Shown piece after piece: positions 1 to 64,000 of a stretch of DNA of 64,000 nt. Origin of the DNA: Rhodothermus marinus. Lineage in GTDB: Bacteria; Bacteroidota; Rhodothermia; Rhodothermales; Rhodothermaceae. How positions within the stretch are numbered: the stretch's first letter is position 1; every line of letters begins with the position of its first letter. Under the pieces are notes generated by a model. The model worked only from the letters and a program-made list of their open reading frames with translations, made no database searches and had not been told where the DNA came from. Position numbers and translations under genes: made by a program. The DNA lies in assembly GCF_009936275.1 (NCBI RefSeq), contig NZ_AP019797.1:3145890-3209889 (forward strand), written 5' to 3'.

Positions 1-1212
1 CTCCCCCCTGCCAACGGCACCAACAGTCACCTGCTGCGCACCTATCGGGAAGCGCTCGCCCGCCTGGAGGCCGAAGCGCCCCCTGCGCCGGAGGAGCACA
101 GGGGGCGATGTCAGGCGCTGCTGCAGCGGCTGGGTCCGGCCGACATCGGAGCCGCACGCACGGCCTTCGTGCACGGCACGCCGGGACTGCTGGCCGCCCA
201 TACGCATTACTTCGACGGCTTTGCCCTGCTGCTGACCGCGCCGCACGGGACGGCCGTGAGCGTACGCCCGGCCCGCGAACAGACCAGTCGCCTGCTGTTT
301 CCTCTGGACGAGACCCCCTGGACACTCCCGCTCGACGCGTCCGTGCCGCCGGACTGGCCGCTCGAAGTGGTGCTGGCCTTTTCGGTGCTGCGCCATTGCT
401 ATCCCGAGCAGGCCTTCGACATGGCGGTGTTCAGTTCCGTGCCGCCGTTTGCCCGCGAGATGCGGCTGGCTTCACTGGCCGTCGCCCTGACGCACGCCCT
501 GCAGCCCACCGCCGATCGCTCGGACGCGCAACTCCGGGCCCTGGCGGACGTCATCGAGCGCTGCACGGGCTTTCCCTTCAGCGTCGCCTACCTGCTGGCC
601 GCCTCGGTGGCCCGACCCGGTACGTTCGTGCTGATCGACGCCGCCACGCTCGAACACCTCGAACTGGAAGCGCCCCCACCGGACGTACTGCGCTGGCTGC
701 TGCTCGACGCCGGCTGCACGCTGCTGCCGCCCCCCGACCACCACCGTCGGCAACGTGCCCTGGCTCACCAGATCGTCGAGATTCTGCAGCGCCGGGGCTT
801 TCGCGAACTCACCTCCCTGCGCGAGCTGGCCTATCGCGACCTATCCCGCGCCCAGGCCCTGCTGCCCCGTCGGCTGCATCCGGTACTCCGCTACCTGGTC
901 TCCGAAAACCACCGGGTGCACCATATGGTCGTGGCCATCCGGCAGCAGGACTGGCAGAAGCTGGGCTCACTATTGCTCATGTCGCACGCGGCCCTGCGGT
1001 ACGACTGGCAGGCTTCCTGCGCCGAGGCCGATCTGATCGTCGAAGTGGCCGAGGCGATGAGCCTGGAGGGCATCTTCGGCGCCAGCATGAACGGCTACGG
1101 CAACGGCGTGCTGGTAGCCGGACGTCCCTTTCAGCTGCCCGTCTATCTGGAACGCCTGCAGCAGACCTTCGAGACCCACTTTGGCCGCACGCCCGAAGCG
1201 CACCTGATCTGA
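1..1212 (+). CDS. Galactokinase-like GHMP-fold protein, 5'-truncated by window edge, probably non-catalytic
   Basis: The frame is open from base 1, so the true start lies upstream or near the edge. The layout follows galactokinases: a substrate-loop region (LLAAHTHYFDGF, about 190-220), an ENHRV segment, a LGSLLLMSHAALRYD segment matching the family's SHxSLxxD helix, and a Gly-rich C-terminal loop (GASMNGYGNG, about 1078-1107). The signature motifs are eroded. GEHTDY has become AAHTHY. The phosphate-binding GLSSSA loop reads AREMRLASLA. The catalytic MDQ aspartate has no equivalent in the FPFSVAYLLA segment. GARMTGAGFGG reads GASMNGYGNG. It is clearly a galactokinase homologue, but I infer that it cannot phosphorylate galactose and may be a sugar-binding or regulatory paralogue. 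It is followed after 61 bases by moxR on the same strand. Confidence 0.75.
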   Translation, partial: LPPANGTNSHLLRTYREALARLEAEAPPAPEEHRGRCQALLQRLGPADIGAARTAFVHGTPGLLAAHTHYFDGFALLLTAPHGTAVSVRPAREQTSRLLFPLDETPWTLPLDASVPPDWPLEVVLAFSVLRHCYPEQAFDMAVFSSVPPFAREMRLASLAVALTHALQPTADRSDAQLRALADVIERCTGFPFSVAYLLAASVARPGTFVLIDAATLEHLELEAPPPDVLRWLLLDAGCTLLPPPDHHRRQRALAHQIVEILQRRGFRELTSLRELAYRDLSRAQALLPRRLHPVLRYLVSENHRVHHMVVAIRQQDWQKLGSLLLMSHAALRYDWQASCAEADLIVEVAEAMSLEGIFGASMNGYGNGVLVAGRPFQLPVYLERLQQTFETHFGRTPEAHLI

Positions 1213-1273
1213 CGGGAACCCCTGCGTTTGCCACGACTTCGATAGGGCGGTCCATCGAAAATCTTCTTCATCC

Positions 1274-2269
<996 letters not shown>

Positions 2270-2284
2270 AGCCCGAAACCGGCC

Positions 2285-3304
2285 ATGCCCTACCAGCCCA
2301 ACCGCGTCTATCGCAAAGAGTCGATCACGGTCGCCTTCATGGTCGAGCAGCTCCAGAAGGCGGTCGGCCTTCCCGTGGAGCGCGTCAACCAGGTGGACGA
2401 TACGCTGCGCCTGGTGGTCGAAAGCGAACTGAACCGTCCCGGCCTGGTGCTGGCCGGCTACACCGAGCTGTTCACCTACCAGCGCGTTCAGATTCTGGGC
2501 AACACCGAAAACCGCTACCTGCGCCATCTGCCGCCGGCGCAGCGCCGCCGGGCCTTCCAGAATCTGCTGCAGTTCCCCATCCCCTGCATTTTCCTGACCG
2601 ACAACAACGAACTGGATCCCGAGCTGGTCCAGATGGCCACCGAGGCCGGCGTTCCGGTCTATCGGACACCGGTGCCCTCGACGCGCTTCATGGCGCTGCT
2701 GCGCGACTTTCTCAACGACCAGTTCGCCCCCCAGATGACCGTCCACGGCTCGCTGGTGGACGTCTACGGCATCGGGCTGCTGCTGATCGGCAAGCCGGGC
2801 ATCGGCAAAAGCGAGGTGGCGCTCGACCTGGTCGAACGCGGCCATCGCCTGGTGGCCGACGACGTGGTGATCGTCACGCGCAAGGAAGAGACCGTGCTCA
2901 TGGGCACGGGCACCGACCTGGTGCGGCACTTCATGGAGGTGCGCGGCCTGGGCCTGATCGACGTCCGGGCCATGTTCGGCGTGCGCGCCATCCGCTTTCA
3001 GAAACGCATCGAAGTGGTCGTAAAAATGGAGCTGTGGGACCCCGAAGAGGAGTACACCCGCCTGGGGATGGTCGAGGACACCTACCGGCTGCTCGATGTG
3101 GAACTGCCCATGGTGAAGGTGCCCATCACGCCCGGCAAGAACATCACGGTGCTCTGCGAGGTCATCGCCATGAACCATCTGCTGCGGCACTACGGATACG
3201 ACCCGGCCGAAGTCTTCGCGCAGCGCCTGAGCGAGCGGATTCGCCAGAAGGCTTCCTCGGTACCACTGCGAGGTACCGAATATTTTGAGCAGGATTACGA
3301 ATGA
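2285..3304 (+). CDS. hprK: HPr kinase/phosphorylase
   Basis: This is a 339-residue bifunctional serine kinase/phosphorylase of HPr. It has the family's N-terminal HPr(Ser)K domain and C-terminal kinase domain. The P-loop is GKPGIGKS (residues 169-176), embedded in the characteristic context with VHGSLVDVYG just before it and ALDLVERGHRLVADD just after. The family signature EVRGLGLIDV follows about 60 residues later. The gene begins 15 bases after moxR, so the two are probably co-transcribed. No HPr, enzyme I or PTS gene is present in the window. In organisms lacking a sugar PTS, HprK is thought to act on an Npr- or HPr-like partner in other signalling, but the substrate cannot be read from this sequence. 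Confidence 0.95.
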   Translation: MPYQPNRVYRKESITVAFMVEQLQKAVGLPVERVNQVDDTLRLVVESELNRPGLVLAGYTELFTYQRVQILGNTENRYLRHLPPAQRRRAFQNLLQFPIPCIFLTDNNELDPELVQMATEAGVPVYRTPVPSTRFMALLRDFLNDQFAPQMTVHGSLVDVYGIGLLLIGKPGIGKSEVALDLVERGHRLVADDVVIVTRKEETVLMGTGTDLVRHFMEVRGLGLIDVRAMFGVRAIRFQKRIEVVVKMELWDPEEEYTRLGMVEDTYRLLDVELPMVKVPITPGKNITVLCEVIAMNHLLRHYGYDPAEVFAQRLSERIRQKASSVPLRGTEYFEQDYE

Positions 3305-3359
3305 GCCATGGGCGCGCAAAAAGGAAACCAGAACTACCCGGTCGTCCACTTTCCTCCTG

Positions 3360-3388
3360 TTGACACAATCAGAGCCGACGTGTATTTT
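3360..3388 (+). promoter_or_regulatory. Candidate promoter for the M23 peptidase gene
   Basis: TTGACA (3360-3365), a 17-base spacer and TATTTT (3383-3388) form a near-consensus sigma-70 promoter in the 219-base gap after hprK. It would give a leader of about 130 bases. The leader shows no obvious riboswitch or terminator. Confidence 0.4.
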
Positions 3389-3523
3389 CCAGTGCGTTTT
3401 TAGTTAAAATGCAAAGCCCCACCAGCCTTCGACCACCCATGCATTGAAGATTTTTCTGCCGGGCACGATTTTTAGATCGGTGGGGTGCCGTGTGAAGTTC
3501 TAATGCATGGAAGGGGTGGTATC

Positions 3524-4495
3524 ATGCCGAAAAACCGGTACTACTATTTCGACCACACGACGTGCTCGTTCGTAGAGGTTCGTCCGCATCCTCTGCGGCG
3601 TCTGCTGGTGCTTGCCAGCCTGGTGGTCTTTCTGCTCGGGGCCGGTGGGTTACTTTTCTGGTACTACACGGGTCGGCTGGCCACCCCGCGCGAACTGGCC
3701 CTGGAGGCCGAAAACGAAGCCCTTCGGACGCAGTTGAGCCGCCTGAGCAAGAAGCTGGATCAATTCTCGGCCCGGCTGAACGAACTGGCAGCACACGACC
3801 AGTCGCTGTACCGCACGCTGCTGGATGCCGAGCCGATCTCGGAAGACGTCTGGCAGGTGGGTGTGGGCGGCACCGACACCTATGCCGCGTTCGACCGCTT
3901 CAGCAAACCGACGGCCACGCTGCTGCGGGAAACCGCCCAGAAGCTGGACGCCCTGGAGCGCAGAATCGCCCTGCAGAACGCCAGCTACCGGGAGCTCGTG
4001 AAACTGGCCGAGGCCCGGGAAGCCTGGCGTCGGCAGATGCCGGCGCTGCTTCCGGCCGATGGCGTGATCGTATCGGGCTTCGGGATGCGCCTGCATCCCA
4101 TCCTGCGCGTGCGCAAAATGCACGAGGGGATCGACATCCTGCTTCCCTACGGCTCGCCCGTCTATGCGCCGGGCGACGGCATCGTGCGCGAAACCGGCCG
4201 TAGCGCCGGCTACGGCCTCTACATCATTCTGGAGCATCCGGCCACCGGCTACCAGACGCTCTACGGCCATCTGTCGAAGATTCTGGTACGACGCGGGCAG
4301 AAAGTGCAGCGGGGCGACCAGATTGCCCTCAGCGGCAACTCGGGCCGCTCGACCGGCCCTCACCTGCATTACGAAGTACGCGACAGCCGGGGCCGCGCCC
4401 TGAATCCCCTGCAGTTCGTAGCCCCCAGCATGACCCCCCACCAGTATCAGCAGCTGCTCGAAGCCGCCGAAAACTCCAGAATTTCGCTGGACTGA
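3524..4495 (+). CDS. Membrane-anchored M23 (LytM) peptidoglycan endopeptidase
   Basis: The protein has 323 residues from the ATG at 3524, which has an AGGGG purine tract upstream. An in-frame GTG at 3485 would add 13 unlikely residues. Residues 1-25 are cytosolic and basic. A single membrane segment spans about 26-48. A coiled coil (about 55-95) follows, with a second helical stretch to about 170, then a C-terminal LytM domain. The zinc ligands are visible: His200 and Asp204 in HEGID and the HLHYE motif at 280-284. This is the Bacteroidota layout often annotated as M23 metallopeptidase. Because the zinc site is complete, I expect real DD-endopeptidase activity on peptidoglycan rather than an EnvC-type regulator. 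It is transcribed alone. Confidence 0.92.
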   Translation: MPKNRYYYFDHTTCSFVEVRPHPLRRLLVLASLVVFLLGAGGLLFWYYTGRLATPRELALEAENEALRTQLSRLSKKLDQFSARLNELAAHDQSLYRTLLDAEPISEDVWQVGVGGTDTYAAFDRFSKPTATLLRETAQKLDALERRIALQNASYRELVKLAEAREAWRRQMPALLPADGVIVSGFGMRLHPILRVRKMHEGIDILLPYGSPVYAPGDGIVRETGRSAGYGLYIILEHPATGYQTLYGHLSKILVRRGQKVQRGDQIALSGNSGRSTGPHLHYEVRDSRGRALNPLQFVAPSMTPHQYQQLLEAAENSRISLD

Positions 4496-4579
4496 AATTT
4501 CATCTCGACCACCCGCGGCGGGAACTCTTGTCAACTTTCGCCGATAGGGAAAAAAGCCGATATAAGCAAGCGTAACCTC

Positions 4580-4608
4580 TTGCATTTTTCGGGTCGGTGT
4601 GCTATCGT
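4580..4608 (+). promoter_or_regulatory. Candidate promoter for DUF2795/Omp85 unit
   Basis: TTGCAT (4580-4585), a 17-base spacer and TATCGT (4603-4608) lie about 60 bases upstream of the DUF2795 start. The same TTGCAT-N17 arrangement occurs before feoA. Confidence 0.4.
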
Positions 4609-4665
4609 GCCGGCCCGTAGAAGGGAAAGGAAAGCGATTGTCTCAACCAAACCTGTGTGCCGACG

Positions 4666-4887
4666 ATGGGGTACTGGACGCTTGAGCTGGCCTCCTACCT
4701 GGAGGACGCACCCTGGCCGGCCACCCGTGACGAACTGATCGACTACGCCGAGCGTACGGGTGCGCCGATCGAGGTGATCGAGAACCTCAAGGAGCTGGAG
4801 GACGACGGGGAGCCCTACGAGAGCATTGAAGAAATATGGCCGGACTATCCCACGGCCGACGACGACTTCTACTACGAGGAAGAATAA
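4666..4887 (+). CDS. DUF2795 small acidic protein
   Basis: This is a 73-residue, strongly acidic protein beginning MGYWTLELASYLEDAPWPA and ending in an Asp/Glu/Tyr-rich tail. Its pattern (WTLELASYLEDAPWPA, DELIDYA, APxEVIENL, YESIEEIWPDYP) matches a small conserved Bacteroidota protein usually placed in DUF2795. Function is unknown. The ATG at 4666 is preferred over an in-frame GTG at 4657 because family members start with M(G)YWTLELA. Its 3' end overlaps the earliest start of the following Omp85 gene by about 50 bases, which suggests translational coupling. Confidence 0.85.
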   Translation: MGYWTLELASYLEDAPWPATRDELIDYAERTGAPIEVIENLKELEDDGEPYESIEEIWPDYPTADDDFYYEEE

Positions 4888-7346
4888 CCCGGACTGCGGT
4901 CGGCCGTCCGGCCATTCCCCGTCTGCTTGAGGGCTTGCTGCTCTGGTTGATCGGCTGGGGGCTGCTGGGTGGGCTTCCGGTGTGGGGGCAGACCCAGCAG
5001 CAATTTTTTTCGGAGGCCTGGCTGGTGCGCGACGTCCGCCTGGAAGGCAACCGTTCCTTCTCCGACGAAATCCTTCGCCCGTACATCCACACGACGGCCA
5101 ATCGACGCTTTCTCGGTATTCCCGGCCTTACCTGGTGGTTGTGGCTTTACGAACTGGGAGCCTCCGGTAAGCTGGGCGGGCTGCTGAGCCGCGCGCTGAT
5201 GGCCAGCGGCGAGCCGCCCGCCTACTACGAACCGGCCGTCGTGCAGGCCGACGTCGAGCGCCTTACGCTCTTCTACCGCCAGGAAGGCTTTCCCGGAGCC
5301 CACGTGGAAGCCCGGCTGGACACGCTGCGACCCGGACAGTTGCGCGTGATTTTCCATATCAACGAGGGCCCTCCGACCTACCTGCGACACGTCCGTTACG
5401 AAGGCATCGAAACGCTCCCGCCGGAGCTGCAACGGGCGTTGCTGGCAGGCTCCCGCCTGCGCCACGACCCGCCGACCGATCTTTCCCGTCAGCTCCGGGC
5501 TCGCAACCAGCGCTACTCGGAGCTGACGCTGCTGGAGGAGCGTCAACGGCTCATGGAATTCCTGTGGAATGCGGGCTATGCGGCCGTCACGCGCGACTCC
5601 ATCCGCGCCATCGTGATTCCGGCCCGTCCGGACTCGTTCGACCTGATCTTTCGGATTCATCCCGGCCCCCGCTTTCGCTTTGGTGACCTGAAAGCCGAAG
5701 TGGACGGGCCGGAACCCGATCCGCTCTTTCGGCGCGACACGCTCTGGCTGGAGCCGGCCGCCGACACGCTGCACCCCGGCCGCCTGGTGGTCACGCGGCG
5801 CCAGGAGCGCCGCCTGAAGCCGTCTTTTCTGGTCCGCATGCTGCGCTTCCGGCCGGGCGACTGGTACAACCGCGCCCTGCTGCTCGGCACGCGCCGCCGC
5901 CTGGAGGCTACCGGACTGTTTTCCTACGTCCGCATCGAACCCGCCTGGCGCGACACGCTGCGGCTGCCCGGCGAGGCGGCTCCGCGGCTGCCCCACCGGC
6001 TTACGCTGACCACCCGGCCACGCCACCGAATGCGCCTGGAAACCTTCATGCTGCAGCGCAACGGCCTGCTCACCGGCAGCGAGAACGAACTCGGCACCGG
6101 CGTGGCCGTCACCTACGAAAACGCCAACCTGCTGGGCCGCGCCGAAACGTTCAGCCTGCGGACGGCCGGCTCTATCTCGGGCAACTTCGAAGAGGGGCTG
6201 CTCACTTCGGCCCAGCTCGAAATCACCGCCTCGCTGGTCTATCCGTATGCCGTCCGGCCCTTCGGCGCACTCGAACGCTGGCTCCGCCTTTACGACGCCC
6301 GCACCCGGCTGTCGCTGAGCCTGCTCACGGCCCGTCGCGACGTGCTCCGGCTGGTCATCCGGGGACGCGGCACGGCCCGCTTCCGCCTCGAACTCCAGCA
6401 CACGCCCACGCTGACGTCGTTCGTGGACCTGCTCGACCTGAGCCTGAGCAATCCGGACACGCTGAGCGGCTTTCGGGCAGCCTTCCTTGATGAAGTGCTC
6501 CGTCCCATCGAGGATCCCGTGCAGCGCGCCCAGATCCTCGACGACTACACGGTCCCCCAGATCAACGACGTGGTGCGCTACACGCTGCAATCCGCCCGCT
6601 TCAATCCGCTACGCCGCGAGCGCGGCTATGCGCATGAACTGTCTGCCGAAATGGGTGGCTTGCTGTCGGACCTGCTCGACCGCGCCGTGTTCACACCGGG
6701 CCGGCACGAAGGCACGTTGCCGGGGCTGCCCCTTTTCCGGAGCGGGGCGACGGGCAACCGGCTGCTCTACCGTCCCTACGTACGCGCAAGCCTGGACCTG
6801 CGGCGCTACCGGCCGCTCCGTTCAGGCACCGTGCTGGCCGGCAAGCTGCAGCTCGGGGCAGCGCACCCCATCGGCCAGCCGGACGTCATCCCCTTCGACC
6901 GTCGCTTCTACAGCGGCGGTGCCAATAGCGTCCGGGGCTGGCCGCTGCGCGGGCTGGGCCCCGGCCGTCTACAGCTGACGGACAACCTGGACGGCACCAA
7001 CCTGCTGGGTGGCGAATTCAAGCTGGAAGCCAGCCTGGAGCTGCGCCAGCGGCTGCTGCGACGGGTGCTGGCCGCCGACTGGATCGGAACGGTCTTCACC
7101 GACGTGGGGAACGTCTGGCTCGGCCCCCGCAATCCGGGTCCCGAAGCCGGACACTTTCGCCTCGGCCGTTTTGTCCAGGATCTGGGCTGGGGCGGCGGTG
7201 TGGGCTTGCGTCTGGCCTGGGAATATCTCATTATCCGACTGGATGTGGCCTATCGCCTGCATGACCCGGCCCGCCCGGAGGCCGGCCTGCTGCCCGACGG
7301 CCTGCACCGTCCGACCCTGCATTTTGGCATCGGCCACGCGTTCTAA
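4836..7346 (+). CDS. Omp85-family outer-membrane protein (BamA/TamA-like)
   Basis: The protein has up to 836 residues. After a hydrophobic signal segment (about 30-50, ending near VWGQT) come POTRA-like repeats (VRDVRLEGNRSFSDE, then LRHVRYEGIETLP) and a long C-terminal beta-barrel. The barrel carries the diagnostic RFYSGGANSVRGWPLRGLGPG-type L6 loop motif (nt 6902-6960) and ends in an aromatic residue (GIGHAF), as expected for BAM-dependent insertion. It is likely a TamA-like or accessory BamA-type assembly factor rather than the housekeeping BamA, because its POTRA region is short. The start is uncertain: the ATG at 4836 lies inside the previous gene, and later TTG codons near 4933 would leave a tighter signal peptide. 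Confidence 0.85.
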   Translation: MAGLSHGRRRLLLRGRITRTAVGRPAIPRLLEGLLLWLIGWGLLGGLPVWGQTQQQFFSEAWLVRDVRLEGNRSFSDEILRPYIHTTANRRFLGIPGLTWWLWLYELGASGKLGGLLSRALMASGEPPAYYEPAVVQADVERLTLFYRQEGFPGAHVEARLDTLRPGQLRVIFHINEGPPTYLRHVRYEGIETLPPELQRALLAGSRLRHDPPTDLSRQLRARNQRYSELTLLEERQRLMEFLWNAGYAAVTRDSIRAIVIPARPDSFDLIFRIHPGPRFRFGDLKAEVDGPEPDPLFRRDTLWLEPAADTLHPGRLVVTRRQERRLKPSFLVRMLRFRPGDWYNRALLLGTRRRLEATGLFSYVRIEPAWRDTLRLPGEAAPRLPHRLTLTTRPRHRMRLETFMLQRNGLLTGSENELGTGVAVTYENANLLGRAETFSLRTAGSISGNFEEGLLTSAQLEITASLVYPYAVRPFGALERWLRLYDARTRLSLSLLTARRDVLRLVIRGRGTARFRLELQHTPTLTSFVDLLDLSLSNPDTLSGFRAAFLDEVLRPIEDPVQRAQILDDYTVPQINDVVRYTLQSARFNPLRRERGYAHELSAEMGGLLSDLLDRAVFTPGRHEGTLPGLPLFRSGATGNRLLYRPYVRASLDLRRYRPLRSGTVLAGKLQLGAAHPIGQPDVIPFDRRFYSGGANSVRGWPLRGLGPGRLQLTDNLDGTNLLGGEFKLEASLELRQRLLRRVLAADWIGTVFTDVGNVWLGPRNPGPEAGHFRLGRFVQDLGWGGGVGLRLAWEYLIIRLDVAYRLHDPARPEAGLLPDGLHRPTLHFGIGHAF

Positions 7347-7357
7347 CCGACCCGACC

Positions 7358-7954
7358 ATGCGTATCTGGCACACCCTGCAACGCGGCTACCGGGCGCTGT
7401 TTCGCCCGCGCGAAGACGCCTACACGCGCGAGCTGCTGCACGTGCTGCGGCACGTCCCCATCTTTCAGCACCTGCCCCGGCGCGTCCTTAAAACAATGCT
7501 GCCCTACCTGCACACCCGCACCTACCGCCGCCATGAAGTGATCTATTTCGAGGGCGATCCCGGTCTGGGCCTCTACATCATCACCCGGGGCACCGTGCGC
7601 CTGCTCATGGAAGATGAAGACGGTCAGTTCGAGGAGCTGGCCCGGCTGAGCGAGTACGACACGTGCGGCCACCTCGCCCTGCTGGGCGAGTTCCGCCGGA
7701 TGGAGACGGCCCAGGCGGCCACCGAGGTGCAGGTGCTGGGTCTGTTCCGCCCCGATCTCAAGCTGCTGCTGCGTCGCCATCCGGCCGTGGGAGCGGCCAT
7801 TCTGCAGGCCGTGGCCCGCTACGTGGCGGCCCGCCAGGTGGAACTCGTCGCATTACTGAGCAACTGCACCGACCGCCGCCAGGCGCTGATCTGGCTGCAG
7901 GAAGCCGGCCGCCGCGCCGAACACCGCCTGCCCTCGCTGCTCTCCGACCGGTAG
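7358..7954 (+). CDS. Cyclic-nucleotide-binding-domain protein without HTH
   Basis: This is a 198-residue protein with one CRP-type cNMP-binding domain (about residues 30-150). FxHLPRRVLKTMLPYL starts the domain, GDPGLGLYII-RGTVRLL forms the roll, and GHLALLGEFRRMETAQAAT occupies the phosphate-binding cassette position. The cassette Glu and Arg are not at the canonical spacing, so ligand binding is doubtful. The remaining C-terminal helices (about 150-198) show no winged helix, so it is unlikely to bind DNA. It starts 11 bases after the Omp85 gene and ends before rlmD, so it is probably in the same operon. A similar HTH-less cNMP protein lies in the hydrogenase operon at 41.8 kb. Confidence 0.82.
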   Translation: MRIWHTLQRGYRALFRPREDAYTRELLHVLRHVPIFQHLPRRVLKTMLPYLHTRTYRRHEVIYFEGDPGLGLYIITRGTVRLLMEDEDGQFEELARLSEYDTCGHLALLGEFRRMETAQAATEVQVLGLFRPDLKLLLRRHPAVGAAILQAVARYVAARQVELVALLSNCTDRRQALIWLQEAGRRAEHRLPSLLSDR

Positions 7955-8021
7955 GGCCGAACCCTTTCGCCGGCTCGGTGGTTTGTTGAGGCCGATCATT
8001 GTTGACCCACCCCGAAGGGCC

Positions 8022-9422
8022 GTGCTGAAGAAAGGCGCCGAGCTGGAACTGATCGTCGAAAAATTCGCCGACCGCGGCAAGTCGCTCACCCGCGTGGACG
8101 GCTACGTGCTGTTCGTCGAAGGCGGCGTGCCCGGCGACCGGGCGCGCGTGCGCGTCGTCAAGCGCAAGAAAAACTACGCCGAGGGCCGCATCGTCGAGCT
8201 GCTCGAACCGAGCCCGCTGCGCACCGAGCCGCGCTGTCGTTACTTCGGCACCTGCGGCGGCTGCAAGTGGCAGCACGTACGCTACGAAGCCCAGCTCGAA
8301 GCCAAGCGCCAGAGCGTCTATGAGGCGCTCGTTCACCACGGCGGCTTCGAAGACGTCGAGGTGCGTCCCACCCTTCCCTCGCCCCGGCTCTACGGCTACC
8401 GCAACAAGATGGAATTTTCCTTCAGCGCCGACCGCTGGCTGACCCCTGACGAAATCGCCAGCGGCCGACCGCTCGACCGCCATTTTGCCGTGGGGCTCCA
8501 CGTACCGGGCAACTTCTACAAGGTGATCGATCTGGAGGAATGCCACCTGCCCGAGCCGATCACCGTGCGGCTGCTCAACGCACTGCGGGCCTTCTTCAAG
8601 GCGAAGGGCTGGGAGCCGTGGGACATCCGGCGGCACGAAGGCTACCTGCGCCATCTGGTGATCCGAACCGGCACGCGCACCGGCGAGGTCATGGTCAACC
8701 TGGTCACCAGCCGCTACGACGAAGCCCGCATGGCCGAGCTGGGCGCCTTCCTGCAGGAGCAGTTTCCGGAAGTCACCACGCTGGTCAACACGATCAATTC
8801 GCGCCCGGCCCAGGTCTCCTACGGCGAGACCACCTACACGATCTTCGGTCCGGGCGTCATTCACGACTGCATCGGACCGTTTCGCTTCGAGATTGCGCCC
8901 GACGCCTTCTTCCAGACGAACACCGAACAGGCCGAACGGCTTTACGAAGTAGCCCGTGAGCTGGCCGCGCTGCGCCCGGACGATCTGGTTTACGATCTCT
9001 ACTGCGGCACCGGCACGATCTCCATCTTCATCGCCCCGCACGTGCGGCATGTGGTGGGCGTGGAGCTGGTGGCATCGGCCGTCGAAAACGCCCGCGCCAA
9101 TGCGGCGGCCAACGGCATCACGAACTGCACCTTCGTAGCCGGCGACCTGCTGGAAGTGCTCACGCCGGCGTTCGTGCGCACGCACGGCCGCCCCGACGTC
9201 GTGATCGTCGATCCGCCGCGGGCCGGTATGCATCCCCGGGTGGTGCGCCGCATCGGCCAGCTCCGGCCGGAGCGGTTCGTCTACGTGAGCTGCAATCCCC
9301 AGACCCAGGCGCGCGATCTGAAGCTGCTGCGCGACCTGTACCGGATCGAGGCCGTGCAACCCGTCGATCTGTTTCCGCACACCGACCACGTGGAGAGCGT
9401 CGTCGCCCTGCGGGCCCGTTAA
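8022..9422 (+). CDS. rlmD: 23S rRNA (uracil-5-)-methyltransferase RlmD/RumA family
   Basis: This is an SAM-dependent m5U methyltransferase acting on 23S rRNA. A TRAM domain (KKGAELELIVEKFADRGKSL...) comes first. An iron-sulfur cysteine cluster follows (CRYFGTCGGCKWQ; fourth Cys further on). The Rossmann methyltransferase domain has DLYCGTGTISIF as the SAM motif, the IVDPPRAGM motif, and the catalytic Cys in YVSCNPQTQARDL. The length of about 466 residues is typical. The start is ambiguous: a GTG at 8022 just after a GAAGGG tract, or TTG codons at 7983/7986 adding 13 residues. RlmC/RlmCD cannot be excluded, but the cluster-bearing form fits RlmD. Confidence 0.9.
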   Translation: MLKKGAELELIVEKFADRGKSLTRVDGYVLFVEGGVPGDRARVRVVKRKKNYAEGRIVELLEPSPLRTEPRCRYFGTCGGCKWQHVRYEAQLEAKRQSVYEALVHHGGFEDVEVRPTLPSPRLYGYRNKMEFSFSADRWLTPDEIASGRPLDRHFAVGLHVPGNFYKVIDLEECHLPEPITVRLLNALRAFFKAKGWEPWDIRRHEGYLRHLVIRTGTRTGEVMVNLVTSRYDEARMAELGAFLQEQFPEVTTLVNTINSRPAQVSYGETTYTIFGPGVIHDCIGPFRFEIAPDAFFQTNTEQAERLYEVARELAALRPDDLVYDLYCGTGTISIFIAPHVRHVVGVELVASAVENARANAAANGITNCTFVAGDLLEVLTPAFVRTHGRPDVVIVDPPRAGMHPRVVRRIGQLRPERFVYVSCNPQTQARDLKLLRDLYRIEAVQPVDLFPHTDHVESVVALRAR

Positions 9423-9434
9423 CCCTGCTGTGTC

Positions 9435-10442
9435 ATGAACCGAGGCGTTGCATTCGTTACCGGCGGAACCGGCTTCATCGGCAGCCACCTGGTGGAAGAG
9501 CTGCTGCGCCGGGGCTACCGCGAAGTGCGCTGTCTGGTGCGAAAAGAACTGCGCTGGCTCGAAGGACTCGACATCGTGCCCGTCCGCGGCGACTTTTCCC
9601 GGATCGAAGTGCTCTGGGAGGCCGTGCGCGACGCGGACGTGGTCTTTCACGTGGCGGGCGTGACGCGGGCGCGCGACTGGGCCACCTTCGAGCAGGGCAA
9701 CATCACGGCCACGCTGAACCTGCTGGGCACTATCCTGGAAGCCAACCCGAACGTGCGCAAAGTGCTCATTACGAGCAGCCTGGCGGCCGTGGGCTACTGC
9801 CCGGGAGGCGTGGCCACCGAGGAGTCGCCGCTGCGTCCCATCAGCGCCTACGGCCGGAGCAAGGCGCTCATGGAGCAGGCGCTGCGGGCACCCCGTGCCG
9901 ACGGCCCGCCGTTTGCCGAACGGCTCCCCATCGTCATAGTACGACCGCCGGCCGTCTACGGCCCCCGCGAAGCCGACATCTACACGTTCTTCCGTACGGT
10001 CAGCCGGGGGCTGTGCCCCATCGTGGGCAGCGGCCGCCGCCCCGAGCTGAGCCTGGTGCACGTGCGCGACCTGGTGCGCGGCATGGTGGACGCCGCCGAG
10101 TCGGACGTCACCACCGGCCAGACCTACTTCATCGGCAGCGAGCAATTCTACTCCTGGCGAGAGATCCGGGACGCCACACTGAAAGCCCTGGGCCGCCGGG
10201 CGCTGACCGTGCACATCCCGCCGTTTCTGGTGGAACCGATCGGTGCGCTGGTGGAACTGGCCGGACGCCTGACGGGCACCTACCCGCCGCTCAACCGCGA
10301 AAAAGCCCGCGAAATCCGCCACGCCTGCAAGATGTGCGCGGTGGACAAAGCCCGCCGCGACTTCGACTATCGCCAGCAGATCGGCCTCGAAGAAGGGATT
10401 CAGGAGACCATCGCCTGGTATCGGCAGCAGGGCTGGTTGTAA
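9435..10442 (+). CDS. NAD(P)-dependent epimerase/dehydratase (extended SDR)
   Basis: This 335-residue extended short-chain dehydrogenase has the N-terminal nucleotide-binding motif GGTGFIGSHL (residues 10-19) and an active-site YGRSK Tyr/Lys pair preceded by the TSSLAAVG serine region. RPPAVYGPRE is typical of epimerases and 3-beta-HSD-like enzymes. The C-terminal half (SWREIRDATLKALGRRA) resembles sugar-epimerase or dihydroflavonol-reductase-like proteins. The substrate cannot be decided; a nucleotide-sugar or sterol/lipid-like substrate is possible. It lies 12 bases after rlmD and is convergent with the MFS gene, whose stop is 2 bases away. Confidence 0.85.
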   Translation: MNRGVAFVTGGTGFIGSHLVEELLRRGYREVRCLVRKELRWLEGLDIVPVRGDFSRIEVLWEAVRDADVVFHVAGVTRARDWATFEQGNITATLNLLGTILEANPNVRKVLITSSLAAVGYCPGGVATEESPLRPISAYGRSKALMEQALRAPRADGPPFAERLPIVIVRPPAVYGPREADIYTFFRTVSRGLCPIVGSGRRPELSLVHVRDLVRGMVDAAESDVTTGQTYFIGSEQFYSWREIRDATLKALGRRALTVHIPPFLVEPIGALVELAGRLTGTYPPLNREKAREIRHACKMCAVDKARRDFDYRQQIGLEEGIQETIAWYRQQGWL

Positions 10443-10443
10443 G

Positions 10444-11646
10444 CTATCCTTCTCCCACCGAAGCCTGCAAGTCGGGCTCGGGGAGGCCGTAGCCCACCAC
10501 CAGCGCCATCAGCACCAGCGCGAGCGCCCCCAGCAGCGCATTGCTGAGGTAGCCGTACTGCGTGTAGAGCCAGCCGGCCGCCACGCCGCTGATCCCGATA
10601 CCGAGCTGGCCCAGCGCAATCGACAGGCTCATGAGCGAACCGCGCCGGGCGCCCGGCACCAGCGCCGTCAGCAGCGATTGCAGCGGACTCATCCGCATGC
10701 CCACCAGTGCCATCGCCAGCGCAAACAGCGTGTAAATGGCTACATCGCCCTGCATCAGCAGCGGCGCGCCCGCCATCAGCACCGCCAGCCCGAGCGTGGC
10801 CCCCACGATCAAAGGCTTGCGGCCCACGCGATCCGAGAGCCGCCCGGCCAGGGGTCCGGCCACCACGTTCGCCAGCCCGCCGACGAGGAAAAGCAACGCC
10901 ATCTCTTCGGTCCGAAAGCCCTGCGTGTGCTCCAGCCAGGTGGGCAGATAGATCAGAAAAAGCCCGATACTGAAAAACATCAGAAAGTATACAAGCGGCG
11001 AGCGGGCCGTGGTCGGCCGGCGGAGCAGTTCGTAGTAGCGCCGGAGCACGTTGCGAAGCGAGAGCGGCAGCTCGGAGCGCACGCCGGGCGGCTGCGGCAC
11101 GTAACGCCAGATCAGGAGCGTGGCCAGCGCCATCGTGAGCCCGAACGCCAGAAACGGCCAGCGGAAGTCGGCCAGTCCCGCCAGCAGCGTCCCGGCCGGG
11201 ATTCCCACGATCTGGCCGAAGGCGATCCCGCTCATCACCCAGCCGTTGGCCCAGCCGCGGCGCTCGTACGGGAAGTAGTCGCCCACGTAGCTGACGGCCG
11301 CGCCGCTGAGCAGTCCGCCGGCCGCTCCGGCCAGTGCCCGCACCGCCAGCAGCGCGGCGAAGCTGTAGGCCACGCCGTGCAGCAGCAGTGCGCCCGACAT
11401 GGCCCCGCTTCCGGCCAGCAGGATCACCCGCCGCCCCAGCCGGTCCGAGACGGGTCCGGCCACCAGCGCCATCACACTGAGCATCACGGCGTAGGCCGTG
11501 ATCAGGCTACCCTGTTCCAGCTCGCCAATGCCCAGCGTGGCTCCGATGCGCGGCAGAATCGGCGCCATGATGACCACCTGGCTGCTGGCCGAAAAGACCA
11601 TCAGCCAGAGCGCCAGCAGAATCCGCCATTCCGATCGGGCCGCCAT
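10444..11646 (-). CDS. MFS transporter
   Basis: This 400-residue major facilitator has about 12 membrane segments. Motif A copies are recognisable in the first half (GPVSDRLGRRVILL) and at the equivalent position in the second half (GRLSDRVGRKPLIVG), as in drug/metabolite exporters of the DHA1 type. The start is the ATG at 11646 (MAARSEW), which has GAGGA just upstream. A longer frame to 11742 adds an unlikely polar extension. It is divergent from the TonB-receptor gene, and the phased repeats at 11784-11822 lie between them. Substrate unknown. Confidence 0.88.
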   Translation of the reverse strand: MAARSEWRILLALWLMVFSASSQVVIMAPILPRIGATLGIGELEQGSLITAYAVMLSVMALVAGPVSDRLGRRVILLAGSGAMSGALLLHGVAYSFAALLAVRALAGAAGGLLSGAAVSYVGDYFPYERRGWANGWVMSGIAFGQIVGIPAGTLLAGLADFRWPFLAFGLTMALATLLIWRYVPQPPGVRSELPLSLRNVLRRYYELLRRPTTARSPLVYFLMFFSIGLFLIYLPTWLEHTQGFRTEEMALLFLVGGLANVVAGPLAGRLSDRVGRKPLIVGATLGLAVLMAGAPLLMQGDVAIYTLFALAMALVGMRMSPLQSLLTALVPGARRGSLMSLSIALGQLGIGISGVAAGWLYTQYGYLSNALLGALALVLMALVVGYGLPEPDLQASVGEG

Positions 11647-11783
11647 GCCGTCCTCTGCGGATTTTCCGGCCCAACCGGCGGCTTCGGATCTTTGTTTCGA
11701 CAGGCGCTGACTCTTTCTGTCTATTGACAAAAACAGGACCACTTAACACGCCAGCGCTTTATGAAAAGGCCATCAAGCCCATC

Positions 11784-11838
11784 GTTAACGATTCGCTAAT
11801 GCCCGGTTAATCGTCAGATAACAGGCGGCGGCTACCTT
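11784..11838 (+). promoter_or_regulatory. Putative Pho box: four 11-bp-phased hexamers, then a -10/-7 element
   Basis: GTTAAC (11784), GCTAAT (11795), GTTAAT (11806) and GATAAC (11817) start exactly 11 bases apart. The geometry matches PhoB/PhoP-type response-regulator sites, where 11-bp direct repeats stand in for the -35. TACCTTGG (11833-11840) follows 16 bases after the start of the last repeat and resembles a Bacteroidota -7 box. The receptor start codon is 34 bases further on. The phosphate assignment is inference. Confidence 0.6.
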
Positions 11839-11872
11839 GGCCGGCGATCTTAAAAGGATACACCGTCGGCCT

Positions 11873-14746
11873 ATGCAACGCCTGCTTCTCCTGATTCCCG
11901 TGCTGCTGACGGCCTGGAGCGTCCGGGCTCAGACGGGGCGCATCGCCGGAACGGTAGTCGACGCCGAAACGGGCGAGCCGCTCATCGGCGTGAACGTGCT
12001 CGTGGTGGAAAAAGCCACCGGCGCCGCCACCGACCTCGAAGGCCGCTACGAAATCGCCGACCTCGTCCCCGGCACCTATACGCTGCGCTTCTCTTACGTG
12101 GGCTACGTGAGCCAGACCGTGGAAGGCGTCGTGGTGCGTGCGGGCGAGGTCACGCGCATCGATCTGAGCCTGGCCCCGGAGTCGGTGGGCCTCGAGGCGG
12201 TTGTGGTCGAAGCGCGTCTGCTGCGCAACACCGAAGCGGCCCTGCTGGCCGCCCGTCAGCGGGCCGCCGCCGTCAGCGACGCGATCAGCGCCGAGATGAT
12301 CGGCCGCACGGGCAGCAGCGACGCGGCCGACGCCATGGAGAAAGTGACGGGCGCCTCGGTGCTTGACGGCAAGTACGTGTACGTGCGCGGTCTGGGCGAG
12401 CGCTACATGAACGCCCAGCTCAACGGACTGGACCTCCCCAGCGCCGACCCCGACCGCAAGGCCGTGCCGTTCGATCTGTTTCCCGCCGCCCTGCTTGACA
12501 ACATCGTCACGGTCAAAACCTTCACACCCGATCGCCCCGGCAGCTTCACCGGCGGCAGCGTCAACCTGAACACCCGGGCCTTTCCCGACGCGCTGTCGAT
12601 CAGCTTTTCCACTTCGATCACCTACCGGCCTCAGGTGGTGGGCTTCGGCAATCCCATCCTGGCCGTGCCCGGCGCCGACCCGGGCGTCTGGGGCTTTCGG
12701 GCCGATCGCCTCGACGTGCCCGCCCTGCTGCAAACACACCGCTTCGAAAACATTCCGTCGCTCAGCCAGGCCATCCTGAACCCCGACAATGCCCGACTGC
12801 TGGACCAGCTCTCCCGGGCACTCACGCCCGAAATGGCCCCGGTCTACCGACGGGCGCCGCTCAACCAGAGCTATACGTTTTCGGCAGGCAATCGCTTCGA
12901 CCTGGGCGGCGATCGACTGCTGGGCCTGGTGGCCAGCTTCAGCTATCGACGACAGGCCACCGCCTACGACGACGGCATCTGGGCCCGCTACCGGCTGACC
13001 GGCCGCGACGAAGCGGTCCTTTCCGAGGATAATTACCTGCACACCATCTCGGGCACCGACGAAGTCGTCTGGGGCAGCCTGGTCAACGCGACGCTGCGCC
13101 CGCATCGACAGCACGAGCTGGGCTTCAGTTTTATCCAGAACCACAGCGCCGAAAGCACCGCCCGCTACCAGCGCGGTCGTTTTCTGTACAATCTGGAACC
13201 CGACGACATCTACGAAACACGCGCGCTCATTTACATCGAACGCGATATCCGCACCTACCAGCTTCGGGGCAAGCATGCCCTCGGCGACGGGCGCCAGCCC
13301 GCCACGCTGAGCTGGGACTTTTCCACGACCGGCACCTGGCAGGACGAACCCGACCGCCGCTTTTTCACGAACCATTATCGCCTGCGCACCGGCAACGACG
13401 GCTCCATCGACACGCTCTACACGATCCGCGCCACCACGCCCCCACAGCGCTACTTCCGCTATCTGGAAGAATCGAACCAGGTGGGCAATCTGGCCCTGGA
13501 AGTACCACTCACGACCGCCCTGCGCCTCAAGGTGGGCGGCTACCTGGAGCACAAGACACGCACCTATCGCGAGCGCAAATTCGTGCTGCGCCAGCAACAG
13601 GGCAAACGCTACGACGGTGACCCCGAGGCTTACTTCGCGCCCGAAAATCTGGGCATCCTTCAGGAACGCGACCTGAACGGTGACGGCGCACCCGATCTGT
13701 TCACCTTCGGCCTGTATCTGCAGGAAGACACGCAGCCTTCTTCCAACTACGACGGCACCCAGGACATCCGGGCCGGCTTTGCCATGATCGACTGGACGCC
13801 GCTGCGCCGGCTGCGGGTGATCACCGGGCTGCGCTACGAAACCACCGACATGGAAGTGGTCAGCCAGGACCCCACCAAAGACGTGGGGCGGCTCCGGAAC
13901 GGCGACTGGCTTCCGGCGGCTACGGTCATCTACCGGCTGGCCGACGACATGAACCTGCGGCTGGCCTACGGCCGCACGCTGGCCCGACCGGTCTTCCGTG
14001 AGCTGGCCCCCTACTCGACCTTCGAGTACGTGGGCGGCTACCTGCTCACCGGCAACCCCGACTTGCGCCGCACGCTCGTGGACAACTTCGACCTGCGCTG
14101 GGAATGGTTCGTGCGTCCGGGCGAATTGCTGGCCGCCAGCTTGTTTTTCAAGTACTTCGACGATCCGATCGAAGTCGTCTACCAGCCCTTCGCGCCCAAC
14201 GACAGCCCCGAGGTGCAGTATCGCAATGTCGAAGACGCCACGCTTTACGGGCTGGAGCTGGAGCTGCGCAAGCGGCTGGACTTTCTGAGTGGCGCACTGC
14301 GGCATTTTGAAATCGGCGGCAACGCGACGTTCATCCATTCGACCGTGCGCGTACCGGCCGAAGAGCTGCAATCGATCCGGGAGCTACGACCCGACGCACC
14401 GGCCACGCGCTCACTGCAGGGGCAGTCGCCCTACCTCATCAACGCCGACCTGAGCTACGTGCACGAACAGCGCGGCACGACGGTCAGCCTCTACTACAAC
14501 GTGTTCGGTCCCCGCCTGAAGGAAGTCGGACTCGGCGGCACGCCCGACACTTACGAGCGCCCGCGCCACACGCTGGACCTGAACATGAGCCAGCGGCTGA
14601 TGACGAATCTGTCGCTCAAGCTATCGGCGAAAAACCTGCTGAACGCCCGCTATCGCGTCTCCCATAGCTACAAAGGGCGGAAGTACGTGACGCGTGACTA
14701 CGGCAGCGGGCGATCGTTCTCCATCGGTCTCAGCTACCACTACTGA
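11873..14746 (+). CDS. TonB-dependent receptor with carboxypeptidase-like regulatory domain
   Basis: This is a 957-residue outer-membrane receptor. A signal peptide (about 1-20, ending VRAQT) is followed by a CarboxypepD_reg-like Ig domain (GRIAGTVVDAETGEPLIGVNV...), a plug domain (SDAADAMEKVTGASVLDGKYVYVRGLGERY) and a 22-strand-type barrel ending in an aromatic residue (LSYHY). The ATG at 11873 is chosen because the signal peptide begins there; an in-frame ATG at 11837 lies within the promoter region. It is followed by a T9SS-sorted surface protein, the usual Bacteroidota pairing of receptor and exposed ligand-binding partner. The upstream Pho-box-like repeats suggest induction by phosphate limitation, so the cargo may be a phosphorus compound or a metal. 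The cargo is not evident from sequence. Confidence 0.9.
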   Translation: MQRLLLLIPVLLTAWSVRAQTGRIAGTVVDAETGEPLIGVNVLVVEKATGAATDLEGRYEIADLVPGTYTLRFSYVGYVSQTVEGVVVRAGEVTRIDLSLAPESVGLEAVVVEARLLRNTEAALLAARQRAAAVSDAISAEMIGRTGSSDAADAMEKVTGASVLDGKYVYVRGLGERYMNAQLNGLDLPSADPDRKAVPFDLFPAALLDNIVTVKTFTPDRPGSFTGGSVNLNTRAFPDALSISFSTSITYRPQVVGFGNPILAVPGADPGVWGFRADRLDVPALLQTHRFENIPSLSQAILNPDNARLLDQLSRALTPEMAPVYRRAPLNQSYTFSAGNRFDLGGDRLLGLVASFSYRRQATAYDDGIWARYRLTGRDEAVLSEDNYLHTISGTDEVVWGSLVNATLRPHRQHELGFSFIQNHSAESTARYQRGRFLYNLEPDDIYETRALIYIERDIRTYQLRGKHALGDGRQPATLSWDFSTTGTWQDEPDRRFFTNHYRLRTGNDGSIDTLYTIRATTPPQRYFRYLEESNQVGNLALEVPLTTALRLKVGGYLEHKTRTYRERKFVLRQQQGKRYDGDPEAYFAPENLGILQERDLNGDGAPDLFTFGLYLQEDTQPSSNYDGTQDIRAGFAMIDWTPLRRLRVITGLRYETTDMEVVSQDPTKDVGRLRNGDWLPAATVIYRLADDMNLRLAYGRTLARPVFRELAPYSTFEYVGGYLLTGNPDLRRTLVDNFDLRWEWFVRPGELLAASLFFKYFDDPIEVVYQPFAPNDSPEVQYRNVEDATLYGLELELRKRLDFLSGALRHFEIGGNATFIHSTVRVPAEELQSIRELRPDAPATRSLQGQSPYLINADLSYVHEQRGTTVSLYYNVFGPRLKEVGLGGTPDTYERPRHTLDLNMSQRLMTNLSLKLSAKNLLNARYRVSHSYKGRKYVTRDYGSGRSFSIGLSYHY

Positions 14747-14764
14747 AAACAACCCCTGCACATA

Positions 14765-14796
14765 GCGAAGCGGCGGCCCTCGGGCCGCCGCTTCGC
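14765..14796. terminator. Strong intercistronic hairpin
   Basis: A perfect 14-base inverted repeat (arms 14765-14778 and 14783-14796, loop CTCG) lies 18 bases after the receptor stop. No T-run follows it on the plus strand, so it is more likely an mRNA-stabilising or attenuating stem between the receptor and the surface-protein gene than a full terminator. Confidence 0.6.
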
Positions 14797-14809
14797 ATAA
14801 GGAGCCACC

Positions 14810-14837
14810 GTTAACAAACCATAAACCCAACGTAATC
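14810..14837 (+). promoter_or_regulatory. Weak 11-bp-phased repeats before the T9SS protein
   Basis: GTTAAC (14810), ATAAAC (14821) and GTAATC (14832) keep the 11-base phase of the stronger sites but are degenerate. They end 5 bases before the start codon, leaving no room for a downstream promoter. Possibly a relic or chance. Confidence 0.2.
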
Positions 14838-14842
14838 CCGCC

Positions 14843-16507
14843 ATGAACAAACGCCTTACCACCCTGCTGCTCCTGTTGGCGTGGCCGCTGCTGGGCCGCG
14901 CCCAGAACGTGGTGACGGTGACCGACGCCGACATCGGTCCGGGCGATCAGGTCACCTGGACCAGCGACAACGTCTACGTCCTCGACGGCTTCGTCTTCGT
15001 CGAAGAAGGCGCCACGCTCACCATCGAGCCCGGCACCGTCATCAAAGGCAAACCCGGCACCGGCGAAAACGCCTCCGCGCTCATCATCGCACGCGGGGCC
15101 AGAATCTACGCCGAAGGGACACCCGACCGCCCCATCATCTTCACGGCCGAAGCCGATCCGCTCGACGGCAGCTTCGACGCCTCTATCCGCGGTCAGTGGG
15201 GCGGTCTGATCATCCTCGGGCGCGCCCGCACCAACCTCGCCAACGGCGAGGCCAACATCGAAGGCATTCCCTCTACCGAAACGCGCGCCCGCTACGGCTG
15301 CGTTCCGAACAACACCACCCCCACCACCATCGACGACTGCGACGACAACGACAACTCCGGCGTGCTCCGCTACGTCTCCATCCGCCATGGCGGCTCCAAC
15401 ATCGGCGCCGACAACGAAATCAACGGCCTCACGCTCGGCGCCGTCGGCAGCGGCACGACGATCGAGTACGTGGAGGTTTTCGCCAACGAAGACGACGGCT
15501 TCGAATTCTTCGGCGGCACCGTCAACACCCGCTACCTCGTGGCCGCCTTCTGCGGCGACGACGCCTTCGACTACGACGAGGGCTTCCGCGGCAAAGGCCA
15601 GTTCTGGTTTGCCATCATGCCTCCCGATGTGGGGAACCGCGCCGGCGAACACGACGGCGGCCGCGACCCCGAAGACGGCCAGCCCTACGCCATCCCCGTC
15701 ATCTACAACGCGACCTACATCGGCTCGGGCGCGGCTTCCGGCAACGCCGACAACAACACGTTCGTCTTCCGTGACAACGCCGGCGGCAAATACCTCAACG
15801 CCATTTTTACCGACTTTGGCAACATCGGCGTTCAGGTGGAAGACGTCGAGGGCGTCGACGTGGACAGCCGCCAGCGGCTGGAGCAGGGCGATCTGGTGCT
15901 GGCCCACAACATCTGGTGGGGCTTCGGAGCCGGCAACGAGCTGGCCGACTTTGCGCCCCAGGATTTCGTGCAGCAGCACCTGCAGGCCAACAACAACTTC
16001 GTCGAAGACCCCATGCTGCGCGGCATCAGCCGCGAGGCGGACGGTGGTCTGGATCCGCGGCCGGCCCCGAACTCCCCGGCGCTGACGCGCCCGCGCGCAC
16101 CCTATCCCGAAAACGACGACTTCTTCACGCCGGTGGACTACATCGGCGCCTTCGGACCGGACGAGCTCTGGATCAAGGGCTGGACCAAACTCGCCCAACT
16201 CGGCATTCTGACGGCGCTGGAGCATGACGCCCGGACGATTCCGGCCGCCGTGGCCCTGCAGGCCGGCTACCCGAATCCGTTCCGGTCCGCCACGACGCTT
16301 ACGTTCGCGCTGGACCGGGCGCAACGGGTGCGGCTGGCCGTCTACGACCTGCTCGGCCGCGAAGTGGCCCGGCTGGTCGAAGGTGTCCGCCCGGCCGGCA
16401 CCTACCGGTTTACCCTTGAGGGCGCCCGCCTGGCGGCCGGCACCTATCTGGTTCGCCTCGAAACCGAGTCGGGCGTGCAGGTCCGGACGCTGACGCGCCT
16501 GCCCTGA
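14843..16507 (+). CDS. Secreted surface protein with T9SS type A sorting domain
   Basis: The protein has 554 residues. The N-terminal signal peptide (MNKRLTTLLLLLAWPLLGRAQ) is clear. The body (about 25-440) has alternating short hydrophobic strands and Gly/Asn turns (LTIEPGTVIKGKPGTG, WGGLIILGRA, GLTLGAVGSGTTIEYVEVF), which suggests a right-handed beta-helix. The last 80 residues form a type IX secretion sorting domain (YPNPFRSATTLTFALD..., VYDLLGREVARLVEG, LAAGTYLVRLE). It should be exported and then anchored or released by the T9SS. Homologous proteins paired with TonB receptors occur in Bacteroidota; a substrate-capture role for the preceding receptor is inferred. It follows the receptor by 96 bases containing a hairpin. 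A rho-independent terminator follows. Confidence 0.85.
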   Translation: MNKRLTTLLLLLAWPLLGRAQNVVTVTDADIGPGDQVTWTSDNVYVLDGFVFVEEGATLTIEPGTVIKGKPGTGENASALIIARGARIYAEGTPDRPIIFTAEADPLDGSFDASIRGQWGGLIILGRARTNLANGEANIEGIPSTETRARYGCVPNNTTPTTIDDCDDNDNSGVLRYVSIRHGGSNIGADNEINGLTLGAVGSGTTIEYVEVFANEDDGFEFFGGTVNTRYLVAAFCGDDAFDYDEGFRGKGQFWFAIMPPDVGNRAGEHDGGRDPEDGQPYAIPVIYNATYIGSGAASGNADNNTFVFRDNAGGKYLNAIFTDFGNIGVQVEDVEGVDVDSRQRLEQGDLVLAHNIWWGFGAGNELADFAPQDFVQQHLQANNNFVEDPMLRGISREADGGLDPRPAPNSPALTRPRAPYPENDDFFTPVDYIGAFGPDELWIKGWTKLAQLGILTALEHDARTIPAAVALQAGYPNPFRSATTLTFALDRAQRVRLAVYDLLGREVARLVEGVRPAGTYRFTLEGARLAAGTYLVRLETESGVQVRTLTRLP

Positions 16508-16529
16508 CGCAGCAAGCCTGCGCAGCGGA

Positions 16530-16570
16530 GGGGAGCAGAAAACCTGCTCCCCTTTTCTTTTTGTTTTTGA
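16530..16570 (+). terminator. Rho-independent terminator
   Basis: A 9-bp GC stem (16530-16538 with 16544-16552, loop AAAAC) is followed by TTTTCTTTTTGTTTTT. It ends the receptor/T9SS-protein unit. Confidence 0.9.
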
Positions 16571-16572
16571 AA

Positions 16573-16627
16573 GACAACGGTTTGCTAACCCAGCGCTAAT
16601 CGTTCGCTAACGGGCCATCTGTAAACT
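16573..16627 (+). promoter_or_regulatory. Putative Pho box upstream of plcP-glycosyltransferase
   Basis: GACAAC (16573), GCTAAC (16584), GCTAAT (16595) and GCTAAC (16606) start exactly 11 bases apart. TAAACT (16622-16627) lies 16 bases after the last repeat start, the same offset as in the TonB-receptor promoter. Using this -10, the ATG at 16660 is 33 bases downstream, matching the receptor (35), which supports that start over the ATG at 16636. Confidence 0.62.
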
Positions 16628-16659
16628 CCGGACGGATGCTGAGCTTCCGTCCGCCGGCC

Positions 16660-17478
16660 ATGCGCACCGTCAACTACTTCCGCACGATCTGGATTTCCGA
16701 CGTCCATCTGGGCACGCGGGCCAGCCGCGCCGACTTTCTCTACGACTTTCTGCGCCACAACGAAGCCGACTACCTCTACCTGGTAGGCGACATCTTCGAC
16801 GGCTGGGCGCTGCAGCGCAACTGGTACTGGGATCCTTTCCATAACGGCGTGCTGCAACAAATCCTGCGCAAAGCCCGCAAAGGCACGCACGTCGTCTACA
16901 TTCCGGGCAACCACGACGAATTTGCCCGCCAGTACTACGGGCTGAAGCTCGACGAGATCGTGGTGCGGCCGAGTGCCCTGCACACGACCGTGGACGGCCG
17001 CCAGCTCCTGGTGTTGCACGGCGACGAGTTCGACGGTATCATCCGCTACGCGCCCTGGCTGTCGCACCTGGGGGCCCGCGCCTACGAGCTGGTGCTCGTG
17101 CTCAACCGCTGGTACAACCACGTGCGCCGGCGGCTGGGACTTTCGTACTGGTCGCTTTCGGCCTACCTGAAGTACCGCACCAAACGGGCGGTCCAGTACA
17201 TCGCCGACTTCGAGCGGGCAGTGGTGGCCGAGGCCCGCAAACACGACGTCGAGGGCGTCGTCTGCGGCCACATTCACCACGCCGAGCTGCGCGAAATCGG
17301 CGGCATTCTTTACGCCAACACGGGCGACTGGGTGGAAAGCTGCACGGCCCTGGTGGAGCACTTCGACGGACGACTGGAAATCCTGCACTGGACGCCCGCC
17401 GAGGTGTTTCTGAATCCGTCCGGCGACGGCCGGCTCCCGGACGAACTCCCGGCCCTGAGCGTGCCCGTCCGGCCATGA
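16660..17478 (+). CDS. plcP: PlcP-like calcineurin phosphoesterase (UDP-2,3-diacylglucosamine diphosphatase-like)
   Basis: This 272-residue metallophosphoesterase has a complete dinuclear metal site: ISDVHLG (Asp14, His16), GDIFDGW (Asp44), GNHDE (Asn84, His85), HGDEFD (His120) and GHIHH (203-207). Homologues are often annotated LpxH-like. The motifs LVGDIFDGW, LRKARKGTHVVYIPGNHDE, HGDEFD and NTGDWVESCTALVEH are those of PlcP, the phospholipase C of marine bacteria and rhizobia that removes phosphate head groups during phosphorus starvation. PlcP typically pairs with a diacylglycerol glycosyltransferase and is PhoB-controlled. Here a glycosyltransferase follows with a 4-base ATGA overlap and a Pho-box-like site precedes. 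An LpxH role remains possible but fits the context less well. The 16636 ATG would add 8 residues. Confidence 0.8.
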   Translation: MRTVNYFRTIWISDVHLGTRASRADFLYDFLRHNEADYLYLVGDIFDGWALQRNWYWDPFHNGVLQQILRKARKGTHVVYIPGNHDEFARQYYGLKLDEIVVRPSALHTTVDGRQLLVLHGDEFDGIIRYAPWLSHLGARAYELVLVLNRWYNHVRRRLGLSYWSLSAYLKYRTKRAVQYIADFERAVVAEARKHDVEGVVCGHIHHAELREIGGILYANTGDWVESCTALVEHFDGRLEILHWTPAEVFLNPSGDGRLPDELPALSVPVRP

Positions 17479-18590
17479 CGGACCGTCCACTCCGGGTGCT
17501 GTTCGTGGTGCAGGGCGAAGGACGCGGTCACCTGACCCAGGCGCTGACGTTGCGTCGCTGGTTGACCGAGGCCGGCCACGAAGTGGCGGCCGTGCTGGTA
17601 GGACGAAGCCAGGAACGCCGGCTGCCCGCGTTCTTTCTGGAAAAAATCCAGGCGCCCGTCCACGAATTTGCCTCGCCCAACTTCGCCTTCGATCGACGCT
17701 TCCGGGGCATTCGGCCCGGCCGCACCCTTGTTCGCAACCTGCTGCACCTTCCGGAATTTCAGCGAAGCCTGCACCGACTGCACGAAGCCGTTCAGGACGT
17801 GGCGCCCGATCTCGTCGTCAATTTCTACGAAGTGCTGATCGGCCTGCTCTATCGCCGGGCAAAGCTTCAACCGCCGCTGGTCTGCATCGCCCACCAGTAT
17901 TTTTTCCTGCATCCGGACTATCCCTTTCCGCCGGGCTTCCCGCTACAGCGCCGGCTGGTCCGGCTGTTCACGCGGCTGACGGCCCCACCGGGTGCCCGCA
18001 AGCTGGCGCTGTCGTTCTACGAGGCACCCGATCTTCCCGAGCGCCGGCTCTTCGTCGTGCCGCCGCTGCTGCGCCCCGAACTCTTCGAACTGCCGCTGGA
18101 TCGGACCGAGAACTTCCTGCTGGTCTATCTGCTCAACCGGGGCTATGCCGACGATCTGATCCGCTGGCACACCCGCCATCCCGAAATCGGCCTGCACGTC
18201 TTCTGGGACAATACGGAGCGGCCCGACGGCTGGTCGCCCCATCCCGGACTGGTTTTCCACCACCTGAACGACCGACTCTTTCTGGAAAAAATGGCCCGCT
18301 GTCGCGGCGTGGTTACGACGGCCGGCTTCGAGACCGTGGCCGAGGCGCTCTACCTGGGCAAACCTGTGTTGATGGTGCCCGTCGAAGGCCACTTCGAGCA
18401 GCGCTGCAACGCACACGACGCCGAGCGCTTCGGCGCGGGCATCTGGAGTCCCCGCTTCGAACTGGACCGACTGCTGGCGTTTCTACCGCATTACCGGAGT
18501 CCTTTGGCCGCCTTTCGTCGCTGGGTGGCACAGGCCCCTATGAAAATTCTTCCCCACCTGACAGCCTCCACCCTGCGGCCGGTTGCGTAA
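17475..18590 (+). CDS. MurG/MGDG-synthase-like glycosyltransferase
   Basis: This is a 371-residue GT-B-fold protein. The N-terminal Rossmann half has the acceptor-loop motif VVQGEGRGHLTQAL (residues about 11-24), as in the MJ1255/TIGR00661 family and similar to the GxGGH loop of GT28 enzymes. The C-terminal half carries a donor-binding region (MARCRGVVTTAGFETVAEALYLGKPVLMVPVEGHFEQRCNA) typical of GT28/GT1-like transferases. Overlap with plcP (ATGA) implies coupled translation. By analogy with PlcP-Agt systems I infer that it glycosylates the diacylglycerol released by PlcP to give phosphorus-free glycolipids. The sugar donor is unknown, and a carotenoid or polysaccharide acceptor cannot be excluded. 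Confidence 0.8.
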   Translation: MTDRPLRVLFVVQGEGRGHLTQALTLRRWLTEAGHEVAAVLVGRSQERRLPAFFLEKIQAPVHEFASPNFAFDRRFRGIRPGRTLVRNLLHLPEFQRSLHRLHEAVQDVAPDLVVNFYEVLIGLLYRRAKLQPPLVCIAHQYFFLHPDYPFPPGFPLQRRLVRLFTRLTAPPGARKLALSFYEAPDLPERRLFVVPPLLRPELFELPLDRTENFLLVYLLNRGYADDLIRWHTRHPEIGLHVFWDNTERPDGWSPHPGLVFHHLNDRLFLEKMARCRGVVTTAGFETVAEALYLGKPVLMVPVEGHFEQRCNAHDAERFGAGIWSPRFELDRLLAFLPHYRSPLAAFRRWVAQAPMKILPHLTASTLRPVA

Positions 18591-18613
18591 GGCGGAGCCC
18601 GCCGGTATCTTTG
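18583..18613 (+). promoter_or_regulatory. Bacteroidota-type promoter for recJ
   Basis: TTG (18583-18585) is followed after 20 bases by TATCTTTG (18606-18613), an exact TAnnTTTG -7 box. It sits 35 bases before the recJ start, overlapping the end of the glycosyltransferase gene. Confidence 0.5.
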
Positions 18614-18647
18614 GCGTTGCGTACCTGCATCGAACGCAACGCACGCC

Positions 18648-20411
18648 ATGCGCAAGTACCGGTGGGTTCGCCGCCCCCTGCCCGATCCGAACGCCGTGGC
18701 CACGCTGATGGCGGCCGCACACTACCTGCCCGAGCCGCTGGCCCGCGTGCTGGTGGCGCGGGGCATTACGACGGTGGAAGCGGCACGTGCCTTTTTCCGG
18801 CCGGCGCTCGATCAGCTCCACGATCCTTTTCTGATGGCCGACATGGAAGCGGCCGCCCGGCGCCTGGCGCGTGCCATCGAAGACCGGGAGCAGGTGCTCG
18901 TCTATGGCGACTACGACGTGGACGGCACGACGGCCACGGCGCTCATGACCTCATTCCTGAAGGAGCGTGGCGTGCCCGTCCGTTACTTCGTTCCCGACCG
19001 CTTCCGGCACGGCTACGGCCTCACGCAAAAGGCGCTCGAAGAAGCGCTGGAAGCCGGCACCCGGCTGCTCATCGCCCTGGACTGCGGCATCACCGCCGCC
19101 GAAGAGGCGGCCTACGCCCGCGCGCGCGGCGTCGATCTGATCATCTGCGACCACCACACGGCCGGCGCCACATTGCCCGAGGCGGTGGCCGTGCTCGATC
19201 CCAAGCGCCCGGACTGTCCCTATCCCTTCCCCGAGCTTTCGGGCTGCGCGGTGGCCTTCAAGCTGGTGCAGGCTACGCTCCAGGTGCTGGGCGAGTCGCC
19301 CGAGGCGGCCTACCGGTACCTCGATCTGGTGGCGCTCTCGACGGCGGCCGACATCGTGCCGCTGACCGGCGAAAACCGCATCCTCATGGCCGAAGGGCTG
19401 CGCCATCTGCGCCGGAGCACGCGACCGGGCCTGCAGCAACTGGCCGCCCGCGCCCGTTATCCTCTGGAAACGCTCACCATGCACGGGATCGTGTTCGGGC
19501 TGGCCCCCCGCATCAATGCGGCCGGACGCCTGGGCGACGCCAACCGGGCCGTAGCGCTCCTGCTGACCGAAGACACCGCCACGGCCGACGCACTGGCCGC
19601 CGAGCTGGACGCGGCCAACCGCGAGCGCCAGCAACTCGACCGCCGGACGCTCGAAGAAGCCATCGCCCAGGCCGAACGCCAAATCACGGCCCGCGACGAC
19701 CGCCACGCGCTCGTGCTCTACCATCCCGACTGGCACCTGGGCGTCATCGGGATCGTGGCCAGCCGCATCGTCGAGCGCTTCTACCGTCCTACCATCCTGC
19801 TCTGTGCCGTCGATTCCATCCTCAAAGGCTCGGCCCGATCCATTGCCGGGATCAACATCTACGAGGCACTGCGCGACTGTGAGGACCTGCTGCTGCAGTT
19901 CGGCGGCCATACCTACGCGGCCGGTCTGGCGCTGGAAGAAGCCCGACTCGAAGCCTTCCGCGAGCGCTTCAACGAGGCGGTGGGCGCCCGGATGACGCCC
20001 GAGCTGCTCGTCCCCCGCCTGGAGATCGACGCACTGCTCGACCTGCACACGCTCGACGAGCGCTTCTGGCGTCTGCTCCAGCACTTCGGGCCGCACGGTC
20101 CCGAAAACGAAGAACCCCTGTTCATGGCCCGCGATCTGGAGGTGGTGGGCGAACCCCAACAGGTGGGCGACGACGGCAAGCATCTGAAGTTCTACGTGCG
20201 CCAGCGGGCCCATCCCGACGACCCTCCCTGCGAGGTGATCGGCTTCGGGCTGGGACGCCTGCTCCCGGCCGTGCAGCACAGCCGCCGCACCGGTCAACCG
20301 CTTGCCCTGGCTTTCACGCTTCAGGAAAACACCTGGCAGGGGCAGACCCGCATCCAGCTCCGGCTGCGCGACCTGAAGTTGCAGCGTGTCGAGACTCCCG
20401 TCGGCCAATAA
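18648..20411 (+). CDS. recJ: Single-stranded-DNA-specific exonuclease RecJ
   Basis: This is a 587-residue 5'-3' ssDNA exonuclease of recombination and mismatch/base-excision repair. The DHH superfamily motifs are visible: GDYDVDGTTAT (Asp88, Asp90, Asp92), ALDCG and CDHH (168-170). The DHHA1 motif with GIVASRIVERFYRP and GSARSI follows, then the OB-fold-containing C-terminal region and a helical tail. The length fits the family. It has its own -33/-7 style promoter. A palindromic operator and the feo operon follow. Confidence 0.96.
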   Translation: MRKYRWVRRPLPDPNAVATLMAAAHYLPEPLARVLVARGITTVEAARAFFRPALDQLHDPFLMADMEAAARRLARAIEDREQVLVYGDYDVDGTTATALMTSFLKERGVPVRYFVPDRFRHGYGLTQKALEEALEAGTRLLIALDCGITAAEEAAYARARGVDLIICDHHTAGATLPEAVAVLDPKRPDCPYPFPELSGCAVAFKLVQATLQVLGESPEAAYRYLDLVALSTAADIVPLTGENRILMAEGLRHLRRSTRPGLQQLAARARYPLETLTMHGIVFGLAPRINAAGRLGDANRAVALLLTEDTATADALAAELDAANRERQQLDRRTLEEAIAQAERQITARDDRHALVLYHPDWHLGVIGIVASRIVERFYRPTILLCAVDSILKGSARSIAGINIYEALRDCEDLLLQFGGHTYAAGLALEEARLEAFRERFNEAVGARMTPELLVPRLEIDALLDLHTLDERFWRLLQHFGPHGPENEEPLFMARDLEVVGEPQQVGDDGKHLKFYVRQRAHPDDPPCEVIGFGLGRLLPAVQHSRRTGQPLALAFTLQENTWQGQTRIQLRLRDLKLQRVETPVGQ

Positions 20412-20447
20412 AATTTCTTGAAGAGGAAACCCCGCGGGCGTCGGGCG

Positions 20448-20476
20448 TTGCATTTCTGCGCGCGGACATTTAGACT
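20448..20476 (+). promoter_or_regulatory. feo promoter
   Basis: TTGCAT (20448-20453), a 17-base spacer and TAGACT (20471-20476). The -10 lies inside the operator palindrome described next. A strong Shine-Dalgarno (GGAGG, 20501-20505) precedes feoA. Confidence 0.5.
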
Positions 20477-20484
20477 ATGTCTAA
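20470..20484. promoter_or_regulatory. Palindromic operator TTAGAC-TAT-GTCTAA
   Basis: A perfect 6-3-6 inverted repeat overlaps the -10 of the feo promoter, 31 bases before feoA. The TTAG...CTAA form resembles DtxR/IdeR/MntR-type sites more than a Fur box, so an iron- or manganese-loaded DtxR-family repressor is the likely binder. No such regulator gene is in the window. Confidence 0.6.
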
Positions 20485-20514
20485 GCTAAAGCCAACGGCC
20501 GGAGGTAGGAAGCC

Positions 20515-20745
20515 ATGCGGAGTGATGCGGCCCCGCTGACCTGTTTCCAGAAAGGGCAATACGTGCAGATCGAGTGGCTGGCCCTCGACGAGGAGCAGGC
20601 GCAACGGCTGCGTGAGCTGGGCGTGCGTGAGGGCTGTCGGGCCTGCGTGATGCTCAACGCCGACAAGTGCATCCTGGGTGTGGGGGCCTGTCGGCTGGCG
20701 CTGCAACGCGAAGTGGCCATGCGGCTGTTTGCCGTGCCCGCCTGA
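20515..20745 (+). CDS. feoA: FeoA-domain protein (first copy)
   Basis: This is a 76-residue SH3-like FeoA domain protein: hydrophobic strands around QIEWLALDEEQAQRLRELGVREG and a C-terminal LALQREVAMRLFAV strand. FeoA proteins are cytosolic partners of the FeoB ferrous-iron permease. Two cysteines (CRACVML and DKCILG) and an N-terminal Cys are unusual but not diagnostic. It is the first gene of the operon, with a strong GGAGG ribosome-binding site and a palindromic operator upstream. The 3-base gap to the second feoA copy implies co-translation. Confidence 0.85.
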   Translation: MRSDAAPLTCFQKGQYVQIEWLALDEEQAQRLRELGVREGCRACVMLNADKCILGVGACRLALQREVAMRLFAVPA

Positions 20746-20748
20746 GCG

Positions 20749-20973
20749 ATGACGACGCTGCGTGATCTCCGGCCGGGCGAGCGGGGCCGCGTGACAGGCT
20801 ACGTCAGCGACCAGCTCCCGCCGCGCATCTTCGAAATGGGCCTGCTGCCCGGCACCGAGGTCGAACTGGTCCGGCTGGCTCCCCTGGGCGACCCCATCGA
20901 CCTGAAAGTCCGTGGTTTCCATCTCTCCATTCGAAAGCACGAAGCCGAGTTGATTCTGGTGGAGCGGTTATGA
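20749..20973 (+). CDS. feoA: FeoA-domain protein (second copy)
   Basis: This 74-residue FeoA protein has the canonical pattern: LRDLRPGERGRVTGYV, MGLLPGTEVELVRLAPLGDP, and a terminal strand LRKHEAELILVE-like (SIRKHEAELILV). It is closer to typical FeoA than the first copy. It overlaps feoB by 4 bases (ATGA). Two tandem feoA genes before feoB are seen in several phyla; the two domains probably bind FeoB together or have split roles. Confidence 0.92.
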   Translation: MTTLRDLRPGERGRVTGYVSDQLPPRIFEMGLLPGTEVELVRLAPLGDPIDLKVRGFHLSIRKHEAELILVERL

Positions 20974-23231
20974 GCGGAAGCTGTCACGAACCGGCCGTTG
21001 CCGTCGAAGCGCCCCGGGCGCCGACCATTGCCCATCGCATTGCACTGGCCGGCAATCCGAACGTGGGGAAAACCACGCTCTTCAACCTGCTGACCGGATT
21101 GCGCCAGAAGGTGGCCAACTATCCGGGCGTGACGGTCGAACGCAAAAGCGGCCGGCTGGTCGGGCACGAAAGCGTCGAAGTCGTCGATCTACCCGGCACC
21201 TACAGCCTGAACCCCCGCTCCATCGACGAACGCGTCGCCTACGAGGTGCTGGTCGGGCGCATGCGGGACGAGCCCGCGCCCGACGTGGTCGTGTGTGTGG
21301 TGGATGCCACGAACCTGGAGCGCAACCTCTACCTGGTTTCCCAGATCATGGATCTGGGCCTGCCCGTCGTGGTGGCGCTCAACATGATGGACGCGCTGGC
21401 CGAAAACGGCCTGGAGCTGGACGTCGAGGGGCTGGCGCGGCGGCTGGGCGTACCGGTGGTGCCCATGGTGGCCCGCAAAGGCCAGGGCATCGATCGCCTG
21501 AAGGAACTCCTGCTGCGTGGCGTGCCGCCGCCCCCGGCCGAGCGACGCTGGACGCTCATGCCGGCCGTGGCCTCCGTCGTGGAAGAGCTGGCGCAGCGGC
21601 TGGGCGAGGAGGCCCCGGACGTGCCCGAGCGGCAACGGTTCTTCGAGGCGCTCAGCGCCCTGACCAGCGATACGCTGCTCGAGGCCTGGAAGCAGCGCGC
21701 GCCGCGCTTCTACGAGGCCGTGCGGGAAGCCCGCCGGGACCTGGAGGCCCGCAAGGTGCCCTACCGTCAGGCCGAAATGATCGGCCGCTACGGCTGGCTG
21801 AGTCCGCTCGTGGCCGAGGTGCTGCGCAAGCGTCCGGATGCCCGGGAGCGTACGCTTTCGGACCGCATCGACGCCGTGCTCACGCACCGCGTGGCCGGGC
21901 CGCTCATCTTCTTCGTGCTGCTGCTGCTCATCTTCCAGGCCATCTTTTCCTGGGCCGTGCCGTTCATGGACGCCATCGAGGCAGCCGTGGCCTGGACCGG
22001 CGAGCAGGTGCGTACCGTCATGCCCGACGGCTTCCTGGAAGACCTGATCGTCGACGGCGCCATCACGGGCGTGGGCAACGTGCTCGTCTTCCTGCCCCAG
22101 ATCCTGCTGCTGTTCTTCTTCCTGGGGATCATGGAAGACACCGGCTACATGGCCCGCACGGCGTTCATCATGGACCGCCTCATGCGCAGGCTGGGACTGA
22201 GCGGCGCCTCGGTGGTGCCCCTGCTGAGCGGCTATGCGTGCGCCGTGCCCGCCATCATGGCCGCGCGCACGCTCGACAACGAGCGCGACCGGATCATCAC
22301 GATCATGGTCACCCCCCTGATGAGCTGCTCGGCCCGCCTGCCCGTCTACACGCTGTTCATCGCGGCTTTCATTCCGAACATCCCGATCCTGGGCCCGCTC
22401 AATGCCCAGGGGCTGGCCATGTTCAGCCTCTACCTGCTGGGCACGGCCATGGCCTTCGCGGCGGCCTGGGTGCTCAAGACGTTCGTCTTCAAGGGCGAGA
22501 GCGCCTACTTCGTCATGGAGCTGCCGCCCTACCGGGCGCCCCAGTTCAAGCAGATCGTCTATCGAATGATCGACCGCGCCAAGGCGTTCGTCACGCGGGC
22601 CGGGAAAATCATCTTCGGACTGAGCATTGTGATCTGGTTTCTGGCGAGCTTTCCGCGGGCCGAGCTGGATCCGGAGCTGGCGGCCGAGCGCCAGGCGCTG
22701 GAAGCCTGGTACGCGCACGCCCGCGATAGCCTCGAAGCCATCGGCGCCCCGGACTCGGCGTTCGAGGAGCTGGAAGCGGCCTATGAGGAGCGCCTGGCAC
22801 CCATCGCCGATGCCGAAGCCGCCCGCCAGATCAGCCAGAGCTTCATCGGGCGCCTGGGCCATGCGCTGGAGCCGCTCATGCGGCCGCTGGGCTTCGACTG
22901 GAAGATCACGGCCGGCATCATCTCTTCCTTCCCGGCCCGCGAGGTGATCGTGGGCACCATGGCCACCATCTACGGCGTGGCGCATGCCGGTGAGGACGAA
23001 GTCATCCTGCGTCAGGCGCTGCGGGCCGACCCGGCCTTTTCGCCGCTGGTGGCCGTCAGCCTGATGGTCTTCTACGTGTTCGCCCTCCAGTGCATGAGCA
23101 CGCTGGCCGTGGCACGGCGCGAGCTGGGCACCTGGAAATGGCCGGCCGTCATGTGGCTGTACATGTTCGCGCTGGCCTACCTGTTCTCGCTGCTCGTCTA
23201 CCAGGGCGGCCGCCTGCTGGGGCTGGGCTGA
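20970..23231 (+). CDS. feoB: Ferrous iron transporter FeoB
   Basis: This is a 753-residue inner-membrane Fe(II) permease. The N-terminal G domain has G1 GNPNVGKTT (residues 28-36), a switch I region ANYPGVTVE, G3 DLPGTYSL and G4 NMMD. A helical GDI-like spacer follows, then a membrane domain with two Gate repeats (FLPQILLLFFFLGIMEDTGYMAR and a second with IISSFPAREVIVGTMA). The FeoB cysteine gate is seen as SGYACAVPAIMAART and PLMSCSARLPVY. It is co-transcribed with the two feoA genes and presumably repressed by metal through the upstream palindrome. Confidence 0.97.
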   Translation: MSGSCHEPAVAVEAPRAPTIAHRIALAGNPNVGKTTLFNLLTGLRQKVANYPGVTVERKSGRLVGHESVEVVDLPGTYSLNPRSIDERVAYEVLVGRMRDEPAPDVVVCVVDATNLERNLYLVSQIMDLGLPVVVALNMMDALAENGLELDVEGLARRLGVPVVPMVARKGQGIDRLKELLLRGVPPPPAERRWTLMPAVASVVEELAQRLGEEAPDVPERQRFFEALSALTSDTLLEAWKQRAPRFYEAVREARRDLEARKVPYRQAEMIGRYGWLSPLVAEVLRKRPDARERTLSDRIDAVLTHRVAGPLIFFVLLLLIFQAIFSWAVPFMDAIEAAVAWTGEQVRTVMPDGFLEDLIVDGAITGVGNVLVFLPQILLLFFFLGIMEDTGYMARTAFIMDRLMRRLGLSGASVVPLLSGYACAVPAIMAARTLDNERDRIITIMVTPLMSCSARLPVYTLFIAAFIPNIPILGPLNAQGLAMFSLYLLGTAMAFAAAWVLKTFVFKGESAYFVMELPPYRAPQFKQIVYRMIDRAKAFVTRAGKIIFGLSIVIWFLASFPRAELDPELAAERQALEAWYAHARDSLEAIGAPDSAFEELEAAYEERLAPIADAEAARQISQSFIGRLGHALEPLMRPLGFDWKITAGIISSFPAREVIVGTMATIYGVAHAGEDEVILRQALRADPAFSPLVAVSLMVFYVFALQCMSTLAVARRELGTWKWPAVMWLYMFALAYLFSLLVYQGGRLLGLG

Positions 23232-23324
23232 GCCTTCCACGAATTCCCGGCGGAATCGCCCATCGCTGACGTCGGGTTTGTATCTTTTTCCGCGTCTGCT
23301 CAAGGATTCAGCCCTCGACCACCC

Positions 23325-25625
23325 ATGCGTACCGCGATGCGTCGCGCCGGATGGATTGCGCTGTTTGCTCTGGTGCTGGTATGGAACGCCGTCGCCCAGG
23401 ACGGCAACGAGCCGATCACGGTCACCGACCTGCTGCGCATTCGCCAGCTTGAAAGTCCGACGGTCTCGCCCGACGGCCGCTGGCTCGCCTACATCGTGCG
23501 CCAGATCGATACCGTCGAAACCGAACCCGATGTGCGCTACGCCTACCGCACGCATCTGTACCTGGTACCCACCGACGGGAGTACCCCGCCCCGCGCCTAC
23601 ACGCACGGCGACCGGACGGCCAGCCAGCCCGCCTGGCATCCGGAAAGCGATCGGATCGCCTTCGTGCGGCCGGTCGGCGGCAAGCCCCAGCTCTTCGTGA
23701 TTTCCCTCTTTGGCGGCGAGGCCGAGCAGCTCACCGACTTCCGCTACGGCGCGAGCCGGCCCCGCTGGAGTCCGGACGGCTCGCTGCTGCTCTTTACCGC
23801 CACGCTCTCCGAAAAGGACGTGCGCCGCGCCGAGGGCACGCCGCCCTGGCCCGATGAACGACCGGCTCGCACGGCGGCCGACACGGCCGGCGCCCGCCCG
23901 AACCCCAACGGCTCCCTCGCCGAAATCCGCGCCTGGCTGGCCCGCAACGAAGCCGACGGCAACCCGCGCGTCTTCCACCGGCTCGACTTTCAGGGCGAGC
24001 AGTCGCTGCAGCCGCACCTGCGCTTTCAGCACCTGTACGTCGTCGAACCCCGTCCCGGCGCGACGCCCCGGGCGCTGACCCGCGGCTTCTTCTCGTTCTC
24101 CGGTGCCGAATGGCTGCCGCACGGCCGCCAGATCGTAGCCGCTGCGCTGCTCGACTCCACCCGTCACCCGGACCGCGCCCGCGGCAGCGACCTCTATCTG
24201 ATCGACGTCGATACCAGCCGCATCAACCTGCTGCTTCATATCGACGGCTACGCGCTCTTTGCGCCCACACCGTCGCCCGACGGCCAGTGGATCGCCTTTC
24301 TGGCCTCGCCGCTGGCCGACTCGGGCTACGCCCAGACCGAAATCGGTCTGTTCCGAATCGATGGGCGCCGCCCACCCGAGCTGCTCACGCTGCACTTCGA
24401 CCGCTCGGCGGGCAACCTGAAATGGGCACCCGACATGCGCTACCTGTACTTCGTAGCGCCCTCGAACGGCGGCTTCCCACTCTATCGCATTTCGTTTTTC
24501 GACCTGCACCCGCCACGTCCTGCCGAAGCAACGATGCCGGACACCACCACCTCACGTGCCCGCTTCAGCGCCGACGAAGTGGTACGCCTGAAGCCGAAAA
24601 TCGAGCGCCTGCTCGACTACGACCGCGGCGTGCGCGACTACGACCTGAGCGAGGCTACCGTCTACTACGTGCTCACCGAGCCGACGAATCCGTACGAACT
24701 CTACGCGTCCGACCTGGCCTTCAAGCGTCCCCGTCGTCTTACCGAGCACAACGCTTCGTGGCTGCGTACGAAGCGCCTGAGCCGGCCCGAGTCGTTCACG
24801 CTCAAGCGCGACACGCTGGAGATCCAGTACTGGGTGATGAAGCCGGCCTTCTTCGAGAAGGGCCGGCGCTACCCCATGCTGCTGGAAATCCATGGCGGGC
24901 CGGCGGCCATGTGGGGTCCGGGCGAGGCCACCATGTGGCACGAATTCCAGTTCTTTGCGAGCAAGGGCTTTGCCGTCGTGTTCTCGAACCCGCGCGGCTC
25001 GGGTGGCTACGGCCGCGCCTTCCGTCGGGCCAACTACCAGGACTGGGGCGACGGGCCGGCCGGCGACGTACTGGCCGTGGCGAGCGCGGCGGCCCGGCTT
25101 CCGTGGATCGACCCGGAGCGCCAGGTGGTGACCGGCGGCTCCTATGCGGGCTACCTGACGGCCTGGATCGTGGCGCACGACCATCGCTTCAGGGCGGCCG
25201 TGGCCCAGCGCGGCGTCTACGACCTGCAGACCTTCCTGGGCGAAGGGAACGCCTGGCGACTGGTGCCCTGGCACTTCGGCGGCTACCCGTGGGATCAGGA
25301 AACACCCGCCCTGCTGCACGGCGACACGGTCTCGGTGCGCGACGTGATCCTGTACAACTCGCCGATCACCTGGGTGCACCGGATCCGCACGCCGCTGCTG
25401 ATCATGCACAGCGACCGCGACCTGCGCACCGGCGTCATCCAGAGTGAAATGCTCTACAAAAGCCTGAAAATTCTGGGCCGGCCCGTCGAGTACGTGCGCT
25501 ATCCGGACGAAGGGCACGAGCTGTCGCGCTCGGGCGACCCGAAGCGCCGCATGGACCGCATCCTGCGCATCTACGAGTTTTTCATGCGCTATCTGCCGGC
25601 CGAAACGCCCCCGACTTCGGAATGA
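23325..25625 (+). CDS. Secreted S9-family prolyl oligopeptidase-like peptidase
   Basis: This is a 766-residue serine peptidase with an N-terminal signal peptide (about 1-25, ending VAQDG), so it is probably periplasmic. A beta-propeller region of WD40/PD40-like repeats (SPTVSPDGRWLAYI, SRPRWSPDGSLLLF, TPSPDGQWIAFL) precedes the alpha/beta hydrolase domain. The catalytic triad can be assigned: Ser606 in GGSYAGY, Asp699 in HSDRDLR and His731 in DEGHE. The acylaminoacyl-peptidase/DPP-like type is favoured. It is followed by a CPBP-type protein with a 4-base ATGA overlap, so the two are probably co-expressed. Confidence 0.93.
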   Translation: MRTAMRRAGWIALFALVLVWNAVAQDGNEPITVTDLLRIRQLESPTVSPDGRWLAYIVRQIDTVETEPDVRYAYRTHLYLVPTDGSTPPRAYTHGDRTASQPAWHPESDRIAFVRPVGGKPQLFVISLFGGEAEQLTDFRYGASRPRWSPDGSLLLFTATLSEKDVRRAEGTPPWPDERPARTAADTAGARPNPNGSLAEIRAWLARNEADGNPRVFHRLDFQGEQSLQPHLRFQHLYVVEPRPGATPRALTRGFFSFSGAEWLPHGRQIVAAALLDSTRHPDRARGSDLYLIDVDTSRINLLLHIDGYALFAPTPSPDGQWIAFLASPLADSGYAQTEIGLFRIDGRRPPELLTLHFDRSAGNLKWAPDMRYLYFVAPSNGGFPLYRISFFDLHPPRPAEATMPDTTTSRARFSADEVVRLKPKIERLLDYDRGVRDYDLSEATVYYVLTEPTNPYELYASDLAFKRPRRLTEHNASWLRTKRLSRPESFTLKRDTLEIQYWVMKPAFFEKGRRYPMLLEIHGGPAAMWGPGEATMWHEFQFFASKGFAVVFSNPRGSGGYGRAFRRANYQDWGDGPAGDVLAVASAAARLPWIDPERQVVTGGSYAGYLTAWIVAHDHRFRAAVAQRGVYDLQTFLGEGNAWRLVPWHFGGYPWDQETPALLHGDTVSVRDVILYNSPITWVHRIRTPLLIMHSDRDLRTGVIQSEMLYKSLKILGRPVEYVRYPDEGHELSRSGDPKRRMDRILRIYEFFMRYLPAETPPTSE

Positions 25626-26425
25626 GCGGCCGCCTCGCTCTGGAACTGCACCGCCTGTGGCGGGCGCTGCAACGGCTCGACCGCCAGGCCGTCGTGGTCC
25701 TGCTGGCCGCGCCGCTGCTCGCCTACCTGCAGCTGCTCGTCGGCCGACGCGCCTTCTACCTCGACAAGCTGGCGCCGGAGCTGGCACTTCCGGCCACGCC
25801 ACTGGCGGCCTGGACGTGGTGGACCGTCCTGCAGGGTGTGCTGGGCTTCGTCGTGCCCGTGGCGCTGCTCCGGCTGGTCTTCCGGCGCCGCGCTGCCGAG
25901 ATCGGACTGGGTACGGGCGACCTGCGTTTTGGACTGCTCGTGCTGGCGCTCTACGTGCCCGTAGTGCTGGTCGGAACCTGGGTGCTTTCGGCCGATCCGG
26001 CCTTTCAGGCCATCAACCCGCGCCTGCGGGTCGCCGTCCACGACTGGAGCATGTTTCTGCTTTACGAATTGCTGTTTCTGGTGTACTGGATTGGCTGGGA
26101 GTACCTGTGGCGGGGCTTCATGCTGTTCGGCACGGCCCCGGCGCTGGGCCTCTATGCGATCTTCGTGCAGATGCTTCCGTTCGCCGCGCTGCACTTCAAC
26201 AAGCCTGCGGCCGAGGCGCTGCTCTCGATCCCCGGCGGACTGCTGCTGGGTGCGCTCGTGTGGCGCTGCCGCTCGTTCTGGATCGCCGTGCCGATCCACT
26301 TCGTACAGATGCTGGCGCTGGACTTCTGGTGCACGCTGCGCCTCCGCACCGGCCTCAACGGCCTCGACCCGGCTACCCTCTGGCACCTGCTGCAGCAGGG
26401 CTTTCGTGCGGTTTCTACGGGATGA
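25622..26425 (+). CDS. CPBP-family intramembrane protein with altered metalloprotease motif
   Basis: This is a 267-residue multi-pass membrane protein (about 7 hydrophobic segments) with the CPBP/Abi layout. Motif 1 reads WEYLWRGFML instead of the usual EExxxRG, so the second glutamate is replaced by Tyr. Motif 2 is LPFAALHFNKPAAE, with the expected His, and a third conserved region is near AVPIHFVQML. One glutamate and both histidines remain, so activity is uncertain. Such proteins act as CAAX-type prenyl proteases or in bacteriocin immunity. It overlaps the S9 peptidase gene by 4 bases. Its 3' end borders decayed gene fragments, but the protein looks complete. Confidence 0.75.
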   Translation: MSGRLALELHRLWRALQRLDRQAVVVLLAAPLLAYLQLLVGRRAFYLDKLAPELALPATPLAAWTWWTVLQGVLGFVVPVALLRLVFRRRAAEIGLGTGDLRFGLLVLALYVPVVLVGTWVLSADPAFQAINPRLRVAVHDWSMFLLYELLFLVYWIGWEYLWRGFMLFGTAPALGLYAIFVQMLPFAALHFNKPAAEALLSIPGGLLLGALVWRCRSFWIAVPIHFVQMLALDFWCTLRLRTGLNGLDPATLWHLLQQGFRAVSTG

Positions 26426-26432
26426 TATATAG

Positions 26433-26567
26433 TTTTCCAGGTATTACCGTCGCTCCGGCAATCGAAGCGGACAGGCCGCCCGACTGCTGCGCGAACGTGG
26501 CCTGGAAACCTGCACCAGCGGCGGACAGGAAGAGCTGGCCCGCGCCGGCGCCGAAATGGCGCGCTGA
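26433..26567 (+). pseudogene. Rhodanese C-terminal fragment
   Basis: In frame from 26433 (just after an in-frame TAG) the sequence reads RYYRRSGNRSGQAARLLRER, then GLET...SGGQEELARAGAEMAR and a stop. This is the C-terminal third of a single-domain rhodanese (PspE/GlpE type), beginning at the active-site loop. The catalytic Cys of the usual YCRSGNRSG loop is absent (RRSG here), and everything upstream is missing. There is no start codon. It marks a deletion or recombination joint just after the CPBP gene. Confidence 0.7.
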
Positions 26568-26631
26568 AGGCGGAACATCCGCCGGACGCGTGGGTCAGGT
26601 TGCCACGCCTGGAAATCCATCGCCTTGCCAC

Positions 26632-26962
26632 ATGCAACGCGCCCGTGACTGGTGGGTGCAGGCCGAAGCCGACCTGCACCATGCCCGTCATGCGCTTGGA
26701 AGACGAAGACTACGAGTGAGCTGCGGCGCAGCAGGCGGCCGAAAAGGCCCTGAAGGCCCAGGGGGTGGCGATCGAAGCCGACCTCCTGGATGCCGCCAAA
26801 GTGCTGGACAAGCTATACATTCCCACGCGCTACCCCAACGGCCTGCTGGAAGGTGCCCCGACGGAATTCTTCACGCGCCAGGAAGCCGAACATGCCATCC
26901 GCTGTGCAGAAGCAATCCTTCGGTTCGGTCACGGTCTTCTCGCTGGACCGGCGTCGGGTTGA
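26632..26962 (+). pseudogene. Broken HEPN-domain gene
   Basis: It begins MQRARDWWVQAEADLHHARH, the standard HEPN N-terminus. The frame shifts near 26694, where ALEDEDYE continues in another frame. It then meets a TGA where family members have Trp (YE-stop-A), and continues AAAQQAAEKALKAQGVA. About 15 residues expected before IEADLLDAAKVLDKLYIPTRYPNG are missing. The C-terminal RQEAEHAIRCAEAILRF is intact. At least one frameshift, one nonsense codon and one small deletion make it non-functional. The downstream nucleotidyltransferase partner starts inside its 3' end. Confidence 0.8.
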
Positions 26963-27284
26963 GGCGGCGCTGCAGGCGCTCGTCGAAACCCTCCAGCATC
27001 GGGAAGAAGTGCTGGCCGTGGTGTGCTTCGGCTCGTGGGCACGAGGCGAGGCCGGCGTGGGAAGCGACATAGATGTGCTGGTGGTACTTCGAGACTCGGA
27101 TCGGCCTTTTCTGGAGCGGATTGACCGGTACCGCCCCGAGACGTTTCCGGTGGATCTGGACCTCTTTCCCTACACGCTGGCCGAGATCCGACGTGGCCAG
27201 CCGCTGGCCCGAGCCGCCCTGCAGACGGGTACCGTGCTCTGGGCCCGCCAACCCCTCAGTGAACTGCTGAACGATGCGCCCTGA
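26892..27284 (+). CDS. Minimal nucleotidyltransferase (MNT), partner of the broken HEPN gene
   Basis: This is a 130-residue pol-beta-fold minimal nucleotidyltransferase starting MPSAVQKQSF. The core motif is GSWARGEAGVGSDIDVLVV, i.e. GSxxxG...SDID with both metal-binding aspartates, and a third Asp lies in PVDLDLFPYT. MNT proteins neutralise HEPN ribonucleases by AMPylating them, and the two genes normally overlap as they do here. With the HEPN gene broken, this one is an orphan antitoxin or may serve the intact system 1 kb downstream. It overlaps the next methyltransferase gene by 11 bases. Confidence 0.85.
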   Translation: MPSAVQKQSFGSVTVFSLDRRRVEAALQALVETLQHREEVLAVVCFGSWARGEAGVGSDIDVLVVLRDSDRPFLERIDRYRPETFPVDLDLFPYTLAEIRRGQPLARAALQTGTVLWARQPLSELLNDAP

Positions 27285-27885
27285 ACTCTGGAATCAGCGC
27301 TTTGCGGAGCCGACGTTTTTCTACGGCACCGAGCCCAACGCCTTCGTGGCCGAAACAGCGCCACGCTACCTCCGGCCCGGTGCCGAGGTGGTCGAGCTGG
27401 GCGCGGGTGAGGGCCGCAATGCCGTCTGGCTGGCGCGCCGGGGCTTCCAGGTGACGGCCGTCGATTACGCCGAGGCCGGGCTGGAAAAAACGCGCCGACT
27501 GGCCGCACAGCAGGGCGTCGCCGTCGAGACGATCCGGGCCGACGTCACGCGATGGCAACCGGACCGTACCTGGGACGCCGTGGTGATCACTTTTCTGCAC
27601 CTGCCGCCCGAGGCGCGCCCCGCCCTCTATGCGTTGATCCATCGCATCCTGCGCCCCGGTGGCTACCTGATCGCCGAGTGGTTTCGTCCCGAGCAGCGCA
27701 CCGAGGGCTACACCAGCGGCGGCCCACCCGATCCAAGCTGGATGGTAACGGCCGACGAGCTGCGCCGGCATTTTGATCCGGAAGGGATTCTCCTGCTGGA
27801 AAATGCCACGCCCGAACTGAACGAAGGTCCGGGCCACCGCGGCCCCGCTGCCACCATGCGGCTGGTCTGGCAACGGCGGGGTTAA
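27274..27885 (+). CDS. Class I SAM-dependent methyltransferase
   Basis: This is a 203-residue Rossmann-fold methyltransferase. Motif I is VVELGAGEGRNAVWLA (residues about 39-54), the acidic end of strand 2 is VTAVDYAEAGLEK, motif IV is WDAVVITFLHLP, and RILRPGGYLIAEWF follows. The pattern fits the TehB/thiopurine-like small-molecule group; the substrate is unknown. Its last codons and stop lie within a 26-bp sequence that is repeated 1,083 bases downstream at the end of the convergent gene. This indicates that the DNA between was inserted at the 3' end of this gene and recreated an intact stop. Confidence 0.88.
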   Translation: MRPELWNQRFAEPTFFYGTEPNAFVAETAPRYLRPGAEVVELGAGEGRNAVWLARRGFQVTAVDYAEAGLEKTRRLAAQQGVAVETIRADVTRWQPDRTWDAVVITFLHLPPEARPALYALIHRILRPGGYLIAEWFRPEQRTEGYTSGGPPDPSWMVTADELRRHFDPEGILLLENATPELNEGPGHRGPAATMRLVWQRRG

Positions 27886-27886
27886 A
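27861..27886 (+). repeat. Direct repeat, left copy (26 bp)
   Basis: GCTGGTCTGG, one variable base (C here), then AACGGCGGGGTTAAA. It matches 28944-28969 at 25 of 26 positions. It encodes the C-terminal RLVWQRRG-stop of the methyltransferase. Confidence 0.85.
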
Positions 27887-27956
27887 AATCCGTCCCGTTC
27901 GGAACCGTCAGCACCAATTCTTTTATATCCCCTTGGAAACGCGACAACGGAACGAA

Positions 27957-28289
27957 ATGGCTGTCCAGACATCCCCGGCGCTCACCTATCTCGACGAAAT
28001 CGTACGTCGTCTGGTGCAGCATTTCAATCCGGTTCAGATCGTACTATTCGGTTCGCATGCCCGGTACCAAGCCGACGAAGCAAGCGATCTGGATCTGCTT
28101 GTCGTACTCGACAAGGTGGACCATAAGCGGGAAACGGCCATTGCCATGCGGCGGGTACTTTCAGATCTGCCTGTGGCCAAAGATATTTTTGTAGCCACAC
28201 CGGAAGAAGTAGCCCGTTTGAAAGGCTGTTTCTGGCACGTAGTCGGTCAGGCCATTCAGGAAGGGCGGGTCATCTATGAGCGCACATAG
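27957..28289 (+). CDS. Minimal nucleotidyltransferase antitoxin (MntA-like)
   Basis: This is a 110-residue pol-beta-fold nucleotidyltransferase. The ATG at 27957 is chosen; a TTG at 27933 is also in frame. The core motif is FGSHARYQADEASDLDLLVV (GSxxxG-like SHARY with two catalytic aspartates in SDLD), and a third Asp lies in VAKDIFVAT. It overlaps the HEPN gene by 14 bases, the standard type VII MNT/HEPN arrangement in which the MNT protein AMPylates and silences the HEPN RNase. It lies entirely within the direct-repeat-bounded cassette. Confidence 0.88.
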   Translation: MAVQTSPALTYLDEIVRRLVQHFNPVQIVLFGSHARYQADEASDLDLLVVLDKVDHKRETAIAMRRVLSDLPVAKDIFVATPEEVARLKGCFWHVVGQAIQEGRVIYERT

Positions 28290-28704
28290 CCATTTACAAT
28301 TTCGCCTTCGAGAAGCGCGGCGCTGGCTTCGCTATGCACAGGAAGATCTGACAACTGCCCAACGGCTTCTTGCCATGGGCGAGGTTATTCCACGCCATCC
28401 TGCCTGGCTTGCCCAGCAGGCTGCCGAAAAAGCATTAAAGGCTGTGTTAATCGCTGAAGGGATCTTTTTCCCTCGTACTCATGACTTGGAGGCGCTACAT
28501 ACCCGCATCCCCTCCCGCTGGCGAGTCAGACATCTGCAAGTCGACCTTGAGCGACTCACCGAATATGCCGTAGAGGCACGATACCCTGGCGACCTTCCGG
28601 ACATCAGCTTTGAAGAGGCGCGGGCTGCCGTAGCGGATGCCGCCCGCATTGTGCAGGCGGTCGCATCGGAAATGCCTAAAAGCCCCGAAATCTCCAGCAC
28701 ATAG
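28276..28704 (+). CDS. HEPN-domain toxin
   Basis: This is a 142-residue HEPN (PF05168-type) protein. The first helix is REARRWLRYAQEDLTTAQRLL, the second carries the family signature HPAWLAQQAAEKALKAVLIAEG, RTHDLEALH follows, and the last part is YAVEARYPGDLPDISFEEAR. HEPN proteins of this class are RNases. The canonical RxxxxxH active site is not obvious, so I cannot say whether this copy is catalytically competent. It has a complete reading frame, unlike the broken paralogue at 26.6 kb, and overlaps its MNT partner. Confidence 0.87.
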   Translation: MSAHSHLQFRLREARRWLRYAQEDLTTAQRLLAMGEVIPRHPAWLAQQAAEKALKAVLIAEGIFFPRTHDLEALHTRIPSRWRVRHLQVDLERLTEYAVEARYPGDLPDISFEEARAAVADAARIVQAVASEMPKSPEISST

Positions 28705-28719
28705 GTTGAAACCAGAATT

Positions 28720-28938
28720 TCATCCGGCGCCTGCAGCGAGACCGACCAGGCGACGCGTGCGCGGAGGCAACGACTGTTTCCAGTCAACCGTTGCGGTTTG
28801 TTGCTTCGGCACTTCAGGTAACTGCTGGAGCAGTTCGGCAATCAGCCGTGAAAGCGGAATGCCCCGTTCCCGTGCAATCCGGCGTGCCCGAGCCACCAGT
28901 GCGCGATCCAGCCGAATTGTCAATTTTTCTGTAGCCAT
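28720..28938 (-). CDS. RHH-type (DUF6364-like) antitoxin, orphan
   Basis: This is a 72-residue protein starting MATEKLTIRLDRALVARARR, a ribbon-helix-helix fold (strand TIRLD, then two helices ending LSRLIAELLQQL), with SLPPRTRRLVGL near the end as in DUF6364 antitoxins. These normally sit beside a PIN-domain RNase toxin. None is present here: the downstream side on this strand is the convergent HEPN gene. Only 5 bases separate its start from the right-hand repeat, so its promoter would lie in or beyond the repeat. Probably a cassette remnant or a solo regulator. Confidence 0.65.
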   Translation of the reverse strand: MATEKLTIRLDRALVARARRIARERGIPLSRLIAELLQQLPEVPKQQTATVDWKQSLPPRTRRLVGLAAGAG

Positions 28939-28943
28939 AAGAC

Positions 28944-28969
28944 GCTGGTCTGGAAACGGCGGGGTTAAA
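28944..28969 (+). repeat. Direct repeat, right copy (26 bp)
   Basis: GCTGGTCTGG, A at the variable position, then AACGGCGGGGTTAAA. It contains the stop codon (TTA, 28965-28967) of the minus-strand gene that follows. Confidence 0.85.
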
Positions 28970-29258
28970 GGCAGTGCGTGGGATTGTCGGGGTCCAGGTA
29001 GCAGGCGTCGGACTGAAACTGCCGGTTGAGCGTCACCTCGTAGGTCAGTGTGTCCAGAAAGGCCCGAATGGCCTCGGCGCCCTCGTAGCGCGCTCCGTTG
29101 CTTTCGGCCAGCACCGGCCAGGCGGCCGGCACCGAGCCATCCGGAAGCTGCGCGTCGCCGTCCACCGGCACCACCCGATGCGCCAGCACCAGCTCGCGAA
29201 GTCGCTCGGCTACTTCGTCAGCCACCGGATCTTTCTTTCGTCGATAAAGCACCAGCAT
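28965..29258 (-). CDS. Small thioredoxin/glutaredoxin-fold-like protein
   Basis: This is a 97-residue protein starting MLVLYRRKKDPVADEVAERL. The strand-helix start, the PVLAE..GARYEGAEAIRAFL region and the length suggest a GST-N/glutaredoxin-like fold. The usual CxxC after the first strand is replaced by RRKKDP, so it is not a thiol-disulfide oxidoreductase of the standard kind. The tail FQSDACYLDPDNPTHCL has two cysteines. Function unknown. The longer frame to 29456 is rejected because it has no fold-like N-terminus. Divergent from the SulP gene. Confidence 0.65.
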   Translation of the reverse strand: MLVLYRRKKDPVADEVAERLRELVLAHRVVPVDGDAQLPDGSVPAAWPVLAESNGARYEGAEAIRAFLDTLTYEVTLNRQFQSDACYLDPDNPTHCL

Positions 29259-29404
29259 CGCCACGGACCAACCGTCTGAACGACTCCTGCTTTTGTGCTG
29301 GTACGTGCAGTGGGTTGATGAGTTCACCGCGCAGGCGTCCAGAAGGCGATCTCCATATCTTCTGCAGCGTTTGTGTTTCCAGGTAATACAGGACTGCGCG
29401 ATCA

Positions 29405-31180
29405 TTGTCTGGAAGGTTTTCATATCGTTTACCGGCACGCCGCCTGATACCGGCACTGGACTGGCTACCCCGCTACGGCCGTGCCGAGCTGAAGGGGGAT
29501 CTGGTGGCCGGGTTGACGGTGGGTGTCATGCTCGTGACCCAGAGTATGGCCTACGCCCTGCTGGCCGGTGTGCCACCGGTCTATGGCCTGTATGCCTCCC
29601 TGATTCCTCTGCTCGTTTACGCATTGCTGGGCACCTCGCGCCATCTGGCTGTCGGCATCATCGCCATCGACATGCTCATCGTGGCGGCCGGACTGACGCC
29701 GCTGGCCGAGCCGGGCTCGCCCCGCTACCTGGCGCTGGCGCTACTGCTGACGGCGCTGGTTGGCGTGCTTCAGCTCGTCATGGGGCTGGCGCGGCTGGGC
29801 TTTCTGGTCAACCTGCTCTCCCGTCCGGTGCTGACCGGCTTCGCCTCGGGAGCGGCGCTCATCATCGCCTTCAGCCAGGTAGACAGCCTGCTGGGGCTTT
29901 CGCTGCCGTCCGCCTCGTCGCTGCCGGTCCGGCTCTGGCTGACGCTCACGCATCTTCCGGAGGTGCACCTGCTCACGCTGGCGCTGGGCGTCGGTGCGTT
30001 GCTACTGCTGGTGGGTCTGCAGCGCTTCGCGCCGCGTCTGCCCTCGGCGCTGGTCGTAGTGGTGCTCGGCACGTTGCTGGTCTGGCTGTTGCGGCCGGAT
30101 CGGCTGGGGGTGGCCGTCGTGGGCTCCATTCCCCGGGGCCTGCCCTCCTTTGCACCACCCGAACTTGAGCTGTCCACCGTGCGTGCGCTGCTGCCGACGG
30201 CCGTCACGCTGGCGCTCGTGCAGTTCATGAACGTGATTACGCTGGGGAAGGTCTTTGCCGCCCGCTATCGCTACAGCGTCCGTCCCAACCGGGAGCTGCT
30301 GGCGATCGGCGCGGCCAACCTGGTGGGAAGCTTTTTTCAGAGCCTGCCTGTTTCCGGAAGCTTTTCGCGCACGGCCGTCAACGCCCGGGCCGGTGCCTGT
30401 ACGCCCCTGAGCAACGTGGTGGCCGCCACCGTAGTTGGCCTCACGCTGCTGGTGCTTACCCCGCTGTTTCACTTTCTGCCGGTACCTGCGCTGGCCGCCA
30501 TCATCATCGTCGCCGCCCTGGGATTGTTCGATCTGCGCGGTCTACGCCAGCTCTGGCGCATCAAACGCACGGACGGCGCCGTGGCGCTGTTGACCTTCGC
30601 CGTCACACTGCTGATAGGCGTGCGGGAGGGGGTGCTCAGCGGCATCGTCGCCTCCATCGTGGCCGTCATGTACCGCATCAGCCGGCCCAATGTGGCCGAA
30701 CTGGGCCACCTGCCGGGTACGCGCTCCTTCCGGGATCGGCGCCATCATCCCGAGGCGCGGCCGATCCCCGGACTGCTCCTGCTGCGCGTGGACGCTTCGT
30801 TCTCGTTCGCCAATGCCGACTTTCTGCAGGATCTGCTGCTGGATCGCACGCGCGACGACCCGTCCATCCGCGCCGTGGTCATCGACGCCTCCTCCATCAA
30901 CGACCTCGATACGACGGCCGCGGCGGCCCTCCAGCGCGTGGCCGAAACGCTGGCCGACCGAGGCGTGGCGCTTTATTTCGCGGGCGTCAAGGAGCCGGTC
31001 ATGGAAACGATGCGCCGCGCCGGGCTGGTCGATCTGCTCGGCGCAGATCATTTCTTCCTGACGCCCCATCGCGCCGTGCTCCACATTCTGGAGCAATGGG
31101 GCCAGGTCGACCGTTACCTGGCCGCTCTCCCGAAAGCCGAACTGCCCGAACATGATAACCATGACAGGGACAATATCTGA
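29405..31180 (+). CDS. SulP-family anion transporter with STAS domain
   Basis: This is a 591-residue inner-membrane transporter. The N-terminal signature is GDLVAGLTVGVMLVTQSMAYALLAGVPPVYGLYAS, followed by about 12-14 membrane helices and a cytosolic C-terminal STAS domain (about 460-580; VVIDASSINDLDTTAAAAL is the STAS nucleotide-loop region). The family moves sulfate, bicarbonate or other anions. Adjacency to two sulfide:quinone-oxidoreductase-like genes suggests sulfate handling, inferred only. The start is a TTG at 29405; no in-frame ATG exists before the first membrane helix and an in-frame stop at 29384 excludes a longer protein. The 146-base gap to the divergent gene shows no clear promoter. 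Confidence 0.9.
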   Translation: MSGRFSYRLPARRLIPALDWLPRYGRAELKGDLVAGLTVGVMLVTQSMAYALLAGVPPVYGLYASLIPLLVYALLGTSRHLAVGIIAIDMLIVAAGLTPLAEPGSPRYLALALLLTALVGVLQLVMGLARLGFLVNLLSRPVLTGFASGAALIIAFSQVDSLLGLSLPSASSLPVRLWLTLTHLPEVHLLTLALGVGALLLLVGLQRFAPRLPSALVVVVLGTLLVWLLRPDRLGVAVVGSIPRGLPSFAPPELELSTVRALLPTAVTLALVQFMNVITLGKVFAARYRYSVRPNRELLAIGAANLVGSFFQSLPVSGSFSRTAVNARAGACTPLSNVVAATVVGLTLLVLTPLFHFLPVPALAAIIIVAALGLFDLRGLRQLWRIKRTDGAVALLTFAVTLLIGVREGVLSGIVASIVAVMYRISRPNVAELGHLPGTRSFRDRRHHPEARPIPGLLLLRVDASFSFANADFLQDLLLDRTRDDPSIRAVVIDASSINDLDTTAAAALQRVAETLADRGVALYFAGVKEPVMETMRRAGLVDLLGADHFFLTPHRAVLHILEQWGQVDRYLAALPKAELPEHDNHDRDNI

Positions 31181-31183
31181 ACC

Positions 31184-32311
31184 ATGAAGCGACGGATTCT
31201 GGTGATCGGTGCCGGACCGGGTGGCATCGCGGCCATCCGGCGGTTGCGTGAGCGGATCGGCGACCGACTGGAGATCGTGTTGATCGAACGAGAAGCGACG
31301 GCGGAGTTTCTGCCGGGCACGATTGCCACCGTGCTGGGCGAAGCGCCCGCCGCCCACTGGCGCACGCCGCTTCGGCTTCGGGGCATCGAGGTGCAGCAGG
31401 GCGAAGTGCAACGGGCGACCGGCCGGGGCGTCGTGCTGGCCGGCGGGCGCACGCTGGAAGCCGACGCGGTCATCGCGGCCCCCGGTTTGCACCTGAACCT
31501 GACGGCCGTGCCCGCCCGGCCGAACGTGTTCGCCTTCTGGAGTCCCACGACGGCCGAAGTTGCTCGGGAAGCCGTCGCACACCTGCAGCGCGGCCGCCTC
31601 GTCGTGGTCATCTCCGGCCTACCCTACCGCTGTCCGCCCGCTCCCTACAGCCTGGCCATGCAACTGGCGGCCTTCTACCGCCACCACCGACGCGACGTGC
31701 AGCTCACGCTGACCACGCCCGAGGAGGCACCGCTGGCCTCACTGGGGCATGGCATCCCGGAGTTTCTGCTCCGCTCCTGCGCCGAGGCCGGCGTCGAAGT
31801 GCAGCTCGGCCGCCGGCCCGACTGGTCCGCCGGCACCGATCGGGAGCTCGTCTTTACCGACGGAAGCCGCCTGGCCTTCGACCTGGCGCTGGTCGTTCCG
31901 CCGCACGGACGCGCGCCCATGCTGGCGGCGCTACCGGACGAGGGCGTGCTGGTGTCCGTCGATGAACGGCTGGAGACGGCCGAGCCCGGCCTGTTCGTCG
32001 TGGGCGACGCGACACGCACGTCCCTGCCCCGCGCGGCCGGCGTCGCCACGGCTCAGGGACGGACGGCCGCCGACGCCGTGCTGGACCGCCTCGGGCTGGC
32101 CCGCTTCGAGGGACCGCATCTGCCCGAACCCGAATGCTACATCGGCCACGGCGACGGCCGCTACAGCCGCATCACGATCCGCTTCCCTGAAGGCCTGCCG
32201 CCCGCCGGACGGCCCGAGGTCCGGCTCGAGGGCCCAGCTCCCGAACTGGCCGCCGGCTTCGCCCGCGTGTTCGAGGAATGGCGGACGCTTCGCACCGAAA
32301 ACGGTCGCTAA
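31184..32311 (+). CDS. FAD-dependent pyridine-nucleotide-disulfide-fold oxidoreductase (SQR-like)
   Basis: This is a 375-residue flavoprotein with FAD-binding GAGPGGIAAIRRL (residues 9-21) and a C-terminal FAD motif LFVVGDATRT. VVVISGLPYRCPPAPYSLA is the sequence typical of sulfide:quinone oxidoreductases and flavocytochrome c sulfide dehydrogenases, with one of the redox cysteines. Another Cys occurs in PECYIGHG near the C-terminus. It starts 3 bases after sulP and overlaps the convergent type II SQR gene by 4 bases at the stop codons. Likely a sulfide- or persulfide-oxidising membrane-associated enzyme; NDH-2-like activity is an alternative. Confidence 0.78.
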   Translation: MKRRILVIGAGPGGIAAIRRLRERIGDRLEIVLIEREATAEFLPGTIATVLGEAPAAHWRTPLRLRGIEVQQGEVQRATGRGVVLAGGRTLEADAVIAAPGLHLNLTAVPARPNVFAFWSPTTAEVAREAVAHLQRGRLVVVISGLPYRCPPAPYSLAMQLAAFYRHHRRDVQLTLTTPEEAPLASLGHGIPEFLLRSCAEAGVEVQLGRRPDWSAGTDRELVFTDGSRLAFDLALVVPPHGRAPMLAALPDEGVLVSVDERLETAEPGLFVVGDATRTSLPRAAGVATAQGRTAADAVLDRLGLARFEGPHLPEPECYIGHGDGRYSRITIRFPEGLPPAGRPEVRLEGPAPELAAGFARVFEEWRTLRTENGR

Positions 32312-33522
32312 GCCTTTCCGCGCAACATCAGGTTCCAGTACAGCCAGGGGAGCACGTACTTCTTGAGCAGGTACATCGAGTACCGCTCCTTCGTGGTGTC
32401 GAACGGAAACGACGGCATGGGCCGGTTGTCGTAGTCGAACTCGGCCAGCACCAGTTTGCCGTAGCCCGTCACCAGCGGGCACGAGCTGTAGCCGTTGTAG
32501 TGCTTCGGGTTGACGAGCGCTCCGTGCTCCCGGAGCTGGAGCAGGTTGTGCACCACCACGGGCGCCTGCTTGCGCACGGCCGCGCCGGTCTTCGCATTGG
32601 GCGTACCCGCCGCATCCCCCAGCGCGAAGATGTTCGGGTAGCGCACGTGCTGGAGCGTGTATTTGTCCACATCCACCCATCCCTCGGCGTTGGCCACCTT
32701 GCTGTGCTTGATGAAGTTCGGCGCGCTCTGCGGCGGTACGGCGTGCAGCATGTTGAACCGGTGCACCCGCTCTTCGAGCACGTTGCCCTGTTCGTCCTTC
32801 AGATGAAAGACGGCCTCCTGCTGTGGTCCCCGCACCTCGGCCAGTTCATGGCGAAAGTGCACCTGAATGCCGTAGCGTTCGATCACCTTTTCCAGCGTCC
32901 GGGCAAACTCCGGTATGCCGAAAATCACGACGCCCGGCGTGAAGAAATGAATCTCCACCTGGTCCAGAATCCCCCGGCGGCGCAGGTGGTCGGCCGTCAG
33001 GTACATGATCTTCTGCGGCGCACCGCCGCACTTGACCGGTGTCGAGGGCTGCGTGAAGAGCGCGCGGTCGCCGGGCTTGAGCTGCTGCATCACCTGCCAG
33101 GTGTAGGGTGCCAGCTCGTAGGCGTAGTTGCTCGTGACGCCGTATTTGCCCAGCGATTCTTTGAGGCCGGGGATTTTGTCCCAGTCGAGCTGAATACCCG
33201 GCGCCAGCACCAGGTAGTCGTATTCGATGGTCCGGCCGCCGGCGGTCTGCACCCGATCGTTGTCCGGGTCGAGCGCCACCACACGATCCTGGATCCACGT
33301 GGCGCCCGGTGGGATGTAGTCGGCTTCGTCCCGCACCGAAGCTTCGGGTGGGAAGACGCCCGCGCCCACCAGCGTCCAGAGCGGCTGGTAGTAATGCTTT
33401 GTGGAGGGCTCGATAATCGCCACTTCCGGCGGATTTTTGGCGCGACGCAACCGCGCGGCCACCGTAATGCCGGCCGTTCCGCCCCCCACAATCACCACTT
33501 CGTAGTGCGTTTTTTCTGCCAT
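32308..33522 (-). CDS. sqr: Sulfide:quinone oxidoreductase, type II (mitochondrial-like)
   Basis: This is a 404-residue membrane-associated flavoprotein oxidising sulfide and passing electrons to quinone. The FAD fold is GGGTAGITVAARL (residues 13-25). The two redox cysteines of the type II/human SQOR class are present in PVKCGGAPQKIMYL and YSSCPLVTGYGKL. The C-terminal amphipathic region (LLKKYVLPWLYWNLML) can attach it to the membrane. A third N-terminal Cys of type I enzymes is absent, as expected for type II. The gene is transcribed alone from a promoter overlapped by an 18-bp perfect palindrome 30 bases upstream. Confidence 0.93.
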   Translation of the reverse strand: MAEKTHYEVVIVGGGTAGITVAARLRRAKNPPEVAIIEPSTKHYYQPLWTLVGAGVFPPEASVRDEADYIPPGATWIQDRVVALDPDNDRVQTAGGRTIEYDYLVLAPGIQLDWDKIPGLKESLGKYGVTSNYAYELAPYTWQVMQQLKPGDRALFTQPSTPVKCGGAPQKIMYLTADHLRRRGILDQVEIHFFTPGVVIFGIPEFARTLEKVIERYGIQVHFRHELAEVRGPQQEAVFHLKDEQGNVLEERVHRFNMLHAVPPQSAPNFIKHSKVANAEGWVDVDKYTLQHVRYPNIFALGDAAGTPNAKTGAAVRKQAPVVVHNLLQLREHGALVNPKHYNGYSSCPLVTGYGKLVLAEFDYDNRPMPSFPFDTTKERYSMYLLKKYVLPWLYWNLMLRGKA

Positions 33523-33551
33523 GGCGCTGCCTGTTTTTTTCCGGTTTACAC

Positions 33552-33569
33552 ATCCTGTTATAACAGGAT
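33552..33569. promoter_or_regulatory. 18-bp perfect palindrome at the sqr promoter
   Basis: ATCCTGTTA/TAACAGGAT is fully self-complementary. Read on the minus strand it contains TATAAC, a good -10, placing transcription start about 20 bases before the sqr ATG. A dimeric repressor, perhaps sulfide- or persulfide-sensing, could block the promoter here. The region upstream has no convincing -35. Confidence 0.6.
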
Positions 33570-33652
33570 ATGCACACCAGAATTCCTAAGCCACCCGTCC
33601 TCCCTGCATCCGGCCGTCAGGTGAAGCCCGACGCGCGTTGTCGGGGAAATCC

Positions 33653-33876
33653 CTACGGTGATCGACGCGCCCGCACTTGCAGCGAAACGACCGGCCCGGT
33701 GCCGACGCTACGTTCCACGTATTCCACCATAAAGCCAGCCGCCAGGTAATCGACTTCGGGAATTGTACCGGTCAGACAACGGGCGTCGTCCCGCCGCGCC
33801 GCCGCACAAGAAGGGCAATAAACACAAGCAGCAGTCCACCCGGCCGTAGCACACGAAGTGCCTCGACGAAAAAAGC
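33653..33876 (-). pseudogene. C-terminal remnant of a class I methyltransferase
   Basis: On the minus strand one frame reads FFVEALRVLRPGGLLLVFIALLVRRRG, the post-motif-IV strand of SAM methyltransferases. A different frame continues with CLTGTIPEVDYLAAGF, MVEYVERSVGTGPVVSLQVR and a stop, the usual end of UbiE-like methyltransferases. The N-terminal SAM-binding half is missing and a frameshift lies near 33785. The remnant abuts the tRNA-Leu terminator. Confidence 0.5.
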
Positions 33877-33880
33877 CAAC

Positions 33881-33910
33881 AAAAAACCCCTGCCGAAATC
33901 GGCAGGGGTT
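33881..33910 (-). terminator. Rho-independent terminator of tRNA-Leu
   Basis: A perfect 12-bp stem (33885-33896 with 33899-33910), read on the minus strand, is followed by a T-run (complement of A at 33881-33886). It lies 6 bases beyond the encoded CCA. Confidence 0.9.
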
Positions 33911-33919
33911 GCTTCGTGG

Positions 33920-34003
33920 TGCCCGGGGAGGGATTCGAACCCCCACGGGGTTACCCCCACATGACCCTGAATCATGCGCGTCTACCAGTTCCGCCACCCG
34001 GGC
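33920..34003 (-). tRNA. tRNA-Leu (CAG)
   Basis: On the minus strand the acceptor stem GCCCGGG pairs with CCCGGGC. The D-arm GGCGGAACTGGTAGACGC is of leucine type. The anticodon loop TTCAGGG gives anticodon CAG. A long variable arm (GTGGGGGTAACCCC-type) and the T-loop GGTTCGAATCC are present. The CCA end is encoded (33917-33919). The long variable arm and anticodon together identify Leu. Confidence 0.95.
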
Positions 34004-34023
34004 CTTTGGGCTTGCGGATTGCG

Positions 34024-34052
34024 ATGATAACAAATCACCGATCGCTTCGCAA
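34024..34052 (-). promoter_or_regulatory. tRNA-Leu promoter
   Basis: On the minus strand: TTGCGA (34047-34052), 17 bases, TATCAT (34024-34029), about 20 bases before the tRNA 5' end. Confidence 0.55.
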
Positions 34053-34223
34053 GTTCCCGACGTCGAGCTTCACGGCCTTTTCGTCGCCGGGCACCCGCGC
34101 CGGGACGGTTCGTTAAACGCCCGGGCCGTGGGAGCGATCTCCCGTCGGTCTGCGGATTGTTGTTGAAGTGAACCTGGCGCACCTTCAGGCGTTTGAAAAG
34201 GCCGTCAAGCAGGGGCGCGGTGC

Positions 34224-34253
34224 TTGACGACCCTCAGAGTGCGGTTGTAATTT
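34224..34253 (+). promoter_or_regulatory. tRNA-Asn promoter
   Basis: TTGACG (34224-34229), 18 bases, TAATTT (34248-34253), 15 bases before the mature tRNA 5' end. The rest of the 34004-34268 gap holds no recognisable gene. Confidence 0.55.
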
Positions 34254-34268
34254 AGCGCCCGCTTTCAC

Positions 34269-34341
34269 TCCTCGGTAGCTCAATTGGTAGAGCACCTGGC
34301 TGTTAACCAGGGGGTTGCAGGTTCGAGCCCTGCCCGAGGAG
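34269..34341 (+). tRNA. tRNA-Asn (GTT)
   Basis: This is a 73-base tRNA: acceptor TCCTCGG with CCGAGGA, D-arm GCTCAATTGGTAGAGC, anticodon stem CCTGG/CCAGG around CTGTTAA (anticodon GTT), T-arm with GGTTCGAGCC. CCA is not encoded. Clear cloverleaf and Asn anticodon. Confidence 0.96.
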
Positions 34342-34350
34342 CCGGTTGCG

Positions 34351-34382
34351 CCTCGCCGGATATTCCGGCGAGGCTTTTTTTG
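34351..34382 (+). terminator. Rho-independent terminator of tRNA-Asn
   Basis: A 10-bp stem (34351-34360 with 34364-34373, loop TAT) is followed by CTTTTTTTG, nine bases after the tRNA. Confidence 0.92.
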
Positions 34383-34508
34383 TTTTGGCGGTTCGGGTTG
34401 CAGGTGTTTTCATCATATCTTTTCGAAGGTTTGACAGCACCTCACTTGACATAGCCCGGCCTGTGCCTTTCTTGATCAATGTGTTCTGAACGCGTCCTTT
34501 CTTCTGCC

Positions 34509-35096
34509 ATGAATCGGACACGTCCTGCTTCGACGGCGGCCGCGTGGCGCTGGCTGCCGATGTTGCTGCTCACGACGCCCATGGTGGCACTGGCCCATAC
34601 GGGCGCTGTGCCTCCCGTCGGCTTCGGACACGGTCTGCTGCATCCGCTGACGGGCCTGGATCACCTGCTGGCCGCGCTGGGCGTGGGACTCTGGGCCACG
34701 CTGCAACCGGGCGCTCCGGGCCGTCGGCTGCCCGTGGTCTTTCTGAGCGCGTTGCTGGTTGGACTGCCGCTGGGGGCGACCTGGCCCACCCCGGTTGCCG
34801 AAATCGGCGTACTGGGCTCGGTGCTGCTCCTCGGCGCGGCGCTGGCGCTGCTACTGCGCGTGCCGACCGCGCTCAGTCTGGTGCTGGTGGCTCTGTTCGG
34901 CCTGGTGCACGGGCATGTGCACGGCACCGAGGTCCTTCCGGAGGTCGGCCTGAGCTACGTGCTTGGCCTGCTTGCCAGCACGGCGTTGCTGACGGGCGCA
35001 GGGTATCTGACCGGACGGCTCCTGCACCGGTGGCAACGCGCTGACGCGCTCCGCTACGCCGGTGTGGCGTTGCTGCTCTTTGGACTCCTGTCCTGA
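34509..35096 (+). CDS. hupE: HupE/UreJ-family membrane protein
   Basis: This is a 195-residue protein with a signal sequence (about 1-30, ending VALAHTG) and about six membrane segments. The HupE/UreJ signature HPLTGLDHLLAALGVGLWA contains the conserved histidine and aspartate thought to bind nickel. A second His-rich patch (LVHGHVHGTEV) lies in a later helix. HupE transports Ni(II) for [NiFe] hydrogenase maturation. It is the first gene of the hydrogenase island and lies 9 bases before hypB. The ATG at 34509 is preferred over an upstream in-frame GTG because the signal peptide starts there. Confidence 0.92.
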   Translation: MNRTRPASTAAAWRWLPMLLLTTPMVALAHTGAVPPVGFGHGLLHPLTGLDHLLAALGVGLWATLQPGAPGRRLPVVFLSALLVGLPLGATWPTPVAEIGVLGSVLLLGAALALLLRVPTALSLVLVALFGLVHGHVHGTEVLPEVGLSYVLGLLASTALLTGAGYLTGRLLHRWQRADALRYAGVALLLFGLLS

Positions 35097-35105
35097 CCGA
35101 ACGCC

Positions 35106-35762
35106 ATGGAACCCGAAGTCAAAATCGTCCGGGTGGCCCGCCGCGTGCAGGCCGACAACGACGCGCTGGCTCGCGCGCTGCGTCGGCGCTTCGACGAAGC
35201 CGGCGTGCGCGTCTTCAACCTGATCGCGGCCCCGGGCGCTGGCAAGACCAGCCTGATCCGTCGCACCATCGAGCAGCTGCGCGACCGCTATCGCATCGGC
35301 GTGCTCGAAGGCGACATCGCCGGAAGCATCGACACGGCACAGGTACTGACGGCCGGCGCCCGCGACGCCGTCCAGATCAACACGGGCGGCACCTGCCACC
35401 TGGAAGCCCGCATGATCGACGAAGCGCTTGCGCAGCTCGACCTGGAGGCGCTCGACCTGCTCTTTATCGAAAACGTCGGCAACCTGATCTGTCCCACGCA
35501 CTGGGACCTGGGCGCGCACTACACCATCTGCCTCGTCAGCGCGGCCGAAGGACACGACAAGCCGCTGAAGTACCCGGCCATCTTTGCCCGTAGCGACGCC
35601 ATCGTGCTCAACAAGATCGACCTGGCGTCGCTGTGCGACTTCGAGCGGGAGCAGTTCTACCGGCACCTTCGCGCACTTACCCGGGCTCCCGTCTTCGAAC
35701 TCTCCTGTCGAACCGGCGAAGGATTGGAGCGCTGGATTACCTGGTTAACCAATGTATTGTGA
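35106..35762 (+). CDS. hypB: Hydrogenase nickel-incorporation GTPase HypB
   Basis: This is a 218-residue SIMIBI GTPase that, with HypA, delivers nickel to the hydrogenase large subunit. The P-loop is AAPGAGKT (41-48). GVLEGDIAGSIDT and the metal-binding region INTGGTCHLEARM (with Cys and His) are present, as are FIENVGNLICP and the NKIDL specificity motif. The His-rich N-terminal nickel store of some HypBs is absent. It is separated from its partner hypA by about 10 kb, with ferredoxin oxidoreductase and hydrogenase genes in between. Confidence 0.95.
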   Translation: MEPEVKIVRVARRVQADNDALARALRRRFDEAGVRVFNLIAAPGAGKTSLIRRTIEQLRDRYRIGVLEGDIAGSIDTAQVLTAGARDAVQINTGGTCHLEARMIDEALAQLDLEALDLLFIENVGNLICPTHWDLGAHYTICLVSAAEGHDKPLKYPAIFARSDAIVLNKIDLASLCDFEREQFYRHLRALTRAPVFELSCRTGEGLERWITWLTNVL

Positions 35763-35787
35763 TACAAAAATTGCCCATATCTTTTTG
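35757..35787 (+). promoter_or_regulatory. Candidate promoter for the oxidoreductase cluster
   Basis: TTG (35757-35759), 18 bases, TATCTTTTTG (35778-35787), resembling the Bacteroidota -33/-7 form. It lies in the AT-rich 174-base gap after hypB. A small CGCCTC/GAGGCG stem near 35876 precedes the ribosome-binding site GGAGG. Confidence 0.35.
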
Positions 35788-35936
35788 TCATTCTATTCAC
35801 ATCTATTTTGCCATATCTCGCTTGCCAAGCGCAACAACTGTACGATCTTGTAGTCAGTAATACTGGCGACTCCGAAACGCCTCCCTGAGAGGCGGGGCAG
35901 CCGCCGTACGAAGTGCCACCAACCGGAGGCCGCATC

Positions 35937-37310
35937 ATGGAACTGACGGCAAACATTCGTACGGTTTACGAAGAGGAGCGCCCCCGCCTGACGGACGACC
36001 AGGCTCTTCTGGAAGCTGCGCGCTGTCTGGAATGTGGACGGGATGGCCGACCGGCCCCCTGCATCGAAGCCTGCCCCACGCACATCGACATCCCGGGCTT
36101 CATCCGGGCCATTCGGGAGGGTGATCCGCTGCATTCGGCCCGGATCATCTTCGAGGCGAATGTGCTGGGGGGAAGCTGCGCGCGCGTCTGTCCGGTGGAA
36201 GCGCTCTGCGAGGGCGCCTGCGTGCTGACCCATGAGAAGCGGCGGCCTGTGGCCATCGGCCGTTTGCAGCGCTACGCCACGGATGCCGCGTTGGAAGCGG
36301 GCGCCGAGATCCATCCACGTCCGCGGCGCGTGCGCCGGCCGCTCAGCGTCGGGGTGGTGGGCGCCGGTCCGGCGGGGCTGGCCTGCGCGGCCGAGCTGGC
36401 GCGCCTGGGCCATGAAGTGATCGTCTACGAGGCCGCGCCGGAGCCCGGCGGGCTGGTCGTGTCGGCCATCGCCCCCTACAAGCAAATGGTCGATCCCATC
36501 CCACAGGAGGTCGAGGCCATCCGGCGGCTGGGCGTCACCTTCCGCTTCAACACACGCATCGGCCGCGACCTGTCGCTGGCCGACCTCGAAGCGCGACACG
36601 ACGCGCTGTTTCTGGGCGTGGGCATGGACGGCGACATGCCGCTGGAGCTGGAGGGCATCGACCTGGAAGGCGTGTGGCCGTCGCTGCGCTTCATCGAACG
36701 CATCAAGGCGATGAATCCGCCGCCGATCGGTGATCGCGTGGTGGTGATCGGCGGGGGCAACACGGCCATCGACGTGGCGCGCGAGGCCGTACGGCTGGGT
36801 GCCCGGCACGTGACGGTGCTTTACCGGCGCACCGAAGCCGAAATGCCGGCCTTCCGGCACGAGGTGGAGGCCGCCTACGAGGAAGGTGTGCAGTTCGAGT
36901 GGCTGACGTTGCCGACTCGGCTGCTGGGCGAAGTGCGCGTCTCGGGCGTCGAGTGCGTCCGCACGCGCCTGGTGCCCGATCCGTCGGGCGGGCGTCCGCG
37001 GCCTCAGGTGGTCGAAGGGACCAAATTCGTGGTGCCCGCCGATACGGTCGTCTTTGCCATCGGACAGCAACCCCGTACCGACCTGCTCTCCGGCCTGCCC
37101 GGACTGCGGCTGGAGCGCGGGCGCGTATGGGTGGACGAAAACTTCCGCACAAGCCATCCCCGGGTGTTTGCCGGAGGCGACTGCGTCAACGGCGGCGGCA
37201 CGGTGGTCGAGGCCGTACAGCACGGCAAGCTGGCGGCCCGTGCCATCGATCGCCTGATCAAGCCCCGCCGGCGCAGCGTCCCGGCAACCAACGGGAAGGA
37301 GGAAGACTGA
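35937..37310 (+). CDS. GltD/NfnL-like FAD-dependent NAD(P)H:acceptor oxidoreductase
   Basis: This is a 457-residue flavoprotein. The N-terminal helical Fe-S domain has CLECG, CIEACPTHIDIPGF and CARVCPVEALCEGAC cysteine groups (two 4Fe-4S clusters). It is followed by the FAD fold VVGAGPAGLACAAEL (about 140-154) and the NAD(P) fold VVIGGGNTAIDVA. AIGQQPRTD and the C-terminal VFAGGDCVNGGGTVVEAV complete the glutamate-synthase-small-subunit architecture. The gene sits 1 base before the ferredoxin-oxidoreductase gamma subunit and no gltB is nearby. I therefore infer an electron-transfer module exchanging electrons between NAD(P)H and ferredoxin or the oxidoreductase itself, rather than glutamate synthase. 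A GGAGG site precedes the ATG. Confidence 0.88.
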   Translation: MELTANIRTVYEEERPRLTDDQALLEAARCLECGRDGRPAPCIEACPTHIDIPGFIRAIREGDPLHSARIIFEANVLGGSCARVCPVEALCEGACVLTHEKRRPVAIGRLQRYATDAALEAGAEIHPRPRRVRRPLSVGVVGAGPAGLACAAELARLGHEVIVYEAAPEPGGLVVSAIAPYKQMVDPIPQEVEAIRRLGVTFRFNTRIGRDLSLADLEARHDALFLGVGMDGDMPLELEGIDLEGVWPSLRFIERIKAMNPPPIGDRVVVIGGGNTAIDVAREAVRLGARHVTVLYRRTEAEMPAFRHEVEAAYEEGVQFEWLTLPTRLLGEVRVSGVECVRTRLVPDPSGGRPRPQVVEGTKFVVPADTVVFAIGQQPRTDLLSGLPGLRLERGRVWVDENFRTSHPRVFAGGDCVNGGGTVVEAVQHGKLAARAIDRLIKPRRRSVPATNGKEED

Positions 37311-37311
37311 C

Positions 37312-38232
37312 ATGCTGGAGATTCGCTGGCACGGGCGTGGCGGTCAGGGCGCCATCACGGTCTCGAAGATCCTGGCGCTGGCCGCGCTGCGCAGTGGCAA
37401 GTACGCCCAGGCGTTTCCGGAGTACGGACCGGAGCGGAGCGGTGCCCCGGTGCGGGCCTACAACCGGCTGGACGATCGGCCGATCGTGCTGCACTCGGGC
37501 GTCTACACGCCGCACCGGGTGGCCGTGCTGGACGAAACGCTGCTCGAAGCCGAGGACGTGTGCGAAGGGCTGGCCCCGGACGGCGTGCTCGTGATCAACA
37601 CGACACGTCCGCCCGAGGCGATCCGGGAGCAGACCGGCTATCCCGGCCGCATCGTATGCGTCGATGCAGCGGCGATCGCCGAAGAAACGGGCTCGCGGTT
37701 CGCCAACGTGCCGCTGCTGGGTGCACTGGCCAGCACGCTGGACTTCATCCAGCTACCCACGCTGGAAGGGGCACTGCAGGCGTTTCTGGGTAAGCGTCGG
37801 CCTGAAGTCGTCAAGGCCAACCTGGAAGCGCTCCGACGGGGCTACCATGAGACCGTCGCGCTCGAAGCGGTAGCGCCCGAGACGCTGCCGCCACGTCCAC
37901 GCTCCGAAGGAAGCCGGGCGCTTCCACCCTACTATGCCCTGCCCATCGGCGGCGTCATCACGCCGGAGATCCGCTGGTTCCCGAAAACCGGGGGCTGGCG
38001 CAACGAACGGCCGGTCTTCAACGAGGCGCTCTGCGTGAACTGTCTGCTGTGCTGGGCGCACTGCCCCGAACCGGCCATCGTGGTGCACGACCGCCTGATG
38101 GAAGGCTTCAACTACGACTACTGCAAAGGCTGCGGGATCTGCGTGGCCATGTGTCCGACGGGCGCCCTGACCATGGTGCCCGAAGGCGCTGCCGAACTGG
38201 TGGCCGCGTCGGTCTCGCCCAACCCGAGGTGA
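37312..38232 (+). CDS. porG: 2-oxoacid:ferredoxin oxidoreductase gamma-delta fusion
   Basis: This is a 306-residue fusion. The gamma domain (about 1-185) starts IRWHGRGGQGAITVSKILA and contains PEYGPERSGAPVRAYNR. The C-terminal delta domain (about 235-306) carries two 4Fe-4S motifs, CVNCLLCWAHCPEPA and CKGCGICVAMCPTGAL. These subunits bind the CoA-product region and relay electrons from the TPP site to ferredoxin. The gamma-delta fusion is common in pyruvate-type enzymes. The next gene (alpha) begins 4 bases later. Substrate preference (pyruvate or another 2-oxoacid) is inferred from overall similarity. Confidence 0.9.
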   Translation: MLEIRWHGRGGQGAITVSKILALAALRSGKYAQAFPEYGPERSGAPVRAYNRLDDRPIVLHSGVYTPHRVAVLDETLLEAEDVCEGLAPDGVLVINTTRPPEAIREQTGYPGRIVCVDAAAIAEETGSRFANVPLLGALASTLDFIQLPTLEGALQAFLGKRRPEVVKANLEALRRGYHETVALEAVAPETLPPRPRSEGSRALPPYYALPIGGVITPEIRWFPKTGGWRNERPVFNEALCVNCLLCWAHCPEPAIVVHDRLMEGFNYDYCKGCGICVAMCPTGALTMVPEGAAELVAASVSPNPR

Positions 38233-38236
38233 TGCC

Positions 38237-39436
38237 ATGACACTCGTGGTCACTCCCCGGCTCGAAGCCGCCCAGTTACTGACGGGCGCGCAGGCTGTGG
38301 CGCACGCCATGCGCCAGATCGAGCCCGACGTCGTGCCGGTCTACCCGATCACGCCGCAGACGCCGATCATCGAAGAGTTTGCGCAGATGGTGGCCGACGG
38401 CCGCTGCGACACCGAAATCATCAACGTCGAGTCGGAGCACTCGGCCATGAGCGCGGCCGTGGGCGCTTCGGTGGCCGGCGCGCGCGTGATGACGGCCACG
38501 GCCTCGCAGGGCCTGGCGCTGATGATCGAGGTGCTCTACATCGCGGCCTCCATGCGCTGCCCGATCGTGATGCCGCTGGGCAACCGGGCGCTGAGCGGGC
38601 CGATCAACATCCACTGCGACCATTCCGACGCCATGCTGGCCCGAGATTCGGGCGCCGTCCAGATCTTCACGGAAAACGGCCAGGAAGCCTACGACTACAC
38701 GCTGATGGCCGTGCGCCTGGCCGAAGACCAGCGGGTGCTGCTGCCCGTGATCGTCAACCTGGACGGCTTCACGCTCACGCATTCGGCCGAGGCCGTCGAG
38801 CTGCTGCCCGACGAGGTAGCCCGGGCGTTCGTGGGCCACTATCGGCCGCTCTATCCGCTGCTGGACACGGCGCGCCCCACCACGCAGGGCCCGTTCGACA
38901 TGCCCGACTTCTACTACGAGCACAAGCGGCAACAGGACGAGGCCATGCGAGGCGTGCTGGAAGTCTTCCCCGAGGTGCAGCGCGCCTACGCCGAGGCCAC
39001 CGGACGCAACTACCGGGGCTACTACGAAGCCTACCGGCTCGACGATGCGGACTTTGCCGTGGTCGTGCTGGGATCGACGGCCGGCACGGCCAAAGTCGTC
39101 GTCGATACGCTTCGGGACGAAGGGCAGCGGGTGGGGCTGCTCAAGCTGTGGCTCTTCCGACCCTTCCCGCATGCCGCCGTGGCCGAAGCGCTGCGTGGCA
39201 AACAGGCCGTGGCCGTGATGGACCGGGCGCTGTCGTTCGGAAGCTGGGGGCCGCTCTTCACCGAAATTGCCGCGGCCCTGTACGGCCTGCCCGAAGCCAA
39301 GCGACCGCGCCTGCACAACTTCACCTATGGTCTGGGAGGGCGCGACGTTACGCCCGACCAGATCGCCGAAGCGCTGACCCGCATTCAGGATCCGCGCACG
39401 CCTGCCGTCATGCGCTACCTGGGCGTGCGCGCCTAA
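38237..39436 (+). CDS. porA: Pyruvate:ferredoxin oxidoreductase alpha subunit
   Basis: This is a 399-residue alpha subunit. Domain I has the conserved YPITPQTPIIEEFA motif, INVESEHSAMSAAVGASVAGAR and TATASQGLALM. Domain II follows, with WLFRPFP-like LKLWLFRPFPHAAV near residue 300 and MDRALSFGSWGPLFTE. The GxP and ESE motifs support the TPP-dependent oxidoreductase clan, and the order gamma/delta-alpha-beta matches PorGDAB operons. Its product would be acetyl-CoA plus reduced ferredoxin. Confidence 0.92.
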   Translation: MTLVVTPRLEAAQLLTGAQAVAHAMRQIEPDVVPVYPITPQTPIIEEFAQMVADGRCDTEIINVESEHSAMSAAVGASVAGARVMTATASQGLALMIEVLYIAASMRCPIVMPLGNRALSGPINIHCDHSDAMLARDSGAVQIFTENGQEAYDYTLMAVRLAEDQRVLLPVIVNLDGFTLTHSAEAVELLPDEVARAFVGHYRPLYPLLDTARPTTQGPFDMPDFYYEHKRQQDEAMRGVLEVFPEVQRAYAEATGRNYRGYYEAYRLDDADFAVVVLGSTAGTAKVVVDTLRDEGQRVGLLKLWLFRPFPHAAVAEALRGKQAVAVMDRALSFGSWGPLFTEIAAALYGLPEAKRPRLHNFTYGLGGRDVTPDQIAEALTRIQDPRTPAVMRYLGVRA

Positions 39437-39452
39437 CCCGAGAGAAACTGCC

Positions 39453-40460
39453 ATGATGACCGGGCTTTCCTCCAACGGCGAAACGATTCGCCTGAAGACG
39501 CTCAAAGAACTGGCCGAGCGTGAACAGCGCGAGCTGCGCTTCCAGGGCGGCCACTCGCTCTGTGCGGGCTGCGGCGTGCCGCTGGTGGTGCGCACCGTGC
39601 TGAACGCCATCGACACGCCCGTGGTCGTGGTCAACGCGACGGGCTGCCTGGAGGTAGCCACCACGCGCTATCCTTCGACGGCCTGGAACGTGCCCTGGCT
39701 GCACGTGGCCTTCGAGAATGCGGCCGCCGCCGCCAGCGGCGTGGAGGCCGCCTTCCGGGTGCTCAACCGCAAGCGCAAAAACGGCCGGCCGATTCCCTTC
39801 GACCTGCCCGAAGACGTGCGCATCATCGCCTTCGGTGGCGACGGCGGCACCTACGACATCGGGCTGCAGGCCCTCTCGGGCGCCCTGGAGCGCGGGCATC
39901 GCTTCACGTACATCTGCTACGACAACGAAGCCTACATGAACACGGGCAACCAGCGGAGTGGCGCCACGCCCCCGCTGGCCCATACGACCACCACGCCTGT
40001 GGGCGAGCAGAGCCTGGGCAAACTCCAGCAGCGCAAGGACCTGACCGAGATCGCCGTCGCCCACCACGTGCCCTACGTGGCCCAGGCATCGATCTCGAAC
40101 TGGCAGGATCTGGTGCGCAAGATCCAGATGGCCGTGCAGGTGGACGGACCGAGCTTTCTCAATGTGCTGGCGCCCTGCCAGCGCGGCTGGGGCTACGACC
40201 CGTCGCAGACCGTCGAGATCGCCCGCCTGGCCGTCGAAACGTGCTTTTGGCCGCTCTACGAGGTAATCGACGGCGAGTACCGGCTGAACTACCGACCGCG
40301 CAAGCCGCTGCCCATCGCCGAGTGGGTCAAAACGCAGGGGCGCTTCCGCCACCTGCTCCGCCCGGAGAACCGACACCTGCTCGACGCGCTGCAGGAGCAG
40401 GTCAACCGCGAATGGGAGCGGCTGCTGCGCAAATGCGAAGGACGCCTGCTGGAAGTGTAG
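39453..40460 (+). CDS. porB: Pyruvate:ferredoxin oxidoreductase beta subunit
   Basis: This is a 335-residue TPP-binding subunit. N-terminal cluster cysteines lie in HSLCAGCGVPL, a further Cys in ATGCLEVATT. The TPP/Mg motif is FGGDGGTYDIGLQALSGALERG, followed by YDNEAYMNTGNQRSG, diagnostic of pyruvate-type beta subunits. A fourth cluster Cys is in LAPCQRGWGYD. It completes a three-gene oxidoreductase. The 216-base gap that follows contains a hairpin and a palindromic operator ahead of the hydrogenase genes. Confidence 0.94.
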   Translation: MMTGLSSNGETIRLKTLKELAEREQRELRFQGGHSLCAGCGVPLVVRTVLNAIDTPVVVVNATGCLEVATTRYPSTAWNVPWLHVAFENAAAAASGVEAAFRVLNRKRKNGRPIPFDLPEDVRIIAFGGDGGTYDIGLQALSGALERGHRFTYICYDNEAYMNTGNQRSGATPPLAHTTTTPVGEQSLGKLQQRKDLTEIAVAHHVPYVAQASISNWQDLVRKIQMAVQVDGPSFLNVLAPCQRGWGYDPSQTVEIARLAVETCFWPLYEVIDGEYRLNYRPRKPLPIAEWVKTQGRFRHLLRPENRHLLDALQEQVNREWERLLRKCEGRLLEV

Positions 40461-40486
40461 GACGATCGGGTATCCGGCAAATGCGG

Positions 40487-40504
40487 GCGTGTCGCCACAC
40501 ACGC
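40487..40504. terminator. Hairpin after porB
   Basis: GCGTGT-N6-ACACGC inverted repeat 27 bases after the porB stop, with no T-run. It may be a weak terminator or a second regulator site next to the better one at 40515. Confidence 0.3.
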
Positions 40505-40514
40505 TCCGAAGCGC

Positions 40515-40532
40515 TGTAACTGAAACGTTACA
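40515..40532. promoter_or_regulatory. CRP/FNR-type operator TGTAAC-N6-GTTACA
   Basis: A perfect 6-6-6 inverted repeat lies 145 bases before the hydrogenase operon. The half-site spacing is that of CRP/FNR-superfamily dimers (compare TGTGA-N6-TCACA). It may mediate anaerobic, redox or CO/NO control of the hydrogenase. The only nearby CRP-like protein (41813) lacks a DNA-binding domain, so the regulator must be elsewhere. Confidence 0.55.
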
Positions 40533-40676
40533 TCTGCAATCTTGCGCGGGATGGCCTGTGGGTGCTCTTTGAGAAGCGAAGCAGGGCTGGGCACGTCGGT
40601 GTAGGCTCTTCTGAAGAGATAACGTGCCCGGAGCAGGGTGCCGGTCTGTCTGTCTTCACCTCAACCGCCGGGAAAT

Positions 40677-41816
40677 ATGCGTCAAACCATGGCCTGGGTC
40701 CTGGAGCGCCGGGACTTCGATGCGCTGCTCGAAGCGCTGAGTCGGCGCGGCTATACGCTGATCGGGCCGCGCGTGCGCGACGGCGCCATCGTCTACGACC
40801 GCATTCACCGAAGCGAAGACCTGCCCGTCGGCTGGACCGACGAGCAGCGTGGCGGCATGTACCGCCTGCGCCGCCGGGACGACGAGGCGCTTTTCGGCTA
40901 CGTGGTGGGTCCGCAGAGCTGGAAGCAGTGGCTCTTTCCTCCCACACTGCACCTCTGGCGGGCCAGCCGGAGCGAAGGCGACGGTGCGTTTGCCGTGGAA
41001 GAAACACCGCTGCCGGACGAAGCCTACGCCTTTGTCGGCGTGCGCGCCTGCGAACTGGCGGCCATCGCCGTGCAGGATCGCGTCTTCCTGGAAGGCCCCT
41101 ATGCCGACCCTTACTACCGGACCGTACGTGAGCGGCTGTTTCTGCTGGCCGTCAACTGCACCGAGCCCGGCGGCACCTGCTTCTGCGCCTCGATGCAGAC
41201 GGGTCCCCGCGCTACCGCGGGTTTCGACCTGGCCCTGACCGAAGTGCTGGAAGGCGACCGCCACTACTTTGTCGTGACCGTCGGGAGCGACACCGGCCGC
41301 GCCGTGCTGGCCGACGTGCCCCATCCCGAGGCGCAGCCCGACGAGGTAGCCGCTGCCGACACGCGCCTGCAGGAAGCCGCCACCCGCATGGGCCGCCACC
41401 TGGATACCGAGGGACTGAAAGAGCTGCTGCAGAAAAGCTACGAACACCCACGCTGGGACGAGGTGGCCCGGCGCTGCCTGAGCTGCGCCAACTGCACGAT
41501 GGTCTGCCCGACATGCTTCTGCCACACCGTCGAGGACGTTACCGACCTGACCGGCCAGACGGCCGAGCGTGTGCGACGCTGGGACTCCTGCTTTTCGGTG
41601 GAATTCTCCTACATCCACGGCGGAAGCGTGCGCCAGAGCACCCGCTCGCGCTACCGCCAGTGGCTCATGCATAAGCTTTCCACCTGGGTGGATCAGTTCG
41701 GCGTGATGGGCTGCGTGGGATGTGGCCGGTGCATCACCTGGTGCCCGGTCGGCATCGACCTGACCGAGGAGGTAGCTGCCATTCGTTCCACCCGCAAACC
41801 TGCTTCGTCGCCATGA
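40677..41816 (+). CDS. hydB: [NiFe] (sulf)hydrogenase beta-type 4Fe-4S subunit (HydB/AsrA-like)
   Basis: The protein has 379 residues. It resembles sulfhydrogenase beta and anaerobic sulfite reductase A. The N-terminal half has a conserved [17 protein letters not shown] region. Two ferredoxin-like clusters are near the C-terminus, [16 protein letters not shown] and [16 protein letters not shown]. It transfers electrons between the NAD(P)-binding gamma subunit and the small subunit. The ATG at 40677 (MRQTMAWV) is chosen; a GTG-type extension to 40638 is unlikely. It overlaps the cNMP-domain gene by 4 bases (ATGA). Confidence 0.9.
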
Positions 41817-42304
41817 CCGCGCAACGTTCACTGAAAGATCTGCTGGCCGAGCACCCGTTCTTTCAGGGACTCGAAGAACCGTACCTGGAGCTGATTGCCG
41901 GCTGTGCCCGGAACGTACGATTCAATGCCGGAAGCTACATCTTTCGCGAAGGCGAGCCGGCCACCGAGTTCTTTCTGATTCGCTACGGCCGCGTCTCGAT
42001 CGAGGTGCATCTGCCCGAGCGCGGCACGGTAACCATTCAGACGCTGGGCGAAGGTGACGTGCTGGGCTGGTCCTGGCTCGTGCCTCCCTACCGCAATCAG
42101 TTCGACGCCCGGGCCCTGACGCTTGTGCGGGCACTGGCCTTCGACGGCGCCTGCATTCGAAACAAATGCGCTGAGGACCCGCGCCTGGGCTACGAAATCT
42201 TCAGCCGCTTTGCCCGGATCATCGCAGAACGACTGCAGGCCACCCGCCTGCAACTGCTCGACATGTACGGTGCCGCCCCCCGTCGTCAACCGCTGCACGC
42301 CTGA
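41813..42304 (+). CDS. HTH-less cyclic-nucleotide-binding-domain protein in the hydrogenase operon
   Basis: This is a 163-residue CRP-type sensor domain: [21 protein letters not shown], then [29 protein letters not shown], and [24 protein letters not shown] at the ligand cassette. The canonical RxA of the cassette is replaced and Trp/Pro residues occupy it. The C-terminal helix ([25 protein letters not shown]) would form the dimer helix, but no winged HTH follows. It is stop-start overlapped with hydB and 5 bases before hydG, so it is made with the hydrogenase. I infer a structural or regulatory subunit acting on the enzyme rather than a transcription factor. Confidence 0.85.
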
Positions 42305-42309
42305 GACCT

Positions 42310-43173
42310 ATGACCGAGACGCTTCTGGTCCGACCGGAAACGGCGCGGACGCCTGCGCCCATGGCGCCCACCCGCTGGCGGGTCCTGCGCCGACGGCGCG
42401 AAACGCACGACACGTGCACGCTGGAGCTGGAGCCGCTCGACACGGACGGCATGGCGTTTCGACCCGGCCAGTTCAACATGCTCTACGTCTTCGGCATCGG
42501 CGAAGTGCCGATCTCGATCAGCGGCGATCCGGCCCAACCGGACCGGCTGGTGCACACGATCCGGGCGGTGGGCCCGGTCAGTACGGCCCTGTGCGCGCGC
42601 AAAGCAGGCGACGTGATCGGCGTGCGCGGGCCGTTCGGGAGCGCCTGGCCTGTGGAAGCGGCCGAAGGGTACGACGTGGTGGTGATGGCCGGCGGCATCG
42701 GACTGGCGCCCCTGCGTCCCGCCATCTACCATCTGCTGCAGCATCGCGGCCACTACGGCAATCTGGTGTTGCTCTACGGCGCGCGCACACCCCGCGACCT
42801 GCTCTACGTTCGTGAACTGGAGCGCTGGCGCGGCCGCTTCGACGTGCAGGTGGAGGTGACCGTCGACCACGCCGGTGCGGGCTGGTTCGGTCACGTGGGG
42901 GTGGTGACCACACTGCTGCCGCGCGCCCACTTCGATCCGGAAGAGACCGTCGCCTTCGTATGCGGCCCCGAGATCATGATGCGCTTTGCGGCCAAGGCGC
43001 TGATGGAGCGTGGCGTGGCCCCGGAGCGCATCTACCTTTCGATGGAACGCAACATGAAGTGCGCCATCGGTCTGTGTGGCCATTGCCAGTTCGGCCCGGT
43101 CTTCATCTGCAAAGACGGACCGGTGTTCGACTTTGCCCGCGTTGCCCGACTGCTGACCATCCGAGAACTCTGA
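42310..43173 (+). CDS. hydG: [NiFe] (sulf)hydrogenase gamma subunit, FAD/NAD(P)-binding
   Basis: This is a 287-residue ferredoxin-NADP reductase-fold protein. The FAD domain has [21 protein letters not shown], the NAD(P) domain has [20 protein letters not shown] and CGPEIMM. A 2Fe-2S cluster is bound by [13 protein letters not shown]...C near the C-terminus, as in PyrK and HydG. The subunit links the hydrogenase to NAD(P)H. Conserved features of group 3b enzymes suggest NADP(H), but the sequence does not decide the cofactor. Confidence 0.9.
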
Positions 43174-43177
43174 CGCC

Positions 43178-43960
43178 ATGGCCCGACGCAAGCCCAAACT
43201 CGCGGTCTGGAAGTTTGCCTCCTGCGACGGCTGCCAGCTCAGCCTGCTCGACTGCGAAGACGAACTGCTGGCGGTAGCCGGCGCCATCGAGATCGCCTAC
43301 TTCCTGGAGGCTTCCCGGGCGACGGTGCGCGGTCCCTATGACCTGTCGCTCGTCGAGGGCTCCATCACCACGCCGCACGATGCCGAGCGCATTCGCCAGA
43401 TCCGTCAGCAGTCGCGTTTTCTCGTGACCATCGGCGCGTGCGCCACGGCGGGCGGCATCCAGGCGCTGCGCAACTTCCAGGACGTGGCCGAATTCACGCG
43501 CATCGTCTACGCCCGGCCGGAGTACATCGAGGCGCTGGCCACCTCGACCCCGATCGCCGAGCACGTACCCGTCGATTTCGAACTGCGCGGCTGCCCGATC
43601 AACAAGCAGCAACTGCTGGAAGTCATCACGGCGTTTCTGCAGGGCCGGCGCCCCAACATCCCCACCTACAGCGTCTGCGTCGAGTGCAAGCGTCGGGGCA
43701 CGGTGTGCGTCATGGTAGCCCGCGGCACGCCCTGCCTGGGGCCGCTCACACAGGCCGGCTGCGGCGCGCTGTGCCCTGCCTACAACCGGGGCTGCTACGC
43801 CTGCTTCGGCCCGAAAGAAACACCCAACCCGGCCTCGCTCATGCAGTGGTGGCAGGAGCAGCTCGGCGTGTCGGCCCGCGATGCCGAGCGGGCCCTCCGC
43901 ACCTTCAACGCCTATGCCCCGGCCTTCCGGGAAGCGACGATCGCCCAACCCAACCCGTAG
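43178..43960 (+). CDS. hydD: [NiFe] hydrogenase small (delta) subunit
   Basis: The protein has 260 residues. The proximal 4Fe-4S ligands start with [11 protein letters not shown] (Cys16, Cys19). [11 protein letters not shown] and [15 protein letters not shown] supply the others. Further cysteine groups ([37 protein letters not shown]) bind medial and distal clusters. It is the electron-transfer partner of the large subunit. Cytosolic: no Tat signal is present, consistent with a group 3 enzyme. Spacing to both neighbours is under 10 bases. Confidence 0.93.
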
Positions 43961-43969
43961 CCAGCAGCC

Positions 43970-45271
43970 ATGTCGGAAGTTCGCCCGACCCGCACGATCC
44001 GCGTCGAGGCCCTGGCCCGCGTCGAGGGCGAAGGGGCCATGTACGTCCGCATTCGCAACAACCAGGTCACCGACGTCCGGCTGCGCATCTACGAGCCGCC
44101 TCGCTTCTTCGAGGCGTTCCTGCGCGGCCGCTCGTTTCTGGAGGCGCCCGACATTACGGCCCGCATCTGCGGTATCTGTCCGGTGGCCTACCAGATGAGC
44201 GCCTGCACGGCCATGGAAAACGCCTGCGGCGTGGAGGTAAACGGTCCGCTGCGGCTGCTGCGCCGCCTGCTCTACTGCGGCGAATGGATCGAAAGCCACA
44301 CGCTGCATGTGTTCATGCTGCACGCGCCCGACTTTCTCGGCTACGAAAGTGCCCTCGAGATGGCCCGCGACTACCCGGACCGGGTCCAGCAGGGCCTCCA
44401 GCTCAAAAAGATCGGCAACGAGCTGATGCGCGTGATCGGCGGTCGGGAGATTCACCCGATCAACGTGCGCGTGGGCGGCTTCTACCGGGCCCCTCGCCCC
44501 GACGAACTGCGCGCGCTGGTGGAACCGCTCCGCTGGGCCCGCGAGACGGCCTACGACACGGTGCGCTGGGTGGCGGGCTTCGAGTTTCCGGACTTCGAGC
44601 AGGACTACGAGTTCGTGGCGCTGCGGCGCGACGACGAGTACGCCATCCTGGACGGTCGGCTCGTCTCGAACCGAGGGCTGGACATCCCGATCGCGGCCTT
44701 CAACGACCATATCGAGGAAGAACACGTGCCGCACTCCAACGCGCTGCACGCCCGCATTCGCGGGCGCGGTGCCTACCTGGTGGGACCGCTGGCCCGCTTC
44801 AATCTGAACTTCGATCGGCTTTCGCCGCTGGCACAGGAAGCCGCCCGCGAGGTGGGCTTCCTGCCCGAATGCCGCAATCCTTTCAAGAGCATCATCGCCC
44901 GGGCCGTCGAGATTCTGTACGCCTGCGACGAGGCGCTCCGCCTGATCGAAGCCTATGAACCGCCGGAGCAGCCGTTCGTCGAGGTACCACCCCGTGCCGC
45001 CACCGGCCACGGCTGCACCGAGGCGCCCCGGGGAATCCTCTACCACCGGTACGTGATCGACGACGAGGGCACCATCCTGGAAGCCCAGATCGTGCCGCCG
45101 ACGTCTCAGAATCAACGGCGCATCGAGGAAGATCTCCGGGCCTTCGTCGCGCGGGCGCTCACGCTGCCCGACGACGAGCTCCAGTGGCGCTGCGAGCAGG
45201 CCATCCGGAATTACGACCCGTGCATCTCGTGCGCCACGCACTTTCTGAAGCTCGAAGTGGACCGGGCATGA
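43970..45271 (+). CDS. hydA: [NiFe] hydrogenase large (alpha) subunit, group 3b-like
   Basis: This is a 433-residue catalytic subunit. The L1 nickel motif is [12 protein letters not shown] (Cys67, Cys70). The L2 motif DPCISCATH (Cys418, Cys421) is nine residues from the end, so a maturation protease should cleave after His424 and remove [19 protein letters not shown] and [21 protein letters not shown] are typical of cytosolic bidirectional 3b enzymes. The gene order beta-gamma-delta-alpha matches the archaeal sulfhydrogenase I, with one extra cNMP gene. The protease gene overlaps its stop codon. Reaction: reversible H2 oxidation with NAD(P), possibly with polysulfide reduction. Confidence 0.95.
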
Positions 45272-45717
45272 AGGTGGTGATCGGGCTGGGCAACGCGCTG
45301 CGAGGGGACGACGCGGCGGGACCGGCGACGGTGGAACAGCTCCGGCCCCGCCTGAACGGTACGGTGCGCCTGCTTACGCTGAACGATCCGCTGCATCTGC
45401 CCGACTGCTGGGAAGGAGCCGACCTGGCCATCGTGTGCGACGCCGTCTGCTCGGGCGCGACGCCGGGTACGCTGCACCGGTTCGAAGCGCATGCGGCCCC
45501 CCTGCCCGCTTCGGTCCGCCCGGCCCTATCGTCGCACGGGATCGGACTGGCCGAGGTCGTCGAACTGGCCCGGCGGCTCGGTCGGCTGCCCCGCCGCCTG
45601 GTCATTTTCGGAATCGAAGGCCATTGCTTCGAGCCCGGCACCCCGCTCTCGCCCGAAGTGGCGGCGGCCGTACCGCGCGCCGCCGAAGCCATTCTGCAGG
45701 AGCTGCGCGATGCATGA
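45268..45717 (+). CDS. Hydrogenase maturation protease
   Basis: This is a 149-residue HycI/HyaD-family endopeptidase that removes the C-terminal tail of the large subunit after nickel insertion. It starts [19 protein letters not shown], containing the nickel-sensing Asp. A second acidic residue is in IVCDAV and the conserved His in [10 protein letters not shown]. It overlaps hydA by 4 bases (ATGA) and hypA by 8 bases, so it is translationally coupled. Its presumed substrate is the DPCISCATH tail of the preceding gene. Confidence 0.93.
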
Positions 45718-46050
45718 ACTGAGCATAGCCCGCGAGCTGGTTCGGCTCATCGAGGCCGAGGCCCGACGTGCCGGAGCCCGGCGCGTCCGCTCGGCACGCG
45801 TGGTGCTGGGCGCCCGCTCGCACGTCTCGGCCGAGATCCTGCAGTTTTACGTAACGCACCTGCTCGATCCCGAGGGACCGGCCGCGGGGCTGGTGCTCAC
45901 CTGCGAACGGCAACCCATGCGCTTTCGGTGCGGGCCCTGCCGGATCGACTACGAACCGTCCGAGACCGACTGGCGCTGCCCGCGGTGCGGCCGCATCGGC
46001 GAGCTGCTCGAAACGGGCGACGAAGTCTTCCTGGAAAGCCTGGAAATCGA

Positions 46051-46075
<25 letters not shown>
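45710..46075 (+). CDS. hypA: Hydrogenase nickel-insertion protein HypA
   Basis: This is a 121-residue protein starting [13 protein letters not shown], with the nickel-binding His2. The zinc-ribbon cysteines are CGPC and CPRC (about residues 74-93). It hands nickel from HypB to the hydrogenase. The ATG at 45710 overlaps the protease gene, and its end overlaps hypF by 25 bases. The N-terminal MHE is diagnostic. Confidence 0.94.
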
Positions 46076-48372
<2,297 letters not shown>

Positions 48373-48376
48373 AGCC

Positions 48377-48634
48377 ATGTGCCTGGCCGTACCCGGTAAG
48401 ATCGTCGCCATCCTGGACGAGGACCCGCTTACCCGACGCGGGAAGGTGGACTTCGGCGGCATCCAGAAGGAAGTCAACCTGGCGTTCGTCCCGGAAGCCC
48501 GCGTGGGCGACTACGTGATGGTGCACGTGGGCATCGCCATCAGCGTAGTGGACGAAGCCGAAGCGCACCGCGTCTTCGAGTACCTGCAGCAGATCGACGA
48601 ACTGGAAGAACTCAATCCGCCCGAGGCGCCATGA
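48377..48634 (+). CDS. hypC: Hydrogenase assembly chaperone HypC
   Basis: This is an 85-residue OB-fold chaperone beginning [12 protein letters not shown], with the essential Cys2. [20 protein letters not shown] is the family's second block. With HypD it carries the Fe(CN)2CO unit to the large subunit. It overlaps hypD by 4 bases (ATGA). Confidence 0.96.
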
Positions 48635-49740
48635 AATTCATCGACGAATACCGCGATCGCGAGGCCGCACTGCGCTACGCCCGGCTGATCGCGAAGATCA
48701 CCACGCGGCCCTGGACGATCATGGAGGTTTGCGGCGGCCAGACGCACGCCATCGTGCGCTTCGGCATCGACGAGTTGCTCCCGCCGGGCGTGACGCTCGT
48801 GCACGGCCCCGGCTGTCCGGTCTGCGTGACGCCCGTCGAACTGATCGACAAAGCCATCGCCATCGCGTCGATGCCCGGCGTGATTTTCTGCTCGTTCGGC
48901 GACATGCTCCGCGTGCCGGGTACGCAGGGCGATCTGTTCTCGGTCAAAGCGCGCGGCGGCGACGTCCGGATCGTCTATTCGCCGCTCGACGCCGTGCAAC
49001 TGGCCGCCCGCAACCCGGATCGGGAGGTGGTCTTTTTCGCCGTCGGTTTCGAGACGACGGCCCCGGCCAATGCGCTGGCCGTGCTGCAGGCCCATCGCAT
49101 GGGGCTGAAAAACTTTTCGATGCTGGTGGCGCACGTGCTCGTGCCGCCGGCCATGGAGGCCATCCTGCAATCTCCAAACAACCGCGTGCAGGGCTTTCTG
49201 GCGGCCGGCCATGTGTGTACGGTGATGGGTTACCGGGAGTACGAGCCCATTGCGAAAAAGTACCGGGTGCCGATCGTGGTGACGGGCTTCGAGCCACTCG
49301 ACCTGCTGCAGGGTCTCTACATGTGCATCCGTCAGCTCGAAGAAGGACGCTACGAGGTGGAGAACCAGTACACGCGCTCGGTGCGACGCCAGGGCAACGA
49401 AGCGGCTCAGCAGCATATCCGGGAGGTGTTCGAGATCGTGCCGCGCAAGTGGCGGGGCATCGGCGAGTTGCCTCAGAGCGGGCTGGGCCTGCGGGCGCCC
49501 TACCAGGCCTATGACGCCGAGCGCAAGTTCGGCGTGGTGGCGCACACGGCCGAGGAAGCGTCGGAATGCATTGCCGGCGAGGTGCTGCAGGGTGCGAAAA
49601 AGCCGACCGAGTGCCCGGTGTTTGGCACGCGCTGCACGCCCGAGCATCCGCTGGGCGCTCCCATGGTGTCGTCCGAGGGTGCCTGCGCCGCCTACTACCG
49701 GTATCGTCGGTTCACCGAAAAACAGACGGCTACGCCATGA
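48631..49740 (+). CDS. hypD: Hydrogenase formation protein HypD
   Basis: This is a 369-residue Fe-S scaffold protein on which the Fe(CN)2CO cofactor is built with HypC and HypE. Conserved motifs are [11 protein letters not shown] (with the Fe-ligand Cys), [22 protein letters not shown] and [13 protein letters not shown]. The C-terminal 4Fe-4S region has the cysteines in [29 protein letters not shown]. Complete and typical in length. It overlaps both hypC and hypE with ATGA junctions. Confidence 0.97.
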
Positions 49741-50792
49741 GCGACGGGAACGGCTTCACTCCGGTCTGTCCGCTCCCCATCCAGGAGTACCCCCACGTGC
49801 TGCTGGCGCACGGAGGCGGCGGCCGCCTGATGCACCAGCTCATCGACGCCATCGCAAGCACGTTTGCCAGCGCGGAGCTGGCCCGCCGCCACGACGGGGC
49901 CGCGCTGCGCATCGGCGATATGCGGCTGGCCTTCACGACCGATGCCTTTGTGGTCCAACCGCTGTTCTTCCCCGGCGGTGACATTGGCAAGCTGGCCGTT
50001 TGCGGTACGGTGAACGATCTGGCCATGTGCGGTGCCCGTCCGCTGTACCTGAGCGTCAGCTTCATCCTCGAAGAAGGGCTGTCCATGGAAACGCTCGGGC
50101 GCGTGGTGGCCTCGATGCAGGCGGCCGCCCACGAGGCCGGCGTCGAGATCGTCACCGGCGACACGAAGGTAGTCGATCGCGGCAAGGGCGACGGCATCTT
50201 CATCAGCACGGCCGGCATCGGGGTGATCGAACACGATCGCCCAGTCGGTCCCGAAGCCGTGCGGCCGGGCGATGCGGTGCTGCTCAGCGGCGACATCGGC
50301 CGCCACGGTATCGCCATCATGGCCGTACGCGAAGGCCTGGCCTTCGAGACCGAGATCACAAGCGACTGCGCACCGCTGGCCGCGCCCGTGCTGAAGCTGC
50401 TGGAAGCCGGCGTCGAGGTACATTGTCTGCGCGACCTGACGCGGGGTGGCCTGGCCGCGGCTCTGGTGGAAATCGCTCAGACGGCCAGTCTGCACATCCA
50501 GCTCGACGAGGCGGCCATTCCCGTGCGCCCGGAAGTGCAGAGCGCCTGCGAACTGCTGGGAATCGACCCGCTCTACGTGGCCAACGAAGGGCGCTTTGTG
50601 GCCTTCGTGCCTGAAGCCGAGGCAGAACGGGCCCTGTCGATTCTGCAGGCGGAACCGGTCAGCGCCGATGCCCGCGTGATCGGCCACGTGACGGCCGACG
50701 GCCCGGCCGGGCTGGTCACGCTCCGCACGGCCATCGGCACCACACGCGTGCTCGACCTCCTCAGCGGCGAACAACTCCCCCGGATCTGTTGA
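49737..50792 (+). CDS. hypE: Carbamoyl dehydratase HypE
   Basis: This is a 351-residue AIR-synthase-fold enzyme that dehydrates the carbamoylated C-terminal cysteine to a thiocyanate. [16 protein letters not shown] is the N-terminal phosphate motif. [17 protein letters not shown] and the [17 protein letters not shown] stretch are the usual central motifs. It ends in LPRIC, the obligatory C-terminal PRIC with the reactive Cys351. It starts on the hypD stop codon and is the last gene of the hyp cluster. No terminator is obvious in the following 105 bases. Confidence 0.97.
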
Positions 50793-50795
50793 AGG

Positions 50796-50813
50796 GTCGA
50801 ATTTGTCGAATTT
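50796..50813 (+). repeat. Tandem 9-bp repeat before the alpha-galactosidase
   Basis: GTCGAATTT occurs twice in direct succession, 85 bases before the GH27 start in an AT-rich 105-base gap. It could be a regulator site or chance; no clear promoter hexamers were seen around it. Confidence 0.35.
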
Positions 50814-50897
50814 AATCCAGTCTCTTTACAAAAAGACTTTTCTTTCGTTTCTTCGGAATCAGAGAGCGTATCGTTCGTTCACAGACCGGTTCAGATC

Positions 50898-52109
50898 ATG
50901 CGACGACTGCTGCTGAGTCTGGCAAGCCTGCTGGTGGCCGGCGTGGTGTTCGGTCAGAAATTCGAGCAACTGGCCCGAACGCCCCCGATGGGCTGGAACA
51001 GCTGGAATCACTTCGGCTGCAACATCAACGAGCAGATCGTGCGCGAGGTGGCCCAGGCCATGGTACGCTCGGGCATGCGCGATGCCGGCTACGAATACGT
51101 GATCATCGACGACTGCTGGCAGGGCGAACGCGACAGCCTGGGCTTCATCCAGCCCGATCCCGAGCGTTTCCCGTCGGGCATGAAGGCGCTGGCCGACTAC
51201 ATCCACAGTCTGGGCCTGAAGTTCGGTATCTATTCGGACGCCGGCGACCGCACCTGTGCCGGACGGCCCGGCAGCCGCGGCCACGAGTACCAGGATGCCC
51301 TGACCTACGCCCGCTGGGGCGTCGATTATCTGAAGTACGACTGGTGCCATACGGAGAACCTGAATCCTATTGGCGCCTACACCACGATGCGGGATGCGCT
51401 CTATGCGGCCGGGCGCCCCGTCGTCTTCAGCATCTGTGAGTGGGGCACAAACGAGCCCTGGAAGTGGGGCCGCACGATCGGCCACCTGTGGCGCACCACC
51501 GGCGACATCACCAACTGCTGGGACTGCATCATCGACCACGGCACCTGGAAGTCGTGGGGCATTCTACAGATTCTGGACAAGCAGGACGGCCTGCGCATCT
51601 ATGCCGGTCCCGGCCACTGGAACGACCCCGACATGCTGGAGGTGGGCAACGGCATGCGCGTCAGCGAAGACCGCGCCCACTTCTCGATGTGGGCCATGCT
51701 GGCCGCTCCGCTCATCGCCGGCAACGACATCCGCCACATGTCGGAGGCCACCCGCGAAATCCTGACCAATCGGGAGGTGATCGCCGTCGATCAGGACACG
51801 CTGGGCATTCAGGGCTTTCCCTATCGGCGAGAGGCCGGCGTAGAGATCTGGTTCCGGCCGCTGGCCGGCGGCGACTGGGCGATGGCCATCCTGAACCGCA
51901 CCGAAACGCCCCGCACCGTGACGTTCAACTTCCGGAAAGAATACATCTTCGATGACTTCTCGAAACGGGGTACCTTTTTCGACCGGATCACTTACCGGCT
52001 GCGCGACCTGTGGGCGCATCGGGACATCGGCACCACCGAGACGCCGCTTACCGTCGAAGTCCCCGGCCACGATGTGGTCATGCTCCGGTTGATCGCTCCG
52101 AAGCCATAA
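50898..52109 (+). CDS. Secreted GH27 alpha-galactosidase
   Basis: The protein has 403 residues. Signal peptide about 1-20 (ending VVFGQ), so periplasmic or secreted. The GH27 clan-D barrel has TPPMGWNSWNHFGCNI at the start, IIDDCWQ, and the catalytic nucleophile Asp148 in YLKYDWC. The acid/base is probably Asp203 in WRTTGDI. PGHWNDPDMLEVGNG and AMLAAPLIAGNDI are family motifs, and a C-terminal beta domain follows. It hydrolyses alpha-1,6-galactosides such as melibiose or galactomannan side chains. It stands alone after hypE and beside a TonB-receptor remnant, which hints at a former polysaccharide-use locus. Confidence 0.95.
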   Translation: MRRLLLSLASLLVAGVVFGQKFEQLARTPPMGWNSWNHFGCNINEQIVREVAQAMVRSGMRDAGYEYVIIDDCWQGERDSLGFIQPDPERFPSGMKALADYIHSLGLKFGIYSDAGDRTCAGRPGSRGHEYQDALTYARWGVDYLKYDWCHTENLNPIGAYTTMRDALYAAGRPVVFSICEWGTNEPWKWGRTIGHLWRTTGDITNCWDCIIDHGTWKSWGILQILDKQDGLRIYAGPGHWNDPDMLEVGNGMRVSEDRAHFSMWAMLAAPLIAGNDIRHMSEATREILTNREVIAVDQDTLGIQGFPYRREAGVEIWFRPLAGGDWAMAILNRTETPRTVTFNFRKEYIFDDFSKRGTFFDRITYRLRDLWAHRDIGTTETPLTVEVPGHDVVMLRLIAPKP

Positions 52110-52116
52110 GGCACCG

Positions 52117-52299
52117 TTAAAACATCAGTTTGACGCTCAGCACCGGGAGCGGAAAACCTTCGCGAACCGCCTCGACGCGACCGGTGCGCATGTTGTAGGC
52201 CCGGTAGGTTTCCCGAGCGCCCAGCAGGTTTTTGATCTGGAGCGCCCAGACTTCGGCGTGCCGGCGATGATTGCGCCGGTAGGTGTTTAATGGAAGGCC
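52117..52299 (-). pseudogene. C-terminal remnant of a TonB-dependent receptor
   Basis: On the minus strand the frame reads NTYRRNHRRHAEVWALQIKN, then LLGARETYRAYNMRTGRVEA and VREGFPLPVLSVKLMF followed by a stop. This is the last two or three barrel strands of a TonB-dependent receptor: the IKNLLGxRE-type strand and LLPVLSVKLxF C-terminus are typical. Everything upstream is missing; the dienelactone hydrolase gene occupies that side. It fills most of the 259-base gap after the alpha-galactosidase. Confidence 0.65.
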
Positions 52300-52368
52300 C
52301 CCTTGCCTGAAACCGTGCCCGTGCTTATTCTTTCCAACAGAGCTTCACACCACCTTCACGGAGCGACC

Positions 52369-53154
52369 ATGCGCCTCTGGATCTTTACGCTGCTGCTGTT
52401 GACCGTTCCTTTCGTTCGGGCCCAGGATCCGATTCGCGAGCGGCTGGAACGATCGCCCCGCCACCAGGAATGGGTGGCCATCACCTACGACGGCCGCACC
52501 GTGCACACGTTCGTCGTCTATCCCGAACGCGACACGCCCGCCACGGCCGTCGTGCTCATCCACGAAAACCGGGGTCTGTCGGACTGGGTGCGGAGCGTGG
52601 CCGACCGCCTGGCCGAGGCGGGCTACCTGGCGCTGGCGCCGGACCTGCTCTCGGGCATGGCGCCCGGAGGCGGCCGCACCACCGATTTTCCAGGCGAAGA
52701 CGCCGCCCGCGAGGCGATCTATCGCCTGCCGCCCGAACAGGTGATGGCCGACCTGGACGCCGTCGTGGACTACGCGCGCAACCTGCCGGCCGCCAACGGC
52801 AAAGTGGCCGTGGCGGGCTTCTGCTGGGGCGGCGCCCAGGCCTTCCGTTTTGCCACCCACCGGCCCGACCTGGCCGCTGCGTTCGTCTTCTACGGCACCG
52901 GCCCTGACGATCCGGAAGCCGTGGCCCGTATTCAATGCCCCGTCTACGGCGGCAACGACGCCCGCGTGAACGCCACGATCCCGCGCACCGACTCGCTCAT
53001 GCGGGCGGCCGGCAAGACGTTCGTCTATGAGATCTACGAAGGAGCCGGCCACGCCTTCATGCGCCGCGGCGAGACGGCCGACACCACCGACGCCAACCGA
53101 CGCGCCCGCGACGCCGCCTGGCAACGCTGGCTCCGGCTGTTACAGACACTTTAG
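52369..53154 (+). CDS. Secreted dienelactone hydrolase-family protein
   Basis: This is a 261-residue alpha/beta hydrolase with an N-terminal signal peptide (about 1-18, ending FVRAQ), preceded by GGAG eight bases upstream of the ATG. The catalytic triad is Cys152 in GFCWGG, Asp197 in GGNDARV and His228 in GAGHAF. HENRGLSDWVRSVADRLAEAGY is the family's oxyanion region. The cysteine nucleophile identifies the DLH family. Members cleave lactones and esters; a periplasmic role and the true substrate are unknown. Confidence 0.9.
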   Translation: MRLWIFTLLLLTVPFVRAQDPIRERLERSPRHQEWVAITYDGRTVHTFVVYPERDTPATAVVLIHENRGLSDWVRSVADRLAEAGYLALAPDLLSGMAPGGGRTTDFPGEDAAREAIYRLPPEQVMADLDAVVDYARNLPAANGKVAVAGFCWGGAQAFRFATHRPDLAAAFVFYGTGPDDPEAVARIQCPVYGGNDARVNATIPRTDSLMRAAGKTFVYEIYEGAGHAFMRRGETADTTDANRRARDAAWQRWLRLLQTL

Positions 53155-53285
53155 CCTTTCCTTCGCACTGGCGCCCTGCAACTTCGAATTCCAGGCCGCC
53201 TTACCCGAAAGCGTCCGCTTTTACCCGGACCCCGAAGGCCGCTCCACCGTTCTGCTTTTCGGTCAACAAGCCAGTTCGTTCTGGA

Positions 53286-54464
53286 ATGCGCCACCGGCAA
53301 GGTCTGCTGCTGATCGGACTCCTGCTGCTCGGAAGCCTGAGCGGGGACGTTGGCCGCACCCAATCGGCGCCGGCCGTCTCCGTACTGGACGACCCGCTGG
53401 TGCGTACCGAGGGCCGCACCGGCCTGGACTTGCTCTACGACCTGGATTTCGCCGGGGCCCAGGCCCACTTTGCCCAGATCATCCAGCGCTATCCGGACCA
53501 CCCGATCGGCCCCTTCCTGACCGGCCTGAACCTCTGGTGGCAGATCCTGCTGGACCTGTCGGACCGCTCCCGCGACGAGGCGTTCTACAACCTGATGGAC
53601 GCCGTGCTGAAGCGATGCGAACGCATGCTGCGCCGCGACCCGGACAACCTGGACGCCCTCTTCTTCAAAAGCGCGGCGCTTGGCTTCCGGGGCCGGCTGC
53701 GCGCCAATCGGGGCGACTGGTTTCAGGCGGCGCTCGACGGCAAACGCGCGCTCGACGCCGTCATGGCACTGGCCCGGCGGCGTCCTCAGAACCCGGACTT
53801 CCGCTTCGGCAAGGCGCTCTACGACTACTATGCGGCCGTTATCCCGGAGCGCTACCCCTTCGTCAAGCCGGTCATGATCTTCTTTCCGTCCGGCGACCGG
53901 GAGGCCGGCCTGCGCCAGCTCGAGGACACGGCCCGGCACGGCTACTACATTCAGGCCGAGGCCGTCTACTTTCTGGCCATGATCTATTACCTCTTCGAGG
54001 AGGACTACGCGCGCACGATGGAGCACGTGCGCTGGCTGCGTGCGCACTTTCCCAACAACGGCTACTTTCACACGCTGGAGGGCCGCGTCTACGTGCGCTG
54101 GGGACACTGGCAGCAGGGACGCCAGACCTTCGAGGCCGTGCTGAGCCGCTTCCAGGAAGGACACCGGGGCTACAACGCGGCAATGGCCGAGCAGGCCCTG
54201 TACTTCATCGCGCTTTCCTATATGCTGGAGCGCCGCTATCAGGCCGCGCTGGATTACCTGCTCAAGCTGGAGGCCCTCACCGCCCGCCGCAAAGAGGACA
54301 CCTACTTCAAGGTGATGGGCCGGCTGCGTCAGGGTATGGCCTACGACGCGCTGGGCCAGCGCGACATCGCCATCCTCCGCTACCGCGAAGTGCTTCAGAT
54401 GAAAGACTTCGGCCGCGCCCATGAACGCGCCCGCCAGTACCTGAAAATGCCTTACCGGGGATGA
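53286..54464 (+). CDS. Secreted TPR-repeat protein
   Basis: This is a 392-residue helical protein with a signal peptide (about 1-25; LLLIGLLLLGSLSGDVG). TPR-like helix pairs run through the whole length, e.g. YDLDFAGAQAHFAQIIQRYPDHPIG, LRRDPDNLDALFFKSAALGF, RYQAALDYLLKLEAL, and AYDALGQRDIAILRYREVLQ near the end. A conserved stretch ERYPFVKPVMIFFPSGDREAG occurs in Bacteroidota homologues. Function unknown, probably periplasmic scaffolding. The 131-base gap before it shows no other feature. Confidence 0.8.
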   Translation: MRHRQGLLLIGLLLLGSLSGDVGRTQSAPAVSVLDDPLVRTEGRTGLDLLYDLDFAGAQAHFAQIIQRYPDHPIGPFLTGLNLWWQILLDLSDRSRDEAFYNLMDAVLKRCERMLRRDPDNLDALFFKSAALGFRGRLRANRGDWFQAALDGKRALDAVMALARRRPQNPDFRFGKALYDYYAAVIPERYPFVKPVMIFFPSGDREAGLRQLEDTARHGYYIQAEAVYFLAMIYYLFEEDYARTMEHVRWLRAHFPNNGYFHTLEGRVYVRWGHWQQGRQTFEAVLSRFQEGHRGYNAAMAEQALYFIALSYMLERRYQAALDYLLKLEALTARRKEDTYFKVMGRLRQGMAYDALGQRDIAILRYREVLQMKDFGRAHERARQYLKMPYRG

Positions 54465-54525
54465 ACCTCCTCTGCTCCCTGTCGTATTTCCCTGAGCGTT
54501 GGCCCGAGATCAGCAGCAGCGCGCC

Positions 54526-55626
54526 ATGTGGATACGCTACACGCAATGGGATCCGAAGCGGCACGGCCGAAAGCAATCGACGTTCGAGCGGCTCTTTGAA
54601 CTGTTCAAGCAACTGCTGCACTTCACGGCGGGCGATGCGGCCGAGGCGCTCCGGTGGCTCAGCCAGCTCGATCAGGAGTACGGCCTGACCGACGAAGAAA
54701 TGGGCCTGGGCGACTTCATCGAAGAACTCAAGCGCCGGGGCTACCTGCAGGACGATGAGCGGACGGGCGTCGTGCAGATCACGCCGCGCATGGAGCGCAC
54801 GCTGCGCCAGAGCGCCCTCGAAGAGATCTTCCGCAAGCTACGCCGGGGCAGCCTGGGCCAGCACAAGACGCCCTATGCCGGTCAGGGCGACGAACGATTG
54901 CCCGAAACCCGCCCCTGGCAGTTCGGCGACGACCCGCACCTGCTGGATCTGACGGGCACGCTCTCGAACGCCTTCCGCCGGAGCGGCATCGACCAGTGGT
55001 CGCTGCGCGAAGAAGACCTGGAGGTGTACGAGACCGACCACCACACGAGCGTGGCGACGGTGCTGCTGATCGACCTGTCGCACTCCATGGTGCTTTACGG
55101 CGAAGACCGCATCACGCCGGCCCGCAAGACCGCGCTGGCCCTGGCCGAACTGATCACCACCCGCTACCCGAAGGATACGCTCGACATCGTGGCCTTCGGC
55201 AACGACGCCTGGGAAGTCTCACTCAAGGAGCTGCCCTACCTGCAGGTGGGCCCCTACTACACGAACACGCGGGCGGCGCTGCAGCGGGCCCGCCAGATTC
55301 TGCACCGCCGCAAAAACCGCAACAAGCAGATCTTCCTGATCACCGACGGCAAGCCGAGCTGCCACTTCGAAAACGGCCGCATGTACCGCAACGCCTTCGG
55401 TCTGGATCGCCGCATTGTGAACAAGGTGCTCGACGAGGCCGTCCGTTGCCGTCGCGAGGGCATCACGATCACCACGTTCATGGTGGCCCGCGATCCCTAC
55501 CTGCAGCAGTTCGTCCAGCAGCTCACCCGGGCCAACCGCGGCCGCGCCTACTACGCCAGTCTGGACCGCCTGGGTGAGTACCTGTTCGAGGACTACGTGC
55601 GCAACCGCCGCAAGCACCTGCGCTGA
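54526..55626 (+). CDS. VWA-domain protein (CoxE/YehP-like)
   Basis: This is a 366-residue cytosolic protein. An N-terminal helical region (about 1-150) precedes a von Willebrand A domain with a MIDAS DLSHSM motif (near residue 183), a Thr/Asp second element ([14 protein letters not shown]) and FLITDGKPS. Such proteins are usual clients of MoxR ATPases, but the only moxR in the window is 52 kb away. The ATG at 54526 (MWIRYTQWDP) is chosen; a TTG at 54499 would add 9 residues. It ends 5 bases before rsmA. Confidence 0.85.
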   Translation: MWIRYTQWDPKRHGRKQSTFERLFELFKQLLHFTAGDAAEALRWLSQLDQEYGLTDEEMGLGDFIEELKRRGYLQDDERTGVVQITPRMERTLRQSALEEIFRKLRRGSLGQHKTPYAGQGDERLPETRPWQFGDDPHLLDLTGTLSNAFRRSGIDQWSLREEDLEVYETDHHTSVATVLLIDLSHSMVLYGEDRITPARKTALALAELITTRYPKDTLDIVAFGNDAWEVSLKELPYLQVGPYYTNTRAALQRARQILHRRKNRNKQIFLITDGKPSCHFENGRMYRNAFGLDRRIVNKVLDEAVRCRREGITITTFMVARDPYLQQFVQQLTRANRGRAYYASLDRLGEYLFEDYVRNRRKHLR

Positions 55627-55631
55627 GCGAC

Positions 55632-56432
55632 ATGGCCGCGCCGTTTCGTCCCCGCAAGCGCCTGGGCCAGCATTTTCTGGTGGATCCCAACATCGCCCGC
55701 AAGATCGTCGCGGCGCTGCAGGCCGCGCCCGAGGATCCCGTCGTCGAGATCGGTCCGGGCACCGGCGCGCTGACCGGCCTGCTGCTGGAGCGCTACCCGC
55801 ACCTGACGGCCATCGAGATCGATCCCCGGGCCGTGGCCGAACTGAAGGCCCGCTGGCCGGAGCTGGACGTGCGTCAGGAAGATGTGCTGAAGGTGAACTG
55901 GGCGGAGCTGGCCGAGGAGAAAGGCGGACGTCTCCACGTCGTCGGCAACCTGCCCTACTACATCACCAGCCCGATTCTGTTTGCGCTGCTCGACGCCCGC
56001 GAGGTGCTGGCCGAGGCCGTGCTCATGATGCAGCGCGAGGTGGCCGAGCGTCTGGTTGCACCGCCCGGTAGCAAAATGTACGGCATTCTGAGCGTGGCCG
56101 CCCAGCTCTGGGCCACCCCTGCGCTGCTGTTTTCCGTCTCCCGCCATGTTTTTCGTCCGAAGCCCCGTGTCGAAAGCGCCGTCGTGCGCCTGACCTTCGA
56201 GCGACCGCTCCCGGACGTCGATCCCGAACTGCTGCGCCAGGTTATCCGGACGGCCTTCAACCAGCGCCGCAAAACGCTGCGCAACAGCCTGCGCCGCCTG
56301 TTGCCATCCGAAACACCCCTGCCCGATCCCTGGGCCCAGGCCCGCGCCGAAGACCTTTCCCCTGACGACTATGTGGCCCTGACCCGATGGCTGCACGTCA
56401 CAACCGCCTCTCTGATTGCATCCCGCCTGTAA
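55632..56432 (+). CDS. rsmA: 16S rRNA dimethyladenosine transferase RsmA (KsgA)
   Basis: This 266-residue SAM methyltransferase dimethylates A1518/A1519 of 16S rRNA in late 30S assembly. RKRLGQHFLVDPNIARKI is the family N-terminus, VEIGPGTGALTGLLL is SAM motif I, VVGNLPYYITSPI is the NLPY catalytic motif, and FNQRRKTLRNSLRRL is the C-terminal signature. Complete and of typical length. Confidence 0.97.
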   Translation: MAAPFRPRKRLGQHFLVDPNIARKIVAALQAAPEDPVVEIGPGTGALTGLLLERYPHLTAIEIDPRAVAELKARWPELDVRQEDVLKVNWAELAEEKGGRLHVVGNLPYYITSPILFALLDAREVLAEAVLMMQREVAERLVAPPGSKMYGILSVAAQLWATPALLFSVSRHVFRPKPRVESAVVRLTFERPLPDVDPELLRQVIRTAFNQRRKTLRNSLRRLLPSETPLPDPWAQARAEDLSPDDYVALTRWLHVTTASLIASRL

Positions 56433-56617
56433 AACGACAGATTTGCTGTCTTTCTCATAGGATGCAAAAAGCCCTTTCGCCTTTGGGGCTATAAGCCTAT
56501 CTTAAGAGGATTTTTAAGACACGGCTAATGGGGGCGTATGCAAAAAGCGCTCCCCGGCCATGACCTTCCATCCATACCTGACGGTGCATCTATCTCAACC
56601 AACCCGGAGGAAGCCCT

Positions 56618-58291
56618 ATGACGGTACTGGACTGGTTAATTGTGGCAGCCTATTTCGCGATCCTGGCCGGGATCGTCTGGTGGTCGGCCCGCCGCGTCAA
56701 AACCACCACGGACTACTTCCTGGCCGGTCGCGACGTGGGCTTTTTTGTCATCGGCGCCTCGATCTTCGCCTCGAACATTGGCTCGGAGCACATCGTGGGG
56801 CTGGCCGGAAGCGGCGCGGCCAACGGCCTGGCCCAGGCCCACTGGGAGCTGCACGCCTGGATTCTGGTGCTGCTGGCCTGGGTGTTCGTGCCGTTTTACT
56901 ACCGCTCGGGGGTCTTCACGATGCCGGAGTTTCTCGAGCGGCGCTTCAACAGCCGCGCGCGCTGGATTCTGGCCGTGGTGTCGCTGACGGCCTACGTCTT
57001 TACGAAGGTGTCGGTGACGGTGTATGCGGGGGCGCTGGTTTTTCGGACGCTGCTGGCCGACGTGTTTGGTTCGCCGGACCAGGCGTTCTGGGTGGGGGCG
57101 ATTGCGACGGTGCTGGCCACGGGGATTTACACGATCCTGGGGGGTCTTCGGGCGGTGGTCTACACGGAGGTGTTGCAGACGGGGTTGTTGATTCTGGGGA
57201 GTGTGTTCATCACGGTATTCGGGCTTTCGGCACTGGGGGGCTGGGGCGAGCTGCGGGAGGTAGCCCGCCTGCAGGGCGAGCAGTGGGCCCTCTGGCGTCC
57301 GAACAGTGACCCCAACTTCCCCTGGCTGGGTGTGATGATTTCGTCGGCGGTAACGGGCATCTGGTACTGGTGCACGGACCAGTACATTGTGCAGCGGACG
57401 CTGGCGGCGCGTTCGCTGCAGGATGCGCGACGGGGTGCGCTCTGGGGTGGTTTTCTGAAGGTGTGGCCGGTGTTCATTTTTCTGGTGCCGGGGATGATCG
57501 GCTATGCGCTGCATCTGAAAGGGGTGATTCACATTCCGACGGACGCCACGGGTAAGATTCAGGGCGACATGGTCTTTCCGACGCTGGTGGCGGAGCTGTT
57601 GCCGCTGGGCCTGCGGGGACTGGTCGTCGGCGGGTTGCTTTCGGCACTGATGTCGTCGCTTTCGTCGCTTTTTAATTCGTGCGCGACGCTTTTTACGGTG
57701 GACATTTACGAGAAGCTTCGTCCGGGTCGCCCGGAGTCGGAGCTGGTGCGGGTGGGACGGATTGCGACGGCGGTGGTGGTGGGGCTGGGCCTGTTGTGGA
57801 TTCCGATCATGAAGGTGATGGCCGAGTCGAAGGCGGGGTTGTACGATTATTTGCAGAACGTGCAGGGTTTTCTGGCGCCGCCGATCACGGCGGTGTTTCT
57901 GCTGGGGATTACGAGTCGTCGGATCAACGCGCGGGGTGCAGTGTGGGGGTTGGGCGTCGGCTTCGTGCTGGCGATGGTGAAGTTGACGTTGCAATCGATG
58001 GTGCAGAACGGGGCGCTGGATCCGAACACGCTCCTGGGCGCAATCGGTGCGTTTAATGGCTATTACTTCTCCGGACTGCTGTTCTTGCTGAGCGTGCTGA
58101 TCATCGTCGGCGTATCGTTGTTGACGGAGGCGCCGCCGGAGGAGAAGGTACGGGGGTTGACGTTTGGTACGGTGTCGGCGTCGGACCGGTCTGAGAGTCG
58201 GAAGACGTGGGACTGGCGGGATGTGACGTTGACGGTGGTGGTGCTGGGGCTGGTGCTGGCGATCTATCTGTACTTCTCCTTCTGGGTGTAA
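56618..58291 (+). CDS. Sodium/solute symporter (SSS family, SGLT-like)
   Basis: This is a 557-residue inner-membrane symporter with about 14 helices. GASIFASNIGSEHIVGLAGSGA and GVFTMPEFLERRFNSRARW are SGLT-like, LIVLGGLRAV-like (YTILGGLRAVVYTEVLQ) and SALMSSLSSLFNSCATLFTVDIY contain the sodium-site serines. A sugar is the likely substrate, consistent with the neighbouring GH31 glycosidase, but this is not proven. A GGAGGA site precedes the ATG. From about 56990 the codon choice becomes rich in GGG, TTG and TTT compared with the first 370 bases, returns to normal near 57250-57350, and shifts again, suggesting mosaic ancestry. Confidence 0.92.
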   Translation: MTVLDWLIVAAYFAILAGIVWWSARRVKTTTDYFLAGRDVGFFVIGASIFASNIGSEHIVGLAGSGAANGLAQAHWELHAWILVLLAWVFVPFYYRSGVFTMPEFLERRFNSRARWILAVVSLTAYVFTKVSVTVYAGALVFRTLLADVFGSPDQAFWVGAIATVLATGIYTILGGLRAVVYTEVLQTGLLILGSVFITVFGLSALGGWGELREVARLQGEQWALWRPNSDPNFPWLGVMISSAVTGIWYWCTDQYIVQRTLAARSLQDARRGALWGGFLKVWPVFIFLVPGMIGYALHLKGVIHIPTDATGKIQGDMVFPTLVAELLPLGLRGLVVGGLLSALMSSLSSLFNSCATLFTVDIYEKLRPGRPESELVRVGRIATAVVVGLGLLWIPIMKVMAESKAGLYDYLQNVQGFLAPPITAVFLLGITSRRINARGAVWGLGVGFVLAMVKLTLQSMVQNGALDPNTLLGAIGAFNGYYFSGLLFLLSVLIIVGVSLLTEAPPEEKVRGLTFGTVSASDRSESRKTWDWRDVTLTVVVLGLVLAIYLYFSFWV

Positions 58292-58312
58292 CCTGCTGTC
58301 ACGGGCACAGGC

Positions 58313-58345
58313 AAAAAAGGGGCGGCCGGCTGGCCGCCCCTTTTT
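58313..58345. terminator. Bidirectional terminator
   Basis: The AAAAAGG-GGCGGCC arm pairs with GGCCGCC-CCTTTTT (loop GGCT). The stem has a T-run on both strands and sits between the convergent symporter and GH31 genes. Confidence 0.92.
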
Positions 58346-58350
58346 CGTGC

Positions 58351-60738
58351 TCACCTGCGAGGCGTGCGGAGTTGCAGACGCCACTGCACGCGCCCCTCGA
58401 GCGGATCTTCCTGCAGGACGGGTCCATCCGGGCCCGGAATAACCTGCAGTTCATGGGCGGCTTCGCCGGGCAGGGCCACCCAGCCGCGGGCCGGTGCCCC
58501 ATCGGTACTGAATACCTGCAGCTCCAGACGGCTCCAGTCCATTTCCATGGTGGACTGGGCCAGTGCAATGTGCGGCAGCACCGTATGATCGCGTACCAGC
58601 ACGATGATCGGCACCGGTCCGGCCTCGATCTCATGCCACCGACCCCCTTCGTACACCCGGTCGGTCTGGTAGTCGATCCAGGTGCCCGGCGGCAGATAGA
58701 CCCGGCGGCCGGTGGACCCGGTCTCGAACAGTGGGGCTACCAGCAGCGCCTCGCCAAAGAAGTACTGGTCGTCGATCAGCCACGAGGTCGGATCGTCCGG
58801 AAACTCGAAGAAAAGCGGGCGCATCATGGGGTGCCCTTCGGCCGAGGAGCGCACGGCCTGCGCGTAGATGTAAGGCATCAGGCGATATTTGACTTCTACG
58901 ATACGCCGGAAGTCATCGACGAACGCCTCGCCGTAGGCCCACGGCTCACGCGGTGGTGCGCCGTGGCAGCGCGTGTGCGAGGTGAACACCCCGAAGGCCA
59001 GCCAGCGCCGGTAGAGATCGACCGAGGGCGTCGACACGAAGCCGCCCACGTCGTGGCTCCAGTAGGTAAAGCCCGAGAGGCCAAACGACAGGCCCCCGCG
59101 TAGCGTGGCCGCCATGGCCGAATTCGTGTTTTCGGCGTCGCCGCCCCAGTGCAGCGGATAGCGCTGGCTGCCGGCCCAGGCGCTGCGCGCCCAGATGATG
59201 TGCTCGCCCGTGATCTGCGTGGTGATTTCGGCCGCCGCCCTGTTGTAGCGAAGCGGATAGAGGTTGTGCTCGTACCAGCCCGTCCGACCCGAAGCGTACA
59301 GCCCGTGGACCGGCGCGTCTTCCCCGAAGTCCACCTTGATCGCTCCCACCCCCATGCGCAACAGACCGGCCAGCTTCTCCTGATACCAGGCCACCGCTTC
59401 GGGATTGGAGAAGTCCAGCACGGCATCTTCGAAGGGCCATCGTCCGTTTTCGCTGCGCACGTGCAGCCCCTTTTCGACGATCTCCGAATAGAGTCGGTTT
59501 TTCGACGAAAAGTAGGGAAGTTGCCAGAGCGAGATGTGAAAGCCCTGCGCCTTCAGGTCGGCAATCATGCGGGCCGGATCCGTGAAACGGGTGGTGGAAA
59601 ACTGATAGTCGTTGCGCCAGTCCGTCTCGAACCAGCCCGTGTCGAGATGAATGACATCGGCCGGAATGCGATACTGGCGAAGCCGGGCGGCCACTTCACG
59701 CACCTGCTGTTCCGAATTGTACGTGATGCGGCTCATCCAGAGGCCGAACGACCAGAGCGGCGGCACCGGACTCCGTCCCGTCAGCGCCGTGTACTCGGAG
59801 AGGATCTGCCCGGGCGTGCCGAAGAAGAAAAACAGATCGAGCGTCTCGTCGCCGGTGTAGATCGTGTTGAACTGGTCGAACGTGTGGCCGAAGTCGAACG
59901 TGACGGGCGTGCTCGTGTGCACGAAAACGCCGTAGCCCCGGCTGCTCAGGAAAAACGGAATCGGTTTGTACATGCGCCGGCCCTGCGTGCCCATTCCATC
60001 GCGCAGGAAGGCAATGATTTTCTGGCCGCGTTTGTTGAAGCGCGTGAAGGATTCGCCCGTGCCGAAAATTTTCTCGTCGTAGGCCAGCTCGAAGGTGGCG
60101 GCCGTCCAGTGGCTCAGGTCCTCGGAGCGACGGATGTAGCAGAAGGGGACGCGGTCGAAGGCGAAGGTGGCCGGCTCGTCGAGCGTCATGGTGCGCGTCA
60201 GCAGCCGTCCGGTGGGATCGTAGAAGGCGATCCGCCAGGGATCGCGGTAGAGCCGGATCTGATAGCCGGCCGGGCTGGTCCACGTGATCAGGCTGTCGGT
60301 CTGCTGCACCTGCCAGCTTCCGTCGTGCGGCACCGGTCCCACCAGCATCAACGAAGGGGTGTCGTCGGGGGCCACGGCCCGGGTCAGAAACCGCAGCCGC
60401 ACGGTACGTGGCGAGACCGGCTCGATCGTGAAGGGAAGCACCGGATCCCGGTCGTACTCGGTGGCCGGAAACTCGGTGGACGAGGCGCGCACCAGGGGGC
60501 GGTCGATCTTGTTGAACGACAGGCTGGGCTGACGCTGATAGCGTTCCCAGCGAAGCTGGCCCTGTCCGACCGCCGGATCGAACGCCTCGACGCGGGCCGG
60601 GACGAAGTAAACCGGATCGAGCCGCTGAAAGGCCTCGCTCACGTCGATCAGATCGCCGCGCATGGTCTGGCCGAAACCATTCGAAACGATTCCCGGCATC
60701 AGCCACACACAGATCAGCAAACGTCGCAATGCAGGCAT
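58351..60738 (-). CDS. Secreted GH31 alpha-glucosidase/alpha-xylosidase
   Basis: This is a 795-residue GH31 enzyme. It has a signal peptide from the ATG at 60738 (RRLLICVWLMPGIVSNGFGQ, cut near residue 23). An N-terminal beta-sandwich and the (beta/alpha)8 barrel follow. The nucleophile is Asp470 in KVDFGEDAP and the acid/base Asp534 in HWGGDAENT, with YWSHDVGGF after it. C-terminal sandwiches complete the fold, including PLFETGSTGRRVYLPPGTW. The KxDFGE motif favours alpha-xylosidase (YicI-like) or related activity; the exact sugar is not certain. A TTG at 60765 would add nine residues before the signal peptide. Convergent with the SSS symporter. Confidence 0.93.
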   Translation of the reverse strand: MPALRRLLICVWLMPGIVSNGFGQTMRGDLIDVSEAFQRLDPVYFVPARVEAFDPAVGQGQLRWERYQRQPSLSFNKIDRPLVRASSTEFPATEYDRDPVLPFTIEPVSPRTVRLRFLTRAVAPDDTPSLMLVGPVPHDGSWQVQQTDSLITWTSPAGYQIRLYRDPWRIAFYDPTGRLLTRTMTLDEPATFAFDRVPFCYIRRSEDLSHWTAATFELAYDEKIFGTGESFTRFNKRGQKIIAFLRDGMGTQGRRMYKPIPFFLSSRGYGVFVHTSTPVTFDFGHTFDQFNTIYTGDETLDLFFFFGTPGQILSEYTALTGRSPVPPLWSFGLWMSRITYNSEQQVREVAARLRQYRIPADVIHLDTGWFETDWRNDYQFSTTRFTDPARMIADLKAQGFHISLWQLPYFSSKNRLYSEIVEKGLHVRSENGRWPFEDAVLDFSNPEAVAWYQEKLAGLLRMGVGAIKVDFGEDAPVHGLYASGRTGWYEHNLYPLRYNRAAAEITTQITGEHIIWARSAWAGSQRYPLHWGGDAENTNSAMAATLRGGLSFGLSGFTYWSHDVGGFVSTPSVDLYRRWLAFGVFTSHTRCHGAPPREPWAYGEAFVDDFRRIVEVKYRLMPYIYAQAVRSSAEGHPMMRPLFFEFPDDPTSWLIDDQYFFGEALLVAPLFETGSTGRRVYLPPGTWIDYQTDRVYEGGRWHEIEAGPVPIIVLVRDHTVLPHIALAQSTMEMDWSRLELQVFSTDGAPARGWVALPGEAAHELQVIPGPDGPVLQEDPLEGRVQWRLQLRTPRR

Positions 60739-60812
60739 GGTGCGTTTGGGTTTAGTGTCTCGCAATATGCTTTTTCACTTGATTTGACTTAATAGTGCAT
60801 GTGAGAAAGCAC

Positions 60813-60890
60813 GGGCGCACACTTCGGTGCGCCCTTACCAGATCCTTGACATTTTCCCTATCCCGTAGGGGCGGACCACTGTGTCCGCCC
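60813..60890. repeat. Pair of REP-like palindromes
   Basis: GGGCGCAC-N6-GTGCGCCC (60813-60834) and GGGCGGAC-N6-GTCCGCCC (60869-60890) are two perfect 8-bp stems. The second is preceded by GTAGG. Their form (a GTAGGGGCG start and matching end) resembles dispersed palindromic repeats of many bacterial genomes. They fill most of the GH31-tdk gap. Confidence 0.6.
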
Positions 60891-61068
60891 TGTCATGCCC
60901 GCGGATCATCTCTGGCATGGCGCCATCATGCACCGGAAAATCAGCGATCCCATATTAATGGCTGTATGCTACAAAGACAGCGGGAGTCAGGCAACACCCT
61001 ATTTCAACATGGAAAAAACGCGAGGCGAGGCGTATCTTACCGGAGCAGTCCAACCCGCGGACGAACTC

Positions 61069-61710
61069 ATGCCCATGGAACCCCTGATTCTGCGGCACGG
61101 CGGCTCGGTCGGCTGGATCGAAGTGATCTGCGGCTCGATGTTCAGCGGCAAGACCGAAGAGTTGATCCGCCGGTTGCGCCGGGCGCAGATCGCCCGCCAG
61201 CGCGTCGAAGTCTTCAAGCCCCGCATGGACCGGCGCTACAGCGAAACGGACGTCGTCTCACACGACGAAAACGCGCTGCGCTCGACGCCGGTCGACAGCG
61301 CCGAGCAGATCCTGCTGCTGGCCGGATCGGCCGACGTGGTGGGCATTGACGAGGCTCAGTTTTTCGACATGACGCTGGTGGACGTGTGCCAGCAACTGGC
61401 CAACGACGGCAAACGGGTAATCGTGGCCGGTCTGGACCAGGACTACATGGGTCGGCCGTTCGAGCCCATGCCCCAGCTCATGGCCGTGGCCGAGTACGTG
61501 ACAAAGCTGCATGCCATCTGCGCCGTCTGCGGCGCGCCGGCCAACCACTCGCAACGGCTGACCGACGAAGAAGGACGGGTCGTGCTCGGGGCGGCCGACC
61601 GCTACGAACCCCGCTGCCGTCGCTGCTTTCAACCGCCCCGCCCGACCTCCGCGTCGTCGCTCAAAGCGGTGGCTCCGGCGGCGACGGCGCCCCGCCCCGA
61701 GCTTCCGTAA
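61069..61710 (+). CDS. tdk: Thymidine kinase
   Basis: This 213-residue type II thymidine kinase makes dTMP from thymidine and ATP. The P-loop is [11 protein letters not shown] (near residues 22-32). [11 protein letters not shown] is the Walker B/DEAQF motif, [13 protein letters not shown] is the lasso-adjacent motif, and zinc is bound by CAVCG and CRRCF. The ATG at 61069 (or 61075) is chosen because homologues begin just before the P-loop strand; an open frame to 60895 would add 58 unrelated residues and would cross the repeat region. Its 3' end overlaps the convergent DUF4282 gene by 50 bases. Confidence 0.93.
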
Positions 61711-61996
61711 GCGCCACCAGCCGCGCCAGGTGCTCGGCAATGCGAAAGATCACGATGACAAGCTCCAGGTAAATCCGCGCCACAATGGCGCCCAGCAGGA
61801 AAAAGATGGGCGAAAGAATCAGCCTCAGGAGACCTTCACCGAACCCTTCGACAAACCCGGTGAAGATCGAGACGATCGCAAACAGTGCCAGCCCGATCAG
61901 CGCCAGCACATAAAGCAACCGGATCAGCCGCGCTGTAATGAATTCCGAGAAGGAAAAATCGAACAGCGCCTCGAAAAAGCCTTTGCGTGGTTCCAT
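61661..61996 (-). CDS. DUF4282 membrane protein
   Basis: This is a 111-residue protein with two membrane segments. [30 protein letters not shown] is followed by a second hydrophobic block ([35 protein letters not shown]), the DUF4282 pattern. The Pro-rich tail overlaps the end of tdk on the opposite strand. Function unknown. It is divergent from dnaX. Confidence 0.82.
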
Positions 61997-62035
61997 GCGT
62001 CGCTCGCGTTGGTTTGAAGAGTTGGGCTCTACTTC

Positions 62036-62054
62036 ACAGAATATTCAATTCTGT
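62036..62054. promoter_or_regulatory. Inverted repeat between DUF4282 and dnaX
   Basis: ACAGAAT-ATTCA-ATTCTGT is a perfect 7-5-7 inverted repeat, 40 bases upstream of the DUF4282 start and 84 bases before dnaX. It could be an operator for either divergent gene; no clear promoter hexamers overlap it. Confidence 0.4.
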
Positions 62055-62137
62055 ATCCAGACGCAAGTCGGGCGATCCTTTTGCCCGGCGCGTCGTTCTG
62101 AAAAGAAAAACCTGCGTCCCTGACCACGCCCGGCATC

Positions 62138-63967
62138 ATGCAGGAACAGCGTTATCTGGTAGCCGCCCGCAAGTATCGCCCGCAGCTTTTCCGTGAACTG
62201 GTCGCTCAGGAGCACGTAACGGAGACGCTGAAAAACGCCCTTCGTCTGAACCGCCTGGGCCACGCCTATCTGTTCAGCGGCCCCCGGGGCGTTGGCAAGA
62301 CGACGGCCGCGCGCCTGCTGGCCAAGGCGATCAACTGCCAGACGCCGCTGGAAGAACGCGAGGACCGCGCCGAACCCTGTCGCCGGTGCGAGGCGTGCGT
62401 CGCCTTCGAGGAGGGGCGCAGCCTGAACGTGTTCGAGATCGACGCGGCCTCGAACAACAAGGTTGAGGACGTGCGCGAGCTGCGCGAGACGGTTCGGGTG
62501 CCGCCGCAGGGTGCGCGGAAGAAGGTCTACATCATCGACGAGGTGCACATGCTCTCGAACGCGGCCTTCAACGCGCTCCTGAAAACGCTCGAAGAACCGC
62601 CGCCGCATGCCCTGTTCATTTTCGCCACCACCGAGCCGCACAAGGTTCTGCCCACGATCCTTTCACGCTGCCAGCGGTTCGACTTTCGCCGCATTCCGGT
62701 CGAGGCCATCGTGGCCCGGCTGCGCGAGATCTGCGCGGCCGAGGGCGTCGAGGCCGACGACGAGTCGCTCATGCTGCTGGCCCGCAAGGGAGACGGCGCC
62801 CTGCGCGACGCGCTTTCGGCCTTCGATCAGGCGGTCTCGCTCTGCGGCACCACGCTGCGCTACGCCGAGCTGGCGCAGGCACTGGGCGTGGTGGATCTGG
62901 ACCTGTACTTTGCGGTGACCGACCACGTCCGCTCGGGCAACGGTGCTGGCATGCTCGCGGTGGTCGAGCAGGTCGTACGATCCGGCTATGACCTGCAGGA
63001 GTTCGCCATCGGGCTGGCCGAGCACCTGCGCAATCTGCTGGTGGCCCGCACCATGCCCGACCTGTCGCTGATCGAAGCGGGCGAAGCCACCCGCCGGCGC
63101 TACGCTGAAGCCGCGCAGGCTTTCGAGGAGGCCGATCTGCTGCGGCTGCTGGGACTGGTGGCCGATCTGGAATCCCGGCTGAAAAGCAGCGCCCAGCCCC
63201 GGTTGCAACTGGAGCTGACGCTGCTGCGCATGGCCAGCCTGCCACATGCCGTCGATCTGCGCCGGGCACTCGACATGCTGGAGCGTCTGGCGCAGACTTC
63301 GCAGTCCCGCCCCAATTCGGACGGCCCTTCACCGACCCGCCCGACCCCCGGACCGGCCGTTCGCTCCACCCCGGCCGCTTCAAAACCACCGCGTTCTGAG
63401 GTAGCGCCGGAGTCTCGGCCACATACTGCTCCTGAAACCACCTCCCTTTTCGGTCCGCCCGCGCTGGAGAGGCTGAAGCACAACCGGCCGGAAGGCTCCG
63501 GCGGACAGGCCGCGCTGGCCACCGCGGAAGCAACGGACGTACTGGTGGCCGAATCCCCCGCCGAACTGCTGGTGGCGCTGCAGGACCGCTGGCCGGAGTT
63601 CGTGCGACGGGTTGCGCAGGTTCGTCGTCATGTGGGCATGGTGCTGGAAGACACCCGACCCGAGTCGATCGAGGGCACCACGCTCTGGGTGTACGTCCGG
63701 GACCCGGCCTACGCCCGGCTGCTCCAGAATCAGGAGAAGTTTCTGCTGCAGCAGCTCCACGCCTTCATGGAGGAGGCGCAGCAGCTCACAGCCCTGCGTT
63801 TCCGATCACCGGAGCCGGTAGACAAAGCGCCCGCGCAGGCGGCACCTCCAACGCCCGAACCAGAGGATCCCACGCTGGTGCTGGAACGCCTGCGGCGCAC
63901 CTCGCCCGTCGTGCAGAAGCTGATCGACCAGTTCGGCTGCGAGCTGTACTGGGGCAACGGCCAATGA
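62138..63967 (+). CDS. dnaX: DNA polymerase III subunit gamma/tau
   Basis: This is the 609-residue clamp-loader ATPase. KYRPQLFRELVAQEHV is the family N-terminus, the P-loop SGPRGVGKTTAARLLAKAIN lies at about 47-66, and zinc is held by Cys67, Cys81, Cys84 and Cys87. DEVHMLSNAAFNALLKTLEEPP is the Walker B and sensor region, and SRCQRFDFRR is sensor 1/SRC. The C-terminal third is Pro/Ala-rich linker followed by a tau-like domain. The last codon overlaps the next gene by 4 bases (ATGA). No A-rich slippery site for gamma production stands out. Confidence 0.96.
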   Translation: MQEQRYLVAARKYRPQLFRELVAQEHVTETLKNALRLNRLGHAYLFSGPRGVGKTTAARLLAKAINCQTPLEEREDRAEPCRRCEACVAFEEGRSLNVFEIDAASNNKVEDVRELRETVRVPPQGARKKVYIIDEVHMLSNAAFNALLKTLEEPPPHALFIFATTEPHKVLPTILSRCQRFDFRRIPVEAIVARLREICAAEGVEADDESLMLLARKGDGALRDALSAFDQAVSLCGTTLRYAELAQALGVVDLDLYFAVTDHVRSGNGAGMLAVVEQVVRSGYDLQEFAIGLAEHLRNLLVARTMPDLSLIEAGEATRRRYAEAAQAFEEADLLRLLGLVADLESRLKSSAQPRLQLELTLLRMASLPHAVDLRRALDMLERLAQTSQSRPNSDGPSPTRPTPGPAVRSTPAASKPPRSEVAPESRPHTAPETTSLFGPPALERLKHNRPEGSGGQAALATAEATDVLVAESPAELLVALQDRWPEFVRRVAQVRRHVGMVLEDTRPESIEGTTLWVYVRDPAYARLLQNQEKFLLQQLHAFMEEAQQLTALRFRSPEPVDKAPAQAAPPTPEPEDPTLVLERLRRTSPVVQKLIDQFGCELYWGNGQ

Positions 63968-64000
63968 ACCAGGGCTCCGGCTGCGCGTTCACCTGCTACG
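63964..64000 (+). CDS. Start of next gene, truncated by window edge
   Basis: An ATG at 63964 overlapping the dnaX stop (ATGA) opens a frame of 12 codons to the window end (MNQGSGCAF...). Too short to identify. The overlap makes it likely to be a real, co-translated gene, and in many bacteria a YbaB/EbfC or recR gene follows dnaX. The beginning here does not resemble either. Confidence 0.4.
   Translation, partial: MNQGSGCAFTCY

Follow-up and report, generated by a model that had tools for sequence, protein, structure and literature searches.

Genes and repeat arrays at the receptor and plcP promoters

The analysed window, a stretch of 64,000 nucleotides of the Rhodothermus marinus genome (contig NZ_AP019797.1, positions 3,145,890 to 3,209,889), carries the gene of a TonB-dependent receptor, followed on the same strand by a partner gene, a plcP-like metallophosphoesterase gene and a glycosyltransferase gene, with one array of hexamers at 11-bp spacing ahead of the receptor gene and a second one ahead of plcP (Table 1). 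Within the order Rhodothermales, a search with the receptor gave matches in 87 of 114 genomes (E up to 1e-60), and neighbourhoods were taken for 58 of these 87. Because the 58 loci were partly chosen for nearby PhoU or plcP, the linkage fractions obtained from them run high: the partner accompanies the receptor in 55/58 (the other three stop at a contig edge), 35/58 have a divergent MFS transporter gene no more than 1.2 kb from the receptor, and PhoU is found in 12/58, with pstSCAB in one. All 12 of the fetched order loci with plcP have a glycosyltransferase gene after it. The structure model of the partner (pLDDT 85.7) predicts a strand-rich body and a secretion tail. A sequence comparison of the partner with solved structures gave no match up to an E of 1, and Foldseek returned weak matches only, the best at E 1.3e-6 with a TM of about 0.2 (a dehydratase, then tailspikes). 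That the partner body may be a beta-helix is a weak statement, since these matches are weak and it leans on IPR011050, the entry given for FII in the consulted part of a study of Flavobacterium johnsoniae (PMC8115612).

Table 1 Features of the locus in window coordinates.
Feature	Position	Strand	Description
MFS transporter gene, divergent	10444..11742	-	frequent neighbour; no sign of service by the array
Putative operator, receptor	11784..11822	+	four NNTAAY hexamers, 11-bp spacing; putative PhoB sites
-10/-7 element, receptor	11833..11840	+	TACCTTGG; first base 16 nt past the start of the last hexamer
TonB-dependent receptor gene	11873..14746	+	PF13715, PF07715, PF00593, PF14905; CarboxypepD-like, plug, barrel
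Weaker 11-bp array	14810..14848	-	antisense, at the start of the partner gene
Partner gene (T9P)	14843..16507	+	predicted strand-rich surface protein, type IX secretion tail, FII/ElpS-like
Second putative operator, plcP	16573..16611	+	four hexamers, 11-bp spacing; arrays also at relatives' plcP
-10/-7 element, plcP	16622..16629	+	TAAACTCC; 16 nt past the start of the last hexamer
plcP-like metallophosphoesterase gene	16660..17478	+	PF00149; predicted PlcP; matches in 60/114 order genomes
Glycosyltransferase gene	17475..18590	+	PF13528; Agt-like by its position after plcP

The sequence-only reading had placed GTTAAC, GCTAAT, GTTAAT and GATAAC ahead of the receptor gene at 11784, 11795, 11806 and 11817, and all four are present there. 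Ahead of plcP, GACAAC, GCTAAC, GCTAAT and GCTAAC start at 16573, 16584, 16595 and 16606; the last three fit the hexamer pattern and the first is imperfect. The -10/-7 element begins, as claimed, 16 nt past the start of the last hexamer at both promoters (11817 to 11833 and 16606 to 16622), TAAACTCC being a poor fit to TAnnTTTG. The spacing to the start codon, which had been taken as equal, is close but not identical, with 40 nt from the T of the -10 at 11833 to the ATG at 11873 for the receptor and 38 nt from 16622 to 16660 for plcP. Among the receptor promoters of relatives, the distance from array to start differs widely.

Allowing up to three mismatches, the four-hexamer pattern gave five matches in the window at three places, namely the receptor array, the plcP array and the weaker antisense array at 14810, and none in 100 dinucleotide shuffles. 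Across the genome of 3,430,829 bases, the exact three-hexamer pattern gave three overlapping matches, all of them at the receptor and plcP sites. Relaxed scans also hit their reversed or control patterns, with 11 matches versus six for three hexamers with up to two mismatches and 40 versus 23 for four hexamers with up to three, so that weak matches are of little meaning. Exact two-hexamer matches numbered 13 versus two for the reversed control; seven of the 13 lie at the receptor, plcP, phoA and pstS sites, and the remaining six, inspected in part, were left unassigned. The identical geometry of the two promoters had been proposed to argue against chance, and chance is indeed made very improbable as its source by the shuffles and by the recurrence of the arrays in relatives and at other genes.

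Matches at genome positions 3385330 (-), 337205 (-), 740640 and 2940291 were considered as further targets and left out of the target set, because no clear phosphate gene in the right orientation was seen in the downstream sequence that was read. At 3385330-3385377 (-), TGTAAC-TGTAAC-TGTAAT at 11 bp (L319) stands among reading frames without a recognised phosphate gene. At 2940289-2940327 (L018, L322), three hexamers at 11-bp spacing stand antisense before a gene with a weak match to PF07396, the family of phosphate-selective porins (24.5 bits against a cut-off of 20.9).

Conservation within the order and across Bacteroidota

According to the sequence-only reading, the phased hexamers should be kept at orthologous promoters, and this is what we observed. 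Every period from 6 to 19 was scored over 350 nt upstream by the best three-hexamer array (maximum 15), and 36 of the 58 order receptor promoters reached at least 13 at 11 bp, versus 0-1 at periods 6-10 and 12-19. The mean best score was 12.9 at 11 bp and 9.4-10.1 at the other periods, and in dinucleotide shuffles of the same promoters a mean of 0.04 and at most one reached the threshold. The 36 strong arrays span 11 of 14 families; the 22 promoters below 13 include most members of a few weak families, in which the threshold was reached by 1/9 (f3), 3/9 (f13), 0/4 (f15), 0/1 (f6) and 0/1 (f10).

The phase relative to the -10 is conserved as well. Among the 48 order promoters with an array scoring at least 12, 30 have TA at +16, counted from where the last hexamer begins, and eight have it at +27 (16+11), the next commonest offset. 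In the 30 promoters anchored at +16, the four successive hexamer slots have means of 4.40, 4.50, 4.43 and 3.87 out of 5, the flanking slots are at background (1.43 upstream, 1.57 downstream), and T occupies +21 in 97%, a position that was not a selection criterion. These slot scores, the background flanks and the T at +21 indicate four half-sites followed by a TAnnnT -10 rather than a diffuse A/T stretch, and base frequencies in the 30 promoters give the half-site NNTAAY.

Of 30 plcP promoters of the order, nine reached at least 13 at 11 bp, whereas periods 8-10 and 12-14 yielded no such score; 12 have an array of at least 12, and TA stands at +16 in ten of these. The other 18 of the 30 (L063-L092) score below 12; these may sit in operons or be under other control. 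In 60 intergenic stretches between receptor and partner, arrays of at least 13 occur antisense in eight and on the sense strand in five, versus none at other periods on either strand. Besides the window, such antisense arrays occur in L173 near 5758 (-), in L137 near 5685 (-) and in L179-L181, where the array is followed by a hairpin-like sequence.

In the wider phylum, a partner model built from alignment A1 (without L140, dropped after a stop-codon error) matched 322 of 392 sampled genomes at an E of up to 1e-15, a count that is an upper bound because weak matches can reflect the shared secretion tail alone, and tail-only matches do occur. From strong partner matches we took 40 further neighbourhoods, 39 of which hold receptor and partner together on one strand; in the fortieth (L258), without a receptor, the contig ends. 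With L274, a contig-edge artefact, counted as a miss, at least 13 was reached at 11 bp in 24 of these 39 loci, versus 0-2 at other periods, and in 23 of the 38 that lie outside the order, L268 being a divergent member of the genus. The pair is adjoined by phoB and phoR in one of these neighbourhoods (L272) and by a pst operon with PhoU in another (L283). In other orders of the same class (L249-L267), the 16 arrays scoring at least 12 have TA mostly at +27 (seven) or +24 (six) and not at +16, offsets that hint at another spacing in that lineage. Among 15 other further arrays, the commonest TA offset is +16 (eight).

A set of 32 loci of Flavobacterium and related records, obtained from a scan of named genomes, links the array to phoB; none of the loci chosen by name is from F. 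johnsoniae itself. In all 32, phoB and phoR are divergent from the receptor gene with the array in between, and the partner was found in 31. These phoB and phoR genes were found with the pair at genome position 1178397 as query, and the pair at 3275400 gave 32 matches each in the same 32 loci. The array score is at least 12 in 31/32 at 11 bp, versus 0-7 at other periods. Because another array than the one adjacent to the -10 often has the highest three-hexamer score, arrays were counted back from T[AT]nnTTTG, and a four-hexamer score of at least 13 out of 20 was reached in 26/32 at offset 16 and in 26/32 at offset 27 (16+11), versus 0-2 at the other 18 offsets between 8 and 26 and 0-1 for other periods at offset 16; owing to the close relatedness of these loci, the counts are not independent. 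In seven further Flavobacterium-matching loci, where the partner occurs without a receptor match, ATTAAC-N10-TA..TTTG is present in 7/7.

Phosphate genes with the array and the candidate regulator

The next genome site, with one mismatch, lies at 616734 just upstream of a PhoA-type alkaline phosphatase gene (PF00245, with a weak match also to a type IX secretion tail). Here TTTAAC, GACTAC, GCTAAC, GCTAAC and CCTAAC follow one another at 11 bp, and TAGGTTGC stands 27 (16+11) nt past the start of the last hexamer. A close PhoA was found in only four of the 114 order genomes; all four promoters score at least 12, and three have TA at +27. The phoB promoter of R. marinus itself carries CATAAC-N5-GATAAC at 11 bp, with TATTTTG 27 nt past the start of the second hexamer. 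The pstS gene is usually the hallmark Pho gene; as a hallmark target of this array it was rejected, with a three-hexamer score of at least 13 in 1/30 promoters of the order, at least 14 in none, and one conserved pair only. This pair, GTTAACGATTTGATAAT or close to it in the genus, scores at least 9 out of 10 in 16/30 order pstS promoters at 11 bp, versus 0-2 elsewhere.

The elements at the receptor and plcP genes look like the set of one regulator because 11-bp arrays are conserved at both in relatives, in agreement with the earlier proposal of a single response regulator for the uptake pair and lipid remodelling. We infer that this regulator is PhoB from the targets phoA, pstS and phoB and from the position of the array between phoB and the receptor gene in the Flavobacterium set. 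The likeliest candidate in R. marinus is the PhoB homologue encoded at 3275400-3276068 of the genome. The phoBR genes lie at about 3274338-3276122, roughly 64 kb past the window end at 3209889. Among the six loci compared, the predicted PhoB shares the highest identity (47%) with a Flavobacterium PhoB, and its kinase is the best match to the corresponding Flavobacterium PhoR. Its DNA-binding domain matches the E. coli PhoB effector structures 1gxp, 1qqi and 3t72 (E about 1e-19), with the entries of five other regulators scoring slightly better in that search than those of E. coli PhoB.

Seven full-length regulators of the PhoB type are encoded in the genome, all of them below the TIGR02154 cut-off, and the repeats might be bound by another member of the PhoB/OmpR family, e.g., that at 1178397-1179050, which has a kinase of its own, in which case the regulon would not be one of phosphate. 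TIGR02154 does rank 1178397 highest, with 241 bits against 226 for 3275400, all values lying below the cut-off. However, the Flavobacterium PhoB, whose gene adjoins the array, is matched better by 3275400 (209 bits) than by 1178397 (168 bits), and a non-phosphate regulon is unlikely with phoA, pstS and phoB among the array targets, so that we regard this alternative as improbable.

A/T tracts in helical phase bend DNA, and phased A/T steps every 11 bp could serve intrinsic curvature or a nucleoid protein instead of forming a specific operator. Against this, the core is a directional TAAY, with 15 of 16 core positions invariant in five promoters of the genus versus five of 20 spacer positions, and the anchored order promoters keep four copies in a fixed phase. 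Furthermore, in 1.56 Mb of fetched loci scanned on both strands, clusters of at least 14 numbered 46 at 11 bp versus 0-4 at six other periods, and 35 of the 46 precede the receptor (29), plcP (three) or the partner (three), while 11 precede none of these; DNA bending as the explanation is highly improbable. Hardly any weight attaches to chance or to the descent of one promoter without function. The two window sites are less than 5 kb apart, which would allow a local duplication, and the compared loci are related, so their counts are not independent events. Yet the window pattern was unmatched in the 100 shuffles, arrays extend across 11 of 14 order families, beyond the order and to phoA, phoB and pstS elsewhere, and the cores stay while the spacers diverge.

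A proposed phosphate switch and its relation to known systems

The site ahead of the receptor gene is, judged from sequence, very probably a PhoB operator through which the receptor pair and PlcP with the glycosyltransferase would be activated, rather than repressed, under low phosphate. PhoR would then phosphorylate PhoB, two dimers of which would occupy the four 11-bp repeats in head-to-tail order, as suits direct repeats that recur roughly every helical turn. The last PhoB would replace the -35/-33 element, touch the sigma factor and open the promoter with its -10 at +16; activation by contact with sigma is suggested by the last half-site, which occupies the -35/-33 place, and by analogy with E. 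coli PhoB. At 11784-11822, this switch would turn on the TonB-dependent receptor and its surface partner, a PUSIV/ElpS-like pair whose probable role at the outer membrane is to capture phosphate or organic phosphorus. PlcP and the glycosyltransferase would be turned on in the same way from 16573-16611; they could recycle phospholipid phosphorus and put a glycolipid in its place.

In many soils and waters, where Bacteroidota are major degraders, growth is limited by phosphate. We consider it fairly likely that one grammar, consisting of four NNTAAY half-sites at 11 bp with the -10 at +16 or one turn further, governs phosphate starvation throughout the phylum, that its signature target is the receptor/ElpS-like pair and not pstS, that its consensus can call regulons, and that reversed arrays may add antisense control. 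If so, surface capture would be the core of the phosphate response in Bacteroidota, and the consensus would be specific enough for genome-by-genome calls of Pho regulons. With a defined operator whose phase to the promoter is fixed, phosphate regulons could be read from sequence, and the finding points to an uncharacterised pair of receptor and surface protein as a core tool of phosphorus capture.

In E. coli, the Pho box consists of 11-bp direct repeats with the half-site CTGTCAT, and the -35 is replaced. The arrays described here share the 11-bp direct repeats, the last repeat in place of a -35 near the -10, the targets phoA, pstS and phoB and, putatively, a PhoB-family regulator. They differ in the half-site, NNTAAY instead of CTGTCAT, in the four repeats of the anchored order receptor promoters and in the -10, which is TAnnTTTG/TAnnnT. 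The broad features of a Pho box, i.e., 11-bp direct repeats, a fixed place before the -10 and presence before phosphate-starvation genes, are all found, although the phase varies (+24, +27) among further loci belonging to the same class. In Bacillus subtilis, the PhoP box consists of TT(A/T)ACA repeats about 11 bp apart, often in four copies, upstream of Pho genes; its TTAACA-type half-site, as generally described, resembles NNTAAY, while phylum and promoter class are different. The Pho box as a kind is known, whereas the half-site, the four-copy array and the 16-nt phase may be new for Bacteroidota. A search of titles and abstract openings in the openly accessible literature returned no definition of a Bacteroidota Pho box.

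For the plcP branch, the comparison is with PlcP-Agt lipid remodelling. In marine bacteria, plcP is often located beside a glycosyltransferase gene and induced by phosphorus starvation, also in a flavobacterium, and putative Pho boxes have been reported in plcP clusters, the consulted passages on these boxes containing no Bacteroidota consensus (PMC4796936). The window likewise has a plcP-like gene followed by a glycosyltransferase gene.

For the receptor branch, one relative is ElpS of Caulobacter crescentus, described in the consulted passages as a phosphate-starvation surface protein, discussed together with the TonB receptor Cc0171 and released with the help of a type II system, its production continuing after deletion of cc0171 (PMC2996285). 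The combination of a surface protein and a TonB receptor is the same in the window, whose partner is linked to ElpS through the report that FI-FIII are 31-36% identical to Caulobacter ElpS over about half their length (PMC8115612, consulted part); unlike ElpS with its type II-aided release, the window partner has a type IX tail. Another parallel is PUSIV of F. johnsoniae, which comprises phoBR, the TBDT Fjoh_0545, FII (Fjoh_0546) and the glycosyltransferase Fjoh_0541. Upon phosphate depletion, PhoB, the TBDT, FII and the glycosyltransferase rise, PhoR not significantly, and PlcP, encoded elsewhere in the genome, rises as well, according to a study whose text contains neither "Pho box" nor "promoter" (PMC8115612). 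In the window, phoBR lie outside the receptor cluster, plcP follows the pair, and the partner carries a type IX secretion tail, whereas FII is described as a lipoprotein. The window nevertheless has the same domain types and gene order, a TBDT (PF13715, PF07715, barrel) beside an FII-like protein.
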